Source: Nocardioides ginsengisegetis
GTDB taxonomy: Bacteria > Actinomycetota > Actinomycetes > Propionibacteriales > Nocardioidaceae
Direction of reading: 5' to 3'
Assembly: GCF_014138045.1 (NCBI RefSeq)
Contig: NZ_JACGXA010000001.1
Coordinates: 2,403,001 to 2,467,000 of the forward strand
Length of the DNA stretch: 64,000 bases
A program made the position numbers and the translations under genes. This document shows positions 1 to 64,000 of the stretch, one piece after another (positions within the stretch are counted from its first letter, which is position 1; every line of letters begins with the position of its first letter). Below the pieces are notes generated by a model. It made no database searches. It was not told the DNA's origin and worked only from the letters and a program-made list of their open reading frames with translations.

Positions 1-45
1 GGGTACGACTAGGAGTACCCATCGGTAGCCAATAACGTCGCTGAC

Positions 46-288
46 ATGACTGCAGCGAAGCCCACGACGCGCCTCCCCTACGACGACGCGAGCACCGTGC
101 AGGAGATGTCCGCCGACTGCCGTGCGCTCGGTGAGAACCCCCGGTTCCGCAAGGCTGCGAAGGCCGCCGTCGAGCCGGCCCCCTCGATCCACTTCGAGGA
201 CTACCCGCGCGAGATCGCCAAGCGCGACATCCAGATCAGCGACGCCGCGGCGCGGATCGCCAACGCGCTCCAGCTGCACCTGGACTGA
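46..288 (+). CDS. small hypothetical protein, 80 aa
   Basis: I do not recognise a family. The product is short, charged and probably cytosolic: no signal peptide or membrane segment is visible, and the C-terminal half (DAAARIANALQLHLD) looks helical. The ATG at 46 is supported by TAACGT at 33-38, a TANNNT -10 box 7 bases upstream, so the mRNA is probably leaderless. A GGGTAC/GTACCC inverted repeat at 1-20 lies just upstream and could be an operator. The gene ends facing erpA and shares a strong hairpin terminator with it. High-GC third positions fit a real gene. Function is unknown. Confidence 0.7.
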   Translation: MTAAKPTTRLPYDDASTVQEMSADCRALGENPRFRKAAKAAVEPAPSIHFEDYPREIAKRDIQISDAAARIANALQLHLD

Positions 289-303
289 TCTGCCCCAGAC
301 ATG

Positions 304-340
304 CGAAGAAGCCCCCGGCCATCGGCCGGGGGCTTCTTCG
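304..340. terminator. bidirectional hairpin terminator, 17-bp perfect stem
   Basis: Arms at 304-320 and 324-340 are exact reverse complements (CGAAGAAGCCCCCGGCC) around a 3-base loop. The stem has a GC core with A/T-rich ends (GAAGAA and TTCTTC), so each strand reads as a GC hairpin ending in a short T-rich run. It sits between two convergent stop codons (288 and 351) and should end transcription from both sides. Confidence 0.9.
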
Positions 341-350
341 TTGTCTCAGC

Positions 351-713
351 TCAGTGGAACGAGTCGCCGCAGGCGCAGGAACCCGTCGCGTTGGGGTTGT
401 CGATCGTGAAGCCCTGCTTCTCGATCGAGTCGACGAAGTCGATCATCGCGCCGTTGAGGTAGGGGACGCTCATCCGGTCGACGACGACGGACACGCCGTC
501 GAAGTCGGTGACGACGTCACCGTCGAGGGTGCGCTCGTCGAAGAAGAGCTGGTAGCGGAGGCCCGAGCAGCCACCCGGCTGGACGGAGATCCGCAGCGCG
601 AGGTCGTCACGGCCCTCCTGCTCGAGGAGGCTCTTCACCTTGCCGGCCGCGACGTCGCTCAGGTTGATCTGGTCCGTGCGGCGCTCAGTGGTGGTCTCGA
701 CCTGCTCGGTCAT
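351..713 (-). CDS. erpA: iron-sulfur cluster insertion protein ErpA
   Basis: An A-type carrier of the HesB/IscA family that passes Fe-S clusters to apo-proteins in the cytosol. The three cluster-binding cysteines are visible in GGCSGLRYQ and in the C-terminal SCACGDSFH. The length of 120 aa matches the family. Two in-frame ATGs exist, at 719 and 713. A GGGAG Shine-Dalgarno lies 8 bases before the 713 ATG and only 2 bases before the other, so MTEQVETTTE is preferred. The neighbours glycerate kinase and nadA are compatible clients, since NadA needs a 4Fe-4S cluster, but they are separate transcription units. Identification is firm. Confidence 0.95.
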   Translation of the reverse strand: MTEQVETTTERRTDQINLSDVAAGKVKSLLEQEGRDDLALRISVQPGGCSGLRYQLFFDERTLDGDVVTDFDGVSVVVDRMSVPYLNGAMIDFVDSIEKQGFTIDNPNATGSCACGDSFH

Positions 714-796
714 GTGCATGCTCCCGTGGGTCGGTGGAGGTCTGGTACTGGGTCAATGGTCGCACATCCGCGGTTATTCCCACCCTCCCGACCGCA

Positions 797-1891
797 TCAC
801 CGTGACCAGGTCCGCGCCACCCGGGCGGCGACGTCGGCCAGCGCGCCAGCCGGGTCGGCGAAGGCGCGCTCCTCCCCCACCAGGTCGACCAGGGAGTACG
901 CCGACTCCACGCCGAGCGCCCGCATCTCACGGGAGCCCACCAGCACCTGGCCCGCGACGGCCACGCACGGCCGGAGCGCCTGCGCTGCCACCTCGGCCAC
1001 GCCGTAGGGCACCTTCCCGCTGCGGCTGGAGAAGTCGAAGGCTCCCTCGCCGGTGACGACCAGGTCGGCCTGCCGGGCGCGCTCGGCGAGCCGGACCGCT
1101 CCCGCCACCAGCCCGATGCCGGGCTCGCGGGTCGCACCGAGCGCCAGCAGGGCGAAGCCGAGGCCGCCGGCGGCCCCCGCCCCCTTCTCGAGCGAGGTAC
1201 GTCGATCGACGGCGGCGGCGAGCTGCTCCAGCCAGCCGTCGACGACGGGCAGCCGGTCCTCGGGGATGTTCTTCTGCGGGCCGAAGGTCTTGGTGGCCCC
1301 GAAGAGCCCGGTGAGCGGACTGTCGACGTCGGAGGCGGCGACCAGCTCGACGTCACCGAGCCGCGCCCGGGCCGTCCCCACGTCGATGCGGGTGATCCCG
1401 TCCAGGCCGGCGGCCCCCGCGTCGAGCCTGCGGTCGGCGGTCGCGCCGAGGGCGGAGAGCAGTCCTGCTCCGCCGTCGTTGGTGCCGCTGCCGCCGAGCC
1501 CGACCACTACCCGGCGCGCGCCGGTGCCGACCGCCGCCAGCACCAGCTCGCCGACCCCGAAGGTCGAGGCGGACTCGGTGCCCTCGCCGCCGGTCAGGTG
1601 GATGCCGCAGGCCTGGGCGCTCTCGACGTAGGCCGTCCCGTCGACCAGCAGCACGGTCGCGGGGATGGTCGTGCCGAACGGACCCGAGGCGGTGACCGCG
1701 AGGAGCTGGCCTCCGAGGGCGGCGTGCAGCACGGCCACGAAGCCGGGACCGCCGTCGGACATCGGGGCGAGGTCGAGCTCGTCGTCAGGCGCGTGGCGTC
1801 GCCACCCCGTGGCGATCGCGCCGGCTGCCTCGACCGCCGAGAGCGTGCCGGCGAACTTGTCGGGGGCGACCAGAATGCGCATGCGCGGCAT
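797..1891 (-). CDS. glycerate kinase
   Basis: A glycerate kinase of the GlxK/GarK type, about 364 aa. It phosphorylates glycerate with ATP, linking glyoxylate or serine breakdown to glycolysis. The family-typical N-terminus MRILVAPDKFAGTLSA is present, followed by the glycine-rich GLGGSGTNDGGAGLLSALG segment near the middle and VTGEGAFDFSSRSGK near the C-terminus. A second in-frame ATG at 1882 would start exactly at MRILVAP and is equally plausible. It is divergent from the GNAT gene at 1917. The facing promoters overlap at a CCTAGG, so the two are probably transcribed from the same 30-base gap. Confidence 0.92.
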   Translation of the reverse strand: MPRMRILVAPDKFAGTLSAVEAAGAIATGWRRHAPDDELDLAPMSDGGPGFVAVLHAALGGQLLAVTASGPFGTTIPATVLLVDGTAYVESAQACGIHLTGGEGTESASTFGVGELVLAAVGTGARRVVVGLGGSGTNDGGAGLLSALGATADRRLDAGAAGLDGITRIDVGTARARLGDVELVAASDVDSPLTGLFGATKTFGPQKNIPEDRLPVVDGWLEQLAAAVDRRTSLEKGAGAAGGLGFALLALGATREPGIGLVAGAVRLAERARQADLVVTGEGAFDFSSRSGKVPYGVAEVAAQALRPCVAVAGQVLVGSREMRALGVESAYSLVDLVGEERAFADPAGALADVAARVARTWSR

Positions 1892-1900
1892 TGTTGCCGA

Positions 1901-1910
1901 CGCCTAGGTT
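1901..1910. promoter_or_regulatory. overlapping divergent -10 region
   Basis: On the plus strand TAGGTT (1905-1910) lies 6 bases before the GTG at 1917. On the minus strand TAGGCG (1901-1906) lies 9 bases before the ATG at 1891. Both share the palindrome CCTAGG. The plus-strand box fits the TANNNT leaderless pattern used across the window; the minus-strand box lacks the final T and is less certain. Confidence 0.55.
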
Positions 1911-1916
1911 GAGCGG

Positions 1917-2825
1917 GTGAGCGACCAGCACCCCGAGGCGACGATCCGGCCGATGCGACCCGACGACGTCGAGACCGCCGAACGGCTGAGCGCCGAGGCG
2001 TTCCACGAGCTCGACCTGCGGATGCACCCCCGCTCACTGGCCGAGCCCGTGATCCGTCCGCCGGAGCGCGGCGCCGCCTGGGTGCGTCGCACCCGGCACT
2101 TCCTCGAGACCGACCCCGAGGGCTGCTGGGTGGCCGAGGACGCGACCGGCATGCTCGGCTTCGCCACGTCGTACAACCGCGAGAAGCTCTGGTGCCTGGC
2201 GACCTACGCCGTGCGGCCGGCGCTCCAGGGCCGGGGGCTGGGCAAGCCGCTGCTCGCCGCGGCCCTGCACCACGGACGGGGTTCGCTGCGCGGGATGCTG
2301 TCCAGCTCCAGCGACCCCCGGGCGGTGCGCCGCTACCGGCTGGCGGGATTCACGCTGCACCCGCAGATGTACCTGCACGGCACCGTCGACCGCACGGCGA
2401 TCCCGGTCGGGACGGGCGAGAAGGTCCGCGAAGGGTCGGCCGGCGACATCGACCTGATGGACTCCGTGGACCGGCTGACCCGCGGCGCCGCCCACGGCCC
2501 CGACCACGCGGTCCTGCTCGACGCCTGGCGGCTCCTCGTCTCCGACACCACGACCGGGGCGGGCTACGCGTACGTCGGCGGTGGCTCGGTCGCGCTGCTC
2601 GCGGCCACCAACCGGCGTACGGCGAGCAGGCTGCTGTGGACGGCCCTGGCCGACGCGGGGGCCGACGACGGGGGCACCGCGTCGGTGCCCCACGTGACGG
2701 CCGCCAACCACTGGGCGATCGACGTCGGGCTCGCGGCGCGGCTGGAGCTGCGGACCGAGGGCTACCTCGGGCTGCGCGGCATGGAGCCGCCCACGCCGTA
2801 CCTCCACAACGGCGCCCTGCTGTAG
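1917..2825 (+). CDS. GNAT family N-acetyltransferase, two-domain
   Basis: A 302-aa acetyl-CoA-dependent N-acyltransferase; the substrate cannot be told. The first GNAT domain (about residues 1-150) has the acetyl-CoA loop in VRPALQGRGLGKPLLAAAL, where Q/R-x-x-G-x-G/A is clear. The second half (about 165-302) looks like a degenerate GNAT repeat without a clear pyrophosphate loop. The GTG start at 1917 has TAGGTT 6 bases upstream and no Shine-Dalgarno, so translation is probably leaderless. The next gene, nadA, starts 20 bases on but carries its own -10 box. Confidence 0.88.
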   Translation: MSDQHPEATIRPMRPDDVETAERLSAEAFHELDLRMHPRSLAEPVIRPPERGAAWVRRTRHFLETDPEGCWVAEDATGMLGFATSYNREKLWCLATYAVRPALQGRGLGKPLLAAALHHGRGSLRGMLSSSSDPRAVRRYRLAGFTLHPQMYLHGTVDRTAIPVGTGEKVREGSAGDIDLMDSVDRLTRGAAHGPDHAVLLDAWRLLVSDTTTGAGYAYVGGGSVALLAATNRRTASRLLWTALADAGADDGGTASVPHVTAANHWAIDVGLAARLELRTEGYLGLRGMEPPTPYLHNGALL

Positions 2826-2845
2826 CGGACCCTAGGATTGGGCCC

Positions 2846-4018
2846 ATGACCACCGTCGACCTCCCCCTGCTGCCGCTCGGACGCGGCACCGACCTGTCCG
2901 CCGAGCGCGGCGTCGAGTGCCCGGGCGACCTGCCTGCAGCCTCCGACCCGGGCCTGGTGGCGCGGGCCCAGGCCGCCAAGGAGGCGCTGGGAGACCGGGT
3001 CTTCGTGCTCGGCCACCACTACCAGCGCGACGAGGTCATCCAGTTCGCCGACGTCACGGGTGACTCCTTCAAGCTGGCCCGCGACGCGGCCGCCCGGCCG
3101 GAGGCGGAGTTCATCGTCTTCTGCGGCGTGCACTTCATGGCCGAGTCCGCCGACATCCTGACGGGGCCGGAGCAGAAGGTGATCCTGCCCGACCTCGCCG
3201 CGGGGTGCTCGATGGCCGACATGGCCCGGCTCCGGCAGGTCGAGGACGCGTGGGACGCCCTGACCGAGGCCGGCATCGCCGACTCCGTCGTGCCCGTGAC
3301 CTACATGAACTCCTCGGCGGACATCAAGGCGTTCTGCGGCCGCAACGGCGGCGCGGTCTGCACCTCCTCCAACGCCGAGGTGGCCCTGGAGTGGGCCTTC
3401 GACCAGAAGCCTGATGCCAAGGTCCTGTTCCTGCCCGACCAGCACCTCGGCCGCAACACCGCCGTGCTCAAGATGGGCCTGACCCTCGACGACTGCGTCG
3501 TGTGGGACCCGCACCGCCCCCACGGCGGCCTGACCGCCGAGCAGCTGCGCGACGCGAAGATGATCCTGTGGAAGGGGCACTGCTCCGTCCACGGCCGCTT
3601 CTCGCCCGCCGTCGTCGACGAGCTGCGCGCCACGATCCCGGACGTGCAGATCCTCGTGCACCCCGAGTGCCAGCACGAGGTCGTGCTCAAGGCCGACCTC
3701 GTCGGGTCGACGGAGTTCATCATCAAGACGATCGAGGCGGCGCCCGCCGGCTCCAGCTGGGCGATCGGCACCGAGCTCAACCTGGTCAAGCGGCTCGCAG
3801 CGGCCCACCCGGACAAGCACATCGCCTTCCTGGACAAGACGGTCTGCTACTGCTCGACGATGAACCGCATCGACCTCCCCCACTTCGTGTGGGCCATGGA
3901 GTCGCTCGTGGCCGGCACCGTCGTCAACCAGATCGAGGTCGACCCGGAGACCGAGCGCTGGGCGCAGGTCGCGCTGCAGCGGATGCTCGACCTGCCGGGC
4001 CGGTCCCACAAGGACTGA
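2846..4018 (+). CDS. nadA: quinolinate synthase NadA
   Basis: Condenses iminoaspartate with dihydroxyacetone phosphate to quinolinate in de novo NAD synthesis; a cytosolic 4Fe-4S enzyme. The product is 390 aa. Cluster cysteines appear in FCGVHFMAES (C93), VCTSSNA (about 172) and the late VCYCSTMNRI. The substrate-binding GHHYQRDEVIQFADVTGDSF is intact. The ATG at 2846 has TAGGAT at 2833-2838, 7 bases upstream, so it is probably leaderless and independent of the upstream GNAT. It stands alone here: nadB and nadC, which usually follow in an operon, are not in the window. Confidence 0.96.
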   Translation: MTTVDLPLLPLGRGTDLSAERGVECPGDLPAASDPGLVARAQAAKEALGDRVFVLGHHYQRDEVIQFADVTGDSFKLARDAAARPEAEFIVFCGVHFMAESADILTGPEQKVILPDLAAGCSMADMARLRQVEDAWDALTEAGIADSVVPVTYMNSSADIKAFCGRNGGAVCTSSNAEVALEWAFDQKPDAKVLFLPDQHLGRNTAVLKMGLTLDDCVVWDPHRPHGGLTAEQLRDAKMILWKGHCSVHGRFSPAVVDELRATIPDVQILVHPECQHEVVLKADLVGSTEFIIKTIEAAPAGSSWAIGTELNLVKRLAAAHPDKHIAFLDKTVCYCSTMNRIDLPHFVWAMESLVAGTVVNQIEVDPETERWAQVALQRMLDLPGRSHKD

Positions 4019-4049
4019 CCGCGGGTCGGCGTCAGATGCCAGCGACAAC

Positions 4050-4622
4050 TCACAGGCCGGGTGCGCCCCACAGCGCCATCCAGCGGGAAAGTTCCTTCTC
4101 CACGGGGAGCTCGGCGGCGAGCAGGTCGCGGACCTGGATCTCCAACAGGTTGTCCCGCGCCTGGGCGGCGGTCGGCGCGAAGGGGTAGAACGTGCCCTGC
4201 TTGTAGAGGTAGACGAGCCCCACCCGGCGACCGGCGGTGTCCGCGAACGGCACGACCGAGCACAGCAGCCCGGAACCGAAGCCCTGCTCCTCCAGCGCGG
4301 TGTTGACCGCGTGCAGGTCGGTGCACAGGCCGGACACGTCGTCGGGCTCACGGTGGGCGACCAGCCACGTGTAGCCGAACTCGTCGGTCGAGAGGCGTAC
4401 GTCGGGGGCGTCCGGGTCGTCGTCGAGCAGCCGGACCACGTCGTCCCGGACCTGCTGGAAGGCCGGGCCGGCCACCGCCCGGAAGCAGACGGCGCCGTCC
4501 CCCGTGGGCGTCAGCCCGGCCGCGGTCTGGAGCGTGACCGCCGCGCTGGGGACCAGGAAGAGCGAATCCAGGTTGGCCTGCTTGGGGCGGGTGCGCCCGG
4601 TGAGCGTCTCCCAGAGGCCCAC
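4050..4622 (-). CDS. pspAB: PspA-associated protein PspAB
   Basis: A 190-aa soluble protein matching the actinobacterial family found with PspA, starting MGLWETLTGRTRPKQANLDS. No catalytic motif or membrane segment is visible; the family's biochemical role is unknown. It begins directly after htpX (1 base between stop and start) and is the last gene of pspA-pspAA-htpX-pspAB. That position suggests a regulatory or accessory role in the envelope-stress response. The assignment rests on sequence resemblance and on this gene order. Confidence 0.88.
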   Translation of the reverse strand: MGLWETLTGRTRPKQANLDSLFLVPSAAVTLQTAAGLTPTGDGAVCFRAVAGPAFQQVRDDVVRLLDDDPDAPDVRLSTDEFGYTWLVAHREPDDVSGLCTDLHAVNTALEEQGFGSGLLCSVVPFADTAGRRVGLVYLYKQGTFYPFAPTAAQARDNLLEIQVRDLLAAELPVEKELSRWMALWGAPGL

Positions 4623-4623
4623 G

Positions 4624-5532
4624 TCAGGCCCGCCCGAGCTCGGCCTGGATCCGGGCGAGCTGCTCGAGCCGCTGCTCCAGCGAGGGGTGGGTCGAGGTGA
4701 TGCTGCGCATCGAGATCCCGCTGATCGCCGGCGCGATGAAGAAGGCGTTCATGGCGCTGGAGGCGCGCAGGTCCCGCTGCGGGATCGTGGAGATCTCGCC
4801 GGTGATCTTCTGCAGGGCCGAGGCCAGGGCACCGGGCTTCATCGTGAGGTAGGCGCCGGCCCGGTCGGCGCACAGCTCGCGGTAGCGCGAGAGCAGCCGC
4901 ATCAGCAGGAAGCTCACGGCGTACACGACCAGGCTGACCACGAGGGCGACCAGGAACGCCGGCGCTCCCCCGTTGTTGTTGTTGCGTCGCCCGAAGAAGC
5001 CGAGGCCGCCCCACTGGGCGCCGCGGGTCAGCATGCCGGCGACGATGCCGGCCGAGGACGCCACCGTCATGACCAGCACGTCGCGGTGCGCCACGTGCGA
5101 GAGCTCGTGGGCCAGCACGCCCTCCAGCTCCTCGGCGGTGAGCCGGCCCAGGATGCCGGTGGTCACGCAGACCACGGCCCGGTCCGGCGAGCGGCCGGTG
5201 GCGAAGGCGTTGGGCAGGTCGAGGTCGGCCACCCCGACGCGCGGCTTGGGCATGTCGGCCATCGCGCAGAGCCGGTCGATCATGCCGTGCAGCTCGGGAG
5301 CCTCCTCCGGGGTGACCTCCCGGGCTCGCATGGCCCGCATGGCGAGGGTGTCGGAGGAGTACCACTGGTACCAGGCGACGCCGAGGCCGCCGATCCCGAT
5401 GATCAGCGCGAAGCTGCTGAAGGCATACATGAGGGCCACGACCAGCGCGACGAAGAGCGCGCCGAGCAGGAACATCACCAGCGTCATCCGCGCGGTGAGC
5501 CCACGGTCTGGGACGAAGCGGGTGCGAGCCAT
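4624..5532 (-). CDS. htpX: zinc metalloprotease HtpX (M48)
   Basis: A membrane-bound protease for membrane protein quality control. It is 302 aa, with two hydrophobic segments at about 15-60, the zinc motif HELSH at 142-146, two further hydrophobic stretches, and the third ligand region CADRAGAYLTMKPG. The stretch AFATGRSPDRAVVCVTTG before the zinc site is typical of HtpX. CACACT lies 6 bases before the ATG, possibly a weak leaderless promoter, so it may be expressed separately from pspA as well as with it. Downstream pspAB is translationally adjacent. Confidence 0.95.
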   Translation of the reverse strand: MARTRFVPDRGLTARMTLVMFLLGALFVALVVALMYAFSSFALIIGIGGLGVAWYQWYSSDTLAMRAMRAREVTPEEAPELHGMIDRLCAMADMPKPRVGVADLDLPNAFATGRSPDRAVVCVTTGILGRLTAEELEGVLAHELSHVAHRDVLVMTVASSAGIVAGMLTRGAQWGGLGFFGRRNNNNGGAPAFLVALVVSLVVYAVSFLLMRLLSRYRELCADRAGAYLTMKPGALASALQKITGEISTIPQRDLRASSAMNAFFIAPAISGISMRSITSTHPSLEQRLEQLARIQAELGRA

Positions 5533-5564
5533 GGGTCCAGTGTGGTCCGAGGTGCCAAACAGCG

Positions 5565-5843
5565 TCAGCCGGGGATGAGCCCGTCGCCGCTGAGCAGCTC
5601 GCGGACCTCCTCGAGGGTCGCGTCGCCGCCAGGGAGGATCAGGTCGGACTCGTCCAGGGCGTCCAGGGCGTGCGGCACGCCGACGGTCCGGACGCCCTCG
5701 AGCAACGCCTCCAGCGCGGTCGCGAACGCGGCCTCGTCGCCGCCCTCGACGGCCGTCTCGACCGCCGCGTCGAGCTCGTTGAGCCGGGGCAGGGCGTCGT
5801 CGGAGACGTCGTACTGGCCCTCGCCGAGGATGCGGACGATCAT
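5565..5843 (-). CDS. pspAA: PspA-associated protein PspAA
   Basis: A 92-aa acidic protein, MIVRILGEGQYDVSDDAL, matching the small PspAA family that accompanies PspA in actinobacteria. Its ATG overlaps the pspA stop by 4 bases, so the two are translationally coupled and probably made in a fixed ratio. There is no transmembrane segment. Its exact function is not established; direct interaction with the PspA scaffold is the natural guess. Confidence 0.9.
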   Translation of the reverse strand: MIVRILGEGQYDVSDDALPRLNELDAAVETAVEGGDEAAFATALEALLEGVRTVGVPHALDALDESDLILPGGDATLEEVRELLSGDGLIPG

Positions 5844-6625
5844 TCTGTGCCGCCTTCGGCTGACTTCTTCTCCGGCTCGGCGGCGAGGATGTCGCCGCCG
5901 TCCTCGGCCGCCTCGATGGCCTGCGGAGTCGATCCGGCCTTGAGCCGGGCCAGCTCGGCCTCCACGTCGGCCTGCGAGCTCATGGCGTCGAGCTCGCGGG
6001 CGATGTCGTCACCGCGGCCGATCGCGCTCGCGTCGTCGAGGGCTCCGGAGGCGATCAGCTCGTCGATCGCGCCGGCCCGGGCCTGCATCTGCGCCGTCTT
6101 GTCCTCGGCCCGCTGGATCGCCAGGCCCACGTCGCCCATCTCCTCGCCGATCCCCGACATCGCCTCGTTGATGCGGGTCTGCGCCTCGGCCGCGGTGTAG
6201 GTCGCCTTGATGGTCTCCTTGCGGGTCCGGAACGACTCGACCTTCGCCTGCAGCCGCTGCTGGGCGAGGGTGAGCTTCTCCTCCTCGCCCTGGAGCTGCG
6301 CGTGCTGGGCCTTGAGGTCGGTGATCTGCCCCGTGACGCCGGACTTGCGGGTCAGCGCCTCGCGAGCGAGGTCCTCGCGGCCCATCTCCAGCGCCTTCTG
6401 GGCCTGGTCCTGGAGCTTGGCGGACTGGGACTCCAGCTGGTTGACCTGGAGCTCGACGCGCTTGCGGCTGGTGGCGACGTCGGCGACACCGCGGCGCACC
6501 TTCGAGAGGAGGTCGAGCTGGCGCTGGTAGCTGTAGTCGAGGGTCTCGCGTGGGTCCTCGGCACGGTCGAGGGCCTTGTTGGCCTTCGACCGGAAGATCA
6601 GGCTGATGCGCTTCATGAGACTCAT
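5840..6625 (-). CDS. pspA: PspA/IM30 family membrane-stress protein
   Basis: An ESCRT-III-like coiled-coil protein that binds the inner face of stressed membranes. The product is 261 aa, almost entirely helical, starting MSLMKRISLIFRSKANKALD, whose amphipathic first helix is the membrane anchor. The acidic C-terminus ends PEKKSAEGG. An upstream ATG at 6697 is open in frame but gives a non-family N-terminus; a GAGAGG ribosome site lies 10 bases before 6625. It is the first gene of a four-gene operon. No pspF or pspBC is present, as usual in actinobacteria. Confidence 0.94.
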   Translation of the reverse strand: MSLMKRISLIFRSKANKALDRAEDPRETLDYSYQRQLDLLSKVRRGVADVATSRKRVELQVNQLESQSAKLQDQAQKALEMGREDLAREALTRKSGVTGQITDLKAQHAQLQGEEEKLTLAQQRLQAKVESFRTRKETIKATYTAAEAQTRINEAMSGIGEEMGDVGLAIQRAEDKTAQMQARAGAIDELIASGALDDASAIGRGDDIARELDAMSSQADVEAELARLKAGSTPQAIEAAEDGGDILAAEPEKKSAEGGTE

Positions 6626-6680
6626 GGGGTGACGGCCTCTCGTGGCGGTGCGGTGGTGACGTGGTGGGTCTGTGTGATTC

Positions 6681-6724
6681 ACCCTAGGCGCAAACACAAG
6701 GCCGTGCGAGCACGCCGGTAGGGT
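6681..6724. promoter_or_regulatory. divergent promoters of pspA and the DUF3043 gene
   Basis: A minus-strand TAGGGT (reverse complement of 6681-6686) faces pspA with a leader of about 50 bases. A plus-strand TAGGGT (6719-6724) faces the DUF3043 gene with a leader of about 55 bases. Both match the -10 box repeated in this window, though here they sit too far from the start codons for leaderless mRNA. Confidence 0.45.
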
Positions 6725-6785
6725 TGGCAGGACCCAAGTTCCACCGCTCGGTCAGACCCGGATCGAGCTCGTCGTGAGGCCACGC

Positions 6786-7367
6786 GTGTTCCGTCGTACC
6801 AAGTCTGATGCCCCCGCCACCGAGGCACTCGCCAAGGAGGGCGGCAAGGGCCGTCCCACGCCCACCCGCCGGGAGGCCGAGGCGGCCGCCCGGGCGCGCG
6901 CGAAGGTGCCGCGCACCCGCAAGGAGCTCGCCCAGGCGCAGCGCGAGACCCGCACCGAGTCGAGCCGCAACGTCCGGGCCGCGATGAAGGCCGGCGACGA
7001 GCGCTACTACCTCCCCCGCGACCAGGGCCCGGTGCGCCGGTTCGTGCGCGACTTCGTCGACAGCCGCTTCTCGTTCATCGAGCTGATGGTGCCGCTGCTC
7101 GTCGTGACGATGGTGCTCGGCTACAGCGGCAACGCGCGCCTGGCCGCCATCGGCAACACGATCCTGATGGGGACCATCCTGCTGGTGATCCTGGACATGC
7201 TGCTGCTCCGCTTCCGCCTGAAGAAGCAGCTCGCCGCGCGCTTCCCCGACGAGTCGGGCAAGGGCCTGACCTACTACGCGATCACCCGTGCGCTGCAGAT
7301 GAAGTTCATGCGGCTCCCCAAGGCCAAGGTCAAGATCGGCCAGGAGCTCCCCGAGCACTACCGGTGA
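6786..7367 (+). CDS. DUF3043 domain membrane protein
   Basis: A 193-aa actinobacterial protein of unknown function. The N-terminal third is basic and charged (GKGRPTPTRREAEAAARARA). Then comes RDQGPVRRFVRDFVDSRFS, the family hallmark, two hydrophobic segments at about residues 100-145, and a cytosolic tail. The GTG at 6786 gives MFRRTKSD, the usual family beginning; a GTG at 6774 adds four residues and is less likely. Its stop overlaps the next start (GTGA), so it is co-translated with the transporter gene. Confidence 0.88.
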   Translation: MFRRTKSDAPATEALAKEGGKGRPTPTRREAEAAARARAKVPRTRKELAQAQRETRTESSRNVRAAMKAGDERYYLPRDQGPVRRFVRDFVDSRFSFIELMVPLLVVTMVLGYSGNARLAAIGNTILMGTILLVILDMLLLRFRLKKQLAARFPDESGKGLTYYAITRALQMKFMRLPKAKVKIGQELPEHYR

Positions 7368-8251
7368 CGAGCGGGTTCGTCCTCGGGATCGCCGCCGCGC
7401 TCGTCGCGGCCCTGCTCTTCGGGCTCGGCGCCGTCGTCCAGGCCCACGCCGTACGGCGCCTCGACGGCTCGCCGACCAACCTGCGGGCCTTCCTGGTCAG
7501 CTCGGCGCGCGACCCGTGGACGGTCGGCGTCGTGGTGGCCTACCTGGTCGGCTTCGTCCTGCACGCGGTCGCGATCTGGCTGCTGCCGCTCTACCTCGCC
7601 CAGGCTGCGGTCGCGATGTCCCTGCCGGTCACCGCGATCGCCTCGACCGTCGTGCACGAGCGGCTCACCCCGATGCACTGGTGGGCGGTCGCGGTCGTCG
7701 TGGTCGGCCTGGTGCTGCTCTCGGTCGGCTCCGGCGACCCCGGCGCGCTGGTGGTGCACGTGTGGTTCGCCGTGGCCGTGTGGGCCGGCGCGATCGCGCT
7801 GGCGCTGGCCGGCTGGCGCGGCACCGGCCTCAGCGGGAGCTCGCTGGGCTGGCTGGGCGGGCTGGGCTACGCCGGGTCCGCGATCGCCGTGCGCGGCGTC
7901 GGGACGCCGGTCACGGTGGCCATCGTCGTGGCGGCCGCGGCGGTCGCCGTCTACGGCGTGCTGGCCTTCTGGCTCTATTCGATCGCGCTGGACCGGGCGC
8001 CGGTCTCGGCGAGCACTGCCCCGCTGATCGTGGGCGAGACGTTCGTCCCGGCCGTGATCGGCGTCCTGCTCCTCGGCGACGGCGTGCGCCCCGGATGGTG
8101 GCCGGCCGTCGTGGCAGGACTGGTCCTGTCGACGGCCGGCGCCATCCTGCTGAGCAACGAGGACGGGGTCAGAAGTCCCGTCGCGGAGGAGACACCGTCT
8201 TCGCCGGATCGCGCTCCACGACCGGGTCCACGATCTCGTCGATCCTCTTGA
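7364..8251 (+). CDS. DMT (EamA-like) superfamily transporter
   Basis: An inner-membrane protein of about 295 aa with nine or ten hydrophobic helices spread over residues 3-270. Two EamA-like halves are suggested by the repeated patterns AAVAMSLPVTAIASTVVHER and SASTAPLIVGETFVPAVIGV. The substrate is unknown. The GTG start overlaps the DUF3043 stop by 4 bases. The last 27 codons (after LLSNEDGVRSP) are hydrophilic and overlap the 3' end of the convergent aldo/keto reductase gene by 83 bases, which is long for this compact genome. Confidence 0.85.
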   Translation: MTSGFVLGIAAALVAALLFGLGAVVQAHAVRRLDGSPTNLRAFLVSSARDPWTVGVVVAYLVGFVLHAVAIWLLPLYLAQAAVAMSLPVTAIASTVVHERLTPMHWWAVAVVVVGLVLLSVGSGDPGALVVHVWFAVAVWAGAIALALAGWRGTGLSGSSLGWLGGLGYAGSAIAVRGVGTPVTVAIVVAAAAVAVYGVLAFWLYSIALDRAPVSASTAPLIVGETFVPAVIGVLLLGDGVRPGWWPAVVAGLVLSTAGAILLSNEDGVRSPVAEETPSSPDRAPRPGPRSRRSS

Positions 8252-9173
8252 GCAGCCCGGCGTCGAGGGTGACGCCGGCCGCCTTGACGTTCTGGGTGAC
8301 CTGCTCTGGCCGGCTCGCGCCGATGATCGCGGCCGAGACGTTGTCGTTCTGCAGCACCCAGGCCACGGCCAGCTCGGCCATGCTGAGCCCGGCCTCGTCG
8401 GCCAGCGGCTTGAGCTGCTGGACCCGCTCGAGGACGTCGTCCTGGAGCCAGCGGGAGATCATGTTCGCCCCGCCCTTCTCGTCGGTGGCGCGCGAGCCCT
8501 CCGGCGGGGCCTGACCCGGGAGGTACTTGCCGGTCAGCACACCCTGGGCGATCGGCGACCAGACGATCTGGCCGATGCCGAGCTCCTCACAGGTCGGGAC
8601 GACCTCGGACTCGATGACGCGCCAGAGCATGGAGTACTGAGGCTGGTTGGAGACCAGCGGGATCCGCAGCTCGCGGGCCAGCGCGTGCGCCTCGCGGATC
8701 TCCTCAGCGCGCCACTCCGAGACGCCGATGTAGAGCGCCTTGCCCTGGCGGACGACGTCGGCGAAGGCCTCCATCGTCTCCTCGAGCGGCGTCTCGTAGT
8801 CGTAGCGGTGGGCCTGGTAGAGGTCGACGTAGTCGGTGCCGAGCCGCGTCAGTGAGCCGTTGATCGACTCCATGATGTGCTTGCGGGACAGGCCGTGGTC
8901 GTTGTGCTTGCCGGGGCCGGTCGGCCAGTAGACCTTGGTGAAGATCTCCAGGCCCTCGCGCCGCTCCCCCTTCAGGGCTCGCCCGAGCACGCTCTCGGCG
9001 GCCGTGTTGGCGTAGACGTCGGCCGTGTCGAAGGTGGTGATCCCCTCCTCGAGGGCCTGGCGGACGCACGCCGTGGCGGCGTCCTCCTCGACCTGGGAAC
9101 CGTGGGTGAGCCAGTTGCCGTAGGCGATCTCCGAGATCTTGAGACCGGACGAACCGAGGTTGCGAGTCTTCAT
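8169..9173 (-). CDS. aldo/keto reductase
   Basis: An NADPH-dependent oxidoreductase with a TIM-barrel fold, 334 aa. The catalytic tetrad is visible: D49 and Y54 in TFDTADVYANT, K80 in IFTKVYW and H122 in YQAHRYD. The cofactor region IIGASRPEQVTQNVKAAG is intact. It resembles the AKR group related to potassium-channel beta subunits; the substrate is unknown. The ATG at 9173 has TAGGGT 7 bases upstream, inside the 33-base gap after paaE, so it has its own leaderless promoter although it could also be read from the paa operon. Confidence 0.93.
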   Translation of the reverse strand: MKTRNLGSSGLKISEIAYGNWLTHGSQVEEDAATACVRQALEEGITTFDTADVYANTAAESVLGRALKGERREGLEIFTKVYWPTGPGKHNDHGLSRKHIMESINGSLTRLGTDYVDLYQAHRYDYETPLEETMEAFADVVRQGKALYIGVSEWRAEEIREAHALARELRIPLVSNQPQYSMLWRVIESEVVPTCEELGIGQIVWSPIAQGVLTGKYLPGQAPPEGSRATDEKGGANMISRWLQDDVLERVQQLKPLADEAGLSMAELAVAWVLQNDNVSAAIIGASRPEQVTQNVKAAGVTLDAGLLKRIDEIVDPVVERDPAKTVSPPRRDF

Positions 9174-9206
9174 GGACCCGACCCTACCCAGACCGCCACA
9201 CCCGGA

Positions 9207-10277
9207 TCAGGCGTCGTAGTCGAGCACGACCCGCTCGGACGTCGGGTGCGACTGGCAGGTCAGGACGTAGCCGCGCTCGACCTCCTCGGGCTCCAGCGCG
9301 TAGTTGACGTCCATCGCGACGCTGCCCTCGACCACCTTGGCCCGGCAGGTGCCGCAGACGCCGCCCTTGCACGCGAAAGGCAGGTCGGAGCGGACCCGCA
9401 GCGCGGCCTCGAGGACGGCCACGTCGTCGGGCCGCAGGGCGAAGTCCGAGCCGCGGCCGTCGAGCCGGATCGTCACCTGGGCGGCGCCGTCAGCCGCTCC
9501 GGCCAGCTCGACGACCGGTGCCCGCGGGACCGGGTCGGCGTGGAAGAGCTCGGTGTGGATGTGGGCGTCGGCACGGCCGACCTTCTCGATCACCTCGCGC
9601 AGCTCGGAGACCATCTGCTGCGGCCCGCACAGGAACCAGTCGTCGACCTCCTCGGGCGGCACGAACGCGTCGAGGATCCGGCCGAGCCGCTCGGCGTCGA
9701 GGCGGCCCGAGAGCAGCTCGACGTCCTGGGTCTCGCGGGACAGCACGTGCAGGACCTGGAACCGCTCCGGGAAGCGGTCCTTGAGGTCGTGCACCTCGTC
9801 GAGGAACATCACCGTGCGGTGGGTACGGTTGGCGTAGACCAGGGTCACTGCCGCGTGCGGCTCGCCCTCGAGGATCGCCGCCACGATCGAGAGGACCGGG
9901 GTGATGCCCGATCCGGCCGCGAGGGCGACGTACGTCTTGCGGGAGGTGGGGTCGAGCGTGGTGGTGAAGCGGCCGGCGGGCGGCATCACGTCGAGCTCGT
10001 CGCCGACGCGCAGCCCCGCGAGGACGCCCTCGCTGAACGCGCCACCCGGCAGCTTCTTCACGCCGATCCGCAGCACCTTCGACGAGGGCGCGGCGCAGAT
10101 GGAGTAGCTGCGGCGCACGTCGTCGCCGCCCTTGATGTTGAGGTGCTGTCCGTGGACGAAGGCGTAGTCGTCGGCGAGCTCCTCCGGCACGGCGAAGGTC
10201 AGCGCGACGGCGTCGTCGGTCAGCTCGTCGATCGCCGAGATCCTGAGGCGGTGGAACGCGGCACGGGGTCCGGACAT
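9207..10277 (-). CDS. paaE: phenylacetyl-CoA epoxidase reductase subunit PaaE
   Basis: The electron-transfer subunit that carries NADPH electrons to the di-iron centre of PaaAC. In the 356-aa product an FAD-binding ferredoxin-reductase domain comes first (RRSYSICAAPS, then AAGSGITPVLSIVAAIL for the nucleotide). The C-terminal plant-type 2Fe-2S domain has CKGGVCGTCRAKVVEG and a last cysteine in YVLTCQSHPTS. The ATG overlaps the paaD stop by one base (TGATG). It is the last gene of paaABCDE. Confidence 0.96.
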   Translation of the reverse strand: MSGPRAAFHRLRISAIDELTDDAVALTFAVPEELADDYAFVHGQHLNIKGGDDVRRSYSICAAPSSKVLRIGVKKLPGGAFSEGVLAGLRVGDELDVMPPAGRFTTTLDPTSRKTYVALAAGSGITPVLSIVAAILEGEPHAAVTLVYANRTHRTVMFLDEVHDLKDRFPERFQVLHVLSRETQDVELLSGRLDAERLGRILDAFVPPEEVDDWFLCGPQQMVSELREVIEKVGRADAHIHTELFHADPVPRAPVVELAGAADGAAQVTIRLDGRGSDFALRPDDVAVLEAALRVRSDLPFACKGGVCGTCRAKVVEGSVAMDVNYALEPEEVERGYVLTCQSHPTSERVVLDYDA

Positions 10278-10765
10278 CAGATCGCCTTGAAGTGGTCGAA
10301 GGGCTCGCGGCAGGACCGGCACACCCACAGGGACTTGCAGGCGGTGGAGCCGAAGCGGCTGGACTCGCGGGTGTCGAGGCTGCCGCACTGCGGGCAGCGC
10401 ACCGACAGCGCGAGGGGTACGGCGGTGCGCTCGTCCCGGTTGCCCGGCGGCGCGATGCCGTAGGCGCGCAGCTTGTCCTTGGCCTCGTCGGTCATCCAGT
10501 CGGTGGTCCACGCCGGGGACAGCACGAACTCCACGTCGACGTGGCGGTAGCCGGCCTCGGTCAGGGCGGTCACCAGGTCGGTGCTGATGGTCTCCATGGC
10601 AGGGCAGCCGGAGTAGGTCGGCGTGATCTGCACGTGCACCCGTCCCATGTCGTCCTCGGTGACGTCGCGCAGGATGCCGAGGTCGGCGATCGTCACGACC
10701 GGCAGCTCGGGGTCGGGCAGGTCGGCGGCGATCTTCCAGGCGGGCGACAAGGGGGAGGTGGTCAT
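10277..10765 (-). CDS. paaD: phenylacetyl-CoA epoxidase subunit PaaD
   Basis: A maturation factor for the epoxidase with an N-terminal MIP18/DUF59-like domain (DPELPVVTIADLGILRDV, then TPTYSGCPAMETI) and a C-terminal metal-binding region with CPQCGS and CKSLWVCRSCREPF. The product is 162 aa. Start ATG at 10765 overlaps the paaC stop by one base. The alternative in-frame GTG at 10768 would add one residue. It probably helps assemble the metal or Fe-S centres of the complex; this role is known from the family rather than seen here. Confidence 0.94.
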   Translation of the reverse strand: MTTSPLSPAWKIAADLPDPELPVVTIADLGILRDVTEDDMGRVHVQITPTYSGCPAMETISTDLVTALTEAGYRHVDVEFVLSPAWTTDWMTDEAKDKLRAYGIAPPGNRDERTAVPLALSVRCPQCGSLDTRESSRFGSTACKSLWVCRSCREPFDHFKAI

Positions 10766-11508
10766 CACCAGGTCGCCTCGGGGTGCGAGCGGGCGAGGTG
10801 CTGGAGCTCGGCGAGGAGGAAGCCCATCTCCTCGGTGTGCCGGCCGTCGCGGCCGCCGCCGACGGCGGTCCGGCCCTGGGGCACGGTCAGCGTCGCCTCG
10901 GCGAGCACCGCCTCGATCCGGGTGAGTACGGCGGACCGCAGGCGGGCCGGGTCGACGGCGACACCGTCGGCGACCAGCTGGTCGTCGACCGGACCGAACA
11001 GCTCCTCCAGGAAGGGCCACTCGGCGTCGAGCGCGGCCTGCATGCGCTGGTGGGACTCCTCGGTGCCGTCGCCGAGCCGCACGACCCAGTGGGCGGCGTG
11101 GTCGACGTGGTAGGCGACCTCCTTGACGGCCTTGCCGGCGACCCCGCTCAGGGTGGGGTCGGTGCTGTGCACAAGGGCGGCGTAGAGCTCGGACTGCCAG
11201 GTGGCGAAGAGCAGCAGCCGGGCCATGGCGACGCCGAAGTCGGTCTGAGCGCGCTCGACGAGCCAGACGTTGCGGAACTCGCGCTCGTCACGGAAGTAGG
11301 CCAGGTCGTCCTCACCCCGGCCCTGTCCCTCGATGCTGCCGGCGTAGGCGAGCAGGGTGCGGGCCTGCCCGAGCTGGTCGAGGCCGATGTTGGCCAACGC
11401 GACGTCCTCCTCCAGCTGCGGCGCGCGGCTGATCCACCAGCCCATCCGCTGGGCGGAGACCAGGGCGTCGTCGGCGAGCCCGAGGACGTAGTCGAACAGG
11501 GCGGTCAC
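10765..11508 (-). CDS. paaC: phenylacetyl-CoA epoxidase structural subunit PaaC
   Basis: A ferritin-like, non-catalytic partner of PaaA, 247 aa. Conserved segments are DALVSAQRMGWWISRAPQLE, LDQLGQARTLLAYA and KEVAYHVDHAAHWVVRLGDG. The GTG at 11508 overlaps the paaB stop by 4 bases (GTGA), typical of this tightly coupled operon. An upstream open frame to 11769 is shadow sequence within paaB. Confidence 0.95.
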   Translation of the reverse strand: MTALFDYVLGLADDALVSAQRMGWWISRAPQLEEDVALANIGLDQLGQARTLLAYAGSIEGQGRGEDDLAYFRDEREFRNVWLVERAQTDFGVAMARLLLFATWQSELYAALVHSTDPTLSGVAGKAVKEVAYHVDHAAHWVVRLGDGTEESHQRMQAALDAEWPFLEELFGPVDDQLVADGVAVDPARLRSAVLTRIEAVLAEATLTVPQGRTAVGGGRDGRHTEEMGFLLAELQHLARSHPEATW

Positions 11509-11807
11509 AGGTGCTCGACTCCCTCGGGGACGTCGTAGAAGGTGGGGTGCCGGTAGATCTTGTCGGCGGCGGGGTCGAAGAAGGAGTCGCGCTCGTCGGG
11601 GCTGCTCGCGACGATCTGGGCAGCGGGCACCACCCAGAGGGAGACGCCTTCCTGGCGGCGGGTGTAGACGTCGCGGGCATTGCGCAGCGCCATGTCGGCG
11701 TCGGGGGCGTGCAGCGACCCGACGTGGACGTGCGAGAGCCCGCGGCGGGACCGCACGAAGACCTCCCACAGGGGCCAGTCGCGCCGGGTGCTGGTGGGGG
11801 TGCTCAT
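11505..11807 (-). CDS. paaB: phenylacetyl-CoA epoxidase subunit PaaB
   Basis: A 100-aa bridging subunit of the epoxidase. The family signature is clear: [20 protein letters not shown], then [18 protein letters not shown] and [10 protein letters not shown]. The ATG at 11807 overlaps the paaA stop (ATGA). No signal or membrane segment is seen. It is required for complex assembly in characterised systems. Confidence 0.96.
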
Positions 11808-12811
11808 GCCACGACCTCCGTGCGGGCCGCGCGGGCCGCCTGCTTGTCGGCGTACGCGTTGGCGGCGTCGCGGACCCACGCGCCGTCCTCGTGGGCGCGC
11901 ACGCGGTGGGACATCCGCTGCTCGTTGCAGGGACCGTTGCCCTTGATGACCTCGAAGAGCTCGGTGAAGTCGACGGTGCCGAAGTCGTAGTGGCCGCGCT
12001 CGTCGTTCCAGCGGATCTCGGGGTCGGGCAGGGAGAGCCCGAGCGCCTCGGCCTGGGGCACGGTCATGTCGACGAAGCGCTGGCGCAGGTCGTCGTTGGA
12101 GAACCGCTTGATCCCCCACGCCATCGACTGGGCCGAGTTGGGCGAGTCGTCGTCGGGCGGGCCGAACATCATCAGGCTGGGCCACCAGTAGCGGTCGACC
12201 GCGTCCTGGGCCATCGCCTTCTGCGCGGACGTGCCGTGCGAGAGCGTGTGCAGGATCTCGAAGCCCTGCCGCTGGTGGAAGGACTCCTCCTTGCAGACGC
12301 GGATCATCGCGCGGGCGTAGGGCCCGTAGGAGCAGCGGCACAGCGGCACCTGGTTGACGATGGCGGCGCCGTCGACGAGCCAGCCGATCGCGCCGACGTC
12401 GGCCCAGGTGAGCGTCGGGTAGTTGAAGATCGAGGAGTACTTCTGCCGGCCGGAGTGCAGCTGGTCGAGCAGGTCGGCCCGGTCGACGCCGAGCGTCTCG
12501 GCGGCGGCGTAGAGGTAGAGGCCGTGGCCTGCCTCGTCCTGCACCTTGGCCATCAGGATCGCCTTGCGGCGCAGGCTGGGCGCCCGGCTGATCCAGTTGC
12601 CCTCGGGCTGCATCCCGATGATCTCGGAGTGAGCGTGCTGGGCGATCTGGCGGATCAGCGTCTTGCGGTAGGCCTCCGGCATCTCGTCGCGCGGCTCCAC
12701 CCGGCCGTCGCCGGCCAGCAGCTCGCGGAAGCTCTCGGGGTCGCCGTCGGCACCGGACGGGACGGCCCGCGGGGCCGTCTCGTCGGGGGCACTGAAGTCG
12801 TTGCCGTACAC
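11804..12811 (-). CDS. paaA: phenylacetyl-CoA epoxidase catalytic subunit PaaA
   Basis: The di-iron oxygenase that converts phenylacetyl-CoA to the ring 1,2-epoxide, the key step of aerobic phenylacetate breakdown. Iron-ligand segments are visible in [34 protein letters not shown] and [11 protein letters not shown]. Three starts are open: ATG 12850, GTG 12820 and GTG 12811. I choose 12811 ([11 protein letters not shown], 335 aa) because TAGCGT (12819-12824) lies exactly 7 bases upstream, the leaderless spacing used throughout the window. It heads the operon; no paa regulator gene is nearby. Confidence 0.93.
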
Positions 12812-12818
12812 GTCCCCC

Positions 12819-12871
12819 ACGCTACCAGTGGTTGTTACGCCGATATGCATTGCGGACTTGATTTCGTAACA
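12819..12871 (-). promoter_or_regulatory. paaA promoter and candidate operator
   Basis: A TAGCGT -10 box (minus strand, 12819-12824) precedes the paaA GTG. Upstream of it TGTTACG (12833-12839) and CGTAACA (12865-12871) form a 7-base inverted repeat with 25 bases between the arms. The near arm falls where the -35 region would be, so a regulator binding here could control paaA and perhaps the divergent GNAT at 12898. No binding protein can be named from this sequence. Confidence 0.45.
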
Positions 12872-12897
12872 GATTGCCGAGGGGGGAGACTGACGGC

Positions 12898-13443
12898 ATG
12901 ACGAGCCCGACCTCCGACGTGTCCGTGCGGATCGCCTGGGCCGACGACGCGCCCGCGATCGCCGAGCTGCAGCTGCGGACCTGGCGCGAGGCGTACGCCG
13001 ACCTCCTCCCCGACGACGCCCTGCCCGCCGACGTCGAGACTGCGGCAGCCGCCTGGCGGAGCAGCCTGCAGGCCCCCAAGGACGCCCGCAACCGGGTGCT
13101 CGTGGCGCTGGAGCGCAACCGGGTGTGCGGCTTCGCGATCACCTCCCCCGCCGGCGACCCCGACTGCGACCCGGTCCAGGACGCCGAGCTGGCCGACCTC
13201 ACCGTCGACCCGGCCGAGCGCGGCAAGGGCCACGGCTCGCGGCTGCTCCAGGCCGCCGTCGACACGATGGTCGCCGACCGCTTCACCCGCGCCGTGACGT
13301 GGGCGATCGCCGGCGACGACGCGCTCCGGGCCTTCCTGACCGAGGCCGGCTGGGCGCCGGACACCGCGCATCGCGAGCTCGACCTCGACGGCGAGGGCAC
13401 GACCGTGGTCAAGCAGGTGCGGTTGCACACGGCGTTCTCCTGA
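12898..13443 (+). CDS. GNAT family N-acetyltransferase
   Basis: A single GNAT domain of 181 aa. The acetyl-CoA loop is in [20 protein letters not shown] (R-G-K-G-H-G), preceded by the beta strand AELADLTVD. Substrate unknown. The ATG at 12898 is preceded by GGGGGGAGA at 12881-12889, a usable ribosome site; a TTG at 12874 is open but upstream of that site. It is divergent from paaA and followed by the small membrane protein and azlCD on the same strand. Confidence 0.88.
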
Positions 13444-13544
13444 TGCCCGGAAAGTTCCCCACGACGCGCCTTGATTTCCGCCCGATCCGGGCGACGATGG
13501 AGAGCGTCACCCCGACATCCGGGGCCCCGATGAAGGAGGCGCAC

Positions 13545-13763
13545 GTGCTCGGACCACTGCCTCAGCTGCACCGCTGGCTGCTGCTCACGACCGCCCTCGT
13601 CGTCGGCCTCGCCTCGGGCGCCTGGATCGCACACTTCACCGTCCTCCCGGTGGCCGCGACCGTCGGCGCCGCGTTCGGTGCGCTCGCCGGGGTGCTGCTC
13701 GGCTACGTGCTCGTGCACGACTGGTCGCACCGGCCCCGCCCCGTCCGCGTGCACCGGCACTGA
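13545..13763 (+). CDS. small hypothetical membrane protein, 72 aa
   Basis: Two hydrophobic helices, about residues 10-30 (LLLTTALVVGLASGAWIAHF) and 32-56, joined by a short turn, with a basic tail HDWSHRPRPVRVHRH. I do not recognise the family. The start is decided by a perfect AAGGAGG at 13533-13539, 5 bases before the GTG at 13545. The in-frame ATG at 13530 would place that ribosome site inside the gene. Its stop overlaps the likely azlC start, suggesting co-translation and perhaps an accessory role in the exporter. Confidence 0.7.
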   Translation: MLGPLPQLHRWLLLTTALVVGLASGAWIAHFTVLPVAATVGAAFGALAGVLLGYVLVHDWSHRPRPVRVHRH

Positions 13764-14467
13764 GGGCGCCAGACGCGTCGGCCGAACGGTCGGCGATCAT
13801 CCGGGACAGCCTGGGCGTCGGCCTCGCGACCGGCACCTACGGCGTCTCCTTCGGCGCCGTGGCGGTCGCCTCGGGGCTGAGCGTGGCGCAGACCTGCGCG
13901 CTCTCCCTGCTGATGTTCACGGGCGCCTCGCAGTTCGCCCTCGTGGGTGTGCTCGCGGCGGGCGGCGCCCCCCTGTCGGGAGCCCTCGCGGCCCTGCTCC
14001 TCGGCACCCGCAACACCCTGTACGGGCTGCGCCTCGCCCGCCTTCTCTCGTACGCCGGGTGGCGCCGGGCTGCGGCCTCCCACGTGCTCATCGACGAGTC
14101 GACCGCGATGGCGGTCAACCGCACGTCCACGGCCGCCGCGCGGACCGGCTTCCTCACCACGGGCGTGACGATCTTCGTGCTCTGGAACGTCGCCACCGCG
14201 GTCGGGGCCGTCGCCGGGACCGCGATCGGCGACCCGCGCGACTACGGCCTCGACGCCGCGGTCGGGGCCGCGTTCCTCGCCCTGCTCTGGCCGCGCCTCC
14301 ACTCGGCCCTGCACCGCTGGGTCGCCGTCGCGGCCGCGGCCGTCGCGCTGGGCGCCGTACCGTTCACGGCCGCCGGGGTGCCCGTCCTCGCCGCCGCGGG
14401 CGTCGCCCTGCTGATCGGCCTGCTCACCCACTTCCGCGTCGCCGACCTGCCCGTGGAGGACCGATGA
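13760..14467 (+). CDS. azlC: AzlC family amino-acid export permease
   Basis: The large subunit of an AzlCD-type branched-chain amino-acid exporter, with several membrane helices in about 235 aa. The opening AzlC motif GLATGTYGVSFGAVAVASGL, then FTGASQFALVGVLAAGG and LLGTRNTLYGLRLARLL, are conserved. No ATG, GTG or TTG occurs in frame before 13859, and starting there would remove the first conserved helix. A CTG at 13760 overlapping the previous stop (CTGA) gives a complete N-terminus (LRAPDASAERSAIIRDSLGV). I place the start there with moderate confidence. azlD follows with a 4-base overlap. Confidence 0.85.
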   Translation: MRAPDASAERSAIIRDSLGVGLATGTYGVSFGAVAVASGLSVAQTCALSLLMFTGASQFALVGVLAAGGAPLSGALAALLLGTRNTLYGLRLARLLSYAGWRRAAASHVLIDESTAMAVNRTSTAAARTGFLTTGVTIFVLWNVATAVGAVAGTAIGDPRDYGLDAAVGAAFLALLWPRLHSALHRWVAVAAAAVALGAVPFTAAGVPVLAAAGVALLIGLLTHFRVADLPVEDR

Positions 14468-14766
14468 CCTGGGCGGCGATCCTCGCGGGCAGCCTCGGCT
14501 GCTACCTGCTCAAGCTGGCCGGGCTGTCCGTGCCGCCACTGGTCCTCGAGCGACCGCTGGTCGAGCGGATCGCGGACCTGATCCCCGTCGCCCTGCTCGC
14601 CGGCCTCGTGGCGGTGCAGGTCGTGGCCAGCGGCCACGACCTCGTGCTGGACGCGCGGGCCGCGGGCCTGGCGGTGGCGGTCGTGCTGCTCCTGCTGCGT
14701 GCGCCGTTCCTCGTCGTGGTCTTCGGCGCGGCGCTCGCGGCGGCGCTGCTGCGGCTGCTCGGGTGA
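14464..14766 (+). CDS. azlD: AzlD family transport protein
   Basis: The small partner of AzlC, 100 aa and nearly all hydrophobic, with three or four helices. The conserved segment is GCYLLKLAGLSVPPLVLERP followed by IPVALLAGLVAVQV. Its ATG overlaps the azlC stop by 4 bases (ATGA), so the exporter halves are coupled. Repeat copy A starts 10 bases after its stop codon. Confidence 0.92.
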   Translation: MTWAAILAGSLGCYLLKLAGLSVPPLVLERPLVERIADLIPVALLAGLVAVQVVASGHDLVLDARAAGLAVAVVLLLLRAPFLVVVFGAALAAALLRLLG

Positions 14767-14776
14767 CGTGTCGCTG

Positions 14777-14988
14777 GGGTGCGCCGCGTAGGTCGGGATC
14801 ACCGGTTAACCGGCGATCCCGACCGCAGAAGTGCGCAGGATCATCACTGCGCACCCCGAGATGATGATCCTGCGCACATGCGACCCCAGACCCAGCCACG
14901 GGTCCAGGGCGCCCGCGCATGCGGGCGGCGCGGCGAAGCCGTGCCGACAAGCGCGCCACGCGCGCGGGCGCCGATTCACCCCCGGCAG
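14777..14988 (+). repeat. modular palindromic intergenic repeat, copy A
   Basis: The gap between azlD and the M4 protease gene is non-coding and highly structured. Head GGGTGCGCCGCGTAG is at 14777-14791. A 32-base near-palindrome centred on GGTTAACC follows (14792-14823, one mismatched pair). Next are perfect 16-base arms starting GTGCGCAGGATC (14831-14846 and 14862-14877) around a 15-base loop. A 25-base segment at 14903-14927 is identical to 40244-40268 in copy B. The tail pieces CGCGCGGGCGCC and CACCCCCGGCAG (14961-14988) are shared with copy C. The rest up to 15065 contains a smaller GC hairpin and no gene. Confidence 0.8.
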
Positions 14989-15065
14989 CAACCCAGTGGG
15001 ACGGCGAAGGCCCGCACCCCCCATGGAGATGCGGGCCTTCACCCCCCTGACCGGGGGTGGGAGGG

Positions 15066-16667
15066 TCAGCTGACGTTGACGGCACTCCACGCGGCCGCGA
15101 CCGCGTTCTGCTGGGCGCTGCCGGCGCCGTAGAGGTCCCGGGCGGCGTTCATCGTGGCGGTGCGGGCACCGGAGTAGTTGGTGCTGGAGGTCATGTAGAC
15201 CGTCAGCGCCCGGTACCAGATGTTGCCGGCGGCGGCGCGACCGATGCCGGTCACGGTCGAGCCGTTGCAGGTCGGGCTGTTGTAGGCCACCCCGTTGAGC
15301 GTCTTGGCACCCGATCCCTCCGAGAGGAGGTAGAAGAAGTGGTTGCCGATGCCCGAGGAGTAGTGGACGTCGTCCTGGCCGGCCAGCGCCGACCAGCAGT
15401 CGTACGACGCGCCGTCGCTGCTGGGCTTGTCCATCCGGCGGAAGCCGACGTGGTTCTTCAGGTCGAACTCCTCACCGATGAGGTAGTCGCCCGGGTCGTT
15501 GGCGTTGGCGGCGTAGAACTCCACCATCGTGCCGAAGATGTCGGACGTGGCCTCGTTGAGGCCGCCCGACTCACCCGAGTAGTCGAGGCCCGCGGTGTTC
15601 TCGGTGACGCCGTGGCTCATCTCGTGGCCCGCGACGTCGAGCGAGACGAGCGGACCGTAGTTGGTGCCGTCGCCGTCGCCGTAGGTCATCTTCGTGCCGT
15701 CCCAGAAGGCGTTGACGTAGCCGCTGCCGTAGTGGACCCGGTTGTAGGAGCCGCTGCCGTTGCCGAAGATGCCGTCGCGGTTGAACGTGGCCTTGTAGAA
15801 GTCCCACGTCTCGTTGGAGCCGTACTGCGCGTCGGCGCCTGCAGTGGCCCGGTTGGTGTTGCTGCCGTTGCCGAACGTCGTGGTGGTGCTGGTGATCAGC
15901 GTGCCGGCCGAGCAGCCGCTGCCGAGGACCTGGCAGAGGTAGGAGTCCGACTTGTTGTTCATGTCGGTCGTGTACGTGTTGCCGCGGATGCCCTGGTTCT
16001 TCAGCTGGTACGTCGAGCCCGACTGCGTCACGCTCAGCGGCACCGTGCCGGAGTAGAGGGTCTGGCCCGAGCCGTCGATCGTCTCGATCTGCTGCTCGCG
16101 GCGGATCACGGCGCCCGTGCGGGCGTCGACGTACGACGCGAGGCGGCTGGGCGTGCCGTCCTTCTGGACACCGCCGGTGATGACCTCCCACGCGAGGCGC
16201 GGGGTGCCGGAGGTGGCGTCGATGACCAGGCGCGACCCGGTGGCCGTGGCGCCGGTGATGGTGCGGGTGGCCGCGGCGGGCGCCAGGGCCTTCGCCTTGG
16301 CGGCCGCGACGGTCACGACCGGGGTGGTCGAGAGGTCCAGCGGGGCGGCGAGCGTCTGGCTGACCCCACGCCAGCCGGCCTGCGGGCCGCGGTGGACGAC
16401 GAGGTCGCCGCCGAGGACGGCGACGCCGTCGATCGTGCGGGACATGCGCACGTGGCTGGTGCCGTCCTTGTCGATGATGGTGTCGGTGACCCGGAAGGCC
16501 TGCCCGTCCGTGGCGCGGGCCGCGCCCGGGTGCTGCTGGAGCGCCGTGATCGCCGAGACTCCGGTGTTCGCCGTGCGAGCGGTCTGACCCGACGCGTCGG
16601 CGGCCTGGACGCCCAACGTGCCGGCGGCGAGCACCGCGGCAGTGGCGAGCCCCAAGGTTCTACGCAT
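15066..16667 (-). CDS. secreted M4 family metallopeptidase (thermolysin-like)
   Basis: An extracellular zinc endoprotease made as a pre-pro-enzyme of 533 aa. A Sec signal peptide (MRRTLGLATAAVLAAGTLGV) is followed by an FTP/PepSY-type propeptide up to about residue 200 and then the catalytic domain. Zinc ligands are H348 and H352 in AGHEMSHGVTENTAG and E372 in GGLNEATSDIFG. The C-terminal helical M4 domain has DDVHYSSGIGNHFFYLL with the catalytic histidine region. The ATG at 16667 has GAGAGGG 7-13 bases upstream; the open frame to 16763 is not used. It stands alone between a repeat and dapB. Confidence 0.95.
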   Translation of the reverse strand: MRRTLGLATAAVLAAGTLGVQAADASGQTARTANTGVSAITALQQHPGAARATDGQAFRVTDTIIDKDGTSHVRMSRTIDGVAVLGGDLVVHRGPQAGWRGVSQTLAAPLDLSTTPVVTVAAAKAKALAPAAATRTITGATATGSRLVIDATSGTPRLAWEVITGGVQKDGTPSRLASYVDARTGAVIRREQQIETIDGSGQTLYSGTVPLSVTQSGSTYQLKNQGIRGNTYTTDMNNKSDSYLCQVLGSGCSAGTLITSTTTTFGNGSNTNRATAGADAQYGSNETWDFYKATFNRDGIFGNGSGSYNRVHYGSGYVNAFWDGTKMTYGDGDGTNYGPLVSLDVAGHEMSHGVTENTAGLDYSGESGGLNEATSDIFGTMVEFYAANANDPGDYLIGEEFDLKNHVGFRRMDKPSSDGASYDCWSALAGQDDVHYSSGIGNHFFYLLSEGSGAKTLNGVAYNSPTCNGSTVTGIGRAAAGNIWYRALTVYMTSSTNYSGARTATMNAARDLYGAGSAQQNAVAAAWSAVNVS

Positions 16668-16741
16668 GAAAATCCCTCTCGTCGTGCATGGGTGGTTTGC
16701 ACCTTCTTGCCCAGCCCAACGAGACGGGTAACGCATCGTCA

Positions 16742-16774
16742 CTTGCAGGTTTGTGCATCGCACAAAGGTGCAAG
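16742..16774. promoter_or_regulatory. 33-base palindrome around TTTGTGC-ATC-GCACAAA
   Basis: The nested inverted repeat is CTTGCA (16742-16747), GG, TTTGTGC (16750-16756), ATC, GCACAAA (16760-16766), GG, TGCAAG (16769-16774). It lies 2 bases after the dapB stop and 75 bases before the M4 protease start, so it could be a protease operator or a dapB 3' hairpin. A very similar palindrome occurs at 43051-43073. Confidence 0.5.
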
Positions 16775-16776
16775 CG

Positions 16777-17541
<765 letters not shown>

Positions 17542-17632
17542 CTAGGCCATCCCAGCGCCCCGCCGACGCGGCCTCCGGCTCATGGCCGGAGGGTCTCTGA
17601 CTGCGTCGGTGGGCTTCTGGCAGGCTGGCCCC

Positions 17633-18148
17633 ATGGCACTGCATCAGATTCCGGCGCGGATCCGGTGGGCGGTCGAGCTCATGGATGTCCAACCCTCCGA
17701 CCACGTCCTCGAGATCGGGTGCGGCGCGGGCGCCGGGGCCGAGTTGATCTGCAACCGCCTGACCACCGGCAAGCTCTTCGCCATCGACCGCTCCGAGTCG
17801 GGCGTCGACCGCACCAAGCGCCGCAACCACGCCTTCGTGGAGTCCGGCCGGCTCACCGTGCGGCAGATCGACCTCGCCACCCTGCGCGTCCCGGTCAAGC
17901 GGCTGCACAAGGTCTACTCCTTCAACGTCAACCTGTTCTGGGTGCGCGCGTGCGCCGACGAGGTGGCCCTGCTGCACGAGCGGGTGGTGCCGGGCGGCGC
18001 GGTGTTCCTGTTCTACGAGGCCAAGAGCCCCGAGCTGGTGCGCACGATCGTGGAGAAGTCCTCCAAGGCCCTGGCCGACGGCGGCTTCCGGGTCTCGGTC
18101 GTGGAGCAGAAGGCCCCCGCGGTCGTGGGCATCATCGGGCGCCGATAA
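17633..18148 (+). CDS. class I SAM-dependent methyltransferase
   Basis: A 171-aa Rossmann-fold protein with SAM motif I in VLEIGCGAGAGAELICNRL and the acidic residue after beta-2 in LFAIDRSESGVD. The substrate is unknown. The ATG at 17633 gives MALHQIPARIRWAVEL; CAGGCT 6 bases upstream is a poor match to the leaderless -10 pattern. An upstream ATG at 17582 is open but would overlap the promoter region shared with dapB. Its TAA stop lies inside an inverted repeat that probably belongs to the next gene's control region. Confidence 0.85.
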   Translation: MALHQIPARIRWAVELMDVQPSDHVLEIGCGAGAGAELICNRLTTGKLFAIDRSESGVDRTKRRNHAFVESGRLTVRQIDLATLRVPVKRLHKVYSFNVNLFWVRACADEVALLHERVVPGGAVFLFYEAKSPELVRTIVEKSSKALADGGFRVSVVEQKAPAVVGIIGRR

Positions 18149-18193
18149 GGTTTCAGCCTTATAGGACTCTTGCATTAGGTTTTTCCCTAACGT
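18146..18193 (+). promoter_or_regulatory. promoter with two N6-spaced operator-like palindromes
   Basis: TAAGG-N6-CCTTA (18146-18161) and TTAGG-N6-CCTAA (18175-18190) have similar half-sites, identical spacing, and centres 29 bases apart. The second overlaps TAACGT (18188-18193), a good -10 box. The arrangement suggests repression of the following SatD-like gene, quite possibly by its own product. Confidence 0.55.
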
Positions 18194-18229
18194 ACGCTCG
18201 TCATCAGGAACGAGCCGAGGAGGAACCGC

Positions 18230-18838
18230 ATGAGCCGCTCCGTCGCGGTCCTCACCGTCGACCAGCGCAGCAGCCGCCTGGGTCCCGACCTGGTCCCCGC
18301 CACGGTGGACGCCCTGTCGGGCGTCCCGATGCTGCTGCCCTTCGAGCGCACCGCGGGCGACGAGTTCCAGGGCGTCACCGACGACCCGGCGACGCTCCCC
18401 CGGATCGTGGAGCGGCTGCTCCGCGAGGACGCCTGGAACATCGGCATCGGCATCGGCGTCATCGACGACCCCGCCCCCGAGACCGCGAGGGCCGGCCGCG
18501 GCCCGGCCTACCTCGCGGCCCGCGAGGCCGTGACGACCGCCAAGGGGAGCCCGTGGCACCTGCGGGTCTGCGGCGAGGACCCGGACGTCCGGTCGCTCGA
18601 GACCACGCTGTGGCTGTGGGCGGCGGTCCTGGGCCGGCGCACCGAGCGCGGGTGGGAGGTCGCCGACCTCGTCGACGGCGCGGACTCGGTGCTGACCTAC
18701 CAGGAGGCCGCCGAGCGGCTCGGTGTCACCCAGTCGGCCGTCAGCCAGCGCGCCCAGGCCGCCGGCATCGTGGAGGGCCGACGCGCCCGGGAGCTCGCCT
18801 CCGCGCTGACCGCCCGCCTGCTCGGGCAGGATGCCTGA
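18230..18838 (+). CDS. SatD-like protein with C-terminal helix-turn-helix
   Basis: A 202-aa protein resembling the SatD family. The N-terminal part carries ERTAGDEFQGVTDDP, the family hallmark. The C-terminus, YQEAAERLGVTQSAVSQRAQ, is a clear helix-turn-helix. This combination suggests a DNA-binding regulator whose effector is unknown. The start is fixed by GAGGAGG at 18217-18223, 6 bases before the ATG. The last codons overlap the start of the membrane-protein gene by 8 bases. Two palindromes in its promoter make autoregulation likely; that is inference. Confidence 0.8.
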   Translation: MSRSVAVLTVDQRSSRLGPDLVPATVDALSGVPMLLPFERTAGDEFQGVTDDPATLPRIVERLLREDAWNIGIGIGVIDDPAPETARAGRGPAYLAAREAVTTAKGSPWHLRVCGEDPDVRSLETTLWLWAAVLGRRTERGWEVADLVDGADSVLTYQEAAERLGVTQSAVSQRAQAAGIVEGRRARELASALTARLLGQDA

Positions 18839-19370
18839 CGTGTTCCTGCTCCTGCTCACCCTCACGCTCGTGGCCGCGGGCCTGGCCTGGCTGCGCCGCG
18901 CGGTCGTCGTCGCGCTGCCGCTGACGCTGCTGGGGCTCGCGGTGACGGCCTACCTCGCGGCCGCCAACGTCACCGACCCGGTCCTCAACGAGGGCGAGCG
19001 GGCGCTGATCGTGGCCGTCTCGGCCCTCCTGGCCATCGCGGGCGGCGGCCCGGTCACGACGCGCGTCTTCGCGCTCGTCGACGGGCCGCGCCACACGCAG
19101 GACGACGGTTCGGTGAGCCGGGCCGGCGAGGTCCTGCGCGGCGGCACCTGGATCGGCGCCCTCGAGCGCGCCGCGGTCTTCGCCAGCCTCGCCGCCGGGA
19201 TCCCCGAGGGCGTGGCGATCGTGCTCGGCCTCAAGGGCCTGGGCCGCTACCCCGAGCTGCGCAGCGGCGAGGTGGCCGGCGCCGCCGAGCGCTTCATCAT
19301 CGGCACGTTCACCAGCGTGCTCTGGGCCGCCGCGTGCGCGGGCACGGTGCGGCTCGTCCTCTGGCTCTGA
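18831..19370 (+). CDS. hypothetical integral membrane protein
   Basis: A 179-aa protein with about four to five hydrophobic helices (residues 3-45, 57-80, 108-132 and 155-178) and a short polar loop around DGPRHTQDDGSVSRAGEVLR. It starts inside the end of the SatD-like gene (8-base overlap), so the two are co-translated; paired SatD-type regulator and membrane genes are a recurrent arrangement. No transport or enzyme motif is visible. It ends only 9 bases from the convergent M16 peptidase gene, with no hairpin between them. Confidence 0.72.
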   Translation: MPDVFLLLLTLTLVAAGLAWLRRAVVVALPLTLLGLAVTAYLAAANVTDPVLNEGERALIVAVSALLAIAGGGPVTTRVFALVDGPRHTQDDGSVSRAGEVLRGGTWIGALERAAVFASLAAGIPEGVAIVLGLKGLGRYPELRSGEVAGAAERFIIGTFTSVLWAAACAGTVRLVLWL

Positions 19371-19379
19371 CCAGACGGA

Positions 19380-20747
19380 CTAGGCAGGCCCGACGACGGC
19401 GAGGATCTCGGGCTTGGCGAACAGGTCCGCGGCCACCGCCCGGACCTCCTCGAGCGTCACGGCGTCGATGCGCGCCATCACCTCGTCGATCGCCAGCAGC
19501 TCGTCGTAGACAAGCTCGGCCTTGCCCAGCCGCGACATCCGCGAGCCGGAGTCCTCCAGGCCCAGCACCAGTCCCCCGCGCATCTGGCCCTTGCCACGGG
19601 CGAGCTCCTCGGCGGTGATGCCCTCCGCGGCGACCTTGGCGAGCTCGGCCCGCACCACGGCGAGCACGTCGTCGAGCTTGCTGGGCAGGCAGCCCACGGA
19701 GACCCCGACGAGGCCGGAGTCGGCGTGGTGGCTGGCGAAGGAGAAGACGGAGTAGGCCAGGCCGCGGTGCTCGCGCACCTCCTGGAAGAGCCGCGAGGAC
19801 GTGCCGCCACCGAGGGCGGTGTTGAGGACGCCGAGCGCGAAGCGCCGCTCGTCCTGACGGGTCAGGCCCTCCATGCCGAGCACGACGTTGACCTGCTCGA
19901 AGGGCCGGGTCGCGTGCACCTCGCCCGGCGAGACGCGGCGGGTCCGGCCGTGCCGCGGCGGGACCGGGGACTCCTCGCGGTCCAGCCAGCCGTTGCGGCC
20001 GAAGGCCTTGCGCACCATTCGCACGAGCGCGGCGTGGTCGACGTTGCCGGCGGCCGAGACGACCATGTTGGCCGGGCGGTAGTGGCGCGCGTAGAAGCGC
20101 TTGATCTGCGCCGGGGTGAGCGCCGTGATCGACGCGTCGGTGCCGGCGATCGGCCGGCCCAGCGGCGAGTCACCCCACGCCTGCTGGGCGAAGAGGTTGT
20201 GCACCACGTCGTCGGGGTCGTCGTCGTGCATGGCGATCTCGTCGAGGATCACGTCGCGCTCGGCCTCGACGTCCGCGTCGGTGATCGTCGAGCTCGTGAT
20301 CATGTCGCCGATCACGTCGACGGCCAGGCCGAGGTCCTCGTCGAGGACCCGGGCGTGGAAGCAGGTGTACTCCTTGGCGGTGAAGGCGTTGAACTCACCG
20401 CCGACCGCGTCGAGCGCGATCGAGATGTCGAGGGCGGACCGCTCCGCGGTGCCCTTGAAGAGCAGGTGCTCGAGGAAGTGCGAGCAGCCGTGCAGGGTGG
20501 GCGTCTCGTCGCGCGAGCCGACACCGACCCACACGCCGATGCTGGCCGACCGCACGCCCGCCATCTGCTCGCTGATGACGCGGAGGCCACCGGGCAGGAG
20601 GGTACGGCGCACCCGCGAGGTGACCTGTCCGTCGGGGTCGCGCACGGTCTGGAGGGTGCGGGTGGAGCCGGACTTCTGGGTGAGACCGGACGACCGGCCA
20701 GCAGATGCCTGCTGGCCGGTCGTCGCGGCGTTGTTGCTCTGCGTCAC
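19380..20747 (-). CDS. M16 family zinc peptidase (pitrilysin-like)
   Basis: A cytosolic or envelope-associated zinc protease with the inverted motif HFLEH at 90-94 in HGCSHFLEHLLFKGT and the downstream glutamate in VEAERDVILDEIAMHDDDP. It is 455 aa in two M16 halves; the second (from about 220) is inactive as usual. The GTG start at 20747 follows the pnp stop by 7 bases. The longer open frame to 20990 lies within pnp. The pair pnp-M16 peptidase is conserved in actinobacteria. Confidence 0.94.
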   Translation of the reverse strand: MTQSNNAATTGQQASAGRSSGLTQKSGSTRTLQTVRDPDGQVTSRVRRTLLPGGLRVISEQMAGVRSASIGVWVGVGSRDETPTLHGCSHFLEHLLFKGTAERSALDISIALDAVGGEFNAFTAKEYTCFHARVLDEDLGLAVDVIGDMITSSTITDADVEAERDVILDEIAMHDDDPDDVVHNLFAQQAWGDSPLGRPIAGTDASITALTPAQIKRFYARHYRPANMVVSAAGNVDHAALVRMVRKAFGRNGWLDREESPVPPRHGRTRRVSPGEVHATRPFEQVNVVLGMEGLTRQDERRFALGVLNTALGGGTSSRLFQEVREHRGLAYSVFSFASHHADSGLVGVSVGCLPSKLDDVLAVVRAELAKVAAEGITAEELARGKGQMRGGLVLGLEDSGSRMSRLGKAELVYDELLAIDEVMARIDAVTLEEVRAVAADLFAKPEILAVVGPA

Positions 20748-20754
20748 GCAGTGA

Positions 20755-22989
20755 TCACTCGGCCGACTCGGTCTCGGGTGCCTCGGCCTCGGCCTCGGCC
20801 GCGCCCTCCTCGAGGACCGGGACCAGCGACAGCTTGCCGCGGTCGTCGATCTCGCCGATCTCGACCTGGATCTTCTGGCCGACCGAGAGGACGTCCTCGA
20901 CGGCGTCGACGCGCTTGCCACCGGCGAGGCCACGCAGCTTGCTGATGTGCAGCAGGCCGTCCTTGCCGGGCAGCAGCGAGACGAACGCACCGAAGTTGGT
21001 CGTCTTCACGACGGTGCCGAGGTAGCGCTCGCCGACCTCGGGCATCGTCGGGTTGGCGATCGCGTTGACCGCCTGGCGGGCCGCCTCCGCAGCCTCACCG
21101 TTGGTCGCACCGATGTAGATCGTGCCGTCGTCCTCGATGGACAGCGACGCACCGGTGTCGTCCTGGATCTGGTTGATCACCTTGCCCTTCGGGCCGATGA
21201 CCTCGCCGATCTTGTCGACGGGGATGCGCACCGTGATGATGCGCGGCGCGTGCACCGACATCTCCTCGGGCTCGTCGATGGCCTCGGCCATGACGTCGAG
21301 GATCGCGAGGCGCGCGTCCTTGGCCTGGGTCAGCGCCGCAGCGAGGACCTCGGCCGGGATGCCGTCGAGCTTGGTGTCGAGCTGGAGCGCGGTGACGAAC
21401 TCGCGCGTGCCGGCGACCTTGAAGTCCATGTCGCCGAACGCGTCCTCCGCACCGAGGATGTCGGTCAGCGCGACGTACTTGGTCTCACCGTCGACCTGGT
21501 CGGAGATGAGGCCCATGGCGATGCCGGCGACGGCCGCGCGGAGCGGGACACCGGCCTGCAGGAGCGACATCGTCGAGGCGCAGACCGAGCCCATCGAGGT
21601 GGAGCCGTTGGAGCCCATGGCCTCGGAGAGCTGGCGGATCGCGTAGGGGAACTCCTCGCGGGTCGGGAGGACCGGCAGCAGCGCACGGCGCGCGAGCGCA
21701 CCGTGGCCGACCTCGCGGCGCTTGGGCGAGCCCACGCGACCGGTCTCGCCGGTGGAGAACGGCGGGAAGACGTACTTGTGCATGTAGCGGCGCGACTTCT
21801 CCGGGGAGAGGGTGTCGAGCTTCTGCTCCAGCGTCAGCATGTTGAGGGTGGTGACGCCCAGGATCTGGGTCTCGCCACGCTCGAACAGCGCCGAGCCGTG
21901 GACCCGCGGCAGGACCGCGACCTCGGCGTGCAGCGGGCGGATGTCGGCGAGGCCGCGGCCGTCCATGCGGATCTGGTCGCGCAGCACGCGCTCGCGCACG
22001 ACCTGCTTGTTGACCGAGCGGAACGCCGCACCGATCTCCTTCTCGCGGCCCTCGAACTTGCCGGAGAGGTCGTCGAGCAGCGCAGCCTTGAGCTCGTCGG
22101 TCCTGGCCTCGCGCTCCTGCTTGTCCGCGATGGTCATCGCCGCAGCCAGGTCGGCCTTCACGGACGCCTCGACGGCGTCGTACACGTCGTCCTCGTAGTC
22201 GAGGAAGATCGGGAACTCCTGGACGGGCTTGGCCGCCACGTTGGCGAGCTCCTGCTGCGCCTCGACGAGCTGCTTGATGAACGGCTTGGCCGCGTCGAGA
22301 CCGCCGGCGACGACCTCCTCGGTCGGAGCCTGCACGCCGCCCTGGACGAGCGTCCAGGTCTGCTCGGTGGCCTCGGCCTCGACCATCATGATCGCGACGT
22401 CACCGGTGTCGGTCACGCGACCCGCGACGACCATGTCGAAGACGGCGTCCTCGAGCTGGCTGTGCGTCGGGAAGGCGACCCACTGGCCCTCGATGAGGGC
22501 GACGCGGACGCCGCCGACCGGGCCGGAGAACGGCAGGCCGGAGAGCTGGGTGGAGATGGACGCGGCGTTGATCGCGAGCACGTCGTAGGGGGTGTCGGGG
22601 TTGAGCGCCATGACCGTGATGACGACCTGGACCTCGTTGCGCAGACCCTTCTTGAAGGTCGGGCGCAGCGGGCGGTCGATCAGGCGGCAGGTGAGGATGG
22701 CGTCCTCACCGGGACGACCCTCGCTGCGGAAGAACGAGCCGGGGATCTGGCCGGCGGCGTACATCCGCTCCTCGACGTCGATCGTCAGGGGGAAGAAGTC
22801 GAAGTGGTCCTTGGGGTGCTTGCCGGCCGTGGTGGCCGAGAGCAGCATCGTGTCGTCGTCGAGGTAGGCGGTGACCGAACCGGCCGCCTGACGGGCCAGC
22901 AGGCCGGTCTCGAACTTGACGGTGCGCTTGCCGAACTTGCCGTTGTCGAGAACGGTCTCGACGGCGGAGATGACGGGGCCCTCGTTCAA
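20755..22989 (-). CDS. pnp: polyribonucleotide nucleotidyltransferase (PNPase / GpsI)
   Basis: A 3'-5' phosphorolytic RNA exonuclease; actinobacterial forms have also been described as guanosine pentaphosphate synthetase. It is 744 aa in the order RNase PH 1, helical linker, RNase PH 2, KH domain ([19 protein letters not shown], about 595-655) and S1 domain ([20 protein letters not shown], about 665-735). An acidic tail ([13 protein letters not shown]) follows. The start is a TTG at 22989 with AGGGA 8 bases upstream. No ATG or GTG near it keeps the conserved N-terminus. The 355-base leader is noted separately. Confidence 0.96.
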
Positions 22990-23344
22990 GGGGTGTCCCT
23001 TTCTGTTCGCGGAGCGATCCGCGGCGTCCCGCTTCGGTGGCGGGGTGTCTCTCTCTCGAGGATCCCGCCCTGTGGTCCCTCCCCGTGTCTGCTGGGAGGG
23101 GGCCGGTCTTCGATCGAGGCTCGCAGCGACTCGCCCGCGTGAGCGGGGCGGGAGCCCTGAGAGCCACTACCGAGGACCGGGCCAGAACGTGCGGGTCGCT
23201 CCTGGTGTGGTGTGTTTGTTCAGTTGTGGCGGCTCCGGGCACGGCCGGTGACCGCCGACGGTCAGACCCTAGCGGGAAAGACCCGAAATGTGAGCGGAGC
23301 GGCCACCCGGACAGGGCAGCCGCTCCACCCTTCGAAGCTGGAGA
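22990..23344 (-). promoter_or_regulatory. pnp leader and rpsO-pnp intergenic region
   Basis: No gene fits in this gap. It contains a GC hairpin with arms GAGCGGC/GCCGCTC (23297-23303 and 23319-23325) 20 bases after the rpsO stop, probably an attenuating terminator or processing site. A small GCGGA-GCGA-TCCGC tetraloop hairpin (23009-23022) lies just ahead of the pnp ribosome site. In other bacteria PNPase controls its own mRNA through such leader structures; here that is inference. Confidence 0.5.
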
Positions 23345-23620
23345 TCAGCGACGCAGGCCGAGACGCTCGATGATCGACCGGTAGCGGTCGATCTCCGTCT
23401 TCTGCAGGTAGTTGAGAAGGCGGCGGCGCTGGCCGACGAGCAGCAGCAGGCCACGACGGCTGTGGTGGTCGTGCTTGTGCGTCTTGAGGTGGTCGGTGAG
23501 GTGGCTGATGCGGTGGCTGAGCAGCGCGATCTGGACCTCCGGCGAACCGGTGTCGCCCTCGCCCGTGGCGTACTCGGCGATGATCCTCTTCTTGGTCTCC
23601 GCGTCGGTACCGATCGACAT
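23345..23620 (-). CDS. rpsO: 30S ribosomal protein S15
   Basis: A 91-aa 16S rRNA-binding protein of the small-subunit platform. The conserved segments [40 protein letters not shown] and LLNYLQK are intact. The ATG at 23620 has AAGGAG about 8 bases upstream. The upstream open frame to 23710 is leader. It is followed by pnp in the classic order. Confidence 0.98.
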
Positions 23621-23738
23621 GCGGGGCTCCTTCCAGTTCTTCCGTTGCGCGGTGCTCCGGGCCTGGTGCCCGGGGCGCTCTCTGTCCGCGGCCGTTGGAC
23701 GGCGTGTCACCCCTCACGGGGGCAACCGGGAGAGACTA
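23621..23738 (-). promoter_or_regulatory. rpsO promoter and structured leader
   Basis: A minus-strand TAGTCT (reverse complement of 23733-23738) could be the -10 box, giving a leader of about 105 bases. The leader contains inverted GC segments such as CCGGGC and GCCCGG near 23660-23680. S15 commonly represses its own mRNA through a leader structure, so an autoregulatory element here is plausible but unproven. The remaining bases to 23817 show no gene. Confidence 0.35.
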
Positions 23739-23817
23739 CCAACGCCCGGGCGGCACCGCCGAATCGCGGTCCCGCGCCGGGCGCCGGGTGGAACTGGGTG
23801 CTGTCGCGTGATCGAGC

Positions 23818-24066
23818 TCAGACGGCGGGCGGCGGCACGTCGTCACGGCGCTCGCTGACCGTCTGGGAGCCGTCGGCGTGCGTGACGACCGCCGTGGAGC
23901 GGCGGCTGCGGTTGGCCTGGACGGCCGTCAGGGCGATGACGAGCACGCCGGCGAGCGTGAGGATCCACCCGACCATCGTCAGGTCGACGCTGTTGATGTT
24001 GTCGGTCACCGCGAGGGCCAGGATCAGGCCGATCGCGAGGAGGAAGACACCGAGTCCGTATCCCAT
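23818..24066 (-). CDS. DUF6458 family small membrane protein
   Basis: An 82-aa protein with two membrane helices, MGYGLGVFLLAIGLILALAV and MVGWILTLAGVLVIALTAVQ, joined by the short DNINSVDL turn, then a basic stretch and a polar tail. This matches a small actinobacterial family of unknown function. The ATG at 24066 has AAAGGGA upstream; the ORF opening at 24117 lacks the family start. It stands alone. Confidence 0.82.
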   Translation of the reverse strand: MGYGLGVFLLAIGLILALAVTDNINSVDLTMVGWILTLAGVLVIALTAVQANRSRRSTAVVTHADGSQTVSERRDDVPPPAV

Positions 24067-24190
24067 GGCGGGGGTCCCTTTCAGACGTGGCCGCCCGGGT
24101 GGCGGGCGGCTCTGCACCCGCAGGTTAGCCGGGTGGGGTGGCCATCCGGTGGACGCGGCCCCCTGTCACCGTGACAGTTCCGGTGGCACG

Positions 24191-26356
24191 ATGGCGGCCG
24201 TGGGCATCCTGACGAACGGACCGGTTCCCGACGACTTCACCGGCACGCGCCTGGGCGTGTGCAACCTCTGCGAGGCGATCTGCGGGCTCGAGCTGAGCAT
24301 CGAGGGCGGTCGGGTGACCTCGATCCGGGGCAACGAGGCCGACCCGCTGTCCCGCGGCCACATCTGCCCCAAGGGCGTCGCCTTGGCCGACATCTACGAC
24401 GATCCCGACCGGCTGCGTCGCCCGGTCCGACGGATCGGTCGCGGCGCCGACGCCGAGTGGGTCGAGATCGACTGGGACGAGGCGCTCGACCTGGTGGCCG
24501 AGGGGCTGGCGACCGCGGCCAACCGGCACGGCCGCGACGCGATCGGGATCTACCTGGGCAATCCCAACGCCCACTCGCTCGGCTCGTCCACGCACGGACT
24601 GCCCATGATCAAGACGCTGCGCACCCGCAACCGGTTCAGCGCCTCTTCGGTCGACCAGATCCCCCACCAGTTCGTGGCCTGGCAGATGTACGGCCACCAG
24701 CTGCTGCTGCCGATCCCGGACATCGACCGCACGTCGTACTTCCTGGTGTTCGGGGCCAACCCGATGGCCTCCAACGGCTCCCTGATGACGGTGCCGGACT
24801 TCCCCAAGCGGCTGCGCGCGCTCAAGAAGCGCGGTGGTCGGATGGTCGTCCTCGACCCGCGTCGCACCGAGACCGCGAAGGTCGCGAGCGAGCACCACTT
24901 CGTGCGGCCGGGCTCGGACGCGGTGGTGCTGCTGGCGATGCTCCAGGTGTTGCTGGCGGAGGACCTGATCTCCCCCGCGGCGTACGTCGACGACGTCGAG
25001 GCGGTCCGGGACCTCGTCTCGGACTTCACCCCCGAGCACGCCGAACCGCTCAGCGGGGTCCCGGCCGACGTGATCCGTCGGATCACCCGCGAGTTCGCGG
25101 CGGCCGACGGCGCGGCGGCGTACGGCCGGCTGGGAGTCTCCACCCACGGCTTCGGCTCGATCTGCCAGTGGGCCATCCAGTGCCTGAACCTGCTCACCGG
25201 CAACGTCGACCGCGAGGGCGGGCTGCTGTTCCCGGAGCCGGCGGTGGACGCGGTCGGGCGCGGCATCATCGGGCGCGGTCACTTCGACATCTGGCGGAGC
25301 CGCGTGCGCGGGATCCCGGAGTACGGCGGGGAGCTGCCGGTCTCGGTGATGCGCGAGGAGATCGAGACGCCCGGCGACGGGCAGATCCGGGCGGTCCTGA
25401 CCGTGGCGGGCAACCCGGTGCTGTCGACCCCGGACGGCAAGTCGCTCGCGCGTGCCTTCGACTCGCTGGACTTCATGGCGGCGGTCGACATCTACCTCAA
25501 CGAGACGACCCGGCACGCCGACGTGATCCTGCCGCCGACGACCGCGCTCGAGCGTGACCACTACGACATCGTCTTCCACGGCTTGGCCGTGCGGAACACC
25601 GCGCGGTTCACCCCTGCCGTGTTCGCCAAGCCCGACGACGCGCGCCACGACTGGCAGGTCTTCGCCGAGCTGGCGCGCCGCGTGCAGGACCGGCTCGACA
25701 GCAAGCCCGGGCTGCGCAAGCGGCTGGCGCAGCGTGCGCGCTTCGCACTGTCGCCGACGATCCAGCTCACGGCGCTGCTCGCCACCGGACGCAAGGTCTC
25801 GATGCGGCAGATGCGCGCCCACCCCGAGGGCGTCGACCTCGGGCCCCTGCGCCCGACGCTGCCCGGGCGGCTCCAGACGAAGGACAAGCGGATCTCGCTG
25901 AACCCGACCCTGGTCACCGACGACCTGGCCCGGCTGCGTGCGTCGCTGGCGTCGACCGAGGTCCCCGACCCCGACCAGCTGCTGCTGATCGGGCGGCGCC
26001 ACCAGCAGGACAACAACTCCTGGATGCACAACACCGAGCGGCTCACCCGGGGCAAGCCGCGCCACCAGCTCCTCATGCACCCCGACGACCTGGCCGCGCG
26101 CGACATCGAGCCCGGCACGCACGTGACGGTCACCTCGCGGGTCGGGTCGGTGGTCGTCGAGGTCGCCGGCGCGGAGGACATGATGCCCGGCGTCGTGTCC
26201 CTCCCCCACGGCTACGGCCACCAGGTCGACGGCACCCGTCTCGGCCACGCGGTCAAGGTGCCGGGCGTCTCGATCAACGACCTCACCGACCCCGAGCGAC
26301 TCGACGTCTCGGGGAACGCCGCGCTCAACGGCGTACCGGTCACCGTCACCGCCTGA
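24191..26356 (+). CDS. molybdopterin-dependent oxidoreductase with 4Fe-4S site
   Basis: A member of the DMSO reductase/formate dehydrogenase superfamily, 721 aa. The N-terminal cluster cysteines are C24, C27, C31 (GVCNLCEAICGLEL) and C59 (GHICPKG). Molybdopterin-binding segments include FLVFGANPMASNGSLM and VLDPRRTETAKVASEHHFV. The C-terminal dinucleotide-binding domain has LIGRRHQQDNNSWMHN. No twin-arginine signal is seen, so it is probably cytosolic. No partner subunit, cofactor gene or transporter is adjacent, so the electron acceptor and substrate are unknown. Start is ATG 24191 or GTG 24200. Confidence 0.9.
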   Translation: MAAVGILTNGPVPDDFTGTRLGVCNLCEAICGLELSIEGGRVTSIRGNEADPLSRGHICPKGVALADIYDDPDRLRRPVRRIGRGADAEWVEIDWDEALDLVAEGLATAANRHGRDAIGIYLGNPNAHSLGSSTHGLPMIKTLRTRNRFSASSVDQIPHQFVAWQMYGHQLLLPIPDIDRTSYFLVFGANPMASNGSLMTVPDFPKRLRALKKRGGRMVVLDPRRTETAKVASEHHFVRPGSDAVVLLAMLQVLLAEDLISPAAYVDDVEAVRDLVSDFTPEHAEPLSGVPADVIRRITREFAAADGAAAYGRLGVSTHGFGSICQWAIQCLNLLTGNVDREGGLLFPEPAVDAVGRGIIGRGHFDIWRSRVRGIPEYGGELPVSVMREEIETPGDGQIRAVLTVAGNPVLSTPDGKSLARAFDSLDFMAAVDIYLNETTRHADVILPPTTALERDHYDIVFHGLAVRNTARFTPAVFAKPDDARHDWQVFAELARRVQDRLDSKPGLRKRLAQRARFALSPTIQLTALLATGRKVSMRQMRAHPEGVDLGPLRPTLPGRLQTKDKRISLNPTLVTDDLARLRASLASTEVPDPDQLLLIGRRHQQDNNSWMHNTERLTRGKPRHQLLMHPDDLAARDIEPGTHVTVTSRVGSVVVEVAGAEDMMPGVVSLPHGYGHQVDGTRLGHAVKVPGVSINDLTDPERLDVSGNAALNGVPVTVTA

Positions 26357-26373
26357 AGGGCCGGCGGACTGCG

Positions 26374-28083
26374 CTACCCGCCGAGGACCTCGAGCACAGC
26401 GGCGCGCGCGGCCATCGGGTCCGAGGCGGCCAGCGCGGCCTCGGCGGCGTCCTCGCAGGCCTGCATCCCGACCGTCGCGAGCCGCGCACCCACGGGGCGT
26501 ACGGCGGCCGCGGCCATCGACAGCGAGGTGATGCCCATGCCGACCAGGGCGCAGGCCAGCAGCGGGTCGGCGGCAGCCTCGCCGCACACCCCGACCGGCT
26601 TGCCCGCCTGGCGCCCGGCCTCGGCCGTGATCGCGATCAGCTGGAGCACCGCGGGCTGCCACGGGTCGGTGAGGTGCGCGAGGTCGGTGGCCATCCGGTC
26701 GGCGGCCATCGTGTACTGCGTGAGGTCGTTGGTGCCGATGGACAGGAAGTCGACGACCTCGAGCATCCGGTGGGCCAGCAGGGCCGCGCTCGGCACCTCC
26801 ACCATCACGCCGGCCTTGAGCCCGCGGGCGCGGACCTTCGTCGCGAACTCCTCGGCCTCGGCGACGGTGGCCACCATGGGCGCCATCACCCAGGTCTCGG
26901 TGCCGGTCTGCTGCGCCGCGGCCGCGATGCCGTCGAGCTGGCGATCGAGCAGCGCGGGGTTGCTGAAGGAGAGCCGGAGCCCGCGGACGCCGAGGGCGGG
27001 GTTCTCCTCGCCCTCGTGCGTCGCGAACGCCACCGGCTTGTCGGAGCCGGCGTCGAGCGTGCGGACCACGACGTACTGCTTGTCGCCGGAGAAGGCCGCC
27101 AGCACCTCCCCGTAGATCTCGGCCTGCTCCTCCACCGACGGCTCCTCCTTGCGGTTGAGGAAGCACAGCTCGGTGCGGAAGAGGCCGACACCCTCGACCG
27201 GGGCCTGAGCGGACGTGCGGGCGGACTCGCCGTCGGCGACGTTGGCCAGGATCTTGACCGGGGTGCCCTCGGCGGTGCGACCGGGCCCGGACCACGTCGC
27301 GAGCGCGGCGCGGGCCTCCCGGTCGGTGCGCACCCGCTCCTCGGCGGAGGCCTCGTCGGGCTCCACCTCGACCGTGCCGGCGGTGCCGTCGACGAGCAGG
27401 CGGGTGCCGCCCGGGACGGCCAGGATGCCGGCGGTGCCGACGATGCACGGGATGCCGAGCTGGCGGGCAATGATCGCGGTGTGGCTGGTCGGGCCGCCGC
27501 GCTCGGTCACCAGGCCGACGACGACCGCCGGGTCCAGACCCGCGGTGTCGGCGGGGGCGAGGTCCTCGGCCACCAGCACCGACGGCACGTCGGGGACCGG
27601 CACGCCGGGCTCGGGCTCGCCGACGACGTGGGCCACCACGCGCCGCTCGATGTCGCGCAGGTCGGTGACCCGCTCGGCCATCAGGCCGCCCATGCCGGTG
27701 AAGATGCCCACGAACTGCTCGACGGCCGCGTGCACCGAGGACAGCAGGTCGTCGCCGGCCCGCAGCTGCTTGCGCACCGCACCGCGCAGTCCCTTGTCGG
27801 TGGCCAGGCCGGCGCTCGCGGTGAGCACCTGCGCGGCCGCACCCGAGGCCTTCGCCGCCTTGCGGGAGAAGCCCTCGGAGACCGCTGCCGCCGCCTCGTC
27901 GTACGCCGCGAGGGCGGCCTCGGCGTCGGCGAAGGAGCCCACCCCGTAGGCCGCGATGGCCTCGGGCGAGACCTCCCCGCGCGCGACCAGCGCGGGCCCG
28001 TGGGCCACGCCCGGGACGACCGGGGTGCCGCGCAGGAGGGTCGGGGACGTGGGCTGTGCCTGGGTGTCCGAACTGGTGACCAT
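26374..28083 (-). CDS. ptsI: PTS enzyme I (PEP-protein phosphotransferase)
   Basis: The first enzyme of the sugar phosphotransferase system; it moves phosphate from PEP to HPr. The active-site histidine is H201 in GGPTSHTAIIARQLGIPC. The PEP-binding C-terminal barrel has GIGLF-like GVGLFRTELCFLNRKEEP and SIGTNDLTQYTMAADR. I choose the ATG at 28083 (569 aa): TAACTT at 28090-28095 is 6 bases upstream, the leaderless pattern. The GTG at 28089 would add two residues. It is divergent from the fruR-fruK-fruA-ptsH operon, so all PTS parts for fructose are together. Confidence 0.96.
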   Translation of the reverse strand: MVTSSDTQAQPTSPTLLRGTPVVPGVAHGPALVARGEVSPEAIAAYGVGSFADAEAALAAYDEAAAAVSEGFSRKAAKASGAAAQVLTASAGLATDKGLRGAVRKQLRAGDDLLSSVHAAVEQFVGIFTGMGGLMAERVTDLRDIERRVVAHVVGEPEPGVPVPDVPSVLVAEDLAPADTAGLDPAVVVGLVTERGGPTSHTAIIARQLGIPCIVGTAGILAVPGGTRLLVDGTAGTVEVEPDEASAEERVRTDREARAALATWSGPGRTAEGTPVKILANVADGESARTSAQAPVEGVGLFRTELCFLNRKEEPSVEEQAEIYGEVLAAFSGDKQYVVVRTLDAGSDKPVAFATHEGEENPALGVRGLRLSFSNPALLDRQLDGIAAAAQQTGTETWVMAPMVATVAEAEEFATKVRARGLKAGVMVEVPSAALLAHRMLEVVDFLSIGTNDLTQYTMAADRMATDLAHLTDPWQPAVLQLIAITAEAGRQAGKPVGVCGEAAADPLLACALVGMGITSLSMAAAAVRPVGARLATVGMQACEDAAEAALAASDPMAARAAVLEVLGG

Positions 28084-28089
28084 GGTCAC

Positions 28090-28153
28090 AAGTTAACGCC
28101 TCGTACCCCTTGACAGTCAACACATTCGGGCGTAAAACCACAGATACACAGAT
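28090..28153. promoter_or_regulatory. shared divergent promoter region of ptsI and fruR
   Basis: The palindrome TTGACAGTCAA (28110-28120) holds a plus-strand -35 (TTGACA, 17 bases before TAAAAC at 28133-28138) and a minus-strand -35 (TTGACT). The minus-strand -10 is TAACTT (28090-28095). Direct repeats CACAGAT at 28139-28145 and 28147-28153 sit around the plus-strand start point and are candidate FruR sites. Both promoters could therefore be controlled together. Confidence 0.55.
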
Positions 28154-28178
28154 TGACGCGACGAGAGAAAGGGCCCGG

Positions 28179-28952
28179 ATGAGCATGTATGCCGAAGAGC
28201 GGCAGCAGGCGATGGCCCAACTGGTGGCCGAGCACGGGCGTCTCTCGGTCAACGTACTCGCCGAGCAGTACGACGTCACCACCGAAACCGTCCGGCGCGA
28301 TCTCTCCGCGCTCGAGCGGATGGGCCTGGTCCGGCGGGTGCACGGCGGCGCCGTCCCAGCGGACAGCCTCGCAGTGATCGAATCGGGCCTCGGCGAGCGC
28401 GACCAGGCCTTCACCGCGGAGAAGGAGCGGATCGCCCGCGCCGCCCTCGAGCTGCTGCCGCCGGCCGGCTCGACGGTGCTGATGGATGCGGGCTCCACGA
28501 CCAGCCGGCTGGCCAGCATGCTCCCCCGCGACCACCGGCTCACGATCGTCACCCACGCCGTCCCGATCGCGGCGCGACTCGCGGGCAGCCCCCAGATCGA
28601 GCTGCACCTGCTGCCCGGCCGGGTGCGCTCGACCACGCACGCCGCCGTCGGCTCCGAGACGGTGGTGGCCCTGGGCAACCTCCGCGCCGACATCGTCTTC
28701 CTCGGCACCAACGGGCTGACCGTCGAGCACGGACTGTCCACCCCCGACCACGACGAGGCGGCCACCAAGCGCGCCATGGTCGCCAGCGCCCGGCGCGTGG
28801 TCGTGCTCGCCGACGCGAGCAAGATCGGGACCGAGACCCCGGTGCGGTTCGCCGCGCTCGACGAGGTCGACGTCCTGGTCACCGACGACTCCATCCACCA
28901 GGCCGACCACAAGGCCCTGACCAGAGCCGGCCTCGAGGTGGTCGTCGCATGA
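28179..28952 (+). CDS. DeoR family transcriptional regulator of the fructose operon
   Basis: A 257-aa repressor-type regulator, probably responding to a fructose phosphate. The N-terminal winged helix has VLAEQYDVTTETVRRDLSAL and MGLVRRVHGGAVP, the DeoR signature. The C-terminal sugar-phosphate isomerase-like domain has MDAGSTTSRLASML and FLGTNGLTVEHG. The ATG at 28179 follows a GAGAGAAAGG ribosome site. It overlaps fruK by 4 bases, so regulator and kinase are coupled. Its role is inferred from family and operon. Confidence 0.92.
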   Translation: MSMYAEERQQAMAQLVAEHGRLSVNVLAEQYDVTTETVRRDLSALERMGLVRRVHGGAVPADSLAVIESGLGERDQAFTAEKERIARAALELLPPAGSTVLMDAGSTTSRLASMLPRDHRLTIVTHAVPIAARLAGSPQIELHLLPGRVRSTTHAAVGSETVVALGNLRADIVFLGTNGLTVEHGLSTPDHDEAATKRAMVASARRVVVLADASKIGTETPVRFAALDEVDVLVTDDSIHQADHKALTRAGLEVVVA

Positions 28953-29908
28953 TCGTGACCCTGACCCCCAACCCCTCCCACGACCGGACGGTCACCCTGA
29001 GCGCTCCCCTGGAGCGCGGCGCGGTCCAGCGCGCCGAGTCGGTGACCTCGCAGGCCGGCGGCAAGGGCGTGAACATCTCCCGTGCCTCCGTCTCGGCCGG
29101 CATCCCGTCCCTGGCCGTCCTGCCCGCCCCCAAGGACGACCCCTTCGTCCTCGAGCTGCTCGCGGCCGGCATCGACTGCCGCACCGTCCCCAGCGACGGC
29201 GGTCCCCGCGTCAACATCACCATCAGCGAGCCCGACGGCACCACGACCAAGCTCAACAGCCCCGGCCCGACGGTCACGCCCGAGGTGCTGACCGGGCTCC
29301 TCGAGGCCCTGCGTCGCCGGGCCGGCACCGCCGACTGGATCGTGCTCGCCGGCTCGCTGCCGCCCGGCGCCCCCGTCGACTGGTACGCCGACCTGGTCGC
29401 CGCGCTCCGCGAGTACGGCGCCCGGATCGCCGTCGACACCTCCGACGAGCCGCTCCGCGCCCTGGTCGGCCGACTGCCTGAGGCCGCACCCCACCTGATG
29501 AAGCCCAACGGCGAGGAGCTCGCCTCCTTCACCGGCGGCGACCCCGAGCTGCTCGAGTCCGACCCGCACGCCGCCGCCAAGGCGGCCATGGGCCTGGTCG
29601 CGCAGGGGGTCGATGCCGTCCTGGCCACGCTCGGCCCGCACGGCGCCGTGCTCGTCACCGCAGGTGGGGCCTGGCACGCCACCCCGCCTCCCACGAACGT
29701 CGTCAGCACCGTCGGTGCCGGCGACTCCAGCCTCTTCGGCTACCTCCTCGGGGACATCCAGCGTCGGACCCCCGACCAACGACTCGCGCTCGCCGTTGCC
29801 TACGGCAGTGCGGCAGCCGGGCTGCCCGGCACCACCATCCCGCATCCCCACCAGGTCAAGCCCGAGCTCGTCACGGTGCGCGACCTCAACCTCACCCTAG
29901 GAGGGTGA
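28949..29908 (+). CDS. fruK: 1-phosphofructokinase
   Basis: Phosphorylates fructose 1-phosphate, made by FruA, to fructose 1,6-bisphosphate. It is a PfkB-family kinase of 319 aa. The N-terminus MIVTLTPNPSHDRTVTL is family-typical and SQAGGKGVNISRA binds substrate. The C-terminal VVSTVGAGDSSLFGYLLG carries the catalytic aspartate. ATGA overlap joins it to the regulator, and fruA starts 2 bases after its stop. Confidence 0.95.
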   Translation: MIVTLTPNPSHDRTVTLSAPLERGAVQRAESVTSQAGGKGVNISRASVSAGIPSLAVLPAPKDDPFVLELLAAGIDCRTVPSDGGPRVNITISEPDGTTTKLNSPGPTVTPEVLTGLLEALRRRAGTADWIVLAGSLPPGAPVDWYADLVAALREYGARIAVDTSDEPLRALVGRLPEAAPHLMKPNGEELASFTGGDPELLESDPHAAAKAAMGLVAQGVDAVLATLGPHGAVLVTAGGAWHATPPPTNVVSTVGAGDSSLFGYLLGDIQRRTPDQRLALAVAYGSAAAGLPGTTIPHPHQVKPELVTVRDLNLTLGG

Positions 29909-29910
29909 CG

Positions 29911-31998
29911 ATGTCCGACCTGATCACGACCGATCTGGTTCGCCTCGACGTGGACCTCGGCTCCGACAAGGAGTCGGCGATCCGCGCACTTGCTGACGTG
30001 GTCGGCGGCGCCGGGCGCGCCACCGACGTGGCCCAGCTGGTGGAGGACGCCCTCGCTCGCGAGGCCACGTCGCCCACCGGCCTGCCCGGCGGCATTGCGA
30101 TCCCCCACTGCCGCACCACCGGCGTCGACGAGCCCACGCTCGCCTTCGTCCGGCTCGCCCCGCCGGTCGACTTCGGCGCCAAGGACGGTCCGGCCGACCT
30201 GGCCTTCCTGATCTCGGCTCCTGCCGGTGGTGACAGCACCCACCTTCAGCTGCTGACCAAGCTCGCCCGGGCGCTCGTGAAGCCCGCCTTCACCGACTCG
30301 TTGCGCGCGGCCGAGTCCCCCGACGAGGTCGTGGACCTCGTCAACCACGAGCTCGGCACCAGCCCGGCGCCGGCCAGCACCGCCAAGCACGCTGCGGGTG
30401 CGCCTCCCGCGGCGGCAACTGCGGTGCCGACGTCCGCCGGTGCATCGGCTCCCAAGAGCCTCGTCGCCGTGACCGCCTGCCCCACCGGCATCGCGCACAC
30501 CTACATGGCGGCCGAGGCCCTCGAGGCCGCCGCCGCGCGCGCAGGCATCACCATCGCCGTCGAGACGCAGGGCTCGGCGGGCTCGCACCCGCTCTCCCCC
30601 GACACCATCGCCCAGGCGGCCGCCGTGATCTTCGCGGTCGACGTGGGCGTCCGGGACCGGGGCCGCTTCGCGGGCAAGCCGGTCGTCTCCTCGGGCGTGA
30701 AGCGCCCGATCGACGAGGCGGACAAGATGATCGCCGAGGCGCTTCGCTACGCCGACGACCCCAACGCCCCGCGCGTCGAGGGCTCGGTCACCGCCGGTGA
30801 AGGCGGGGGCGCGGGTGCCCAGGAGAGCTGGGGCGGGCGCGTGCGCCGGGTCCTGATGACCGGTGTGTCCTACATGATCCCGTTCGTCGCGGCCGGTGGT
30901 CTGCTGATCGCACTGAGCTTCCTGCTCGGCGGCTACGAGATCGTCGGGCCCTACGGCGACATCGCGGTCAACAACACCCTCTTCGACCCGCCGAGCGCGA
31001 GCGGGCTCGGGCTGGACCACGCCCTGTTCGGGTCCGGCTTCCTGGCCTACATCGGCGCGATCTTCTTCATCATCGGCAAGACCGCGTTCGCGTTCTTCAT
31101 CCCGGCCCTCGCCGGCTACATCGCCTACGCCATCGCCGACCGGCCCGGCATCGCTCCCGGCTTCGTCATGGGTGGCCTCGCCTCGAACCTGTTCGGCGTC
31201 GTCGACCCCAACGGCACGGCCCTCCCGGCGACCGGCTTCCTCGGCGCGATCATCGGTGGTGTCCTCGCCGGCCTGATCGCCCACTGGCTCGCGCAGCGCA
31301 CGGTGCCCTCCTGGGCCCGTGGCCTGATGCCGGTCATGGTGATCCCGCTCGTCACGTCGATCGTGGCCGGGTTGCTGATGATCGTCGTCCTCGGCAAGCC
31401 GATCGGCTGGCTGATGAACCAGCTCAACGACGGCCTGACGTCCATGAGCGGCAGCAGCGCCGTGCTGCTCGGCATCATCCTGGGCCTGATGATGGCCTTC
31501 GACATGGGTGGCCCGCTCAACAAGGTCGCCTACAGCTTCGCGGCCGCCGGCGTCGGTGCTGCGGCCACGGCCTCCGCATCGGACCCGCGCCTGAAGATCA
31601 TGGCCGCCGTGATGCTCGCGGGTATGGTGCCCCCGATCGCCCTGGCGCTCGCGACCGTCGTGCGACCGCACCTGTTCAACATCCCCGAGCGTGAGAACGG
31701 CAAGGCCGGGTGGCTCCTGGGCGCGTCGTTCATCACCGAGGGTGCGATCCCGTTCGCCGCGGCCGACCCGCTGCGGGTCATCCCCGCGATCATGCTGGGC
31801 AGCGCGGTGACGGGCGGCCTCTCCGAGGCGCTCGACGTCAGCGTCCGGGCCCCGCACGGCGGCATCTTCGTGATCTTCGCCGTCAGCAACGTGTTCGGCT
31901 ACCTGATCAGCCTCGCCGCCGGTGTCCTCGTCGGCAGCGCCGCCGTCATCGCCCTGAAGAGCCTGGGCCCCAGCGACGAGGACGTCGTCACCGTCTGA
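29911..31998 (+). CDS. fruA: PTS fructose transporter subunit IIABC
   Basis: A fused fructose permease of 695 aa that imports fructose and phosphorylates it at C1. Domain order is EIIA (active H66 in GGIAIPHCRTTG), a Pro/Ala-rich linker at about 150-180, EIIB (active C190 in AVTACPTGIAHTYMAAEAL) and the membrane EIIC from about 305 to the end, with roughly nine helices. The ATG at 29911 has GGAGGG ending 5 bases upstream; the GTG at 29905 would overlap that site. It lies between fruK and ptsH. Confidence 0.96.
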   Translation: MSDLITTDLVRLDVDLGSDKESAIRALADVVGGAGRATDVAQLVEDALAREATSPTGLPGGIAIPHCRTTGVDEPTLAFVRLAPPVDFGAKDGPADLAFLISAPAGGDSTHLQLLTKLARALVKPAFTDSLRAAESPDEVVDLVNHELGTSPAPASTAKHAAGAPPAAATAVPTSAGASAPKSLVAVTACPTGIAHTYMAAEALEAAAARAGITIAVETQGSAGSHPLSPDTIAQAAAVIFAVDVGVRDRGRFAGKPVVSSGVKRPIDEADKMIAEALRYADDPNAPRVEGSVTAGEGGGAGAQESWGGRVRRVLMTGVSYMIPFVAAGGLLIALSFLLGGYEIVGPYGDIAVNNTLFDPPSASGLGLDHALFGSGFLAYIGAIFFIIGKTAFAFFIPALAGYIAYAIADRPGIAPGFVMGGLASNLFGVVDPNGTALPATGFLGAIIGGVLAGLIAHWLAQRTVPSWARGLMPVMVIPLVTSIVAGLLMIVVLGKPIGWLMNQLNDGLTSMSGSSAVLLGIILGLMMAFDMGGPLNKVAYSFAAAGVGAAATASASDPRLKIMAAVMLAGMVPPIALALATVVRPHLFNIPERENGKAGWLLGASFITEGAIPFAAADPLRVIPAIMLGSAVTGGLSEALDVSVRAPHGGIFVIFAVSNVFGYLISLAAGVLVGSAAVIALKSLGPSDEDVVTV

Positions 31999-32036
31999 CC
32001 TGCCACTCCTCCCACCCGATCCACCGAAGGAGCACC

Positions 32037-32294
32037 ATGCCCACCAAGTCCGTCGTCGTCGGCTCCGCCGTCGGCCTCCACGCCCGCCCCGCCGCGATCA
32101 TCTCCGAGGCCGCCGGCGACCTCGACTCCGAGGTGCTGATCGGCATCCCGGGCGACGAGCCGGTCGACGCCAGCTCGGCGCTGCTGATCATGACCCTCGG
32201 CGCCGGCAACGGCGACACGGTCGAGGTCTCCAGCGACGACCAGGCCGCGCTCGACGCGATCGCGGCCCTGGTCGAGAAGGACCTCGACGCCTGA
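32037..32294 (+). CDS. ptsH: phosphocarrier protein HPr
   Basis: An 85-aa carrier that takes phosphate from enzyme I to the EIIA domains. The active site is H15 in GLHARPAA. Serines 46-47 (VDASSALLIM) occupy the place of the regulatory serine of Firmicutes HPr; whether they are phosphorylated here is unknown. GAAGGAG lies about 5 bases before the ATG. It is the last gene of the fructose operon and is followed by two non-coding repeat elements. Confidence 0.96.
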   Translation: MPTKSVVVGSAVGLHARPAAIISEAAGDLDSEVLIGIPGDEPVDASSALLIMTLGAGNGDTVEVSSDDQAALDAIAALVEKDLDA

Positions 32295-32321
32295 GGTGAG
32301 ACGCGTCAGCGGATCACCTCG

Positions 32322-32391
32322 ATGGTGGTTGAGCAGCGCGCGCGACTGACGAAGGAAGTCGCGACCGGGCGTGTCGAAACCCCGACCCGTC
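32322..32391 (+). repeat. short intergenic repeat of the GGTGGTTGAGC...GTCGAAACC type
   Basis: From 32322 the sequence reads GATGGTGGTTGAGCAGCGCG, then an inner hairpin GCGACT (32342-32347) / AGTCGC (32357-32362), then GTGTCGAAACCCC. From general knowledge of actinobacterial genomes, segments of this kind recur between genes; only one copy lies in this window, so the repeat status is not shown here. It is non-coding. Confidence 0.45.
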
Positions 32392-32396
32392 GTGAA

Positions 32397-32458
32397 CTGA
32401 CGCCAGAACGCGTCGACCCGTCGTCAGTTGACGACGGGTCGACGCGTTTCTGCGTCAG
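32397..32458. terminator. long hairpin terminator, 30-base arms
   Basis: Arms at 32397-32426 and 32429-32458 pair along 28 of 30 positions; both contain CGCGTCGACCCGTCGTCA or its complement. The loop is only 2 unpaired bases by sequence. It lies between ptsH and the convergent membrane-protein gene and includes the stop codon of the latter (32455-32457). It should stop transcription in both directions. Confidence 0.8.
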
Positions 32459-33453
32459 GAAGCGACGGGTCGGTTGCGGACGGCGAGGTAGATCGCCCGC
32501 ACGCCCACGGCCCGCTCCATCTCGCGCAGCACGCTGCCGAAGAACTGCTCGCGGTAGGTCTCGTCGGTGACCGTGGAGACGGTCAGGTAGAGGCCGGAGA
32601 ACGCCGAGAGGAACGTCGCCACCTGGAGCAGGGCCACCGACACGCTGCTCACGTGCGGCACGCTGTGGGTCGGCGAGGTCAGCCAGGCGTCCATCACCGG
32701 CTGGGTCATGATCAGCGACCCGAAGACCATGAGGAACACGAAGACCGACAGCGTCACCAGCAGCACCTGGACGGACTGGACGATCATCAGGACGATCACG
32801 AGGTTCCAGCGCTCGTAGCCGGTCACCTCGGCGTGCGCAGCCGGATCGGCGTCGGGGTCCTCGACCAGCTCGCGGCAGGCCCCCTCGAGCGGCGTGCCCC
32901 GGCAGGCGTCGAGGAGCAGTCGGTCCGTCACGTCGTCGTCGGTGCGGTCGACCTCCTCGGGCAGCCGCACCAGCAGGAACCCGACGGCCAGCACCACGAA
33001 GAGCATCACCGTGAGCCAGAGGGTTCCGGGGCTCAGGTTGGAGCCGACCTGCCACACCTCGGTATTGATGAAGAGGAACGTGATGAAGAGCAGCAGGAGC
33101 GGCAGCGCCCGGGTCGTCATCGGGAGCAGCGTCCGGAGGCTGCCGAAGGTCCGCGAGAGCGCCCAGGTGACGATCGGGGCGGCGTGCAGCCGGTCCATGG
33201 CGTACCAGACGGCGGCCAGCAGCAGCAGCGTCGCGAGGGTCGCGGGGCCCAGGGCGACCTGGTCGGCCAGCCACGCCACCAGTCCCCCGGCCCCGGTCGC
33301 CAGGACGGCGACGACCAGGAGGAAGGTCACCACCCGGCTCGGCTTGAGCGCCTGCCGGACGTGCGCGCGCTGCTCGGGCACGAAGTAGGTCAGCCCGTGC
33401 TGCAGGAACCACTGCTCCGCGGCCTGCACCGGGTCGGCGGGGACCGGCTTCAC
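32455..33453 (-). CDS. hypothetical multi-pass membrane protein
   Basis: A 332-aa protein of unknown family. After a short soluble N-terminus (VKPVPADPVQAAEQWFLQHG) come six or seven hydrophobic helices in two groups, about residues 38-85 and 110-165, then 230-300. An acidic cytosolic loop (EEVDRTDDDVTDRLL...) of about 60 residues separates the groups. The GTG start overlaps the ribF stop by 4 bases, so it is expressed with ribF, but no link to flavin metabolism is evident. The stop codon lies in a hairpin. Confidence 0.75.
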   Translation of the reverse strand: MKPVPADPVQAAEQWFLQHGLTYFVPEQRAHVRQALKPSRVVTFLLVVAVLATGAGGLVAWLADQVALGPATLATLLLLAAVWYAMDRLHAAPIVTWALSRTFGSLRTLLPMTTRALPLLLLFITFLFINTEVWQVGSNLSPGTLWLTVMLFVVLAVGFLLVRLPEEVDRTDDDVTDRLLLDACRGTPLEGACRELVEDPDADPAAHAEVTGYERWNLVIVLMIVQSVQVLLVTLSVFVFLMVFGSLIMTQPVMDAWLTSPTHSVPHVSSVSVALLQVATFLSAFSGLYLTVSTVTDETYREQFFGSVLREMERAVGVRAIYLAVRNRPVAS

Positions 33454-34394
33454 GCGACCGCCCCGAGCAGCTCGCGCGCCCGGTCGACGTCGTCGTCCAT
33501 CTGCTCGACGAGCTTCTCGACCGACTCGAAGGCCACCATGCCGCGCAGCCGCTCGACGAAGGACACCTCGACCTCGACGCCGTAGAGCTCGAGGTCGGTG
33601 CGGTCGAGCACGTAGCTCTCCACCCGGCGCTCGCGGACCCCGTCGAAGGTCGGGTTGGTGCCGACGCTGATCGCGGCCGGGAACGTCTCGCCGGTGTCGA
33701 GCCGTCGCAGCCACCCGGCGTACACGCCGTCGGCGGGGGCGGCCGTCACCTTCTCGTTGGTGGGCACGTTGGCCGTCGGGAAGCCCAGCTCGCGCCCCCG
33801 CTGGTCGCCGCGGACGACGACACCGCGCACGGCGTACGGCGCCCCCAGCGCCTCGGCGGCACCCGCCACGTCACCGGCCGCCAGGCAGGTGCGGACGTAG
33901 GTCGAGGACCAGACCTGCGGACCGCCGTCGAGCGCGATCCCCTCGGCGACGAAGTCGTGGGTCGCCCCCGACTCGTGCAGGGTCGCGACGTCGCCGGCGG
34001 CCTTGTTGCCGAAGCGGAAGTTGGCGCCCACCACCACGACGGCGGCGTGCAGCGCGTCGACGAGGACCCGGACGATGAACTCCTCCGGCGACCAGTCGGC
34101 GACCTCCCGGTCGAACGGGACGGCCAGCACGGCGTCGGCCCCGGCCGCGACGAGCAGCTCGGCCCGGTGCTCCAGCGTGGTCAGCATCGTCGGGGCGTGC
34201 TCGGGCCTCAGCACCGCCATCGGGTGCGGGTCGAAGGTGACCGCGACGAGGGTCAGCCCCTGCTCGTCGGCCAGCTCGCGGGCCCGGGACAGGACGTGAC
34301 GGTGCCCGAGATGGACCCCGTCGAAGTTGCCGATGACGACCGCGGTGCGGCCCAGGTCGCCGGGGACCTCGTCGGTCGAACGCCAGATGTGCAC
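33450..34394 (-). CDS. ribF: bifunctional riboflavin kinase / FAD synthetase
   Basis: Makes FMN from riboflavin and FAD from FMN. It is 314 aa. The N-terminal nucleotidyltransferase domain has VVIGNFDGVHLGHRHVLSRA and VGANFRFGNKAAGD. The C-terminal kinase domain has RGRELGFPTANVPTNE. The GTG at 34394 has TAGGCT at 34402-34407, 7 bases upstream, giving a leaderless promoter inside the truB-ribF gap. ribF can therefore be expressed apart from infB-rbfA-truB. Confidence 0.96.
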   Translation of the reverse strand: MHIWRSTDEVPGDLGRTAVVIGNFDGVHLGHRHVLSRARELADEQGLTLVAVTFDPHPMAVLRPEHAPTMLTTLEHRAELLVAAGADAVLAVPFDREVADWSPEEFIVRVLVDALHAAVVVVGANFRFGNKAAGDVATLHESGATHDFVAEGIALDGGPQVWSSTYVRTCLAAGDVAGAAEALGAPYAVRGVVVRGDQRGRELGFPTANVPTNEKVTAAPADGVYAGWLRRLDTGETFPAAISVGTNPTFDGVRERRVESYVLDRTDLELYGVEVEVSFVERLRGMVAFESVEKLVEQMDDDVDRARELLGAVA

Positions 34395-34420
34395 GGGCGG
34401 CAGCCTATCGAGGGCGGTGG

Positions 34421-35299
34421 TCAGACGAAGACGGCGACCGGACGGGCCACGTCGCCGCGGGGCTCGTAGAGCGCGAGGAACTCCCCCTCGGGCGCGAACA
34501 CCGCCGTCAGCCCGTCCACGTCGATCCCGAGCGGCCGCCCGACCCGCACGTCCGATGCCTGGGTCTCGTCGAGGTCGCGCGCCGGGAACGCCGCACGCGC
34601 GGCGTCCGCGATCGGGAGCATCACGAACTCATCGGTCAGCTCCTCGATCGTGCGGGCGACGCCGAGGTCGTAGGGCCCGACGGCGGTACGCCGCAGGGCG
34701 GTCAGGTGGCCGCCCACCCCGAGCCGGGCGCCGGCGTCGCGGGCGACCGCGCGGACGTAGGTGCCGCTCGAGCAGCGCATCGCGATGTCGACGTCGACGT
34801 GCGCGCCGACCACCCGCACGTCGACGACCTCGAGCTCGTGGATGGTGACCGGCCGGGCCTTGAGCTCGACCTCCTCGCCGTCCCGGACGCGCTGGTAGGC
34901 GCGCTTGCCGTCGACCTTGATCGCCGAGACCGCGGTCGGCACCTGCTCGATGTCGCCGACGAACTCCGCGAGGCAGCCCCGGACGACGGCCTCGTCGAGG
35001 TGGCTCGCGTCGACGACGGCCGTGGTCTCCCCCTCGGCGTCATCGGTCGTGGTCGCCTCGCCGAGCCGGATCGTGGCGGAGTAGGCCTTCTCGGTCAGCA
35101 TCAGGTGGCCGAGCAGGCGCGTGGCGCGGTTGACGCCCAGGACCAGCACGCCGGTGGCCATCGGGTCGAGCGTGCCGGCGTGGCCGACCTTGCGGGTGCC
35201 GGCGAGCCGGCGTACGCGGGAGACCACGTCGTGCGAGGTCATCCCGCCGGGCTTGTCGACGACGACCAGACCGGAGACCGGCCCGGGCCCGGCGGTCAC
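34421..35299 (-). CDS. truB: tRNA pseudouridine(55) synthase TruB
   Basis: Isomerises U55 in the T-loop of tRNAs. It is 292 aa, with the catalytic aspartate D45 in [19 protein letters not shown] and the substrate-binding [17 protein letters not shown]. The C-terminal part is a small PUA-like domain. The GTG start overlaps the rbfA stop by 4 bases. Gene order rbfA-truB-ribF is conserved widely in bacteria. Confidence 0.96.
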
Positions 35300-35757
35300 G
35301 CCTCGTCGTCCTCGGCGAGGTCGTCCTCGTCCTCGCGCGGCTTCTTGTAGGGGTCGCTCTCGCCGGCGTAGGACTCGACGCGGCGGGCCGCGGCCTCCTC
35401 GTCGAGCTTGCGGGCGCGCTCGAGCACCTCGTCGAGGTGGCGGGCCGTCTCCGGCAGCGCGTCGGCGATGAAGGTCAGCGTCGGCGTGATGCGCATGCCG
35501 AGCTGCTTGGCGACCTCGGAGCGGATCAGCCCCTTGGCCGACTCGAGCGCGACGGCCGTGGCGGCCAGCGCGGCCTCGTCGTCACCGGTCGCGTCGAGGA
35601 CGGTGTAGAAGATCGTGGCCTGCTGGCTGTCGCCGGTGACGCGTACGTCGGTGACGGTGACGAAGCCGAGGCGCGGGTCCTTGATCCGGCGTTCCAGCAT
35701 CTCGGCGACGATCACCTGAATGCGGTCGGCGATCTTGCGCACGCGGGGGCTGCTCAT
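35296..35757 (-). CDS. rbfA: 30S ribosome-binding factor RbfA
   Basis: A cold-shock and 16S maturation factor of 153 aa with a KH-like fold. The segments [33 protein letters not shown] and [20 protein letters not shown] are typical. The acidic tail ([13 protein letters not shown]) is common in actinobacteria. The ATG at 35757 has AAGGTAGG upstream. A strong hairpin separates it from infB. Confidence 0.95.
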
Positions 35758-35789
35758 GGTCCTACCTTCTCAAGAGTCCGGGAACGTGA

Positions 35790-35823
35790 GTCGGCGGGAC
35801 CCCGCGAACGGGGTCCCGCCGAC
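35790..35823 (-). terminator. 15-bp perfect hairpin between infB and rbfA
   Basis: Arms GTCGGCGGGACCCCG (35790-35804) and its exact complement (35809-35823) enclose a CGAA loop. It lies 14 bases after the infB stop and 32 before rbfA. No T-run follows on the minus strand, so it may be an attenuator or an RNA-processing site rather than a full stop. Confidence 0.65.
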
Positions 35824-35837
35824 ACTGCACTGCTGGG

Positions 35838-38774
35838 TCAGGCGCGCGGGATCTCGCGCATCTCGAAGGACTCCACGACATCGCCGATCTCGATGTTCTG
35901 GTAGTTCTTCAGGACCAGACCACACTCGAAGCCCTCGCGGACCTCGGAGGCGTCGTCCTTCTCCCGCTTGAGCGAGGCCAGGTCGAGGTTGTCGGCCACG
36001 ACCTTGCCGTCGCGCAGCAGGCGCGCCTTGGCGTTGCGGCGGAGCAGGCCACTGGTGACCATGCAGCCGGCGATGTTGCCGATCTTCGAGGAGCGGAAGA
36101 TGTTGCGGATCTCCGCCTGTCCGAGCACGGACTCCTCGTAGACGGGCTTGAGCAGGCCCTTGAGAGCCGCCTCGATCTCCTCGATCGCCTGGTAGATGAC
36201 CGAGTAGTAGCGGATCTCGACACCCTCCTTCTCGGCCATCTCGGTCGCCTTGCCCTGGGGGCGGACGTTGAACCCGATGATGATGGCGTCGGAGGCGGCG
36301 GCCAGGTCGACGTTGGTCTCGGTGATCGCACCGACACCGCGGTCGATGACCCGGAGGCTGACCTCGTCGCCCACGTCGATCTGGGACAGCGAGTCCTCGA
36401 GGGCCTCGACCGAACCGGACACGTCGCCCTTGAGGATGAGGTTGAGCTCCTGCGTCTCGCCCTTCTCCATGGAGGCCATGAAGTCCTCGAGGGTGCGACG
36501 CACGCGACGCTTGGCCTGCATGGCCGCCCGCTCGCGCGACTCGCGCTTCTCGGCGATCTGGCGGGCCATGCGGTCGTCCTCGACGACGATGAACGTCTGG
36601 CCGGCGCCGGGCACCGCGGTGAGGCCGAGCACCATCGCGGGACGCGACGGGTCTGCCTCGGTGATGTTCTCGCCGTGCTCGTCGAGCATCGCCCGGACCC
36701 GGCCGTAGCCGGCTCCCGCGACGATCGAGTCGCCCACGCGCAGCGTGCCGCGCTGGACCAGGACCGTCGCCACCGGGCCACGGCCGCGGTCGAGGTGTGC
36801 CTCGACGACGAGACCCTGGGCGTCCTGGTGGGGGTTGGCCCGCAGGTCGAGCGAGGCGTCGGCGGTCAGGACGACGGCCTCGAGCAGCTTGTCGAGGTTG
36901 AGCTCCGACTTGGCCGACACGTCGACGAACATGGCGTCGCCGCCGTACTCCTCGGGCACCAGGCCGTACTCGGTCAGCTGGCCACGAACCTTGGTCGGGT
37001 CGGCATCCGGCTTGTCGATCTTGTTGACCGCGACCACGATCGGGACACCGGCGGCCTTGGCGTGGTTGAGCGCCTCGACCGTCTGGGGCATGACACCGTC
37101 GTCGGCCGCGACCACGAGGATCGCGATGTCGGTGGCCTGCGCACCACGGGCACGCATGGCGGTGAACGCCTCGTGACCCGGGGTGTCGATGAAGGTGATG
37201 CGACGCTCGTTGCCGTCGACGTCAGCGGTGACCTGGTAGGCACCGATGTGCTGCGTGATGCCACCGGCCTCCTTGTCGACGACGTTGGCGTTGCGCAGCG
37301 CGTCGAGGAGCTTGGTCTTTCCGTGGTCGACGTGACCCATGACGGTGACGACCGGCGGCCGGATGACCAGGTCGGAGTCCTCGCCCTCGTCCTCGCCGAA
37401 CTCGAGGTCGAAGGACTCGAGCAGCTCGCGGTCCTCGTCCTCGGGGGACACGACCTGGACGACGTAGTTGAGCTCCTCGCCGAGCAGCTCCAGCGTCTCG
37501 TCGTTGACCGACTCGGTCGCCGTCACCATCTCGCCCAGGGAGAACAGCATCTGGACGAGGGCGGAGACGTCGACGCCGATCCGCTCGGCGAAGTCGGTCA
37601 GCGAGGCGCCACGGGGCAGCTTGACGGTCTCGCCGTCACCCTTGCGGACGCGCACGCCACCGATCGTCGGGGCCTGCATGGCCTCGAACTCCTGACGACG
37701 TGCCCGCTTCGACTTGCGGCCACGACGCGACGGGCCGCCGGGGCGACCGAAGGCGCCCTGGGTCTGGCCACGCTGGCCGGGACGGCCACCGCCGCCGGGA
37801 CGACCGCCGCCCGCGGGGCCGAAGCCACCGGGACGACCACCGGCACCGGGAGCACCGGCACCAGCACCGGGACCACCGCGACCGGGGGCACCGCCACGGC
37901 CGGGAGCGCCACCGCGACCCGGGGCACCACCACGGGCGCCACCGGGACCACCGGCGGGACGGCCGCCGGGGCCGGAGCCGAAGGCAGCCGGGGACTTGGG
38001 CATCATCGCCGGGTTGGGGCGCGGCATGCCCGGGCGACCCGGAGCACCACCGTCACGGCCGGCCGGCGGACGCGGCGGACGCTGGTCGGAGCCACCGGGG
38101 GCACCGCCACCGGCAGGAGCGCCGGCGCCGCCACCCTGGGCGGGACCGCGGTCGCCGCCGGGAGCCGACGGACGACGGCCCATGCCCTGGCTGGAGGCGA
38201 AGGGGTTGTTGCCCGGACGCGGCGCGCCGGGGCGGCCGACCGGACGGGGAGCAGGGGACGGCGCCTTGGGCGTCGCGCCTGCCGAGGCCGCCGGGGCCGC
38301 GGGGGCCTCGGGCTCGGCCGGGGGTGCGGTCTGCGCGGCCGGGGCGGGCTCGACCTCGGCGGGCTTCTCAGCAGCCGGGGCGGGCGCGGCCTTGGGGCCG
38401 GGACGCGGGCCGGGAGCCTTGGGCGCCGGGGCGGCCTTGGCTGCCGGGGCCTCGGGGGCCTCGGTCTCGGCGGCCGGAGCCGCGGGGGCCTCGGGCTCGG
38501 CAGCGGGGGCTTCGGGCTCGGCCTTCTTGGCCGGGGCCTTGCGGGGGGCAGCCGGCTTGTCAGCGGCCTTCTCGGACGGGGCCGACGCCGGGGCGGCAGG
38601 CGCCTCGGTCTTCAGCTTGTCGCCGTACTCCTTGCGGAAACGCATCTCCGCAGGCAGCTCGACAGTGGAGCTCGCCGACTTGACGAACTCCCCCATCTCC
38701 TTGAACTTCTCGAGAACAAACTTGCTCTCGACACCGAACTCCTTGGCGAGTTCGTGGACTCGGGTCTTAGCCAC
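35838..38774 (-). CDS. infB: translation initiation factor IF-2
   Basis: A GTPase that brings initiator tRNA to the 30S subunit. It is 978 aa. An IF2_N domain ([20 protein letters not shown]) is followed by an about 330-residue low-complexity linker: first Ala/Pro/Glu repeats ([20 protein letters not shown]), then Gly/Arg/Pro repeats ([16 protein letters not shown]). The core starts near residue 380, with the P-loop [26 protein letters not shown] and [10 protein letters not shown]. The GTG start has AAGGAG 4 bases upstream. The linker is longer than in Escherichia coli but usual for actinobacteria. Confidence 0.97.
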
Positions 38775-38902
38775 GTTTCTCCTTCTGGCCCGAGCCCCTC
38801 GCCTGTCGGTGGGGGTGAATCGGACCGTTAGTGGTTGTGCAAACTCATCGCGAGTTACTCATCGAGTGCTCATGAGCTGCTGCTCCAGTTCCTGTTGGTC
38901 GA

Positions 38903-39232
38903 TCACGGTTGATGTGCTGGCGAGTCGAGGTACTCCCCGAGCGGTGCGCTGGTCAGCCCGCCCTGGCCCGCATGTCGCAGGGCCCGGGCGAAGGCTCGCC
39001 GGCGCACCGCGAGTTCGTAGCACTCGGCCGTGGGGTGCAGGTGCGCTCCGCGGCCGGGTGAGGTGGCGCCAGGATCGGGCACGACGGCGGGGTGGCCGTG
39101 CGCGTCCGAGCCGACGGTCACCCGCAACAACTCGCTCTTCGCGGCCCGCTGGCGACATCCGACGCACGTCCGGACCGGCCCCGTGGGGGCAGCGGAATCC
39201 GGGCATGCAGGGGAGATGTGTTCACGAGCCAC
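38903..39232 (-). CDS. ylxR: YlxR family RNA-binding protein
   Basis: A 109-aa DUF448 protein, normally between nusA and infB, with the signature VRTCVGCRQRAAKSELLRV. The family is associated with RNA binding and transcription control. The GTG at 39232 is fixed by TAGGGT (reverse complement of 39241-39246), 8 bases upstream. Here ylxR is cut off from nusA by a plus-strand hydrolase and a repeat, so this promoter is needed to drive ylxR-infB. The longer open frame to 39361 crosses the promoter. Confidence 0.92.
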   Translation of the reverse strand: MAREHISPACPDSAAPTGPVRTCVGCRQRAAKSELLRVTVGSDAHGHPAVVPDPGATSPGRGAHLHPTAECYELAVRRRAFARALRHAGQGGLTSAPLGEYLDSPAHQP

Positions 39233-39240
39233 TGTCGACA

Positions 39241-39319
39241 ACCCTACCGTGCGCGGCCATCGGTTATCGAACCGGCGCTGTGCGGAACAGCCCACGACGG
39301 GCCCGGGTTTGGCTAGCGT
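39241..39319. promoter_or_regulatory. divergent leaderless promoters of ylxR and the hydrolase
   Basis: The 94-base gap carries a minus-strand TAGGGT (39241-39246) 8 bases before the ylxR GTG. It also carries a plus-strand TAGCGT (39314-39319) 7 bases before the hydrolase GTG. No clear -35 or operator stands out between them. Confidence 0.6.
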
Positions 39320-39326
39320 ACGGCGC

Positions 39327-40055
39327 GTGCGACCCCTGGCCACGATGCTCACTCCCGTCACCCGACGCCTCGTCTACCCCAGCCGCGGCACTCGCGTCCC
39401 GGCCGCGGGCACGACCCTCCACCTGCGGAGGGGCAACGTCGACCTGCGCGGCTGGGTCGTCAACCCTGGGCAACCGCGGGCGCTGGTCTACTACGGCGGC
39501 AACGGGGAGGGCGTCCACGACCTGCGTGGGGTGCTCGCCGAGCGCCTCCCCGACCACACCTCCTACCTGCTCGCCTACCGCGGCTACGGCGCCAGTGGCG
39601 GCCGGCCCAGCGAGCGGGCGCTCCGCGAGGACGCGCTCGCCCTGGTCGACCACGTGGCCGGGCGGCACCCCCACCACCCCGTGGACGTGATCGGGCGCAG
39701 TCTCGGCAGCGGTGTCGCGACCCAGGTCGCGGTCCGCCGTCCGGTGGGCCGGCTCGTGCTCGTCACGCCGTTCGACAGCCTCGTGGCCACGGCGGGCGAC
39801 CTGTTCCCCCGGCTCCCGATGCACCGCCTCGTGCACGACCGGTGGGACTCGGCGGCCGCCGCGCCCGCCCTGGCCGCACCCGTGCTGGTGCTGCGGGCCG
39901 GGCGTGACGACCTGGTGAGGCCGCCACGCACCGACCGGCTGCTGGAGGTGCTCCCGGGCTCGACGCGCGTGGTGGACTTCCCCGACGCCGACCACGCCAG
40001 CCTGGTCGACGACCCGGCGTACTGGACGGCGATCGAGGAGTTCCTCCGCCCCTGA
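39327..40055 (+). CDS. alpha/beta hydrolase
   Basis: A serine hydrolase-like protein of 242 aa, related to the BEM46/FrsA-like group. The nucleophile elbow is VIGRSLGSGVATQVAVR, with the serine in G-R-S-L-G. Acid and histidine are in LVLRAGRDDLVRPPRTDRLL and PDADHASLVDDP. The oxyanion segment LVYYGGNGEGVHDL is near residue 55, and LAYRGYGASGG is typical. GTG 39327 has TAGCGT 7 bases upstream; ATG 39345 is the alternative. Its position, inverted inside the nusA-infB operon, is unusual. Confidence 0.85.
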   Translation: MRPLATMLTPVTRRLVYPSRGTRVPAAGTTLHLRRGNVDLRGWVVNPGQPRALVYYGGNGEGVHDLRGVLAERLPDHTSYLLAYRGYGASGGRPSERALREDALALVDHVAGRHPHHPVDVIGRSLGSGVATQVAVRRPVGRLVLVTPFDSLVATAGDLFPRLPMHRLVHDRWDSAAAAPALAAPVLVLRAGRDDLVRPPRTDRLLEVLPGSTRVVDFPDADHASLVDDPAYWTAIEEFLRP

Positions 40056-40079
40056 GGGTTGCCGTACCGGGGCCTGGCC

Positions 40080-40336
40080 GGGTGCGCCGCGTAGCCGATC
40101 GCGCCTCGGCGGTGAGCCAGCAACCGAACCCGACCGGAAGACGGTTCACCAGCCACCGCCCGGCCGACCCGACGGTGAGCCACGAACCGAACCGGGCAGG
40201 GAAACGGTTCACAGCTCACCGCTCCCGCCGCTCCACCCACGCCTCCAGGGCGCCCGCGCATGCGGGCGCCAGTCACCAGCGGCAGTTGCGCGGACCCGAC
40301 GTCGTGCAGCCCGGCGGTTGCGCCGACTCGACCGTC
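40080..40336 (+). repeat. modular palindromic intergenic repeat, copy B
   Basis: It fills the gap between the hydrolase and nusA. Head GGGTGCGCCGCGTAG (40080-40094) overlaps TAGCCGATCGCG (40092-40103). A 110-base core (40111-40220) holds two hairpin units of the form GGTGAGC-N3-GAACCG...CGGTTC-N3-GCTCACC joined by CCGCCCGGCCGACCCGAC. A perfect 9-base hairpin GGCGCCCGC-GCAT-GCGGGCGCC (40249-40270) follows. Two tail motifs of the type GGCAGTTGCGCCGACTCGA sit at 40281-40303 and 40313-40336. The core equals copy C at 97 of 110 positions. Confidence 0.88.
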
Positions 40337-40342
40337 TTCGGC

Positions 40343-41350
40343 TCAGTCCACGGGCGGCGCGACCGGCGGCGCAACCGGCTCGGCCGGCGCTTCGTCGGAC
40401 CGGATGTCGATGCGCCAGCCGGTGAGGCGCGCGGCGAGGCGGGCGTTCTGGCCCTCCTTGCCGATGGCCAGCGACAGCTGGAAGTCCGGCACGACCACCC
40501 GCGCCGAGCGGGCGGCCAGGTCGACGATCTCGACCGAGGTGACCCGCGCCGGCGACAGCGCGTGCGCCACGAGCTCGGCCGGGTCCTCGGACCAGTCGAC
40601 GATGTCGATCTTCTCGCCGTGCAGCTCCGACATCACGTTGCGGACCCGCTGGCCCATGGGGCCGATGCAGGCGCCCTTGGGGTTGACGCCCTGCGCGCGC
40701 GAGGCGACCGCGATCTTGGTGCGGTGGCCGGCCTCGCGGGCGATCGCGGTGATCTCGACGCTGCCGTCGGCGATCTCGGGGACCTCGAGGGCGAACAGCT
40801 TCTTCACCAGGTTGGGGTGGCTGCGCGACAGCGTGATCTGCGGGCCGCGCATGCCCTTGCGGACCGAGACGACCAGGCACTTGATGCGGGTGCCGTGCTC
40901 GTAGCGCTCCCCGGGGACCCGCTCGCCCATCGGCAGCAGCGCCTCGACCCGGCCGAGGTCGACCATGACGTCGTCGGGGTTGCGACCCTGCTGGATGACG
41001 CCGGAGACGATGTCGCCCTCCTTGCCGGAGAACTCACCGAACTTGATGTCGTCCTCGGCGTCGCGCAGGCGCTGCAGCATGATCTGCTTCGCGGTCGTCG
41101 CCGCGATCCGGCCGAAGCCGTCCGGGGTGTCGTCGTACTCGCCGACCGGGTTGCCCTCGTCGTCGACCTCGGTGGCCATGACCGACACGTGGCCGGTCTT
41201 GCGGTCGAGCTCGACGCGCGCCTTCTCCTGGGCGCCGGGCGTCTTGTGGTACGCCGTCAGCAGGGCCTGCTCGATGGCCTCCACGAGAACGTCGAAGGAG
41301 ATCTCCTTCTCCCTCTCGAGCATGCGCAGGATGCTCAGGTCGATGTCCAT
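40343..41350 (-). CDS. nusA: transcription termination/antitermination factor NusA
   Basis: An RNA-polymerase-associated elongation factor of 335 aa with the N-terminal polymerase-binding domain, S1 ([20 protein letters not shown]), KH1 and KH2 ([16 protein letters not shown], then [18 protein letters not shown]). Like other actinobacterial NusA it lacks the C-terminal acidic repeats of Escherichia coli. The tail [15 protein letters not shown] is low complexity. Its ATG overlaps the rimP stop by one base. It normally continues into ylxR-infB; here it ends at repeat copy B. Confidence 0.96.
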
Positions 41351-41856
41351 CAGGCGTCCTCGTCCTCTTCGTCTTCTGGTGCGTGCTTGCGGTTGAACTC
41401 GATCTGGACCAGGGCCTTGGCGACCTCGGTGTAGGCGAGCTCACGGTCCGTGCCGTCGACGTCGAGCGTCACGCGCTCGTCGTCGGAGGCGCCGATGCGC
41501 CCCGTGACGGCATCACCGTCGGTGAGGGTGACCTTGACCAGCCGGTCGGCGTTGCGGCGCCAGTGGCGCGGCAACGTGAGCGGGCGGTCGACACCCCGCG
41601 AGGTGACCTCGAGCGTGTAGGGGTGCTCCCCCATCACGTCGCTCTCCTCGTCCAGCACCCTGTTGACCTCGCGCGTCGCGTCGGCGACGTCGTCGAGGGT
41701 CACCCCGCCGTCCTTGTCCACGGCGATGCGCAGCACCCTGCGCTTGCCGGCAGGGGTGATCTCCACGGCCTCGATGTCGAGGCCCAGGGCACTCAGGGGG
41801 TCGGCGAGCTCGGTCTCGATACGGTCCCGGATGGCGTCCTGCTTGGCGCTGCTCAC
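41350..41856 (-). CDS. rimP: ribosome maturation factor RimP
   Basis: A 30S assembly factor of 168 aa. The N-terminal domain has [20 protein letters not shown] and [18 protein letters not shown]; the segment [20 protein letters not shown] is the family signature. The GTG at 41856 is preceded by AAGGAGG, about 10 bases upstream. The frame stays open to 43014 but crosses the ribosome site and two plus-strand genes. It is the first gene of the rimP-nusA unit. Confidence 0.95.
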
Positions 41857-41956
41857 GAGTGGGCGACCTCCTTGTGCTGTTGTCGGCGACCACGATAGCC
41901 GCTGTCCCGGCCCACCTTCATCTTGCCGCCGACCGCACGGGGATAGGGTCGCTGCC

Positions 41957-42493
41957 GTGCCGGTCACTCCCCCTGTCGAGACCCCCCTGCCCGCCAGTCG
42001 GCGGGGGGCGATCGCCGCTCTGCTGCTGGGATCGGGGGTCCTCGCCGGCTGCGACCTCGACCTGTCCGGCGACGGCTCGGGCGGCCCCTCCGCGTCGGGA
42101 TCCGCGGACCCCGACGCGGCCCTCGTGGACCGGGCCCTGGCCGAGATCGGCGACCTCGCCGCGCTCGTCGCGGCGGTCTCCTCGGACTTCCCGGGACTGC
42201 GCGGGCGACTGGCCCCGTGGGCCGCGCTGCACGACGCGCACAGGGAAGTCCTCGGTGGCGGGACGCCCTCCTCCGCGGCGGCCGGTGCGGGCTCCACGCC
42301 CTCGTTCGCCTCGACGAACGAGGCGCTCACCGAGGTGCGGGGTCGCGAGCAACGCGGCCAGCGGCGGCTCGCGGACTGGGCGGTGGCCGCCGAGAGCGGC
42401 AGCCTGGCCCGGCTCCTGGCCTGCATGTCGGCGGGGGTCGCCCAGCGCCTCGCCCACGATCTCGCTCCGACCGGGGCGGAGGTCCCGGCATGA
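41957..42493 (+). CDS. hypothetical lipoprotein
   Basis: A 178-aa exported protein with a type II signal: basic [15 protein letters not shown] followed by lipobox VLAGC, then a Ser/Gly/Asp-rich spacer and a helical domain rich in Ala and Arg. The GTG at 41957 has TAGGGT (41944-41949) 7 bases upstream, so it is leaderless. It overlaps the ferritin-like gene by 4 bases. The pair next to rimP is a frequent actinobacterial arrangement; function unknown. Confidence 0.82.
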
Positions 42494-42933
42494 CCGCGGA
42501 CTCCCGGGTGGACGCCCTCCAGACCGCTCTGGCGGCCGAGCACGCCGCCGTCTACGTGTACGGCGCCCTCGCGGGCCAGGCGGACCCCGTCACCGACGCC
42601 CGGCTGCGCACGGACCTGACCGCGGCCTATGCGGTGCACCGTGGCCGCCGCGACGCACTGGCCCGGGCCGTGGTCGACGCGGGGGCGACTCCGGTGGCCG
42701 CCGAGCCGGCGTACGAGCTGCCGTCCCCGCTCGGGACCGCGGCTGCGCTCACCCGGGCCGCGCTGGGGCTCGAGCGCGCGACGGCCGAGACCTATGCGTG
42801 GGTGGTGGCCCGGACGACGGGGCCGGACCGGCGTCGGGCCGTGGAGGCCGTGAACGACGCAGCGGTCCGCGAACTCGTCTTCCGGGGAACTCCCGAGATG
42901 CTCCCCGGGGCAAACGAGTACGCGGACCGCTGA
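42490..42933 (+). CDS. ferritin-like domain protein (DUF4439-type)
   Basis: A 147-aa all-helical protein with carboxylates in [17 protein letters not shown] and [18 protein letters not shown] placed as in ferritin-like four-helix bundles. It has no signal peptide. Metal binding is not proven. ATGA overlap couples it to the lipoprotein gene, suggesting a shared role. It ends 155 bases before the convergent HAD gene. Confidence 0.82.
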
Positions 42934-42996
42934 GGCCTGGACAACGAGGCCGTCGGGTGGAGCCGGCGATGTGTGGGGGGACTGCCGACTCCTCCG

Positions 42997-43073
42997 TTGT
43001 GCACAATCATGCAACGCCGCAGGTCAAGGCCGCCATCGGAACGGTTCCTCACGTTTGTGCATTGCACAAACGT
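42997..43073. promoter_or_regulatory. two TTGTGCA-type palindromes in a convergent gap
   Basis: TTGTGCACAA lies at 42997-43006 and a perfect 23-base palindrome ACGTTTGTGCA-T-TGCACAAACGT at 43051-43073. The latter closely resembles 16750-16766. Both flanking genes end here, so no known promoter is present. The sites may mark an unannotated small RNA, or act as 3' hairpins. The rest of the 154-base gap shows nothing else. Confidence 0.45.
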
Positions 43074-43087
43074 GCAGTCGGGGCGTG

Positions 43088-43792
43088 TCAGGGCCAGGAA
43101 CCGACGATCTCGTGGATCTCGGACAGGCGGTGCACGACGGCGTCCGGCTCGCCCTCGGTGTGCCCGACCTGCTCGGGCGGGATCGCACTGTGCGGCACGT
43201 GGATCGCCCGGAGTCCGGCGTGGTGCGCGCCCCAGATGTCGTCGAAGAGGCGGTCCCCCACGTAGACGCACCGGGCCGGGTCGGTGGCGCCGACGGCGTC
43301 CATCGCCGCCCCGAACGCCTTCGGTGAGGGCTTGGTCCACGGGATCTCGGAGGTGTAGACGTCCCCGTCGATCAGGTCCAGGACGCCGTCGCGCTCGAAG
43401 AAGCCGCGGTGCCACTCGCGCGGCCAGATCGTGTTGGACAGCACCCCCACCTTCACGCCGTCGTCGCGCAGCGCCTCGAACAGCGGGCGCACCTCGGGGT
43501 CGGTGAGCGTGTGCGGCTCCCAGAATTCGTAGTACGCCGTGAGCAGGGCCGGGTCGTGGTCGAGACCCGCCTCGTCGAAGAGATCGGCCACCGTCGCGCT
43601 CTGCTGGTGGTCGCGGGAGCGCCCCCACACCACTGACCCGGCCGCGTGCAGCCGGGCGGTGATCTCGTCGTGGGGATGATCCGCGTTGACCACGGCCTGG
43701 GCGAGCGCCAGCGACTCCGCGTGGAAGTCGACGTCGTGCCACTGGGTGAGCGTGCCACCCCAGTCGAAGAGGACGGCCTCGATCCCGGTCAC
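43088..43792 (-). CDS. HAD family hydrolase
   Basis: A 234-aa haloacid-dehalogenase-like protein. The nucleophile D10 is in [12 protein letters not shown]; the position two residues on, usually a second Asp in phosphatases, is Gly, so phosphatase activity is uncertain. Motif II is [10 protein letters not shown], motif III is [11 protein letters not shown], and motif IV is [14 protein letters not shown]. The GTG start overlaps the proS stop by 4 bases, so it is co-expressed with proS. Confidence 0.88.
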
Positions 43793-45573
43793 GCGCGGAC
43801 GAGGCCCACGACGTGGTCGACGACGGAATCGGCGGCGACCTGCTCGCGCTCGCCGGTGGCGCGGTCCTTGACCTCGACGGTGCCGTCGGTGCCCAGGCTC
43901 TTGCCCACGACCACGATCGTCGGGACGCCGATCAGCTCGGCGTCCTTGAACTTCACGCCGGGGCTGACCTTGCCGGTGCGGTCGTCGTAGAGGACGTCGA
44001 TGCCCTGCGCCGAGAGCTCGGTGGCGATGCGGTCGGCGGCGGCGAAGACCTCCTCGTCCTTGCCGGCGGCCACGAGGTGGACATCGGCCGGGGCGACCTC
44101 ACGGGGCCAGCACAGGCCGATCTCGTCGAGGGTGCCCTCGGCGATCGCGGCGACGGCGCGCGACGGGCCGATGCCGTAGGAACCCATCGTCACCGTGACG
44201 AGCTTGCCGTTCTCGTCGAGGACCTTGAGGTCGAGGGCGTCGGCGTACTTGCGGCCGAGCTGGAAGATGTGGCCCATCTCGATGCCGCGGGCCGACTCGA
44301 GGATGCCGCCGTCGGTGTCGCCGCAGGCGGGGCAGGGGTCGCCGTCGCGGACCTCGGCGACGTCGATGACGCCGTCGCCGCTGAAGTCGCGGCCGGCCAC
44401 CAGGTCGAGCACGTGGCTGCCGGCGACGTCGGCACCGGTGACCCAGGCGCTGCCCTCGCCGACGCGCGGGTCGAGGAGGTAGCGGACCTCGGCGGGCTTC
44501 TTCTCGCCGAGCGCACCGGGGCCGATGTAGCCCTTGGCCAGGCTCGGGCGCGAGGCGAAGTCGGCGTCGCCGAAGGGCTCGAACACGACACCCTCGCCCA
44601 GCTTGGACTCCAGGCGCTTGGCGTCGACATCGCGGTCACCGGGCAGGCCGATCGCCAGCGCCTCGGTGGTGCCGTCGGGGTGCTTGAGCGAGAAGACGAC
44701 GTTCTTGAGCGTGTCCGCGGCGTGCCAGGGACGGTCGTCGCGGGGGAACTTCTCGTTGAGGTGGTCGACCAGCGTGTCGATGGTCGGGGTGTCGGGGGTC
44801 TCCTCCGCGTGCGCGGCGGGCGCGTCGTCGTACGCCGTGGGCGCGGCGGGGGTGGTGTCCACCGCCTCCACGTTGGCGGCGTAGTCGCAGCGGGTGCAGC
44901 GGACGTAGGTGTCCTCGCCGACCTCGGCCTTGGCCAGGAACTCCTCGGACTTGGAGCCGCCCATGGCCCCGGCCTCGGCCTTGACGATGACGTACTCGAA
45001 GCCGAGCTTGTCGAAGATCCGGATGTAGGCGTTGCGGTGGGCCTGGTAGCTGGCGTCCAGGCCGGCGTCGTCGACGTCGAAGGAGTAGGAGTCCTTCATG
45101 ACGAACTCGCGGCCGCGCAGCAGGCCCGCGCGGGGACGCGCCTCGTCGCGGTACTTGGTCTGGATCTGGTAGATGGAGAGCGGCAGGTCCTTGTAGGAGG
45201 AGTAGAGGTCCTTCACCACGAGGGTGAACATCTCCTCGTGGGTGGGGCCGAGCAGGTAGTCGTTGCCCTTGCGGTCCTTGAGCCGGAAGATGCCGTCGCC
45301 GTACTCCGTCCAGCGGTTGGTCGCCTCGTAGGGCTCGCGGGGCAGCAACGCGGGGAAGGAGAGCTCCTGGGCGCCGATGGCGTCCATCTCCTCGCGGATG
45401 ATCTGCTCGATCTTGCGGAGCACCTTCAGGCCCAGCGGCAGCCAGGTGTAGATGCCGGGCGCGGCACGGCGGATGTAGCCGGCGCGCACCAGGAGACGGT
45501 GGCTCGGCACCTCGGCGTCCGCGGGGTCCTCTCGCAGGGTCCGCACGAACAGGCTCGACATCCTCATGATCAT
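43789..45573 (-). CDS. proS: prolyl-tRNA synthetase
   Basis: Charges tRNA-Pro. It is a bacterial-type class II synthetase of 594 aa. Motif 2 is visible around [20 protein letters not shown] and motif 3 in [19 protein letters not shown]. The inserted YbaK-like editing domain lies at about residues 240-380, and [12 protein letters not shown] and [10 protein letters not shown] are metal-site-like. The ATG at 45573 has TAGCCT 6 bases upstream (leaderless); ATGs at 45567 and 45561 are alternatives. Confidence 0.96.
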
Positions 45574-45707
45574 GGGGGAAGGCTACTTGCGGGGTGTGGT
45601 GGCCCGCGAACCAGTTCCGTCCCGACGCAACCTTTCCCCGCGCCCCGGCGTCAATGGGCTGCCGGACGATCCGGAAGCACACCACGACTCGACCCTCGGA
45701 GCCCTCG

Positions 45708-46676
45708 ATGAAGCACTCCCGTCTCACCGCCACCCTGGCCGCCCTCGCCGGTCTCGCCGCCCTCGCGGCGCCCGCCGCTGCCGCCGACGCCACCACCCAG
45801 ATCCGCCCCGGCACGCTGTCGCGCGGCCCGGCCGGGACGGTCCCCCACGTCTACGGCTCGGACCTGATCGACGGCGACCGGCACTTCTCGTTCGCGGGCC
45901 GCGAGGTGGTCTTCCTCGGCAAGTCCGGCGACGACTACCTCGTCGGCACCTGGCGCCAGGGCAGCACGACCTCCGAGAAGGTCGTGCGCGTGACGCCGGA
46001 CGGACTGCGCACGACCGTCCTGAAGGGCGTCGAGCCCTCCTCGATCAGCCTCTCGCGGGACGGCGACCGACTGGTCCGGTCGCGCTACCTCGACAAGACG
46101 AAGCAGAGCCAGGTCAAGGCCTGGAGCTCCGCGGACGGCACGCCCGTCGCCCAGCGCACCTTCGCCGGCTACATCTCCGTGCTCGACGCCGACGGGTCGA
46201 AGATGGTGCTGAGCGGCAGCCTGCCGAGCCGGACCTTCTGGTGGAGCACCGGGAGCAACTCGACCAAGCGGATCTCCACCCTCACCGGCTACGAGGCCAG
46301 CATCCCGGCCGACCGGCTGGCCGTGCTGACCGGCGACCCCTACCAGGGCGGCTGCTCGGTGGTCTCCACGCTCTCCGACCCGGGCACCCGGATCTGGCGC
46401 AGCTGCGAGCAGGCGGTGATGGAGTTCTCGCCGTCGGGCAACCGGGTCACCACCGTCCACATCCTCACCGACGGCCTCGGCCCCGGAGTCGTCGAGCTGC
46501 ACAAGGTCGGCGGCAAGCTGCTGCACCGGTGGTCGACGTACTACTTCGGCCAGGTGCTGTTCGAGTCGGGTGACACGATGCTGATGCTCGCGCACGGCAA
46601 GACCAAGACGGCGTGGGTGCGCTGCACCGGCGCCGACTGCGAGCGCACGTCCAAGCTGACCGACACGCAGCTCTGA
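45708..46676 (+). CDS. secreted hypothetical protein, beta-propeller-like
   Basis: A 322-aa exported protein with a clear Sec signal (MKHSRLTATLAALAGLAALA, cleavage likely after APAAAA). The mature part consists of repeated beta-rich blocks of about 45 residues (SISLSRDGDRLVRSRYLD, SVLDADGSKMVLSGSLPS, MEFSPSGNRVTTVHILTD), suggesting a TolB/WD-like propeller. No catalytic motif is visible. Four cysteines could form two disulfides. GGAG lies 6 bases before the ATG. It ends 2 bases from the convergent DoxX gene. Confidence 0.78.
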   Translation: MKHSRLTATLAALAGLAALAAPAAAADATTQIRPGTLSRGPAGTVPHVYGSDLIDGDRHFSFAGREVVFLGKSGDDYLVGTWRQGSTTSEKVVRVTPDGLRTTVLKGVEPSSISLSRDGDRLVRSRYLDKTKQSQVKAWSSADGTPVAQRTFAGYISVLDADGSKMVLSGSLPSRTFWWSTGSNSTKRISTLTGYEASIPADRLAVLTGDPYQGGCSVVSTLSDPGTRIWRSCEQAVMEFSPSGNRVTTVHILTDGLGPGVVELHKVGGKLLHRWSTYYFGQVLFESGDTMLMLAHGKTKTAWVRCTGADCERTSKLTDTQL

Positions 46677-46678
46677 GG

Positions 46679-47044
46679 TCAGTCCCCGCGTGCGGCGTTG
46701 AGCGCGGCCCGGATCATCGGCCACTGCAGCGGCAGCCGGGCGAAGGCGGCGACCTTCAGCCCCGTCCTGCGGGATCGGCGGACGTCCATCGCCATCTTCA
46801 CGTTGCCCGGGTAGACGCCGACCAGCAGGGCGGCCGAGGCCAGGCCCGCCACCCGACGGGTCTGCGGCACGACCAGGCCGGCGGCGCAGGCCAGCTCGGC
46901 GACACCGCTGCCGAGGATCACCTCGCGGTGGGCCGGCACCCAGCTCGGCATCAGGGGCTCGTAGACCTCGGGCTTGACCAGGTGGACGGCGCCGCTGACG
47001 GCGAAGAGACCGGCCAGGACCTGGGTGCCGCGGGAGATGCTCAC
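46679..47044 (-). CDS. DoxX-like small membrane protein
   Basis: A 121-aa protein with four hydrophobic helices and the segments VLAGLFAVSGAVHLVKPEVY and LGSGVAELACAAGLVVPQTR, typical of the DoxX/MauE-like family; function not established. The GTG at 47044 is set by TAGGTT (reverse complement of 47052-47057), 7 bases upstream. The open frame to 47071 runs through that box and is not used. It has its own promoter after the terminator of the upstream phosphoesterase gene. Confidence 0.82.
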   Translation of the reverse strand: MSISRGTQVLAGLFAVSGAVHLVKPEVYEPLMPSWVPAHREVILGSGVAELACAAGLVVPQTRRVAGLASAALLVGVYPGNVKMAMDVRRSRRTGLKVAAFARLPLQWPMIRAALNAARGD

Positions 47045-47074
47045 GCCGGCCAACCTAGCCGCCGGACGCAACGA

Positions 47075-47108
47075 CGGGTGGGCCCGGTCCGAGGACCGGG
47101 CCCACCCG
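47075..47108 (-). terminator. 16-bp perfect hairpin terminator
   Basis: Arms 47075-47090 (CGGGTGGGCCCGGTCC) and 47093-47108 are exact complements with 2 loop bases. It follows the stop of the phosphoesterase gene by 34 bases on the minus strand and precedes the DoxX promoter. Confidence 0.8.
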
Positions 47109-47142
47109 CTTTCGGGTCGTCGCCCCGGGAGGTGGGGGGCGA

Positions 47143-48786
47143 CTACTTGTTGCCGGCGGCGACTGCCGCGGCCAGGCTGTGGGCACCCGCGTCGCGGGTC
47201 GACAGCGGAGCCAGGCCGAAGCTCCGCTCGAGGGTCGCCAGGATCGACGTGGTGTCGTACGTCGTGTGGTCGACCGCCGAGTGCTTCAGCGACGTCGACA
47301 GCACCAGCGCCGGCACCCGGGTGCCCGGGCCCCAGGCGTCCACCTTCGGCGGCGAGACGTGGTCCCAGGTGCCACCGAACTCGTCGTAGGTGACGACCAC
47401 GAGGGTCTTGTCGGCCTGCGGCGAGCTGCTGATGGTCTTGAGCAGCTTGACCAGGTGGTCCGAGCCGTTGGGCTCGGACGCGTAGCCCGGGTGCTCGTTC
47501 TCGGCGCCGTAGGGCTTCACGAACGACACCGTCGGCAGGTGGCCCGCCTTCGCGGCCGAGAAGAAGTTCGTCTCGTCCTGCAGGTGGGCGCGGCCCGGCT
47601 TGCCGGGCGCGTAGTCGGCGAAGTAGTTGAACGGCTGGTGGTGGTACTGGAACAGCGCGCCCGGGTGGCCGGCCTCCGCGTCGTCCCAGCCGCCGGAGTA
47701 CCAGTTCCAGCTGATGCCGGCGCCGGTCAGGCGGTCGCCGATGTTGGGGTACTGCGCGTCGTCGATCAGCGGGAGCTGCGCACCCGAGCCGTGCGGCGTG
47801 CTGGTCGGCTGGATGGTGTTGACGGCGTAGTCACCGCAGGCGTGAACCGCATCGTTGAGGGCCGGGTCGCCCGCGCACTCCTGGGTCAGCTTGTCGTCGA
47901 CCACGCTGCCGGTCGCGTGGTACTGCGGGTAGCTCGTGGGCATCCCGTTGGCGTCCAGCACGGAGTTCTTCGCGCCGGACGCACCGTTGCTGGTGTCGAG
48001 GGGGGCCCGCGCGGCGATCAGGAACTGGTGGTTGAGGAACGACCCACCGAACGCGCCCTGGAAGAAGTGGTCGGCCACGACGTACTTCGGCGCGGCGTCG
48101 CTGTGGAGGTACTTCCAGATCGGCAGCTGCTTGGTGGCGTAGTGGCCCTGCGTGAGGCCGACCGCGTCGGAGCCGGTCGTGTAGCGGTCCTGCTTGCCGC
48201 CGTCGATCTGGTACTGCTCCTGGTAGAAGCGGTGGACCAGGTCGCGGGTGCAGCCGCCCGGCTCGGCGCCGTCGGAGTCCTTCAGGACGCCGTTGGGGGC
48301 GTAGACGCCCTCGGCCGGGCACGTCTTGTCCTCGGGCCTGATGTAGTCGTCGATGGCGAACGGCTTGTTGGCGAAGTGGCTGGCCGAGACGCCGTGGGCG
48401 TCGTCCTGGCAGGTGCTGGAGAGCGGCGGCGAGGTCAGGTTGACGTCGTCCTGCGGGAGGCAGGAGTACGCCGTGCCGTCCTGCGCGACCTGGGTCGCCC
48501 GGGCCCTCGGCGCGTCGGACAGGCCCACGACGTGCTGGCCGTGCACCTGTCCCCAGGTGCCGTAGAGGTTGTCGAAGGAGTGGTTCTCCTCGTAGATGAC
48601 GACCAGGTGCTGGTAGCCACCCGGCAGGTGGCCGGGCGCGGTCGCCGCAGGGGCGGCCGCGGCGGTGGGCTCCCCGGTGGGCGCGTGGCGGTGGGTGGAG
48701 GCGGCCATCGCGGCCCCGCTCCCGAGCAGGAGGACAGTGGCGGTCGCGGTCCCGATGAGGACCTTCCGCAGACGTGAGGTGCGCAT
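47143..48786 (-). CDS. secreted phosphoesterase, PF04185 (phospholipase C/acid phosphatase-like)
   Basis: A 547-aa exported enzyme of the alkaline-phosphatase superfamily. A Sec signal (MRTSRLRKVLIGTATATVLL) is followed by a Pro/Ala spacer. The metal and nucleophile region is HLVVIYEENHSFDNLYG, and VVVTYDEFGGTWDHVSPP near residue 470 and FVKPYGAENEHPGYASE are further family segments. The substrate may be a phospholipid or another phosphate ester. GGAGG lies 10 bases before ATG 48786. A strong terminator follows. It is one of three such enzymes within 6.4 kb. Confidence 0.88.
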   Translation of the reverse strand: MRTSRLRKVLIGTATATVLLLGSGAAMAASTHRHAPTGEPTAAAAPAATAPGHLPGGYQHLVVIYEENHSFDNLYGTWGQVHGQHVVGLSDAPRARATQVAQDGTAYSCLPQDDVNLTSPPLSSTCQDDAHGVSASHFANKPFAIDDYIRPEDKTCPAEGVYAPNGVLKDSDGAEPGGCTRDLVHRFYQEQYQIDGGKQDRYTTGSDAVGLTQGHYATKQLPIWKYLHSDAAPKYVVADHFFQGAFGGSFLNHQFLIAARAPLDTSNGASGAKNSVLDANGMPTSYPQYHATGSVVDDKLTQECAGDPALNDAVHACGDYAVNTIQPTSTPHGSGAQLPLIDDAQYPNIGDRLTGAGISWNWYSGGWDDAEAGHPGALFQYHHQPFNYFADYAPGKPGRAHLQDETNFFSAAKAGHLPTVSFVKPYGAENEHPGYASEPNGSDHLVKLLKTISSSPQADKTLVVVTYDEFGGTWDHVSPPKVDAWGPGTRVPALVLSTSLKHSAVDHTTYDTTSILATLERSFGLAPLSTRDAGAHSLAAAVAAGNK

Positions 48787-48855
48787 GGGGCCAAGCCTCC
48801 ATGCCCGGGCGAGCGTCAATCTCCCGCGAGGTGAACCCCGGGTGAATTCAGCTGC

Positions 48856-49698
48856 TCAGAACATGACCGTCGCGAACCGCGCCGTCTCCACGAAGCCGAC
48901 CTTCGCGTAGGTCCGGCGGGCGGAGTCGTTCCAGTTGTTGACGTAGAGCGAGACGATCGGTGCCACTTCGCGCCGCACCAGCTCGACCACGGCGGCCATG
49001 CCGGCGGTCGCCAGCCCCTCGCCGCGGCGGTCCGGCGGCACCCAGACCCCCTGGATCTGCGCGGCGTACGGCGTGGCGCAGGCGACCTCGGCCTTGAAGA
49101 CCAGCCGGCCCTCGTCGAAGCGGGCGAAGGACCACCCGCGGTTCATCAGCTGGGTGACGCGCGCCCGGTAGAGCTCGGCGCCGCCGCCGTACTCCGGGGA
49201 GATGCCGACCTCCTCGGTGTACATCGCGACACAGGCCGGATAGAGCTCGTCCATGTCCGTGCGGGTGGTGCGGCGTACGCCGGGGTCCGGGGCGACCAGC
49301 GGCGTACCGCGGATCTCGAGGTGCGGCTGGTTCCACCGGAGCTCGCGCGGCTTGCCCCACCCGGCGGCGACGCCGTTCCAGAACACCTGCACGGCGTCGT
49401 GCGGACCCACGATCGTCGAGACGGTGCGTCCCCGCGTCAGCGCCCGCTCGGCGAACGCGCGTGCGTCCTCGGCGGTGGCCTGCACCGGCACCAGGTTGGC
49501 GCCGACGTGGCAGGCCGCCACCATCTCCCCGCCGTCGAAGCGGCCCCACATCTCGCCGCCGAGCCAGCGCGGCTCGAGGTTGGTCGTGCGGGCGCGGTAG
49601 TCGGTGAAGACGTTGACCACGGGGTCGCGGGACGCGAGCGCCAGGAAGGCGTCGAGGTCCGTGGCACCCAGCGGGCGCACTCCGTGGCGGGTGAGCAC
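48856..49698 (-). CDS. DUF4081 domain GNAT acetyltransferase
   Basis: A 280-aa protein with an N-terminal DUF4081 region (VRPLGATDLDAFLALASRDP) and a C-terminal GNAT domain with GVWVPPDRRGEGLATAGMAA and YVNNWNDSARRTYAKVGF. This type normally sits beside ispG in actinobacteria; here 4.3 kb of other genes intervene. The GTG at 49698 has TAGGCT (reverse complement of 49705-49710) 6 bases upstream, so it is leaderless. Substrate unknown. Confidence 0.9.
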   Translation of the reverse strand: MLTRHGVRPLGATDLDAFLALASRDPVVNVFTDYRARTTNLEPRWLGGEMWGRFDGGEMVAACHVGANLVPVQATAEDARAFAERALTRGRTVSTIVGPHDAVQVFWNGVAAGWGKPRELRWNQPHLEIRGTPLVAPDPGVRRTTRTDMDELYPACVAMYTEEVGISPEYGGGAELYRARVTQLMNRGWSFARFDEGRLVFKAEVACATPYAAQIQGVWVPPDRRGEGLATAGMAAVVELVRREVAPIVSLYVNNWNDSARRTYAKVGFVETARFATVMF

Positions 49699-49707
49699 GC
49701 TGGGAGC

Positions 49708-50958
49708 CTAGAGGACGGCCTGTCGCTCGGGCCCCGCCTCCGCAGCGCGTCGCAGCGGCGAGGTCCAGGCGACGGCCACGGCCACGAGCTGGACGCACGC
49801 GAAGGCCAGCATGGTGGCGCGCAGCCCCAGGGGGCCGACCACGAGGCCGGAGAGGAGCGCACCGCCGGTCCAGCCGACGCCCCAGCTGAGCATCCGGCCC
49901 GCGGTGTTGACCCGGCCGAGGAGGTGCTCGGGAGTCACCTGCTGGCGGTAGGAGACGGCGTTGATCGCCGCCATCGTGGCGGCGTAGGACCAGGCGACCA
50001 TCAGCGGCGCGACCAACCACCAGGTGCCGAGCCGGGACACGACGATGCCGATGACCGCGCCCGCCGGCAGGACGCCCAAGGTGATCTGTGCCGGCGTCAG
50101 GAAGTGGATCAGGCGCGGCAGGCTCAGCGACGCCACCAGGCCGCCCAACGCCCACGCGGCGTAGGTGATCCCGAATCGCCAGCCCTCGGTGCCCAGGCCC
50201 AGGACCCGGTCGAGCCAGACGACGGTGAGGGCCATGTAGCCGCCGAGCGAGAGGTTCTGGATCGCGCTGGTCAGCGTCATGGTGCGCACCCCGGCGTGCC
50301 CGCCCAACCAGGCCAGCCCCTCGCGGATGTCGCGCAGCACCAGTCCGGCGGTGAGTGGCGGGCGGGGCCGGGACGCGTCGTACAGGGGGCGGGTGATGCC
50401 GGAGACGAGCACGGCCGACACGGCGAACGTGACCGCGTCGAAGCCGAGCAGCCACGCCGGGTCGAGCACCGCGATCAGCACGCCGACGACCGAGGGCACG
50501 ACGATCTCGAGCACGCTCTGCACCGACCAGGTGGCCGACGTGGCCGCGGCGATCCGGTCGCGGCCGACGATCATCGGGAGCGCCCCGAAGACCGCGCCGT
50601 CGAGGAAGACGCCGATCGTGGGACCGAGGAACGCCACGGCGAGCACGTGCGGGACGGTCACGCGGCCGAGGAGCGCCGCGAGCGGGATCGTGGCGAGCAG
50701 CAGCGTGCTCAGGACGTCGGCCACCACCATGACCCGGTGCCTGTTCCACCGGTCCGTGAGGGCACCGGAGAACAGCCCGAAGAGCAGGTACGGCGCCGCC
50801 TGGCAGCCGGCGACCAGCGCCGTCAGCCCGGCGTCGTGGCTGGTGCGGTAGACGAGCACCGGGAGTGCGACCAGCGTGGCGACGCTGCCGGTCGCACTCA
50901 GGGCGCGGGCGAGGAGGTACCGGAGGAAGTGGGGGTCCCGCAGGATCGTCGGCCTCAC
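49708..50958 (-). CDS. MFS transporter
   Basis: A 416-aa permease with about twelve helices. The MFS loop between helices 2 and 3 is GALTDRWNRHRVMVVADVLS. It resembles the MFS group related to enterobactin exporter EntS or macrolide efflux proteins; the substrate is unknown. The GTG at 50958 (VRPTILRDPHFLRYL) is chosen because the frame upstream runs into the phosphoesterase gene; there is no convincing ribosome site. Its short distance from the phosphoesterase pair suggests one transcript. Confidence 0.85.
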   Translation of the reverse strand: MRPTILRDPHFLRYLLARALSATGSVATLVALPVLVYRTSHDAGLTALVAGCQAAPYLLFGLFSGALTDRWNRHRVMVVADVLSTLLLATIPLAALLGRVTVPHVLAVAFLGPTIGVFLDGAVFGALPMIVGRDRIAAATSATWSVQSVLEIVVPSVVGVLIAVLDPAWLLGFDAVTFAVSAVLVSGITRPLYDASRPRPPLTAGLVLRDIREGLAWLGGHAGVRTMTLTSAIQNLSLGGYMALTVVWLDRVLGLGTEGWRFGITYAAWALGGLVASLSLPRLIHFLTPAQITLGVLPAGAVIGIVVSRLGTWWLVAPLMVAWSYAATMAAINAVSYRQQVTPEHLLGRVNTAGRMLSWGVGWTGGALLSGLVVGPLGLRATMLAFACVQLVAVAVAWTSPLRRAAEAGPERQAVL

Positions 50959-50984
50959 CGACGCCGACGGCTCACGTGTCCCAG

Positions 50985-52169
50985 TCAGTTGTCCCAGCCC
51001 GAGTTGTAGACGTCGAGGCCGAACGTCTCCACCCCGGGATCGTTGGCGTAGCCGAGCTTGTCGACCCCGAAGATCTCCTCCATCGACCCGAGCAGGGAGT
51101 AGTGGTTGTAGGGGGTCGTGCTCCAGGTGTTGGGCTTGACGAACCTGCTCAGCACCAGTGCGCCGATCCGGCCACCACCCGGGCCGGAGATGCCCGGCAT
51201 CGCGCTGTTGGCGGAGGTCTCGGGGCCGCAGCAGGCGGTGGCGTCGGTCTGCGGACCGTCGGACTCGTCGGCGGTGATGTAGATGGCGCCGTTGCGGCGG
51301 TAGGCCGGCGAGGCCATCAGGATCGGCACCCACTTCTTCATCCACGTGTTGATCGACGTCAGCCCACCGGGACGCCCGTCGGCGCACGGGGCGTCGTGGC
51401 CGTCGTGGCACAGGTCGGGGGTGATGTAGACGAGGTTGGGCGTCGTGCGCGCGGTCTGGAGGTCCTTGCGCAGGTGCTTCATCCCGACGACGTGCCGCTC
51501 GCAGTACTTCTGGTGCCCGATGATCGACATGAAGTAGACGAAGGGGTTGTGCCGGACGGCGTAGTTCTTGGTCGCCGTCGCGTGCTGCGTCGGGTCGGGC
51601 TGGTCGACGGCCGGGTGCTGGCACGGGCGACGCATGTCGTCCATGTAGCCCCTCCACGACAGGCCCTTGTCGGTCAGCTGGCGCGGCAGCGTCGCGACCT
51701 CCTCGGGGAACACGCAGCCCTGGCCGACCGCCTGGCCGGGGTCCTGGTCACCGGTCTTCACGAACGTCGAGAACGTCTGGCAGTCCGACTGCATGACCGG
51801 GTTGGGGCCCTGCCCCGAGACCTGCGCGATGTAGTTGGGCTGGGAGTTGTGCGCCGTGCCGTAGTAGTGGTCGAGCAGCACGCCCTGCTTGCGCAGGGTC
51901 TTGGCGAGGTAGGGCGCCTCGGAGGTGTCGCCCCAGGTCTTGTCGTAGCCCTTGTTCTCGATGTTGATCACGAACACGTGCTTGATCGGCGGGACGTACG
52001 CCGACGTGCCGGCGCGCTGCAGGGGCGCCGTGCGGACGGCGGCCGTGTGGGCCGACTGCTGGGTGGTCGGACGGAACGCGGCGTCGGCCGGCGGCAGGAC
52101 CAGGGCGAGGGCCGTGGCGGCGAGCAGCACCAGGCGGGTGCGTCGGGCGATCAATTCGGGAGTCTCCAT
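50985..52169 (-). CDS. secreted phosphoesterase, PF04185
   Basis: A 394-aa exported enzyme. After a signal peptide (LVLLAATALALVLPPADA) the metal-site segment reads HVFVINIENKGYDKTWG, and the second metal-site segment is YITADESDGPQTD. GTAHNSQPNYIAQVSGQGP is a further conserved block. Several cysteines suggest disulfides. Its ATG lies 19 bases inside the 3' end of the upstream TAT phosphoesterase gene, so the two are coupled. Substrate unknown. Confidence 0.87.
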   Translation of the reverse strand: METPELIARRTRLVLLAATALALVLPPADAAFRPTTQQSAHTAAVRTAPLQRAGTSAYVPPIKHVFVINIENKGYDKTWGDTSEAPYLAKTLRKQGVLLDHYYGTAHNSQPNYIAQVSGQGPNPVMQSDCQTFSTFVKTGDQDPGQAVGQGCVFPEEVATLPRQLTDKGLSWRGYMDDMRRPCQHPAVDQPDPTQHATATKNYAVRHNPFVYFMSIIGHQKYCERHVVGMKHLRKDLQTARTTPNLVYITPDLCHDGHDAPCADGRPGGLTSINTWMKKWVPILMASPAYRRNGAIYITADESDGPQTDATACCGPETSANSAMPGISGPGGGRIGALVLSRFVKPNTWSTTPYNHYSLLGSMEEIFGVDKLGYANDPGVETFGLDVYNSGWDN

Positions 52170-53467
52170 CCCTGGTCGAGGGCGAGCTCCTTGAGCTCAC
52201 CCCATTCGGCGAACTCGGCGCCACCCTCCTCCTTCGGCGCGGTCGCGCAGCCGAGAGGAGTGACGGTGGGGACGGTGTAGGTCGGGGACGCGGTGTTCGG
52301 TGGGTTGCCGAAGTCGAGCACCTCGGCGATGTTACGGGCGTTGGCGTCGCGGGGCGTCAGCGGCTTGAGGCCCCAGCGCCACTCGATCATCCTGAGCACC
52401 GAGGTGTGGTCGTAGACGTGGTGGGAGATGTAGTTGCGACGGGCCAGCGGCGAGATCATCAGCGCCGGCACCCGGAAGCCGCGCAGGGCGGTCTTGGGCG
52501 AGACGTCCGGCGCCGTGGTGGGCGGGACGTGGTCGTAGAAGCCGCCCCACTCGTCGTAGTTGATGACCAGGACGGTCTTCTCCCAGCCCGGACCGTTGCG
52601 CACCGCGTCGTACACCTGGTTGAGGAAGGCCTGGCCCGCGCGCACGTCGGCGTGCGGGTGGTCGTCGTTGGAGGTGCCGGACTCCTCGTCCTGGAAGCGC
52701 GGGTCGACGAACGACACGGCCGGCAGGGTGCCCGCGGCGGCGTCGGTGAGGAAGTCGGCGAAGTGGAACGAGATGTCCTGGTGGGTGCCGTACCAGAGCG
52801 CGGTGAAGGGCACGTCGCTGTAGTAGTACTTGCCCGAGACGCCCTTGGCCGCGAGCCGGTCCCAGATCGTCTTGAGCGTGCACTGGCTGGTGTTGTTGTG
52901 CAGCCGGTCGGTCTGTGCGGCGTGCATGTAGAAGCGGTTGGGGTAGGTCTCGGCCATCACCGCGGAGAAGTAGCGGTCGAAGGTCGTCCAGTCGCGGGCC
53001 GCGCCGGCGTAGAACGGCAGGTCGGCGTCGGTGTAGTAGCCGATCGCGAGCAGGTCGTTGCGGCCCGACCGCAGGAAGCCGTTGCACTTGCCCCCGTTGA
53101 GCTGGATCCGGCCACCCTCGTAGGAGTGGTCGGGGTCGTTGAAGCCGCAACTGTCGAAGGCCTCGAGGTGGTGCGTCTGGTGACGCACGCCGTAGCGGTC
53201 CTTGTAGGTCAGGCCCGCCTGCTTGCCGTCGGCACCGGGCAGCCAGCCGAGGAAGTGGTCGAAGGAGCGGTTCTCCATCATCACCACCACGACGTGCTCG
53301 ATGCCGGACTTGCCCGGCGCGGGCAGCACGCTCGTGGTGTCGGTCCGGGTGCTGGTGGAGCTGGCTGCGTTGGCTGCGTCCTCGGGCCACCAGCGGGTGG
53401 CGCCGGCGGCCGCGGCGAGGCCGGTGGCCCCCGCCGCGCCGAGCAGCTGTCGTCGGGAGATCGTCAC
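52151..53467 (-). CDS. TAT-exported phospholipase C-like phosphoesterase
   Basis: A 438-aa PF04185 enzyme with a twin-arginine signal (ISRRQLLGAAGATGLAAAAG), so it is exported folded, probably with metals bound. The active-site block is HVVVVMMENRSFDHFLGWLP; later blocks are SFVDPRFQDEESGTSNDDHP and VLVINYDEWGGFYDHVPPTT. This is closest to the bacterial phospholipase C subgroup of the three. The GTG at 53467 fits the TAT signal; the open frame to 53599 enters repeat copy C. Overlaps the next phosphoesterase by 19 bases. Confidence 0.9.
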   Translation of the reverse strand: MTISRRQLLGAAGATGLAAAAGATRWWPEDAANAASSTSTRTDTTSVLPAPGKSGIEHVVVVMMENRSFDHFLGWLPGADGKQAGLTYKDRYGVRHQTHHLEAFDSCGFNDPDHSYEGGRIQLNGGKCNGFLRSGRNDLLAIGYYTDADLPFYAGAARDWTTFDRYFSAVMAETYPNRFYMHAAQTDRLHNNTSQCTLKTIWDRLAAKGVSGKYYYSDVPFTALWYGTHQDISFHFADFLTDAAAGTLPAVSFVDPRFQDEESGTSNDDHPHADVRAGQAFLNQVYDAVRNGPGWEKTVLVINYDEWGGFYDHVPPTTAPDVSPKTALRGFRVPALMISPLARRNYISHHVYDHTSVLRMIEWRWGLKPLTPRDANARNIAEVLDFGNPPNTASPTYTVPTVTPLGCATAPKEEGGAEFAEWGELKELALDQGWRLPN

Positions 53468-53550
53468 AGGCTGAACTATGCGCTGCCCAGCGCGCCGCGT
53501 CACGGTTCTGGACGAGATTCGTCGGCTTGTTCGCCGGACGTTCAACACAG

Positions 53551-53973
53551 ACGTCGACTCGGCGCTACTGCAGACGCCCAGACGCTCGAGTCGGCGCAAC
53601 TGCCGGGGGTGACTGGCGCCCGCGCGGGTGGCCCGCTGGCGGCGGGAGCGGTGAGCTGTGAACCCTTTCGCCGCACGGTTCGGTTCTTAGCTCACCGTCG
53701 GGTCGGCCGGGCGGTGGGTGATGAACCGTTTCCAGGTCGGGTTCGGTTCATGGCTCACCGCTGGGGCCGCTCGGGGTGCGCCTGGGGCGGGGCGGCGGCG
53801 GAGCGCAGCGGAGCCTCGCCCCGACCGCCGCCTGAAGCCGATCGCGCGAGGCTCGCAGTCAAGGACGCCGAAGGCGCCGCGAAGCGGGCGGAGCTCCTTG
53901 ACGGCGAGACGCGATCGGCTACCGCAGCGCACCCCACCCGCAGACGGCAGGTGCGCCGACTCGGCGGTCGGGT
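53551..53973 (-). repeat. modular palindromic intergenic repeat, copy C (expanded)
   Basis: It fills most of the 505-base gap after ispG and lies in the minus orientation. Head GGGGTGCGC (reverse complement of 53927-53935) runs into TAGCCGATCGCG (53910-53921). Next is a long hairpin with arms 53836-53865 and 53895-53920 sharing AGCCGATCGCG and GTCAAGGA. A second, inverted head GGGGTGCGCC is at 53773-53782. The 110-base two-unit core is at 53650-53759. GCGGGCGCCAGTCACC and two GCGCCGACTCGA tail motifs end at about 53551. A further tail-like motif at 53943-53969 runs up to the ispG stop. No gene is visible; 53468-53550 holds the phosphoesterase promoter region. Confidence 0.85.
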
Positions 53974-55124
53974 CAGGAGACGGAGACCGAGGCGGAGGCG
54001 CCGTCGACGGCCTCCATGCCTTCGGCGATCCGCATGGCCTCCTCGATGAGGGTCTCCACGATCTGCGACTCGGGGACGGTCTTGATGACCTCGCCCTTGA
54101 CGAAGATCTGGCCCTTGCCGTTGCCGGAGGCGACGCCGAGGTCGGCCTCGCGGGCCTCCCCCGGGCCGTTGACGACGCAGCCCATGACCGCGACGCGGAG
54201 CGGCACCTCGAGGCCGTCGAGACCCGCGGTGACCTCCTCGGCCAGCTTGTAGACGTCGACCTGGGCACGGCCGCAGGACGGGCAGGAGACGATCTCGAGG
54301 CGACGCGGCTTGAGGTTGAGCGACTCCAGGATCTGGAGACCGACCTTGACCTCCTCGACCGGCGGCGCGGACAGCGAGACGCGGATGGTGTCGCCGATGC
54401 CCTGGCTGAGCAGATGGCCGAAGGCCACCGAGGACTTGATGGTGCCCTGGAACGCCGGGCCGGCCTCGGTCACGCCGAGGTGGAGCGGCCAGTCGCCGGC
54501 CGCGGCGAGCAGCTCGTAGGCGCGGACCATGACGACCGGGTCGTTGTGCTTGACCGAGATCTTGAAGTCGTGGAAGTCGTGCTCCTCGAAGAGGCTGGCC
54601 TCCCAGACCGCCGACTCGACGAGCGCCTCGGGCGTCGCCTTGCCGTACTTGTCGAGGATCCGCTTGTCGAGGGAGCCCGCGTTGACGCCGATCCGGATGG
54701 AGGTGCCGCGGTCCTTGGCGGCCCGCGCGATCTCCTTGACCTGGTCGTCGAACTTGCGGATGTTGCCCGGGTTGACCCGGACCGCTGCGCAGCCGGCGTC
54801 GATGGCCGCGAAGACGTACTTCGGCTGGAAGTGGATGTCGGCGATGACCGGGATCTGGGAGTGCTGGGCGATCTCGGCGAGCGCGTCGGCGTCGTCCTGG
54901 CTCGGGCAGGCCACGCGCACGATGTCGCAGCCGGTCGCGGTGAGCTCGGCGATCTGCTGGAGCGTGGCGTTGACGTCGGAGGTGAGCGTGGTCGTCATCG
55001 ACTGCACGCTGATCGGCGACTCGCTGCCGACCCCGACACTCCCGACCTTGATCTGGCGGGTCTTGCGGCGGGGGGCGAGCACGGGCGGCGGGGCCGACGG
55101 CATGCCCAGGCTGACTTCGGTCAT
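53973..55124 (-). CDS. ispG: 4-hydroxy-3-methylbut-2-en-1-yl diphosphate synthase
   Basis: The penultimate enzyme of the MEP isoprenoid pathway, a 4Fe-4S protein of 383 aa. The TIM-barrel segment [15 protein letters not shown] and the cluster region [20 protein letters not shown] and [16 protein letters not shown] are clear. The ATG at 55124 has TAACCT (reverse complement of 55131-55136) 6 bases upstream, so it is leaderless and not only dependent on the M50 gene upstream. Its stop is followed by repeat copy C. Confidence 0.97.
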
Positions 55125-55146
55125 GCGTTCAGGTTACTGGCGCGGG

Positions 55147-56454
55147 TCACGAGTAGAGGTGGACGGGTACGACGAGGTCGCCGACGATCAGGACCACACC
55201 CATGACGAGCAGCGCGCTGGCCACGACGTAGGCGATCGGCAACAGCTTGGCGACGTCGACGTAGCCGGGGTCGGGGCGCCCGCGCAGTCGGGCGAAGGCC
55301 CTGCGGGCCGCCTCCCACAGGGCGCCCGCGATGTGGCCGCCGTCGAGCGGGAGCAGCGGGATGAAGTTGAACATCCCGATGAAGAAGTTGAAGCCCGCGA
55401 TCAGCATCAGCAGGAAGACGGCCTTGTCGGCCAGCGGGAAGGCCGCCTGGGAGACCGTCTCCCCCGCGAGCCGGCCGCCGCCGACGATGCTGACGGGGCC
55501 CTGCGGGTCGCGCGGCTCCGCGCCCACGATCGCCTTGGCGACGCCGAAGACCTTGACCGGGAGCGACCCGAGCGCGACGACCGTCTGCTTGGTCATCGTG
55601 CCCATCTGCTCGACGGTGTAGAGGGGGCCGCCGGTGCCGAGAGCGGCGTGCGGGGTGAAGCCGAGGAAGCCGACCTGGATCTTGGTGTCGTCGGTCTCCG
55701 AGGTCGGGCGCAGCGCCACGGTGGTGTTGGTGGTGAGCACCTGCTCGGCGCCGTCGCGCAGCACCGTGATCTTCGCGGCGCCGTCGTCGTTGGCACGGAT
55801 CAGCGACTGCAGCTGCTTCCAGCCGGTGATCTCGGTGCCGTTGAAGGCGGTGATCCGGTCGCCGACCTGCAGGCCCGCCAGCTTCGCCGGGCTGACGGGG
55901 TCGGAGGCCGTGCAGACGCGGCCGTCCTCGTCGGCGGGCACGACGCACGCCTCGACGTGGTCGACGACCGGGCTGATCCGGACGTCGCCGGGGTTGCCGT
56001 AGGTGCCGAAGACGACCAGGAAGATGCCGAAGGCGATCAGGATGTTGACCGTCGGGCCGCCGGCCATCACGACGACCTTCTTCCACCACGACATCTTGTA
56101 GAAGAGGCGGTCCTCGTCGCCGGGCTGGACGTGCTCGGCCTCGGCCGCCCGCGCGTCGGAGATCAGCTGGGTGAACAGGCCGGTGCTGCTCTCGCGCAGC
56201 CGGTCGGTGCCCTTCTGGGGCGGCAGCATCCCGACGATCTTGACGTAGCCGCCGAGCGGGACCCCCTTGACGCCGTACTCGGTCTCGCCGACCCGCTTGC
56301 TCCACACGGTGGGCCCGAAGCCGATGAAGTACTGGGTGACCTTCCCGCCGAACTTCTTCGCCGGGATCATGTGGCCGAGCTCGTGGAGGCCGATCGAGGC
56401 CAGGATGGCGACGATGAAGATCACCACGCCGAGCGTGTAGTACAGGGCGGTCAT
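55147..56454 (-). CDS. M50 site-2 protease (RseP/Rip1-like)
   Basis: An intramembrane zinc protease that cleaves membrane proteins such as anti-sigma factors. It is 435 aa. The zinc motif is HELGH in [19 protein letters not shown] near residue 24, and the second site is [14 protein letters not shown] near 375. A PDZ domain ([20 protein letters not shown]) lies between. About four membrane helices are seen. Its ATG overlaps the dxr stop by 4 bases. Order dxr-protease-ispG is the actinobacterial standard. Confidence 0.95.
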
Positions 56455-57551
56455 CCGGTTCCTTCGAGTCCTTCGATCGTGGCCGCGGCGGCGTCACGGG
56501 CCCACGCGTCGGCGGCCAGAACGTCGTCGACGGTGAGGTGCTCCTTCGAGGGTACGTCGTGCTCCGCGAGCACGGCGCCAACTGTCGGAACGATGTCGTT
56601 GAAGGCGAGCCGGCCGGCGCGGAAGGCCTCGACGCAGACCTCGTTGGCGGCGTTGTAGACGGCAGGCGCGGTGGCCCCTGCCTCGCCCGCGCGCCGGGCC
56701 AGGGCGACGGCGGGGAACGCCTCGTCGTCGAGGGGGAAGAACTCCCAGGTCTCGGGTCGGGTCCAGTCGACCGAGGGGGCCGCGTCGGGCACCCGGTCGG
56801 GCCAGTTCAGGCCGAGCGCGATCGGGATGAGCATCGTCGGCGGGCTGGCCTGCACGAGCGTCGAGCCGTCGACGAACTCCACCATCGAGTGGACGACGCT
56901 GGTGGGGTGGACGACGACCTCGATCCGGTCGAAGGGGATGTCGAAGAGCAGGTGCGCCTCGATCACCTCGAGCCCCTTGTTGACCAGGGTCGCGGAGTTG
57001 ATGGTGATGACCGGGCCCATGTCCCAGGTCGGGTGGTTCATGGCCTGCTCGGGGGTCACGTCGGCCAGCTCCGCACGGGTGCGGCCGCGGAACGGGCCGC
57101 CGCTCGCGGTGAGCACGAGCCGGCGTACCTCCTCGGCGGTGCCCCCGCGCAGGCACTGGGCCAGCGCGCTGTGCTCGGAGTCGACCGGCACGATCTGCCC
57201 CGGGGCCGCCCGCTCGAGGACCAGCGGGCCGCCCATGATCAGCGACTCCTTGTTGGCCAGGGCGAGGACGTTGCCGGCGTCGAGGGCGGCCAGCGTCGGG
57301 CGGAGGCCGACCGCGCCGGTGATGCCGTTGAGCACGACGTCGCACGACCGGGACGCGGCCTCGATGCTGGCCTCCTCCCCCAGCCCGCTGTACGCCGGCG
57401 CGAACTCGGCGACCTGCTGCTCGAAAAGGTCGGGGTTGGACCCGCCGGCGGTCAGGGCCACCACCCGGAAGCGGTCCGGGTTGGCGCGCACGAGGTCGAG
57501 GGCCTGGGTGCCGATGGACCCGGTGGATCCGAGGATGGCGACGTCTCTCAC
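56451..57551 (-). CDS. dxr: 1-deoxy-D-xylulose 5-phosphate reductoisomerase
   Basis: The second enzyme of the MEP pathway; makes 2-C-methylerythritol 4-phosphate with NADPH. It is 366 aa. The nucleotide loop is [18 protein letters not shown]; catalytic and metal segments are [27 protein letters not shown] and [16 protein letters not shown]. The GTG at 57551 has GGAGG 8 bases upstream, but that ribosome site lies in a hairpin stem. A tiny ATG-CCC-GGG-TGA reading frame overlaps the start. Confidence 0.96.
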
Positions 57552-57558
57552 CCGGGCA

Positions 57559-57582
57559 TCCTCCCAGCAGGGCGTGGGAGGA
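57559..57582 (-). promoter_or_regulatory. hairpin covering the dxr ribosome-binding site
   Basis: TCCTCCCA (57559-57566) and TGGGAGGA (57575-57582) are exact complements with an 8-base loop. The flanking CCGGG (57552-57556) and CCCGG (57585-57589) can extend the stem. On the minus strand the GGGAGGA at 57559-57565 is the dxr ribosome site. It may be a terminator for the upstream secreted gene, a translational brake on dxr, or both. Confidence 0.55.
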
Positions 57583-57599
57583 GTCCCGGACGGGGCGGC

Positions 57600-58124
57600 T
57601 CAGGAGCAGGACTCCTGCGACCGGTCCACGGTCACGGTCCCGTTGGCGTTGACGGTCGTCTTGCCGGACAGCGTGATCAGCAGGCTCGACCCGTCGGTGC
57701 CGGTCATCGGGACCCGGAGCCGGAACTGCATGACCCGCACGGAGTCGTCGTCGAGGTCGGTCACGACACCGTCGGCCTTCTCCCGGTAGGTGCCGGTGTA
57801 CGTCGGCCGCGTGGGGTCGTCGGGCGTGAGCTGGATCCAGCCGTCGACCACACCGTTGATGTGGATCTCCCCCGGGACCTGGCCGCCGGGAGCCCGCACG
57901 ACGTCGAAGCCCCCGTGCCGGATCTCGTGGAAGGTCGTCGCCCACGGGCCGCACGCGTTCTCCTGGGCGGACCAGTGCTCGGTGCCGTCGAACTCCTCGG
58001 GGACGTAGACGTGCTGCGCCCTGCCGGCCTGGGCCGAGGCGAGAGCCAGCCCCGGCGCCAGCGCGGCGACGAGGACGCCAGCCGCGAGGGCGGCGGCGGG
58101 ACGGAGGGTGGTGTGGTGTCGCAT
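57600..58124 (-). CDS. secreted hypothetical protein
   Basis: A 174-aa exported protein of unknown family. The Sec signal is MRHHTTLRPAAALAAGVLVA with likely cleavage after LALASAQA. The mature part looks like a single beta-sandwich: alternating strands VDGWIQLTPDDPTRPTYTGT, RVMQFRLRVPMTGTDGSSLL and KTTVNANGTVTVDRSQESCS. Two cysteines could form one disulfide. The ATG at 58124 is the only start that gives a signal peptide. Confidence 0.75.
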   Translation of the reverse strand: MRHHTTLRPAAALAAGVLVAALAPGLALASAQAGRAQHVYVPEEFDGTEHWSAQENACGPWATTFHEIRHGGFDVVRAPGGQVPGEIHINGVVDGWIQLTPDDPTRPTYTGTYREKADGVVTDLDDDSVRVMQFRLRVPMTGTDGSSLLITLSGKTTVNANGTVTVDRSQESCS

Positions 58125-58295
58125 CAGGGTCTCGATTCGCCAGGGCCGGTTGGTCCGGCCGGGTGCCGGCACTGCACCACTCCGCGGGGACTGGGCGCAT
58201 CGGTCCGCAGACCCGGTCGACCCGGGAGCATGTCCCGGCCCGACCGGGACGGCTGCCCCTCGTCGCAGGCCTGCACCCGGGTCCACACTTCTCGC
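58125..58295. other. non-coding gap between divergent genes
   Basis: The gap separates the secreted-protein gene from the histidine kinase gene. A GGCCGG/CCGGCC hairpin with a TTGGT loop lies at 58144-58160. CACACT 6 bases before the kinase ATG is a weak -10 candidate. No gene or clear operator is seen. Confidence 0.35.
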
Positions 58296-60305
58296 ATGGC
58301 CACTGCCCCACCGGCGGTGATTCGGGACCGTCGGCTCGCCCTCCTCGGGTGGCTGTTGGCCGCCCTCGCGCTGGCCCTGATGGCCAGCGTCCCGCTGTCG
58401 GTCTCGGGCGGCGTCAACGAGCGGCCCGGGGTCCGGGCCGGCTACCCGGTCTCCGAGTGGCTCGCACACACGGTGATCGTGGCGGTCCTCGTGGGCTCCG
58501 GCGCGTGGCTCACCCAGCTCCGGCCGCGCAACGCGATCGGGTGGATCCTGCTGGCGAGCGGCGTTCTGCAAGGCATCCAGACGGGCTTCGACGCCTACGG
58601 GATCCGGGCCGTGACCGACCCCGACCGGTCCCTCCCCCTGGCGCGCACGATCGCGTGGATCGCCCAGTGGACGTGGATCCCGGCGTTGCTGGTGATCGTG
58701 ACGATCCTGCCCATCGTCTACCCGACCGGGCGCCCGAGCTCGCGCTTCTGGCACCGGCACCTGCAGGTCACCGTCGTCGGGCTCGTCTTCCTCGTGTCGG
58801 CCGCCGCGCTGGCCTTCGGGGCCGGCAACGACTCGGTGACGGACGCACCCGAGGCGTTCCACGCGCCCCTCTGGCTGGTCGTCCCGCTGGCCGCGGTCGG
58901 CATCGCCGTGACCGCAGCGGCGACGGCCGTCACGCTGGTCGGCACCGTCGTGCGGACCTTCCGGGCGACCAGCCCCGAGCGTCAGCAGCTGGCCATGCTG
59001 GTCGGCATCGTGACCCTGATGGTCCCCACGGCCTTCCTGTCCCAGCCGGTCTTCGGCTTCGTCTACGCAGCGGTCCCGGTCGCGGTGACGGTCGGCGTGC
59101 TCCGCTACAACCTGCTCGGGATCGAGGTCGTGGTCCGCCGGACCCTGCTCTACGTGCCGCTGACGCTGCTGGTGGCGCTGGTGGTCGGCCTCACCACCGC
59201 CACCCTGGCCCGGCTGGTGCCGGACGGACCGCTCCCACTCGTCGTCGCGTCGGCGCTCGTGGCCGTGCTGATCTTCCCGGTCTCCGGGCTGCTGCGGCGG
59301 ACGGTGGACCGCCTGGTCCTCGGCGAGCGCGCCGATCCCCTGGAGCAGGTCGCCGGTGTCGGCGCCGGCGTGAGCGAGCCCATGGACGACCCCGTGACGT
59401 CGATGCTGACGGCGGTCGCTGCCGCGACGGGAGCGACGTACGCCGCCGTGTTGGACGATGGCGGCACCCCGACCGCCGAGCTGGGCGACCGCAGCGGCCA
59501 GCCCCACACGGTGGCGCTGCGCCACGGGCACCACCTCCTGGGCAGCCTGCTGATCGGTCCCCGGCCGGCCGAGCGACGGGTCAGTGGCGCCGATGCCCGG
59601 CTGGTCGACGCCCTCGCCCCGCACCTCGCGATGGTCGTCTGGTCGGTGCGCCTGACCGAGGCGCTCGACGAGGAGCGGGACCGGGTGACCCGGGCGACCC
59701 TCGCGGAACGGGATCGTCTCCGCCGCGACCTCCACGACGGGCTGGGGCCCTCGCTGTCCGGGATCGCCCTGGGCCTGGAGGCGGCGAGCCACGCGCTGGT
59801 CCGGGACCCGGAGGGGGCGGCGGCGATCCTGTCGCGGACCCGGGACGAGGCCGACAGCGCGGTGCGGGAGATCCGCCGCGTCATCGACGGGCTGCGGCCC
59901 CGCGTGCTGGACGAGCGCGGCCTGACGGGTGCCGTGCGCGAGACCGCTACCGGCCTGGGCCTGGGCCGGCCCGGCGGGATCCGCTTCGCCCTCCACGCGA
60001 CGCCCCTGCCCGACCTGCCGCCCCAGGTCGAGGAGGCGGCGTTCCGGATCGTCGCCGAGGGCCTGACCAACGTCGTGCGCCACTCTGCGGCCCGGCACTG
60101 CACCGTGCTGCTGTCATGCACCGGGAGCTGCCTGGAGCTCGGGATCGAGGACGACGGGACGGGGCTGTCCGGCGGCGGGCGGCGCGGGCACGGGCTGGAC
60201 TCGATGCAGCGTCGCGCGAGCGCCCTCGGCGGGCGGCTCGTGGTGAGCGCCCGAGCCCCGCACGGCACCCACGTCAACGCCGTCATCCCCTGGGGGGCGT
60301 CATGA
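58296..60305 (+). CDS. two-component sensor histidine kinase (NarL-partner type)
   Basis: A 669-aa membrane sensor. About eight hydrophobic helices occupy residues 10-350. A GAF-like segment follows (about 355-455), then the dimerisation/phosphoacceptor box ERDRLRRDLHDGLGPSLSG with the histidine in DLHDGLG. The ATPase domain has the N-box EGLTNVVRHSAARH and the G-boxes IEDDGTGLSGGGRRGHGLDS. The signal is unknown. Its stop overlaps the response-regulator start (ATGA), so the two form a pair. Confidence 0.93.
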   Translation: MATAPPAVIRDRRLALLGWLLAALALALMASVPLSVSGGVNERPGVRAGYPVSEWLAHTVIVAVLVGSGAWLTQLRPRNAIGWILLASGVLQGIQTGFDAYGIRAVTDPDRSLPLARTIAWIAQWTWIPALLVIVTILPIVYPTGRPSSRFWHRHLQVTVVGLVFLVSAAALAFGAGNDSVTDAPEAFHAPLWLVVPLAAVGIAVTAAATAVTLVGTVVRTFRATSPERQQLAMLVGIVTLMVPTAFLSQPVFGFVYAAVPVAVTVGVLRYNLLGIEVVVRRTLLYVPLTLLVALVVGLTTATLARLVPDGPLPLVVASALVAVLIFPVSGLLRRTVDRLVLGERADPLEQVAGVGAGVSEPMDDPVTSMLTAVAAATGATYAAVLDDGGTPTAELGDRSGQPHTVALRHGHHLLGSLLIGPRPAERRVSGADARLVDALAPHLAMVVWSVRLTEALDEERDRVTRATLAERDRLRRDLHDGLGPSLSGIALGLEAASHALVRDPEGAAAILSRTRDEADSAVREIRRVIDGLRPRVLDERGLTGAVRETATGLGLGRPGGIRFALHATPLPDLPPQVEEAAFRIVAEGLTNVVRHSAARHCTVLLSCTGSCLELGIEDDGTGLSGGGRRGHGLDSMQRRASALGGRLVVSARAPHGTHVNAVIPWGAS

Positions 60306-60991
60306 CCGTGAGGGTCGTGGTCGCCGACGACCACCCGATGTACCGCTTCGGCCTCCAGGCGGTCCTCGACCAGTCCGCGGAGGTCGAGGTGGTGGCCGGG
60401 GCCGCCACCGGCCGCGAGCTGATCGAGGCCGTCGCCCTGCACCGACCGGACGTGGTCGTGACCGACCTGTCGATGCCCGACGTCAACGGGGTCGAGGCGA
60501 CCCGGACCATGCTCGCCGAGCAGCCGGGACTGGCCGTCCTGGCACTGACGATGCACGAGGACGACGAGCACGTGCGCGCCGCCCTGGCCGCCGGCGCGCT
60601 GGGATACCTGGTCAAGGGCGCCGACGGGGAGTCCATCGTGCGGGCCGTCCTCGCGGTGGCGGCGGGTGACGCGGTCTACGGCGGACAGGTCGCCCGACGC
60701 CTGACGGCCCTCCTGACCGGGCCGCCGACGCCGGCCGAGTCCCCCTTCCCGGAGTTGACCACGCGCGAGCAGGAGGTGCTGTGCCTCCTCGCGGACGGGT
60801 GCGGCAACCACGAGATCGCCCGCCGGCTGGCGATGAGCGAGAAGACGGTCCGCAACCACGTCTCGCACGTGCTCCTCAAGCTGGGGGTGCCTGACCGCAC
60901 GGCCGCCGCCCTCAAGGCGCGTGACGCGGGCGTCCGGCCGGCCCGAGAGGACGGCGACGAATCGGGCCCGGTGGCGGACACCCGCGGTTAG
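60302..60991 (+). CDS. LuxR/NarL family response regulator
   Basis: A 229-aa DNA-binding partner of the preceding kinase. The receiver domain has the acidic pair in VVVADDHPMYRFG, the phosphoacceptor aspartate in VVVTDLSMPDVNGVEA, and the lysine in GYLVKGADGE. The C-terminal LuxR helix-turn-helix is LTTREQEVLCLLADGCGNHE with MSEKTVRNHVSHVLLKLGV. The targets are unknown. Its TAG stop is part of the -10 box of the next gene. Confidence 0.95.
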   Translation: MTVRVVVADDHPMYRFGLQAVLDQSAEVEVVAGAATGRELIEAVALHRPDVVVTDLSMPDVNGVEATRTMLAEQPGLAVLALTMHEDDEHVRAALAAGALGYLVKGADGESIVRAVLAVAAGDAVYGGQVARRLTALLTGPPTPAESPFPELTTREQEVLCLLADGCGNHEIARRLAMSEKTVRNHVSHVLLKLGVPDRTAAALKARDAGVRPAREDGDESGPVADTRG

Positions 60992-60994
60992 GCT
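60989..60994 (+). promoter_or_regulatory. -10 box overlapping a stop codon
   Basis: TAGGCT at 60989-60994 begins with the TAG stop of the response-regulator gene and lies 7 bases before ATG 61002. It fits the leaderless -10 pattern, so the cyclase gene can be expressed separately from the two-component operon. Confidence 0.6.
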
Positions 60995-61001
60995 CGCGAC
61001 C

Positions 61002-64000
61002 ATGGGTGACCTCGGCACGCCGGACGGCGCTGCCTGTGAGAGCTGCGGCGGTGCCCTGGCACCGTCGGCCAAGTTCTGCCCCGAGTGCGGCACCCCCGTG
61101 GTCGCGGTCGCCCCCGAGCCCGAGGTCCGCAAGACCGTGACGCTGCTCTTCACCGACGTCACCGGGTCGACCGCGATGGGCGAGCAGCTCGACCCCGAGG
61201 CCTACCGCGCCGTGATGGGCCGCTACTTCGAGGTCGCCCGGGCGGCCGTCGAGCGGCACGGCGGCACGGTCGAGAAGTTCGTCGGCGACGCCGTCCTCGC
61301 CGTCTTCGGGATCCCCGAGATCCGCGAGGACGACGCCTTGCGTGCGGTGCGTGCCGCCCATGAGCTCAACGAGGGCGTAGCCGCACTGTCCGACGAGCTC
61401 ACCCGCACCCTCGGTGTCGCGCTCACGATCCGCACCGGCGTCAACACCGGATCGGTGGTGGCCGGGAGCGCGCGGGCCGGTGGCTCGTTCGCCACCGGCG
61501 ACGCGGTCAACACCGCCGCCCGTCTCGAGCAGGCCGCTCCCCCGGGCCGGATCCTGCTCGGCGAGACGACCTGGTCCCTGGTCCGCGACGCGGTCGAGGT
61601 CGAGGCGGTCGAGCCGGTCGCCGCCAAGGGCAAGGCCGAGCCCGTGCCGGCGTACCTCCTCATCTCCGTGGGGGATGCCGACACCGGCCGGACCCGCAAC
61701 CTCGGCGCCGAGCTCGTCGGTCGCGACCGCGAGACCCGCACCCTCGAGGACGTCCTCGAGCGCACGCTGGAGTCGGGGCGCAGCCACCTCGTCACGATCC
61801 TCGGCGCCCCGGGCATCGGGAAGACGCGGCTGATCTCGGACTTCCTCGCCCGCGTCGGGGACCGGGCCGACGTCGTCTCCGGACGCTGCGTGTCCTACGG
61901 CCAGGGCATCACCTACTGGCCCGTCGTCCAGCTGCTGCGCCAGGCCCTCGGCCTGACCGGCACCGAGTCCGAGGAGGTCACCCGGCACGCGCTCTCCGCG
62001 CTGGTCGGCGAGACCCCCGACGCCGGCCAGGTCGTCGACCTCGTGCTGCCGATCCTGGGCGGCTCGGGGCAGGCGGGCGGTAGCGACCAGACCTTCTGGG
62101 CCGTACGCCGCGTGCTGGAGCAGCTCGCCCTCCGCAAGCCCCTCGTGGTCACCGTCGACGACCTGCACTGGGCCGAGCCGACCCTGCTGGAGCTGCTCGA
62201 ACGGGTCCGCGACGAGGTGCAGGACCTGCCGCTGCTGATGATCTGCCAGGCCCGCCCGGAGCTGCTCGACGACAACCCTGACTGGGGCCGCGGGTCGATG
62301 AACTGCACGACCTTCGGGCTCGAGCCGTTCACCGTCGACCAGACCCGACACTCCCTCACGGCGCTGCTCGGGCCGGGCGTGCCCGACGAGGTGGTCGCAG
62401 CAGTGGCCGGTTGGGCCGGGGGCAACCCGTTGTTCGTGGAGGAGATCGCCACGCACCTCGTCGAGACGGGACTGCTGGTGCGCGAGGGCGACGACTGGGC
62501 GCTCCGCGGCAGCCTCGACTCCGCGCAGGTGCCGCCGACGGTGGCCGCGCTCGTGGCCGCCCGTCTCGATCGGCTGCCGCTCGCCGAGCGCCGGCTTCTG
62601 GAGCGGGTCTCGGTGATCGGCCTCGAGCTGACCCTCGACGACGCGCACGCCATGGCCGACGGCGACCTCGACGCCGCGGAGGTGCCGGCTCTCCTGGCCG
62701 CGCTGACCCGGCGCGACCTGCTCCGCCGCGTGCGTGACCACGCCGGCGAGTCCTGGGCGTTCCGACACGTGATGGTCCGCGACGCGGCGTACGACGCCCT
62801 GCCGAAGGCGGTGCGCGCTGAGCTCCACCAGCGCTTCGCCGAGCGGATCGAGGCCTCCGACGGCGAGGCCGGGTCCGAGCGGCTCGCCTTCGTCGGGCAC
62901 CACCTCGAGCAGGCCGCCCGCTACCGGCGAGAGCTGATGCCCGGTGACGCGGCGACCGAGGCGCTCGTCGTCCGGGCCGCGACCGCCCTGGCCTCGGCCG
63001 GCGATCTCGCACGCACGCGCCAGGACCTCCCCGCCGCCGACGCGCTGGTCCAGCGGGCCGTCGACCTCGAGGTGCCGGACCTGTCCGTGCGACGGCTCCT
63101 GCTCAACCAGCTCGCCCAGCTGCACAACGACCAGGGCCGCAGCGCCGAGCTGACGGCCGTGCTCGACCGGTACGAGGCGGCGCTCGACGCCACGGCGACG
63201 CCGCTCGACCACGCCTACCTGCTCGCCCAGCGCCTGCTCGCAGGCCTGGAGGTCGGTGACGACGTCGACCCGGCGCTCGTCGAGGAGGCCGGACACGAGG
63301 TGGTCCGGCTCGCGACCGAGAGCGGGGACCACCGTCGCGTGGTCGAGGGGCGGCTGGCCCTCTTCCACGCGCAGATAATGCGCGCCCAATGGGCGGCGGC
63401 CGAGCGCGTGGCGGTCACCCTCGCGGACGAGCGCGGCGCCCAGGACAGCCTGCTGGCGCAGATCATGATGGGCGCGATCGTGATCCACGGTCCCCGTCCG
63501 GCCGAGGACCTGATCAGCTACGCCGAGCGACAGCTGGCGGAGGGCGCCGGGTGGCTGACCCCGGCGGGCACCACCCGCCTTCGGCTGCTGGCCCTGACCG
63601 GCCGGTCGTGGCTCGACCCGTCGGTCCTCCCCGACGCCTTCGCGACCCTCGACCAGCTGATGGAGATCAGCCCCACCGACCACCTGTCCGAGATGCTGAT
63701 GGCCGAGTGCGCCATGATGGCCGGCGACCTCACGGTGGCGATCGCGCAGCTGCGCAAGTCCGTGGACCGCAACCGTGCCCTGGGCGGCCTGTCCTACGTC
63801 TCGACCTACCTCGCCTGGTTGGCCTGCAGCCTGCTGGAGCGCGGCGACCCCGACGACGAGGCGGCGGGCATGCTCGCCGAGGCGCGCGGCTACACCAGCC
63901 CGCACGACGTCATCTCGGTGGCGCTCCTGGCCGCCGGCGACGCCTTCCTGGCCGCCCGGAGGGGCGATCACGCGGTGGCCGAGGCACGGGCCGCCGAGGC
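61002..64000 (+). CDS. adenylate/guanylate cyclase domain protein with AAA ATPase (partial)
   Basis: A large multi-domain regulator cut by the window end after 999 codons with no stop. Order: zinc ribbon (CESCGGALAPSAKFCPECGT, residues 7-27); class III cyclase domain (TLLFTDVTGSTAMGEQ, VEKFVGDAVLAVFGIPE, both metal aspartates present); AAA/NB-ARC-like ATPase (Walker A ILGAPGIGKTRLI near 270, Walker B VTVDDLHWAEPTLLEL near 390); and a long helical TPR-like region. The family is common in actinobacteria; whether it makes cAMP is unproven. The ATG has TAGGCT 7 bases upstream. Confidence 0.92.
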   Translation, partial: MGDLGTPDGAACESCGGALAPSAKFCPECGTPVVAVAPEPEVRKTVTLLFTDVTGSTAMGEQLDPEAYRAVMGRYFEVARAAVERHGGTVEKFVGDAVLAVFGIPEIREDDALRAVRAAHELNEGVAALSDELTRTLGVALTIRTGVNTGSVVAGSARAGGSFATGDAVNTAARLEQAAPPGRILLGETTWSLVRDAVEVEAVEPVAAKGKAEPVPAYLLISVGDADTGRTRNLGAELVGRDRETRTLEDVLERTLESGRSHLVTILGAPGIGKTRLISDFLARVGDRADVVSGRCVSYGQGITYWPVVQLLRQALGLTGTESEEVTRHALSALVGETPDAGQVVDLVLPILGGSGQAGGSDQTFWAVRRVLEQLALRKPLVVTVDDLHWAEPTLLELLERVRDEVQDLPLLMICQARPELLDDNPDWGRGSMNCTTFGLEPFTVDQTRHSLTALLGPGVPDEVVAAVAGWAGGNPLFVEEIATHLVETGLLVREGDDWALRGSLDSAQVPPTVAALVAARLDRLPLAERRLLERVSVIGLELTLDDAHAMADGDLDAAEVPALLAALTRRDLLRRVRDHAGESWAFRHVMVRDAAYDALPKAVRAELHQRFAERIEASDGEAGSERLAFVGHHLEQAARYRRELMPGDAATEALVVRAATALASAGDLARTRQDLPAADALVQRAVDLEVPDLSVRRLLLNQLAQLHNDQGRSAELTAVLDRYEAALDATATPLDHAYLLAQRLLAGLEVGDDVDPALVEEAGHEVVRLATESGDHRRVVEGRLALFHAQIMRAQWAAAERVAVTLADERGAQDSLLAQIMMGAIVIHGPRPAEDLISYAERQLAEGAGWLTPAGTTRLRLLALTGRSWLDPSVLPDAFATLDQLMEISPTDHLSEMLMAECAMMAGDLTVAIAQLRKSVDRNRALGGLSYVSTYLAWLACSLLERGDPDDEAAGMLAEARGYTSPHDVISVALLAAGDAFLAARRGDHAVAEARAAE

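What the first reader, a model, noticed from the sequence alone, without database searches (positions are those of the whole stretch)
40111..53759. A 110-base two-hairpin repeat core is shared by two distant intergenic regions
The plus strand at 40111-40220 and the minus strand at 53759-53650 align without gaps, matching at 97 of 110 positions by my count. Each core has two units of the form GGTGAGC-N3-GAACCG...CGGTTC-N3-GCTCACC joined by an identical 18-base linker, CCGCCCGGCCGACCCGAC. Most differences fall in loops and spacers. Neither copy is coding. This is the strongest candidate here for an undescribed repeat or structured-RNA family.
Basis: seen in the sequence. Interest (0 to 1): 0.8.

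Follow-up and report, generated by a model that had tools for sequence, protein, structure and literature searches.

The report
Phased repeat arrays of a nuclease
The repeated hairpin-like sequence is probably not an RNA element but one of many scattered arrays of regularly spaced DNA boxes that also flank the gene for a predicted DNA-binding nuclease, which looks like an independent counterpart of the known REP repeat and transposase partnership.

Summary
In detail: 97 of 110 positions match. The core is a family: 19 places at 87-100% identity plus diverged ones in this 4.46-Mb genome; a strict unit pattern hits 27 of 215 genomes of the genus, own included.
The RNA reading is weak. The unit is a 47-bp inverted pair of 16-bp boxes. 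Unit spacing is quantised near 63, 73 and 84 bp, about 10.5 bp per DNA turn, and several variable stem positions do not covary.
The arrays led to a partner. Protein 'X' (337 aa, AbiEi-like part plus I-Bth0305I-like nuclease fold) is flanked by such arrays: 44 of 56 X loci have at least 6 boxes against 7 of 187 control windows. In 12 genomes the box variant beside X matches the dispersed arrays (p=5e-5). A divergent paralog 'Y' has another box in the same geometry.
Best reading: cognate binding arrays of a nuclease, REP/RAYT-like with an unrelated enzyme. Binding, cutting and movement are inferred. Against it: 10 of 27 unit-bearing genomes show no strong X hit.

The parts
40111..40157 (+). copy A, unit 1 (47 bp): box F, 15-bp loop, box R (diverged right arm)
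40158..40173 (+). 16-bp linker between the units of copy A (period 63 bp)
   Evidence: gap class 15-16
40174..40220 (+). copy A, unit 2 (47 bp)
53713..53759 (-). copy B, unit 1 (47 bp)
53697..53712 (-). 16-bp linker between the units of copy B (period 63 bp)
53650..53696 (-). copy B, unit 2 (47 bp)
53775..53935 (-). left module of the larger mosaic in which copy B lies; 9 places at 89-100% over nearly its whole length in this genome
53944..53962 (-). match (up to 3 mismatches) to GAGTCGGCGCAACTGCCGG, left of copy B
53588..53606 (+). the same 19-mer in the other orientation, right of copy B
40279..40329 (-). two matches (40279-40297, 40311-40329) to the same 19-mer, right of copy A

Best explanation
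Each 47-bp unit is an inverted pair of double-stranded recognition boxes, and units repeat in helical register. The boxes are the cognate binding sites of a protein family 'X' encoded elsewhere in the genome (here at G000:C3:183236-184246), with an AbiEi-like DNA-binding region and an EDxHD/Vsr-type (DUF559-like) nuclease domain. X sits between two arrays of its own boxes. The copies in the window are dispersed, non-autonomous arrays of the same box class, kept mostly where they do not touch promoters. Shown: the arrays, their geometry, the flanking association, the matching of box class within genomes, and array sites shared between species. Inferred: that X binds the boxes, that it cuts, and that cutting and repair spread or homogenise the arrays. 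The system would work like REP repeats with their RAYT transposase, but with an unrelated enzyme.
Confidence: 0.62

Rival explanations
1. Structured RNA: tandem hairpins at the 3' ends of genes that end transcription or protect mRNA.
For: Strong predicted hairpins. Arrays avoid divergent intergenic regions: 39 convergent, 43 tandem and 3 divergent clusters against 7, 25 and 27 for other intergenic regions of at least 80 bp, p=5e-10. Pairs 10-38 and 12-36 covary within genomes.
Against: No covariation at 5-43, 6-42, 7-41 and 16-32; fewer pairs than chance at 8-40 and 9-39. Helical quantisation of unit spacing. Arrays also lie upstream of X. No Rfam match at gathering thresholds.
Confidence: 0.12
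2. Operator arrays only: X is an AbiEi-like autoregulator and the boxes are its operators; dispersed arrays are a regulon or architectural sites of the host, without any nuclease-driven spread.
For: AbiEi proteins bind inverted repeats in their own promoter (PMC7319586, abstract seen). Boxes are conserved while loops are free, and four sets of dispersed sites lie at the same place beside or in the end of orthologous genes in different species (L007 and L155; L157, L158 and L186; L066 and L187; L078 and L165), in two of the sets with a different box class, which suggests selection in trans.
Against: In 42 of 56 X loci the arrays lie on both sides of the gene, not only upstream, and dispersed arrays avoid divergent promoter regions. 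The putative nuclease residues are invariant in 29 of 29 homologs.
Confidence: 0.25
3. Passenger of an ordinary MITE: in this genome the 117-bp core is carried by a composite element with outer inverted repeats, moved by an unrelated transposase.
For: 9 places share the 161-bp left module; of 19 copies, 10 have the LM5 string of that module, 12 the right module and 7 the outer 19-mer within 900 bp; the homologous junction of copy B in G008 lacks the insert.
Against: The outer 19-mer lies on both sides in only 1 of 19 copies (copy B, L013), and the modules present vary from copy to copy. It explains only the recent copies of this genome, not units in 26 other genomes nor arrays at X loci. No target duplication was established.
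Confidence: 0.13
4. Classical REP/BIME elements moved by a RAYT (Y1 transposase).
For: Alternating palindromes near gene ends, many copies.
Against: Y1_Tnp in 0 of 1 (own genome) and 1 of 209 genus genomes, the one being G150, which had no strict unit.
Confidence: 0.02

Closest known systems
REP/REPIN elements with RAYT transposases (REPtrons)
   Same: A gene flanked by palindromic repeats, repeats dispersed through the genome, and repeat and protein that appear to co-evolve (PMC2817692, abstract seen; PMC3733652, passages seen).
   Different: No Y1 (HUH) transposase; the partner is a predicted AbiEi/EDxHD-type nuclease; 47-bp units in helically phased arrays.
AbiEi antitoxin / Rv2827c-type regulators
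   Different: X has an added nuclease-like domain; arrays lie on both sides of the gene and across the genome. I did not look for a linked AbiEii toxin gene.
EDxHD/Vsr-type homing endonuclease I-Bth0305I
   Different: Not seen in an intron; flanked by arrays; homing not tested.
BIMEs (mosaic REP arrays)
   Same: Alternating orientation and modular mosaics (PMC2817692, abstract seen).
   Different: Box sequence and geometry; nearly confined to the genus with the pattern used.

Membership tests
REP/RAYT system | Y1 (HUH) REP-associated transposase | tested here: not met
   PF01797: 0 of 1 own genome, 1 of 209 genus genomes
REP/RAYT system | partner gene flanked by its palindromes | tested here: met
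   44 of 56 X loci with >=6 boxes vs 7 of 187 control windows, but with a different protein
REP/RAYT system | protein and palindrome co-vary | tested here: met
   12 genomes, some with a single dispersed unit; Mantel r 0.37, p 0.001 for 51 loci; r 0.16, p 0.044 for 25 loci of one neighbourhood; shared ancestry not corrected for
AbiEi family (PF13338 AbiEi_4) | Pfam match over cut-off | tested here: not met
   3 proteins tested, one hit: E 0.024, 15.2 bits, cut-off 25; one homolog (P0009) bears PF13338 in the database
AbiEi family (PF13338 AbiEi_4) | AbiEi fold | tested here: inconclusive
DUF559 / EDxHD nucleases | Pfam DUF559 match over cut-off | tested here: not met
   3 X proteins: no PF04480 hit up to E 5; two homologs (P0029, P0039) are named DUF559 by a source
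DUF559 / EDxHD nucleases | nuclease fold and conserved acidic/histidine residues | tested here: met
Structured RNA family | compensatory changes across the stem | tested here: inconclusive
   within genomes covariation at 10-38 and 12-36, at 11-37 only between genomes, none at 5-43, 6-42, 7-41, 16-32
Homing endonuclease | cleaves its target and is copied into it | not testable with these tools
   no assay

The most novel reading that the evidence does not exclude
Actinobacterial AbiEi/EDxHD-type nucleases are each paired with a private set of recognition boxes in helically phased units of about 47 bp. The enzyme cuts and repairs arrays so that they spread and stay uniform within a genome, or the array-bound enzyme forms a nucleoprotein structure at the ends of transcription units. 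New pairs arise by co-evolution of the DNA-binding part and the boxes, so this is a second, independent origin of the REP/RAYT way of life, with many orthogonal protein-box pairs.
Probability: 0.4. Interest if true: 0.9.

Novelty: new variant of a known kind. Interest (0 to 1): 0.78.

Why it matters
REP elements and their RAYTs were recognised as a partnership by this same kind of evidence (PMC2817692, abstract). A second such partnership with an unrelated nuclease would show that repeat-plus-enzyme systems arise repeatedly. It would suggest a role for a large protein family without one (986 homologs of X at E<=0.001 among the 8000 candidates scored), explain a class of intergenic repeats in Nocardioides and Aeromicrobium, and supply many natural protein-box pairs for testing how DNA recognition co-evolves. 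The helical register makes direct, cheap predictions for binding assays.

Tried and rejected
RAYT as partner: rejected. Rfam: only Actino-pnp elsewhere in the window. Pfam, NCBIfam and PADLOC for X: no hit over a Pfam cut-off and no NCBIfam hit (3 proteins); PADLOC AbiEi hits in 4 of 5 proteins, best E 1.1e-07 for a homolog (P0009) and 9.7e-04 for X of G013. PDB sequence search with A2 listed 13 designed 'Pizza' proteins over a short middle stretch, none of whose stretches passed on its own, and one antitoxin at E 0.55; I take the former as spurious. Other DUF559-like genes of this genome (4 places, 3 over the cut-off): no clear flanking arrays in the 3 where my caller found a gene, no gene call at the fourth. 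L003 and L124 looked like a shared site, but their flanking proteins are only 30-39% identical, so I do not count it. Phylum sample: 2 of 396 genomes, the own and one of another family (G259) that I take as chance. Literature: searches listed no paper that I could see to describe these arrays or a link of DUF559/AbiEi-type proteins to repeats; the library holds open-licence papers only, and most papers were seen as listings. Papers opened: PMC3733652 and PMC12907096 (passages), PMC7319586 and PMC2817692 (abstract and outline).

Dropped rows and limits: 9 'inside' and 4 'edge' clusters of 98 were left out of the context test. Units were collapsed from 173 to 71, one chance unit (L063:1873) dropped. 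One search used 43 of 57 loci (at least 6 boxes and above shuffles). One search used 56 of 57 loci (one X at a contig end). In one search one of 20 paralog loci had no gene call and one of 22 distant loci was left out. In one search only 40 of 76 candidates, only 4 per genome and at most 10 per genome were scored. In one search the reversed sequences gave 7 units. One search also showed global (not within-genome) excess at 15-33 (z 3.5 and 1.1). On re-reading I lowered the MITE rival from 0.20 to 0.13, because the outer 19-mer is on both sides in only 1 of 19 copies.
Full report
CHECK. The two stretches align at 97 of 110 positions without gaps, lie outside called genes, and exceed chance. In the whole genome (G000, 4.46 Mb) a BLAST search with copy A gave 19 places, copy A included, at 87-100% identity over 116-122 bases, and several diverged ones; 40 of 76 candidates were scored. 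The half-box pattern with up to 3 mismatches gave 117 sites (55 forward, 62 reverse) against 9 for the reversed-pattern control. In the genus, BLAST found matches in 28 of 196 genomes (own included, some of them short and perhaps chance), with only 4 candidates scored per genome. A strict unit pattern found 27 of 215 (own included), with 0 for the reversed pattern. In a phylum sample it found 2 of 396, one of them the own genome.

ANATOMY. The unit is 47 bp: a 16-bp box, a 15-bp loop of nearly free sequence, and the inverted box. Of 196 units extracted, 173 have the same box distance; this is partly conditioned by the search pattern, which allowed four lengths. Gaps between neighbouring units fall at 15-16 (31), 25-26 (60) or 36-37 (12) bp in 103 of 113 pairs; tandem duplicates and loci fetched twice were not removed there. 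Periods are therefore 62-63, 72-73 and 83-84 bp, close to 6, 7 and 8 turns of DNA. In the window both copies have period 63.

RNA OR DNA. Among 71 collapsed units from 26 genomes, positions 5-43, 6-42, 7-41 and 16-32 vary without covariation (within-genome z 0.5, 0.7, -1.6, 0.2); 8-40 and 9-39 pair less than shuffles (z -2.4, -1.7); 17/18 and 30/31 are mostly A or T but not complementary. Pairs 12-36 and 10-38 covary within genomes (z 3.7, 3.1), and 11-37 only between genomes (z 4.8 global, 0.0 within). The latter reflect box classes (GAACC, CAACC, CCACC) that change on both arms together. I read this as boxes recognised in double-stranded DNA; an RNA or cruciform role is not excluded.

PLACE. 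Arrays sit at gene ends: own genome 10 convergent, 11 tandem, 2 divergent clusters; relatives 29, 32 and 1, plus 9 that overlap a called gene and 4 at locus edges, not counted; other intergenic regions of at least 80 bp in the same sequences 7, 25, 27 (my own gene caller; a few clusters belong to X loci). Four sets of dispersed sites are at the same place beside orthologous genes in different species: L007 and L155; L078 and L165; L157, L158 and L186, where arrays overlap the 3' end of the same called gene; and L066 and L187, where the unit lies inside the 3' part of the same called gene. Flanking or host proteins are 61-93% identical. In two sets the box class differs: GAACC in G000 against CCACC in G088, and CAACC in G055 against CCACC in G088 and G099.

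PARTNER. Comparing genes beside arrays showed one family, X, with arrays on both sides in four species. In G000 X is single copy. A genus search with three X sequences gave 115 of 209 genomes at E<=1e-10, of which 58 (my count from the listing) score above 200 bits. A scan of named genomes gave 79 loci: Nocardioides, Aeromicrobium and Pseudactinotalea among the 57 close ones (L220-L276), and Actinomadura, Mycobacterium, Agrococcus and others among 22 distant ones. In the flanks of 56 close X loci, 44 have at least 6 copies of one approximate 15-mer against 7 of 187 control windows of the same loci, and 42 have at least two on each side. Without assuming the inner box, CGGTG..CACCG spans of 48 and 49 occur in 42 and 42 of 112 flank windows against 2 and 0 of 186 controls; the spacings of single CGGTG motifs have best period 10.4 (R 0.37, n 276), controls 10.8 (R 0.22, n 128). 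Same-orientation box spacings peak at 31, 41, 72/73 and 82/83 with best period 10.5 bp (43 loci). Left and right flanks of X share sequence above the 99% point of 159 control genes in 37 of 56 close loci as direct and 42 of 56 as inverted similarity; in more distant paralogs of the genus in 13 and 9 of 19; in the distant loci of other genera in 9 and 10 of 21.

CO-VARIATION. In 12 genomes that have both, box positions 11-12 beside X match those of dispersed arrays with mean probability 0.732 against 0.349 when genomes are shuffled (p=5e-5; three of the 12 have a single dispersed unit). In 22 X loci that share one chromosomal neighbourhood, left and right arrays share the locus-specific box (0.729 within, 0.502 between; p<=0.0005), and box similarity rises with X similarity (Mantel r 0.37, p 0.001 for 51 loci; r 0.16, p 0.044 for 25). 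Strict units and strong X co-occur: both 17, units only 10, X only 41, neither 141 (odds ratio 5.8, p 4e-5). This takes all 27 unit-bearing genomes to be among the 209 searched, which the listing shows for 19. Shared ancestry inflates all of these tests.

SECOND PAIR. At the rseP-ispG junction (Peptidase_M50 and GcpE by Pfam), which is 22 bp in G000, G013 and G065 carry array-X-array, while G097, G016, G176 and G082 carry a divergent paralog Y (in G082 my caller gave only 168 aa) between units of a different box, GGACGTCAT..ATGACGTCC. All 15 distinct pairs of that box that span less than 100 bp in the fetched loci span 45 or 46 bp for the inner 8-mers (unit 47-48 bp); 4 pairs at 107-109 bp join neighbouring units; in the two loci with neighbouring units the period is 62 or 63 bp. 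So the geometry stays when the box changes completely.

MECHANISM. Most likely X binds the inverted boxes cooperatively on one face of the DNA. The conserved nuclease residues suggest that it also cuts DNA, and that arrays spread or stay uniform through break repair, much as RAYTs are proposed to establish REPs (PMC2817692, abstract). The last steps are inference. X itself is mostly inherited in place (20 neighbourhoods among 57 loci, the largest 25), as a domesticated or slowly moving gene would be. Shared sites with switched box class speak for selection or conversion in trans, so a host function is a serious rival.

THIS GENOME. The recent copies lie in larger mosaics: a left module (9 nearly full places), a right module in 12 of 19 copies, and an outer 19-mer in 7 of 19, on both sides only at copy B. 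The junction of copy B in G008, ispG to the same phosphoesterase, lacks the insert. Whether the mosaic moves as a unit, and by what, is open.

Noticed in passing
window 23102-23181 (-): Actino-pnp RNA (RF01688) match, 55.6 bits, over its gathering score.
   Followed up: no
window 53775-53935 (-): 161-bp left module with internal inverted repeats, 9 places at 89-100% over nearly its whole length in this genome and partial ones; may be a repeat family of its own.
   Followed up: partly
window 40279-40329, 53588-53606, 53944-53962: A 19-mer near GAGTCGGCGCAACTGCCGG recurs beside 7 of 19 copies, on both sides only at copy B.
   Followed up: partly
L331, L347, L349, L351: Paralog Y at the rseP-ispG junction between GGACGTCAT..ATGACGTCC units of the same 47-48 bp geometry.
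   Followed up: partly
L285, L289, L292: Distant X-like genes of Mycobacterium records have downstream repeats about 20 bp apart.
   Followed up: no
L330 (G065): X is split into two pieces in different frames while arrays persist on both sides.
   Followed up: no
L086 (G010), L128 (G182), L179 and L182 (G190): Long tandem arrays of 8 to 11 units.
   Followed up: no
L263 (Pseudactinotalea), L268 (Aeromicrobium): Runs of boxes in the same orientation about 29-31 bp apart rather than inverted pairs only.
   Followed up: no
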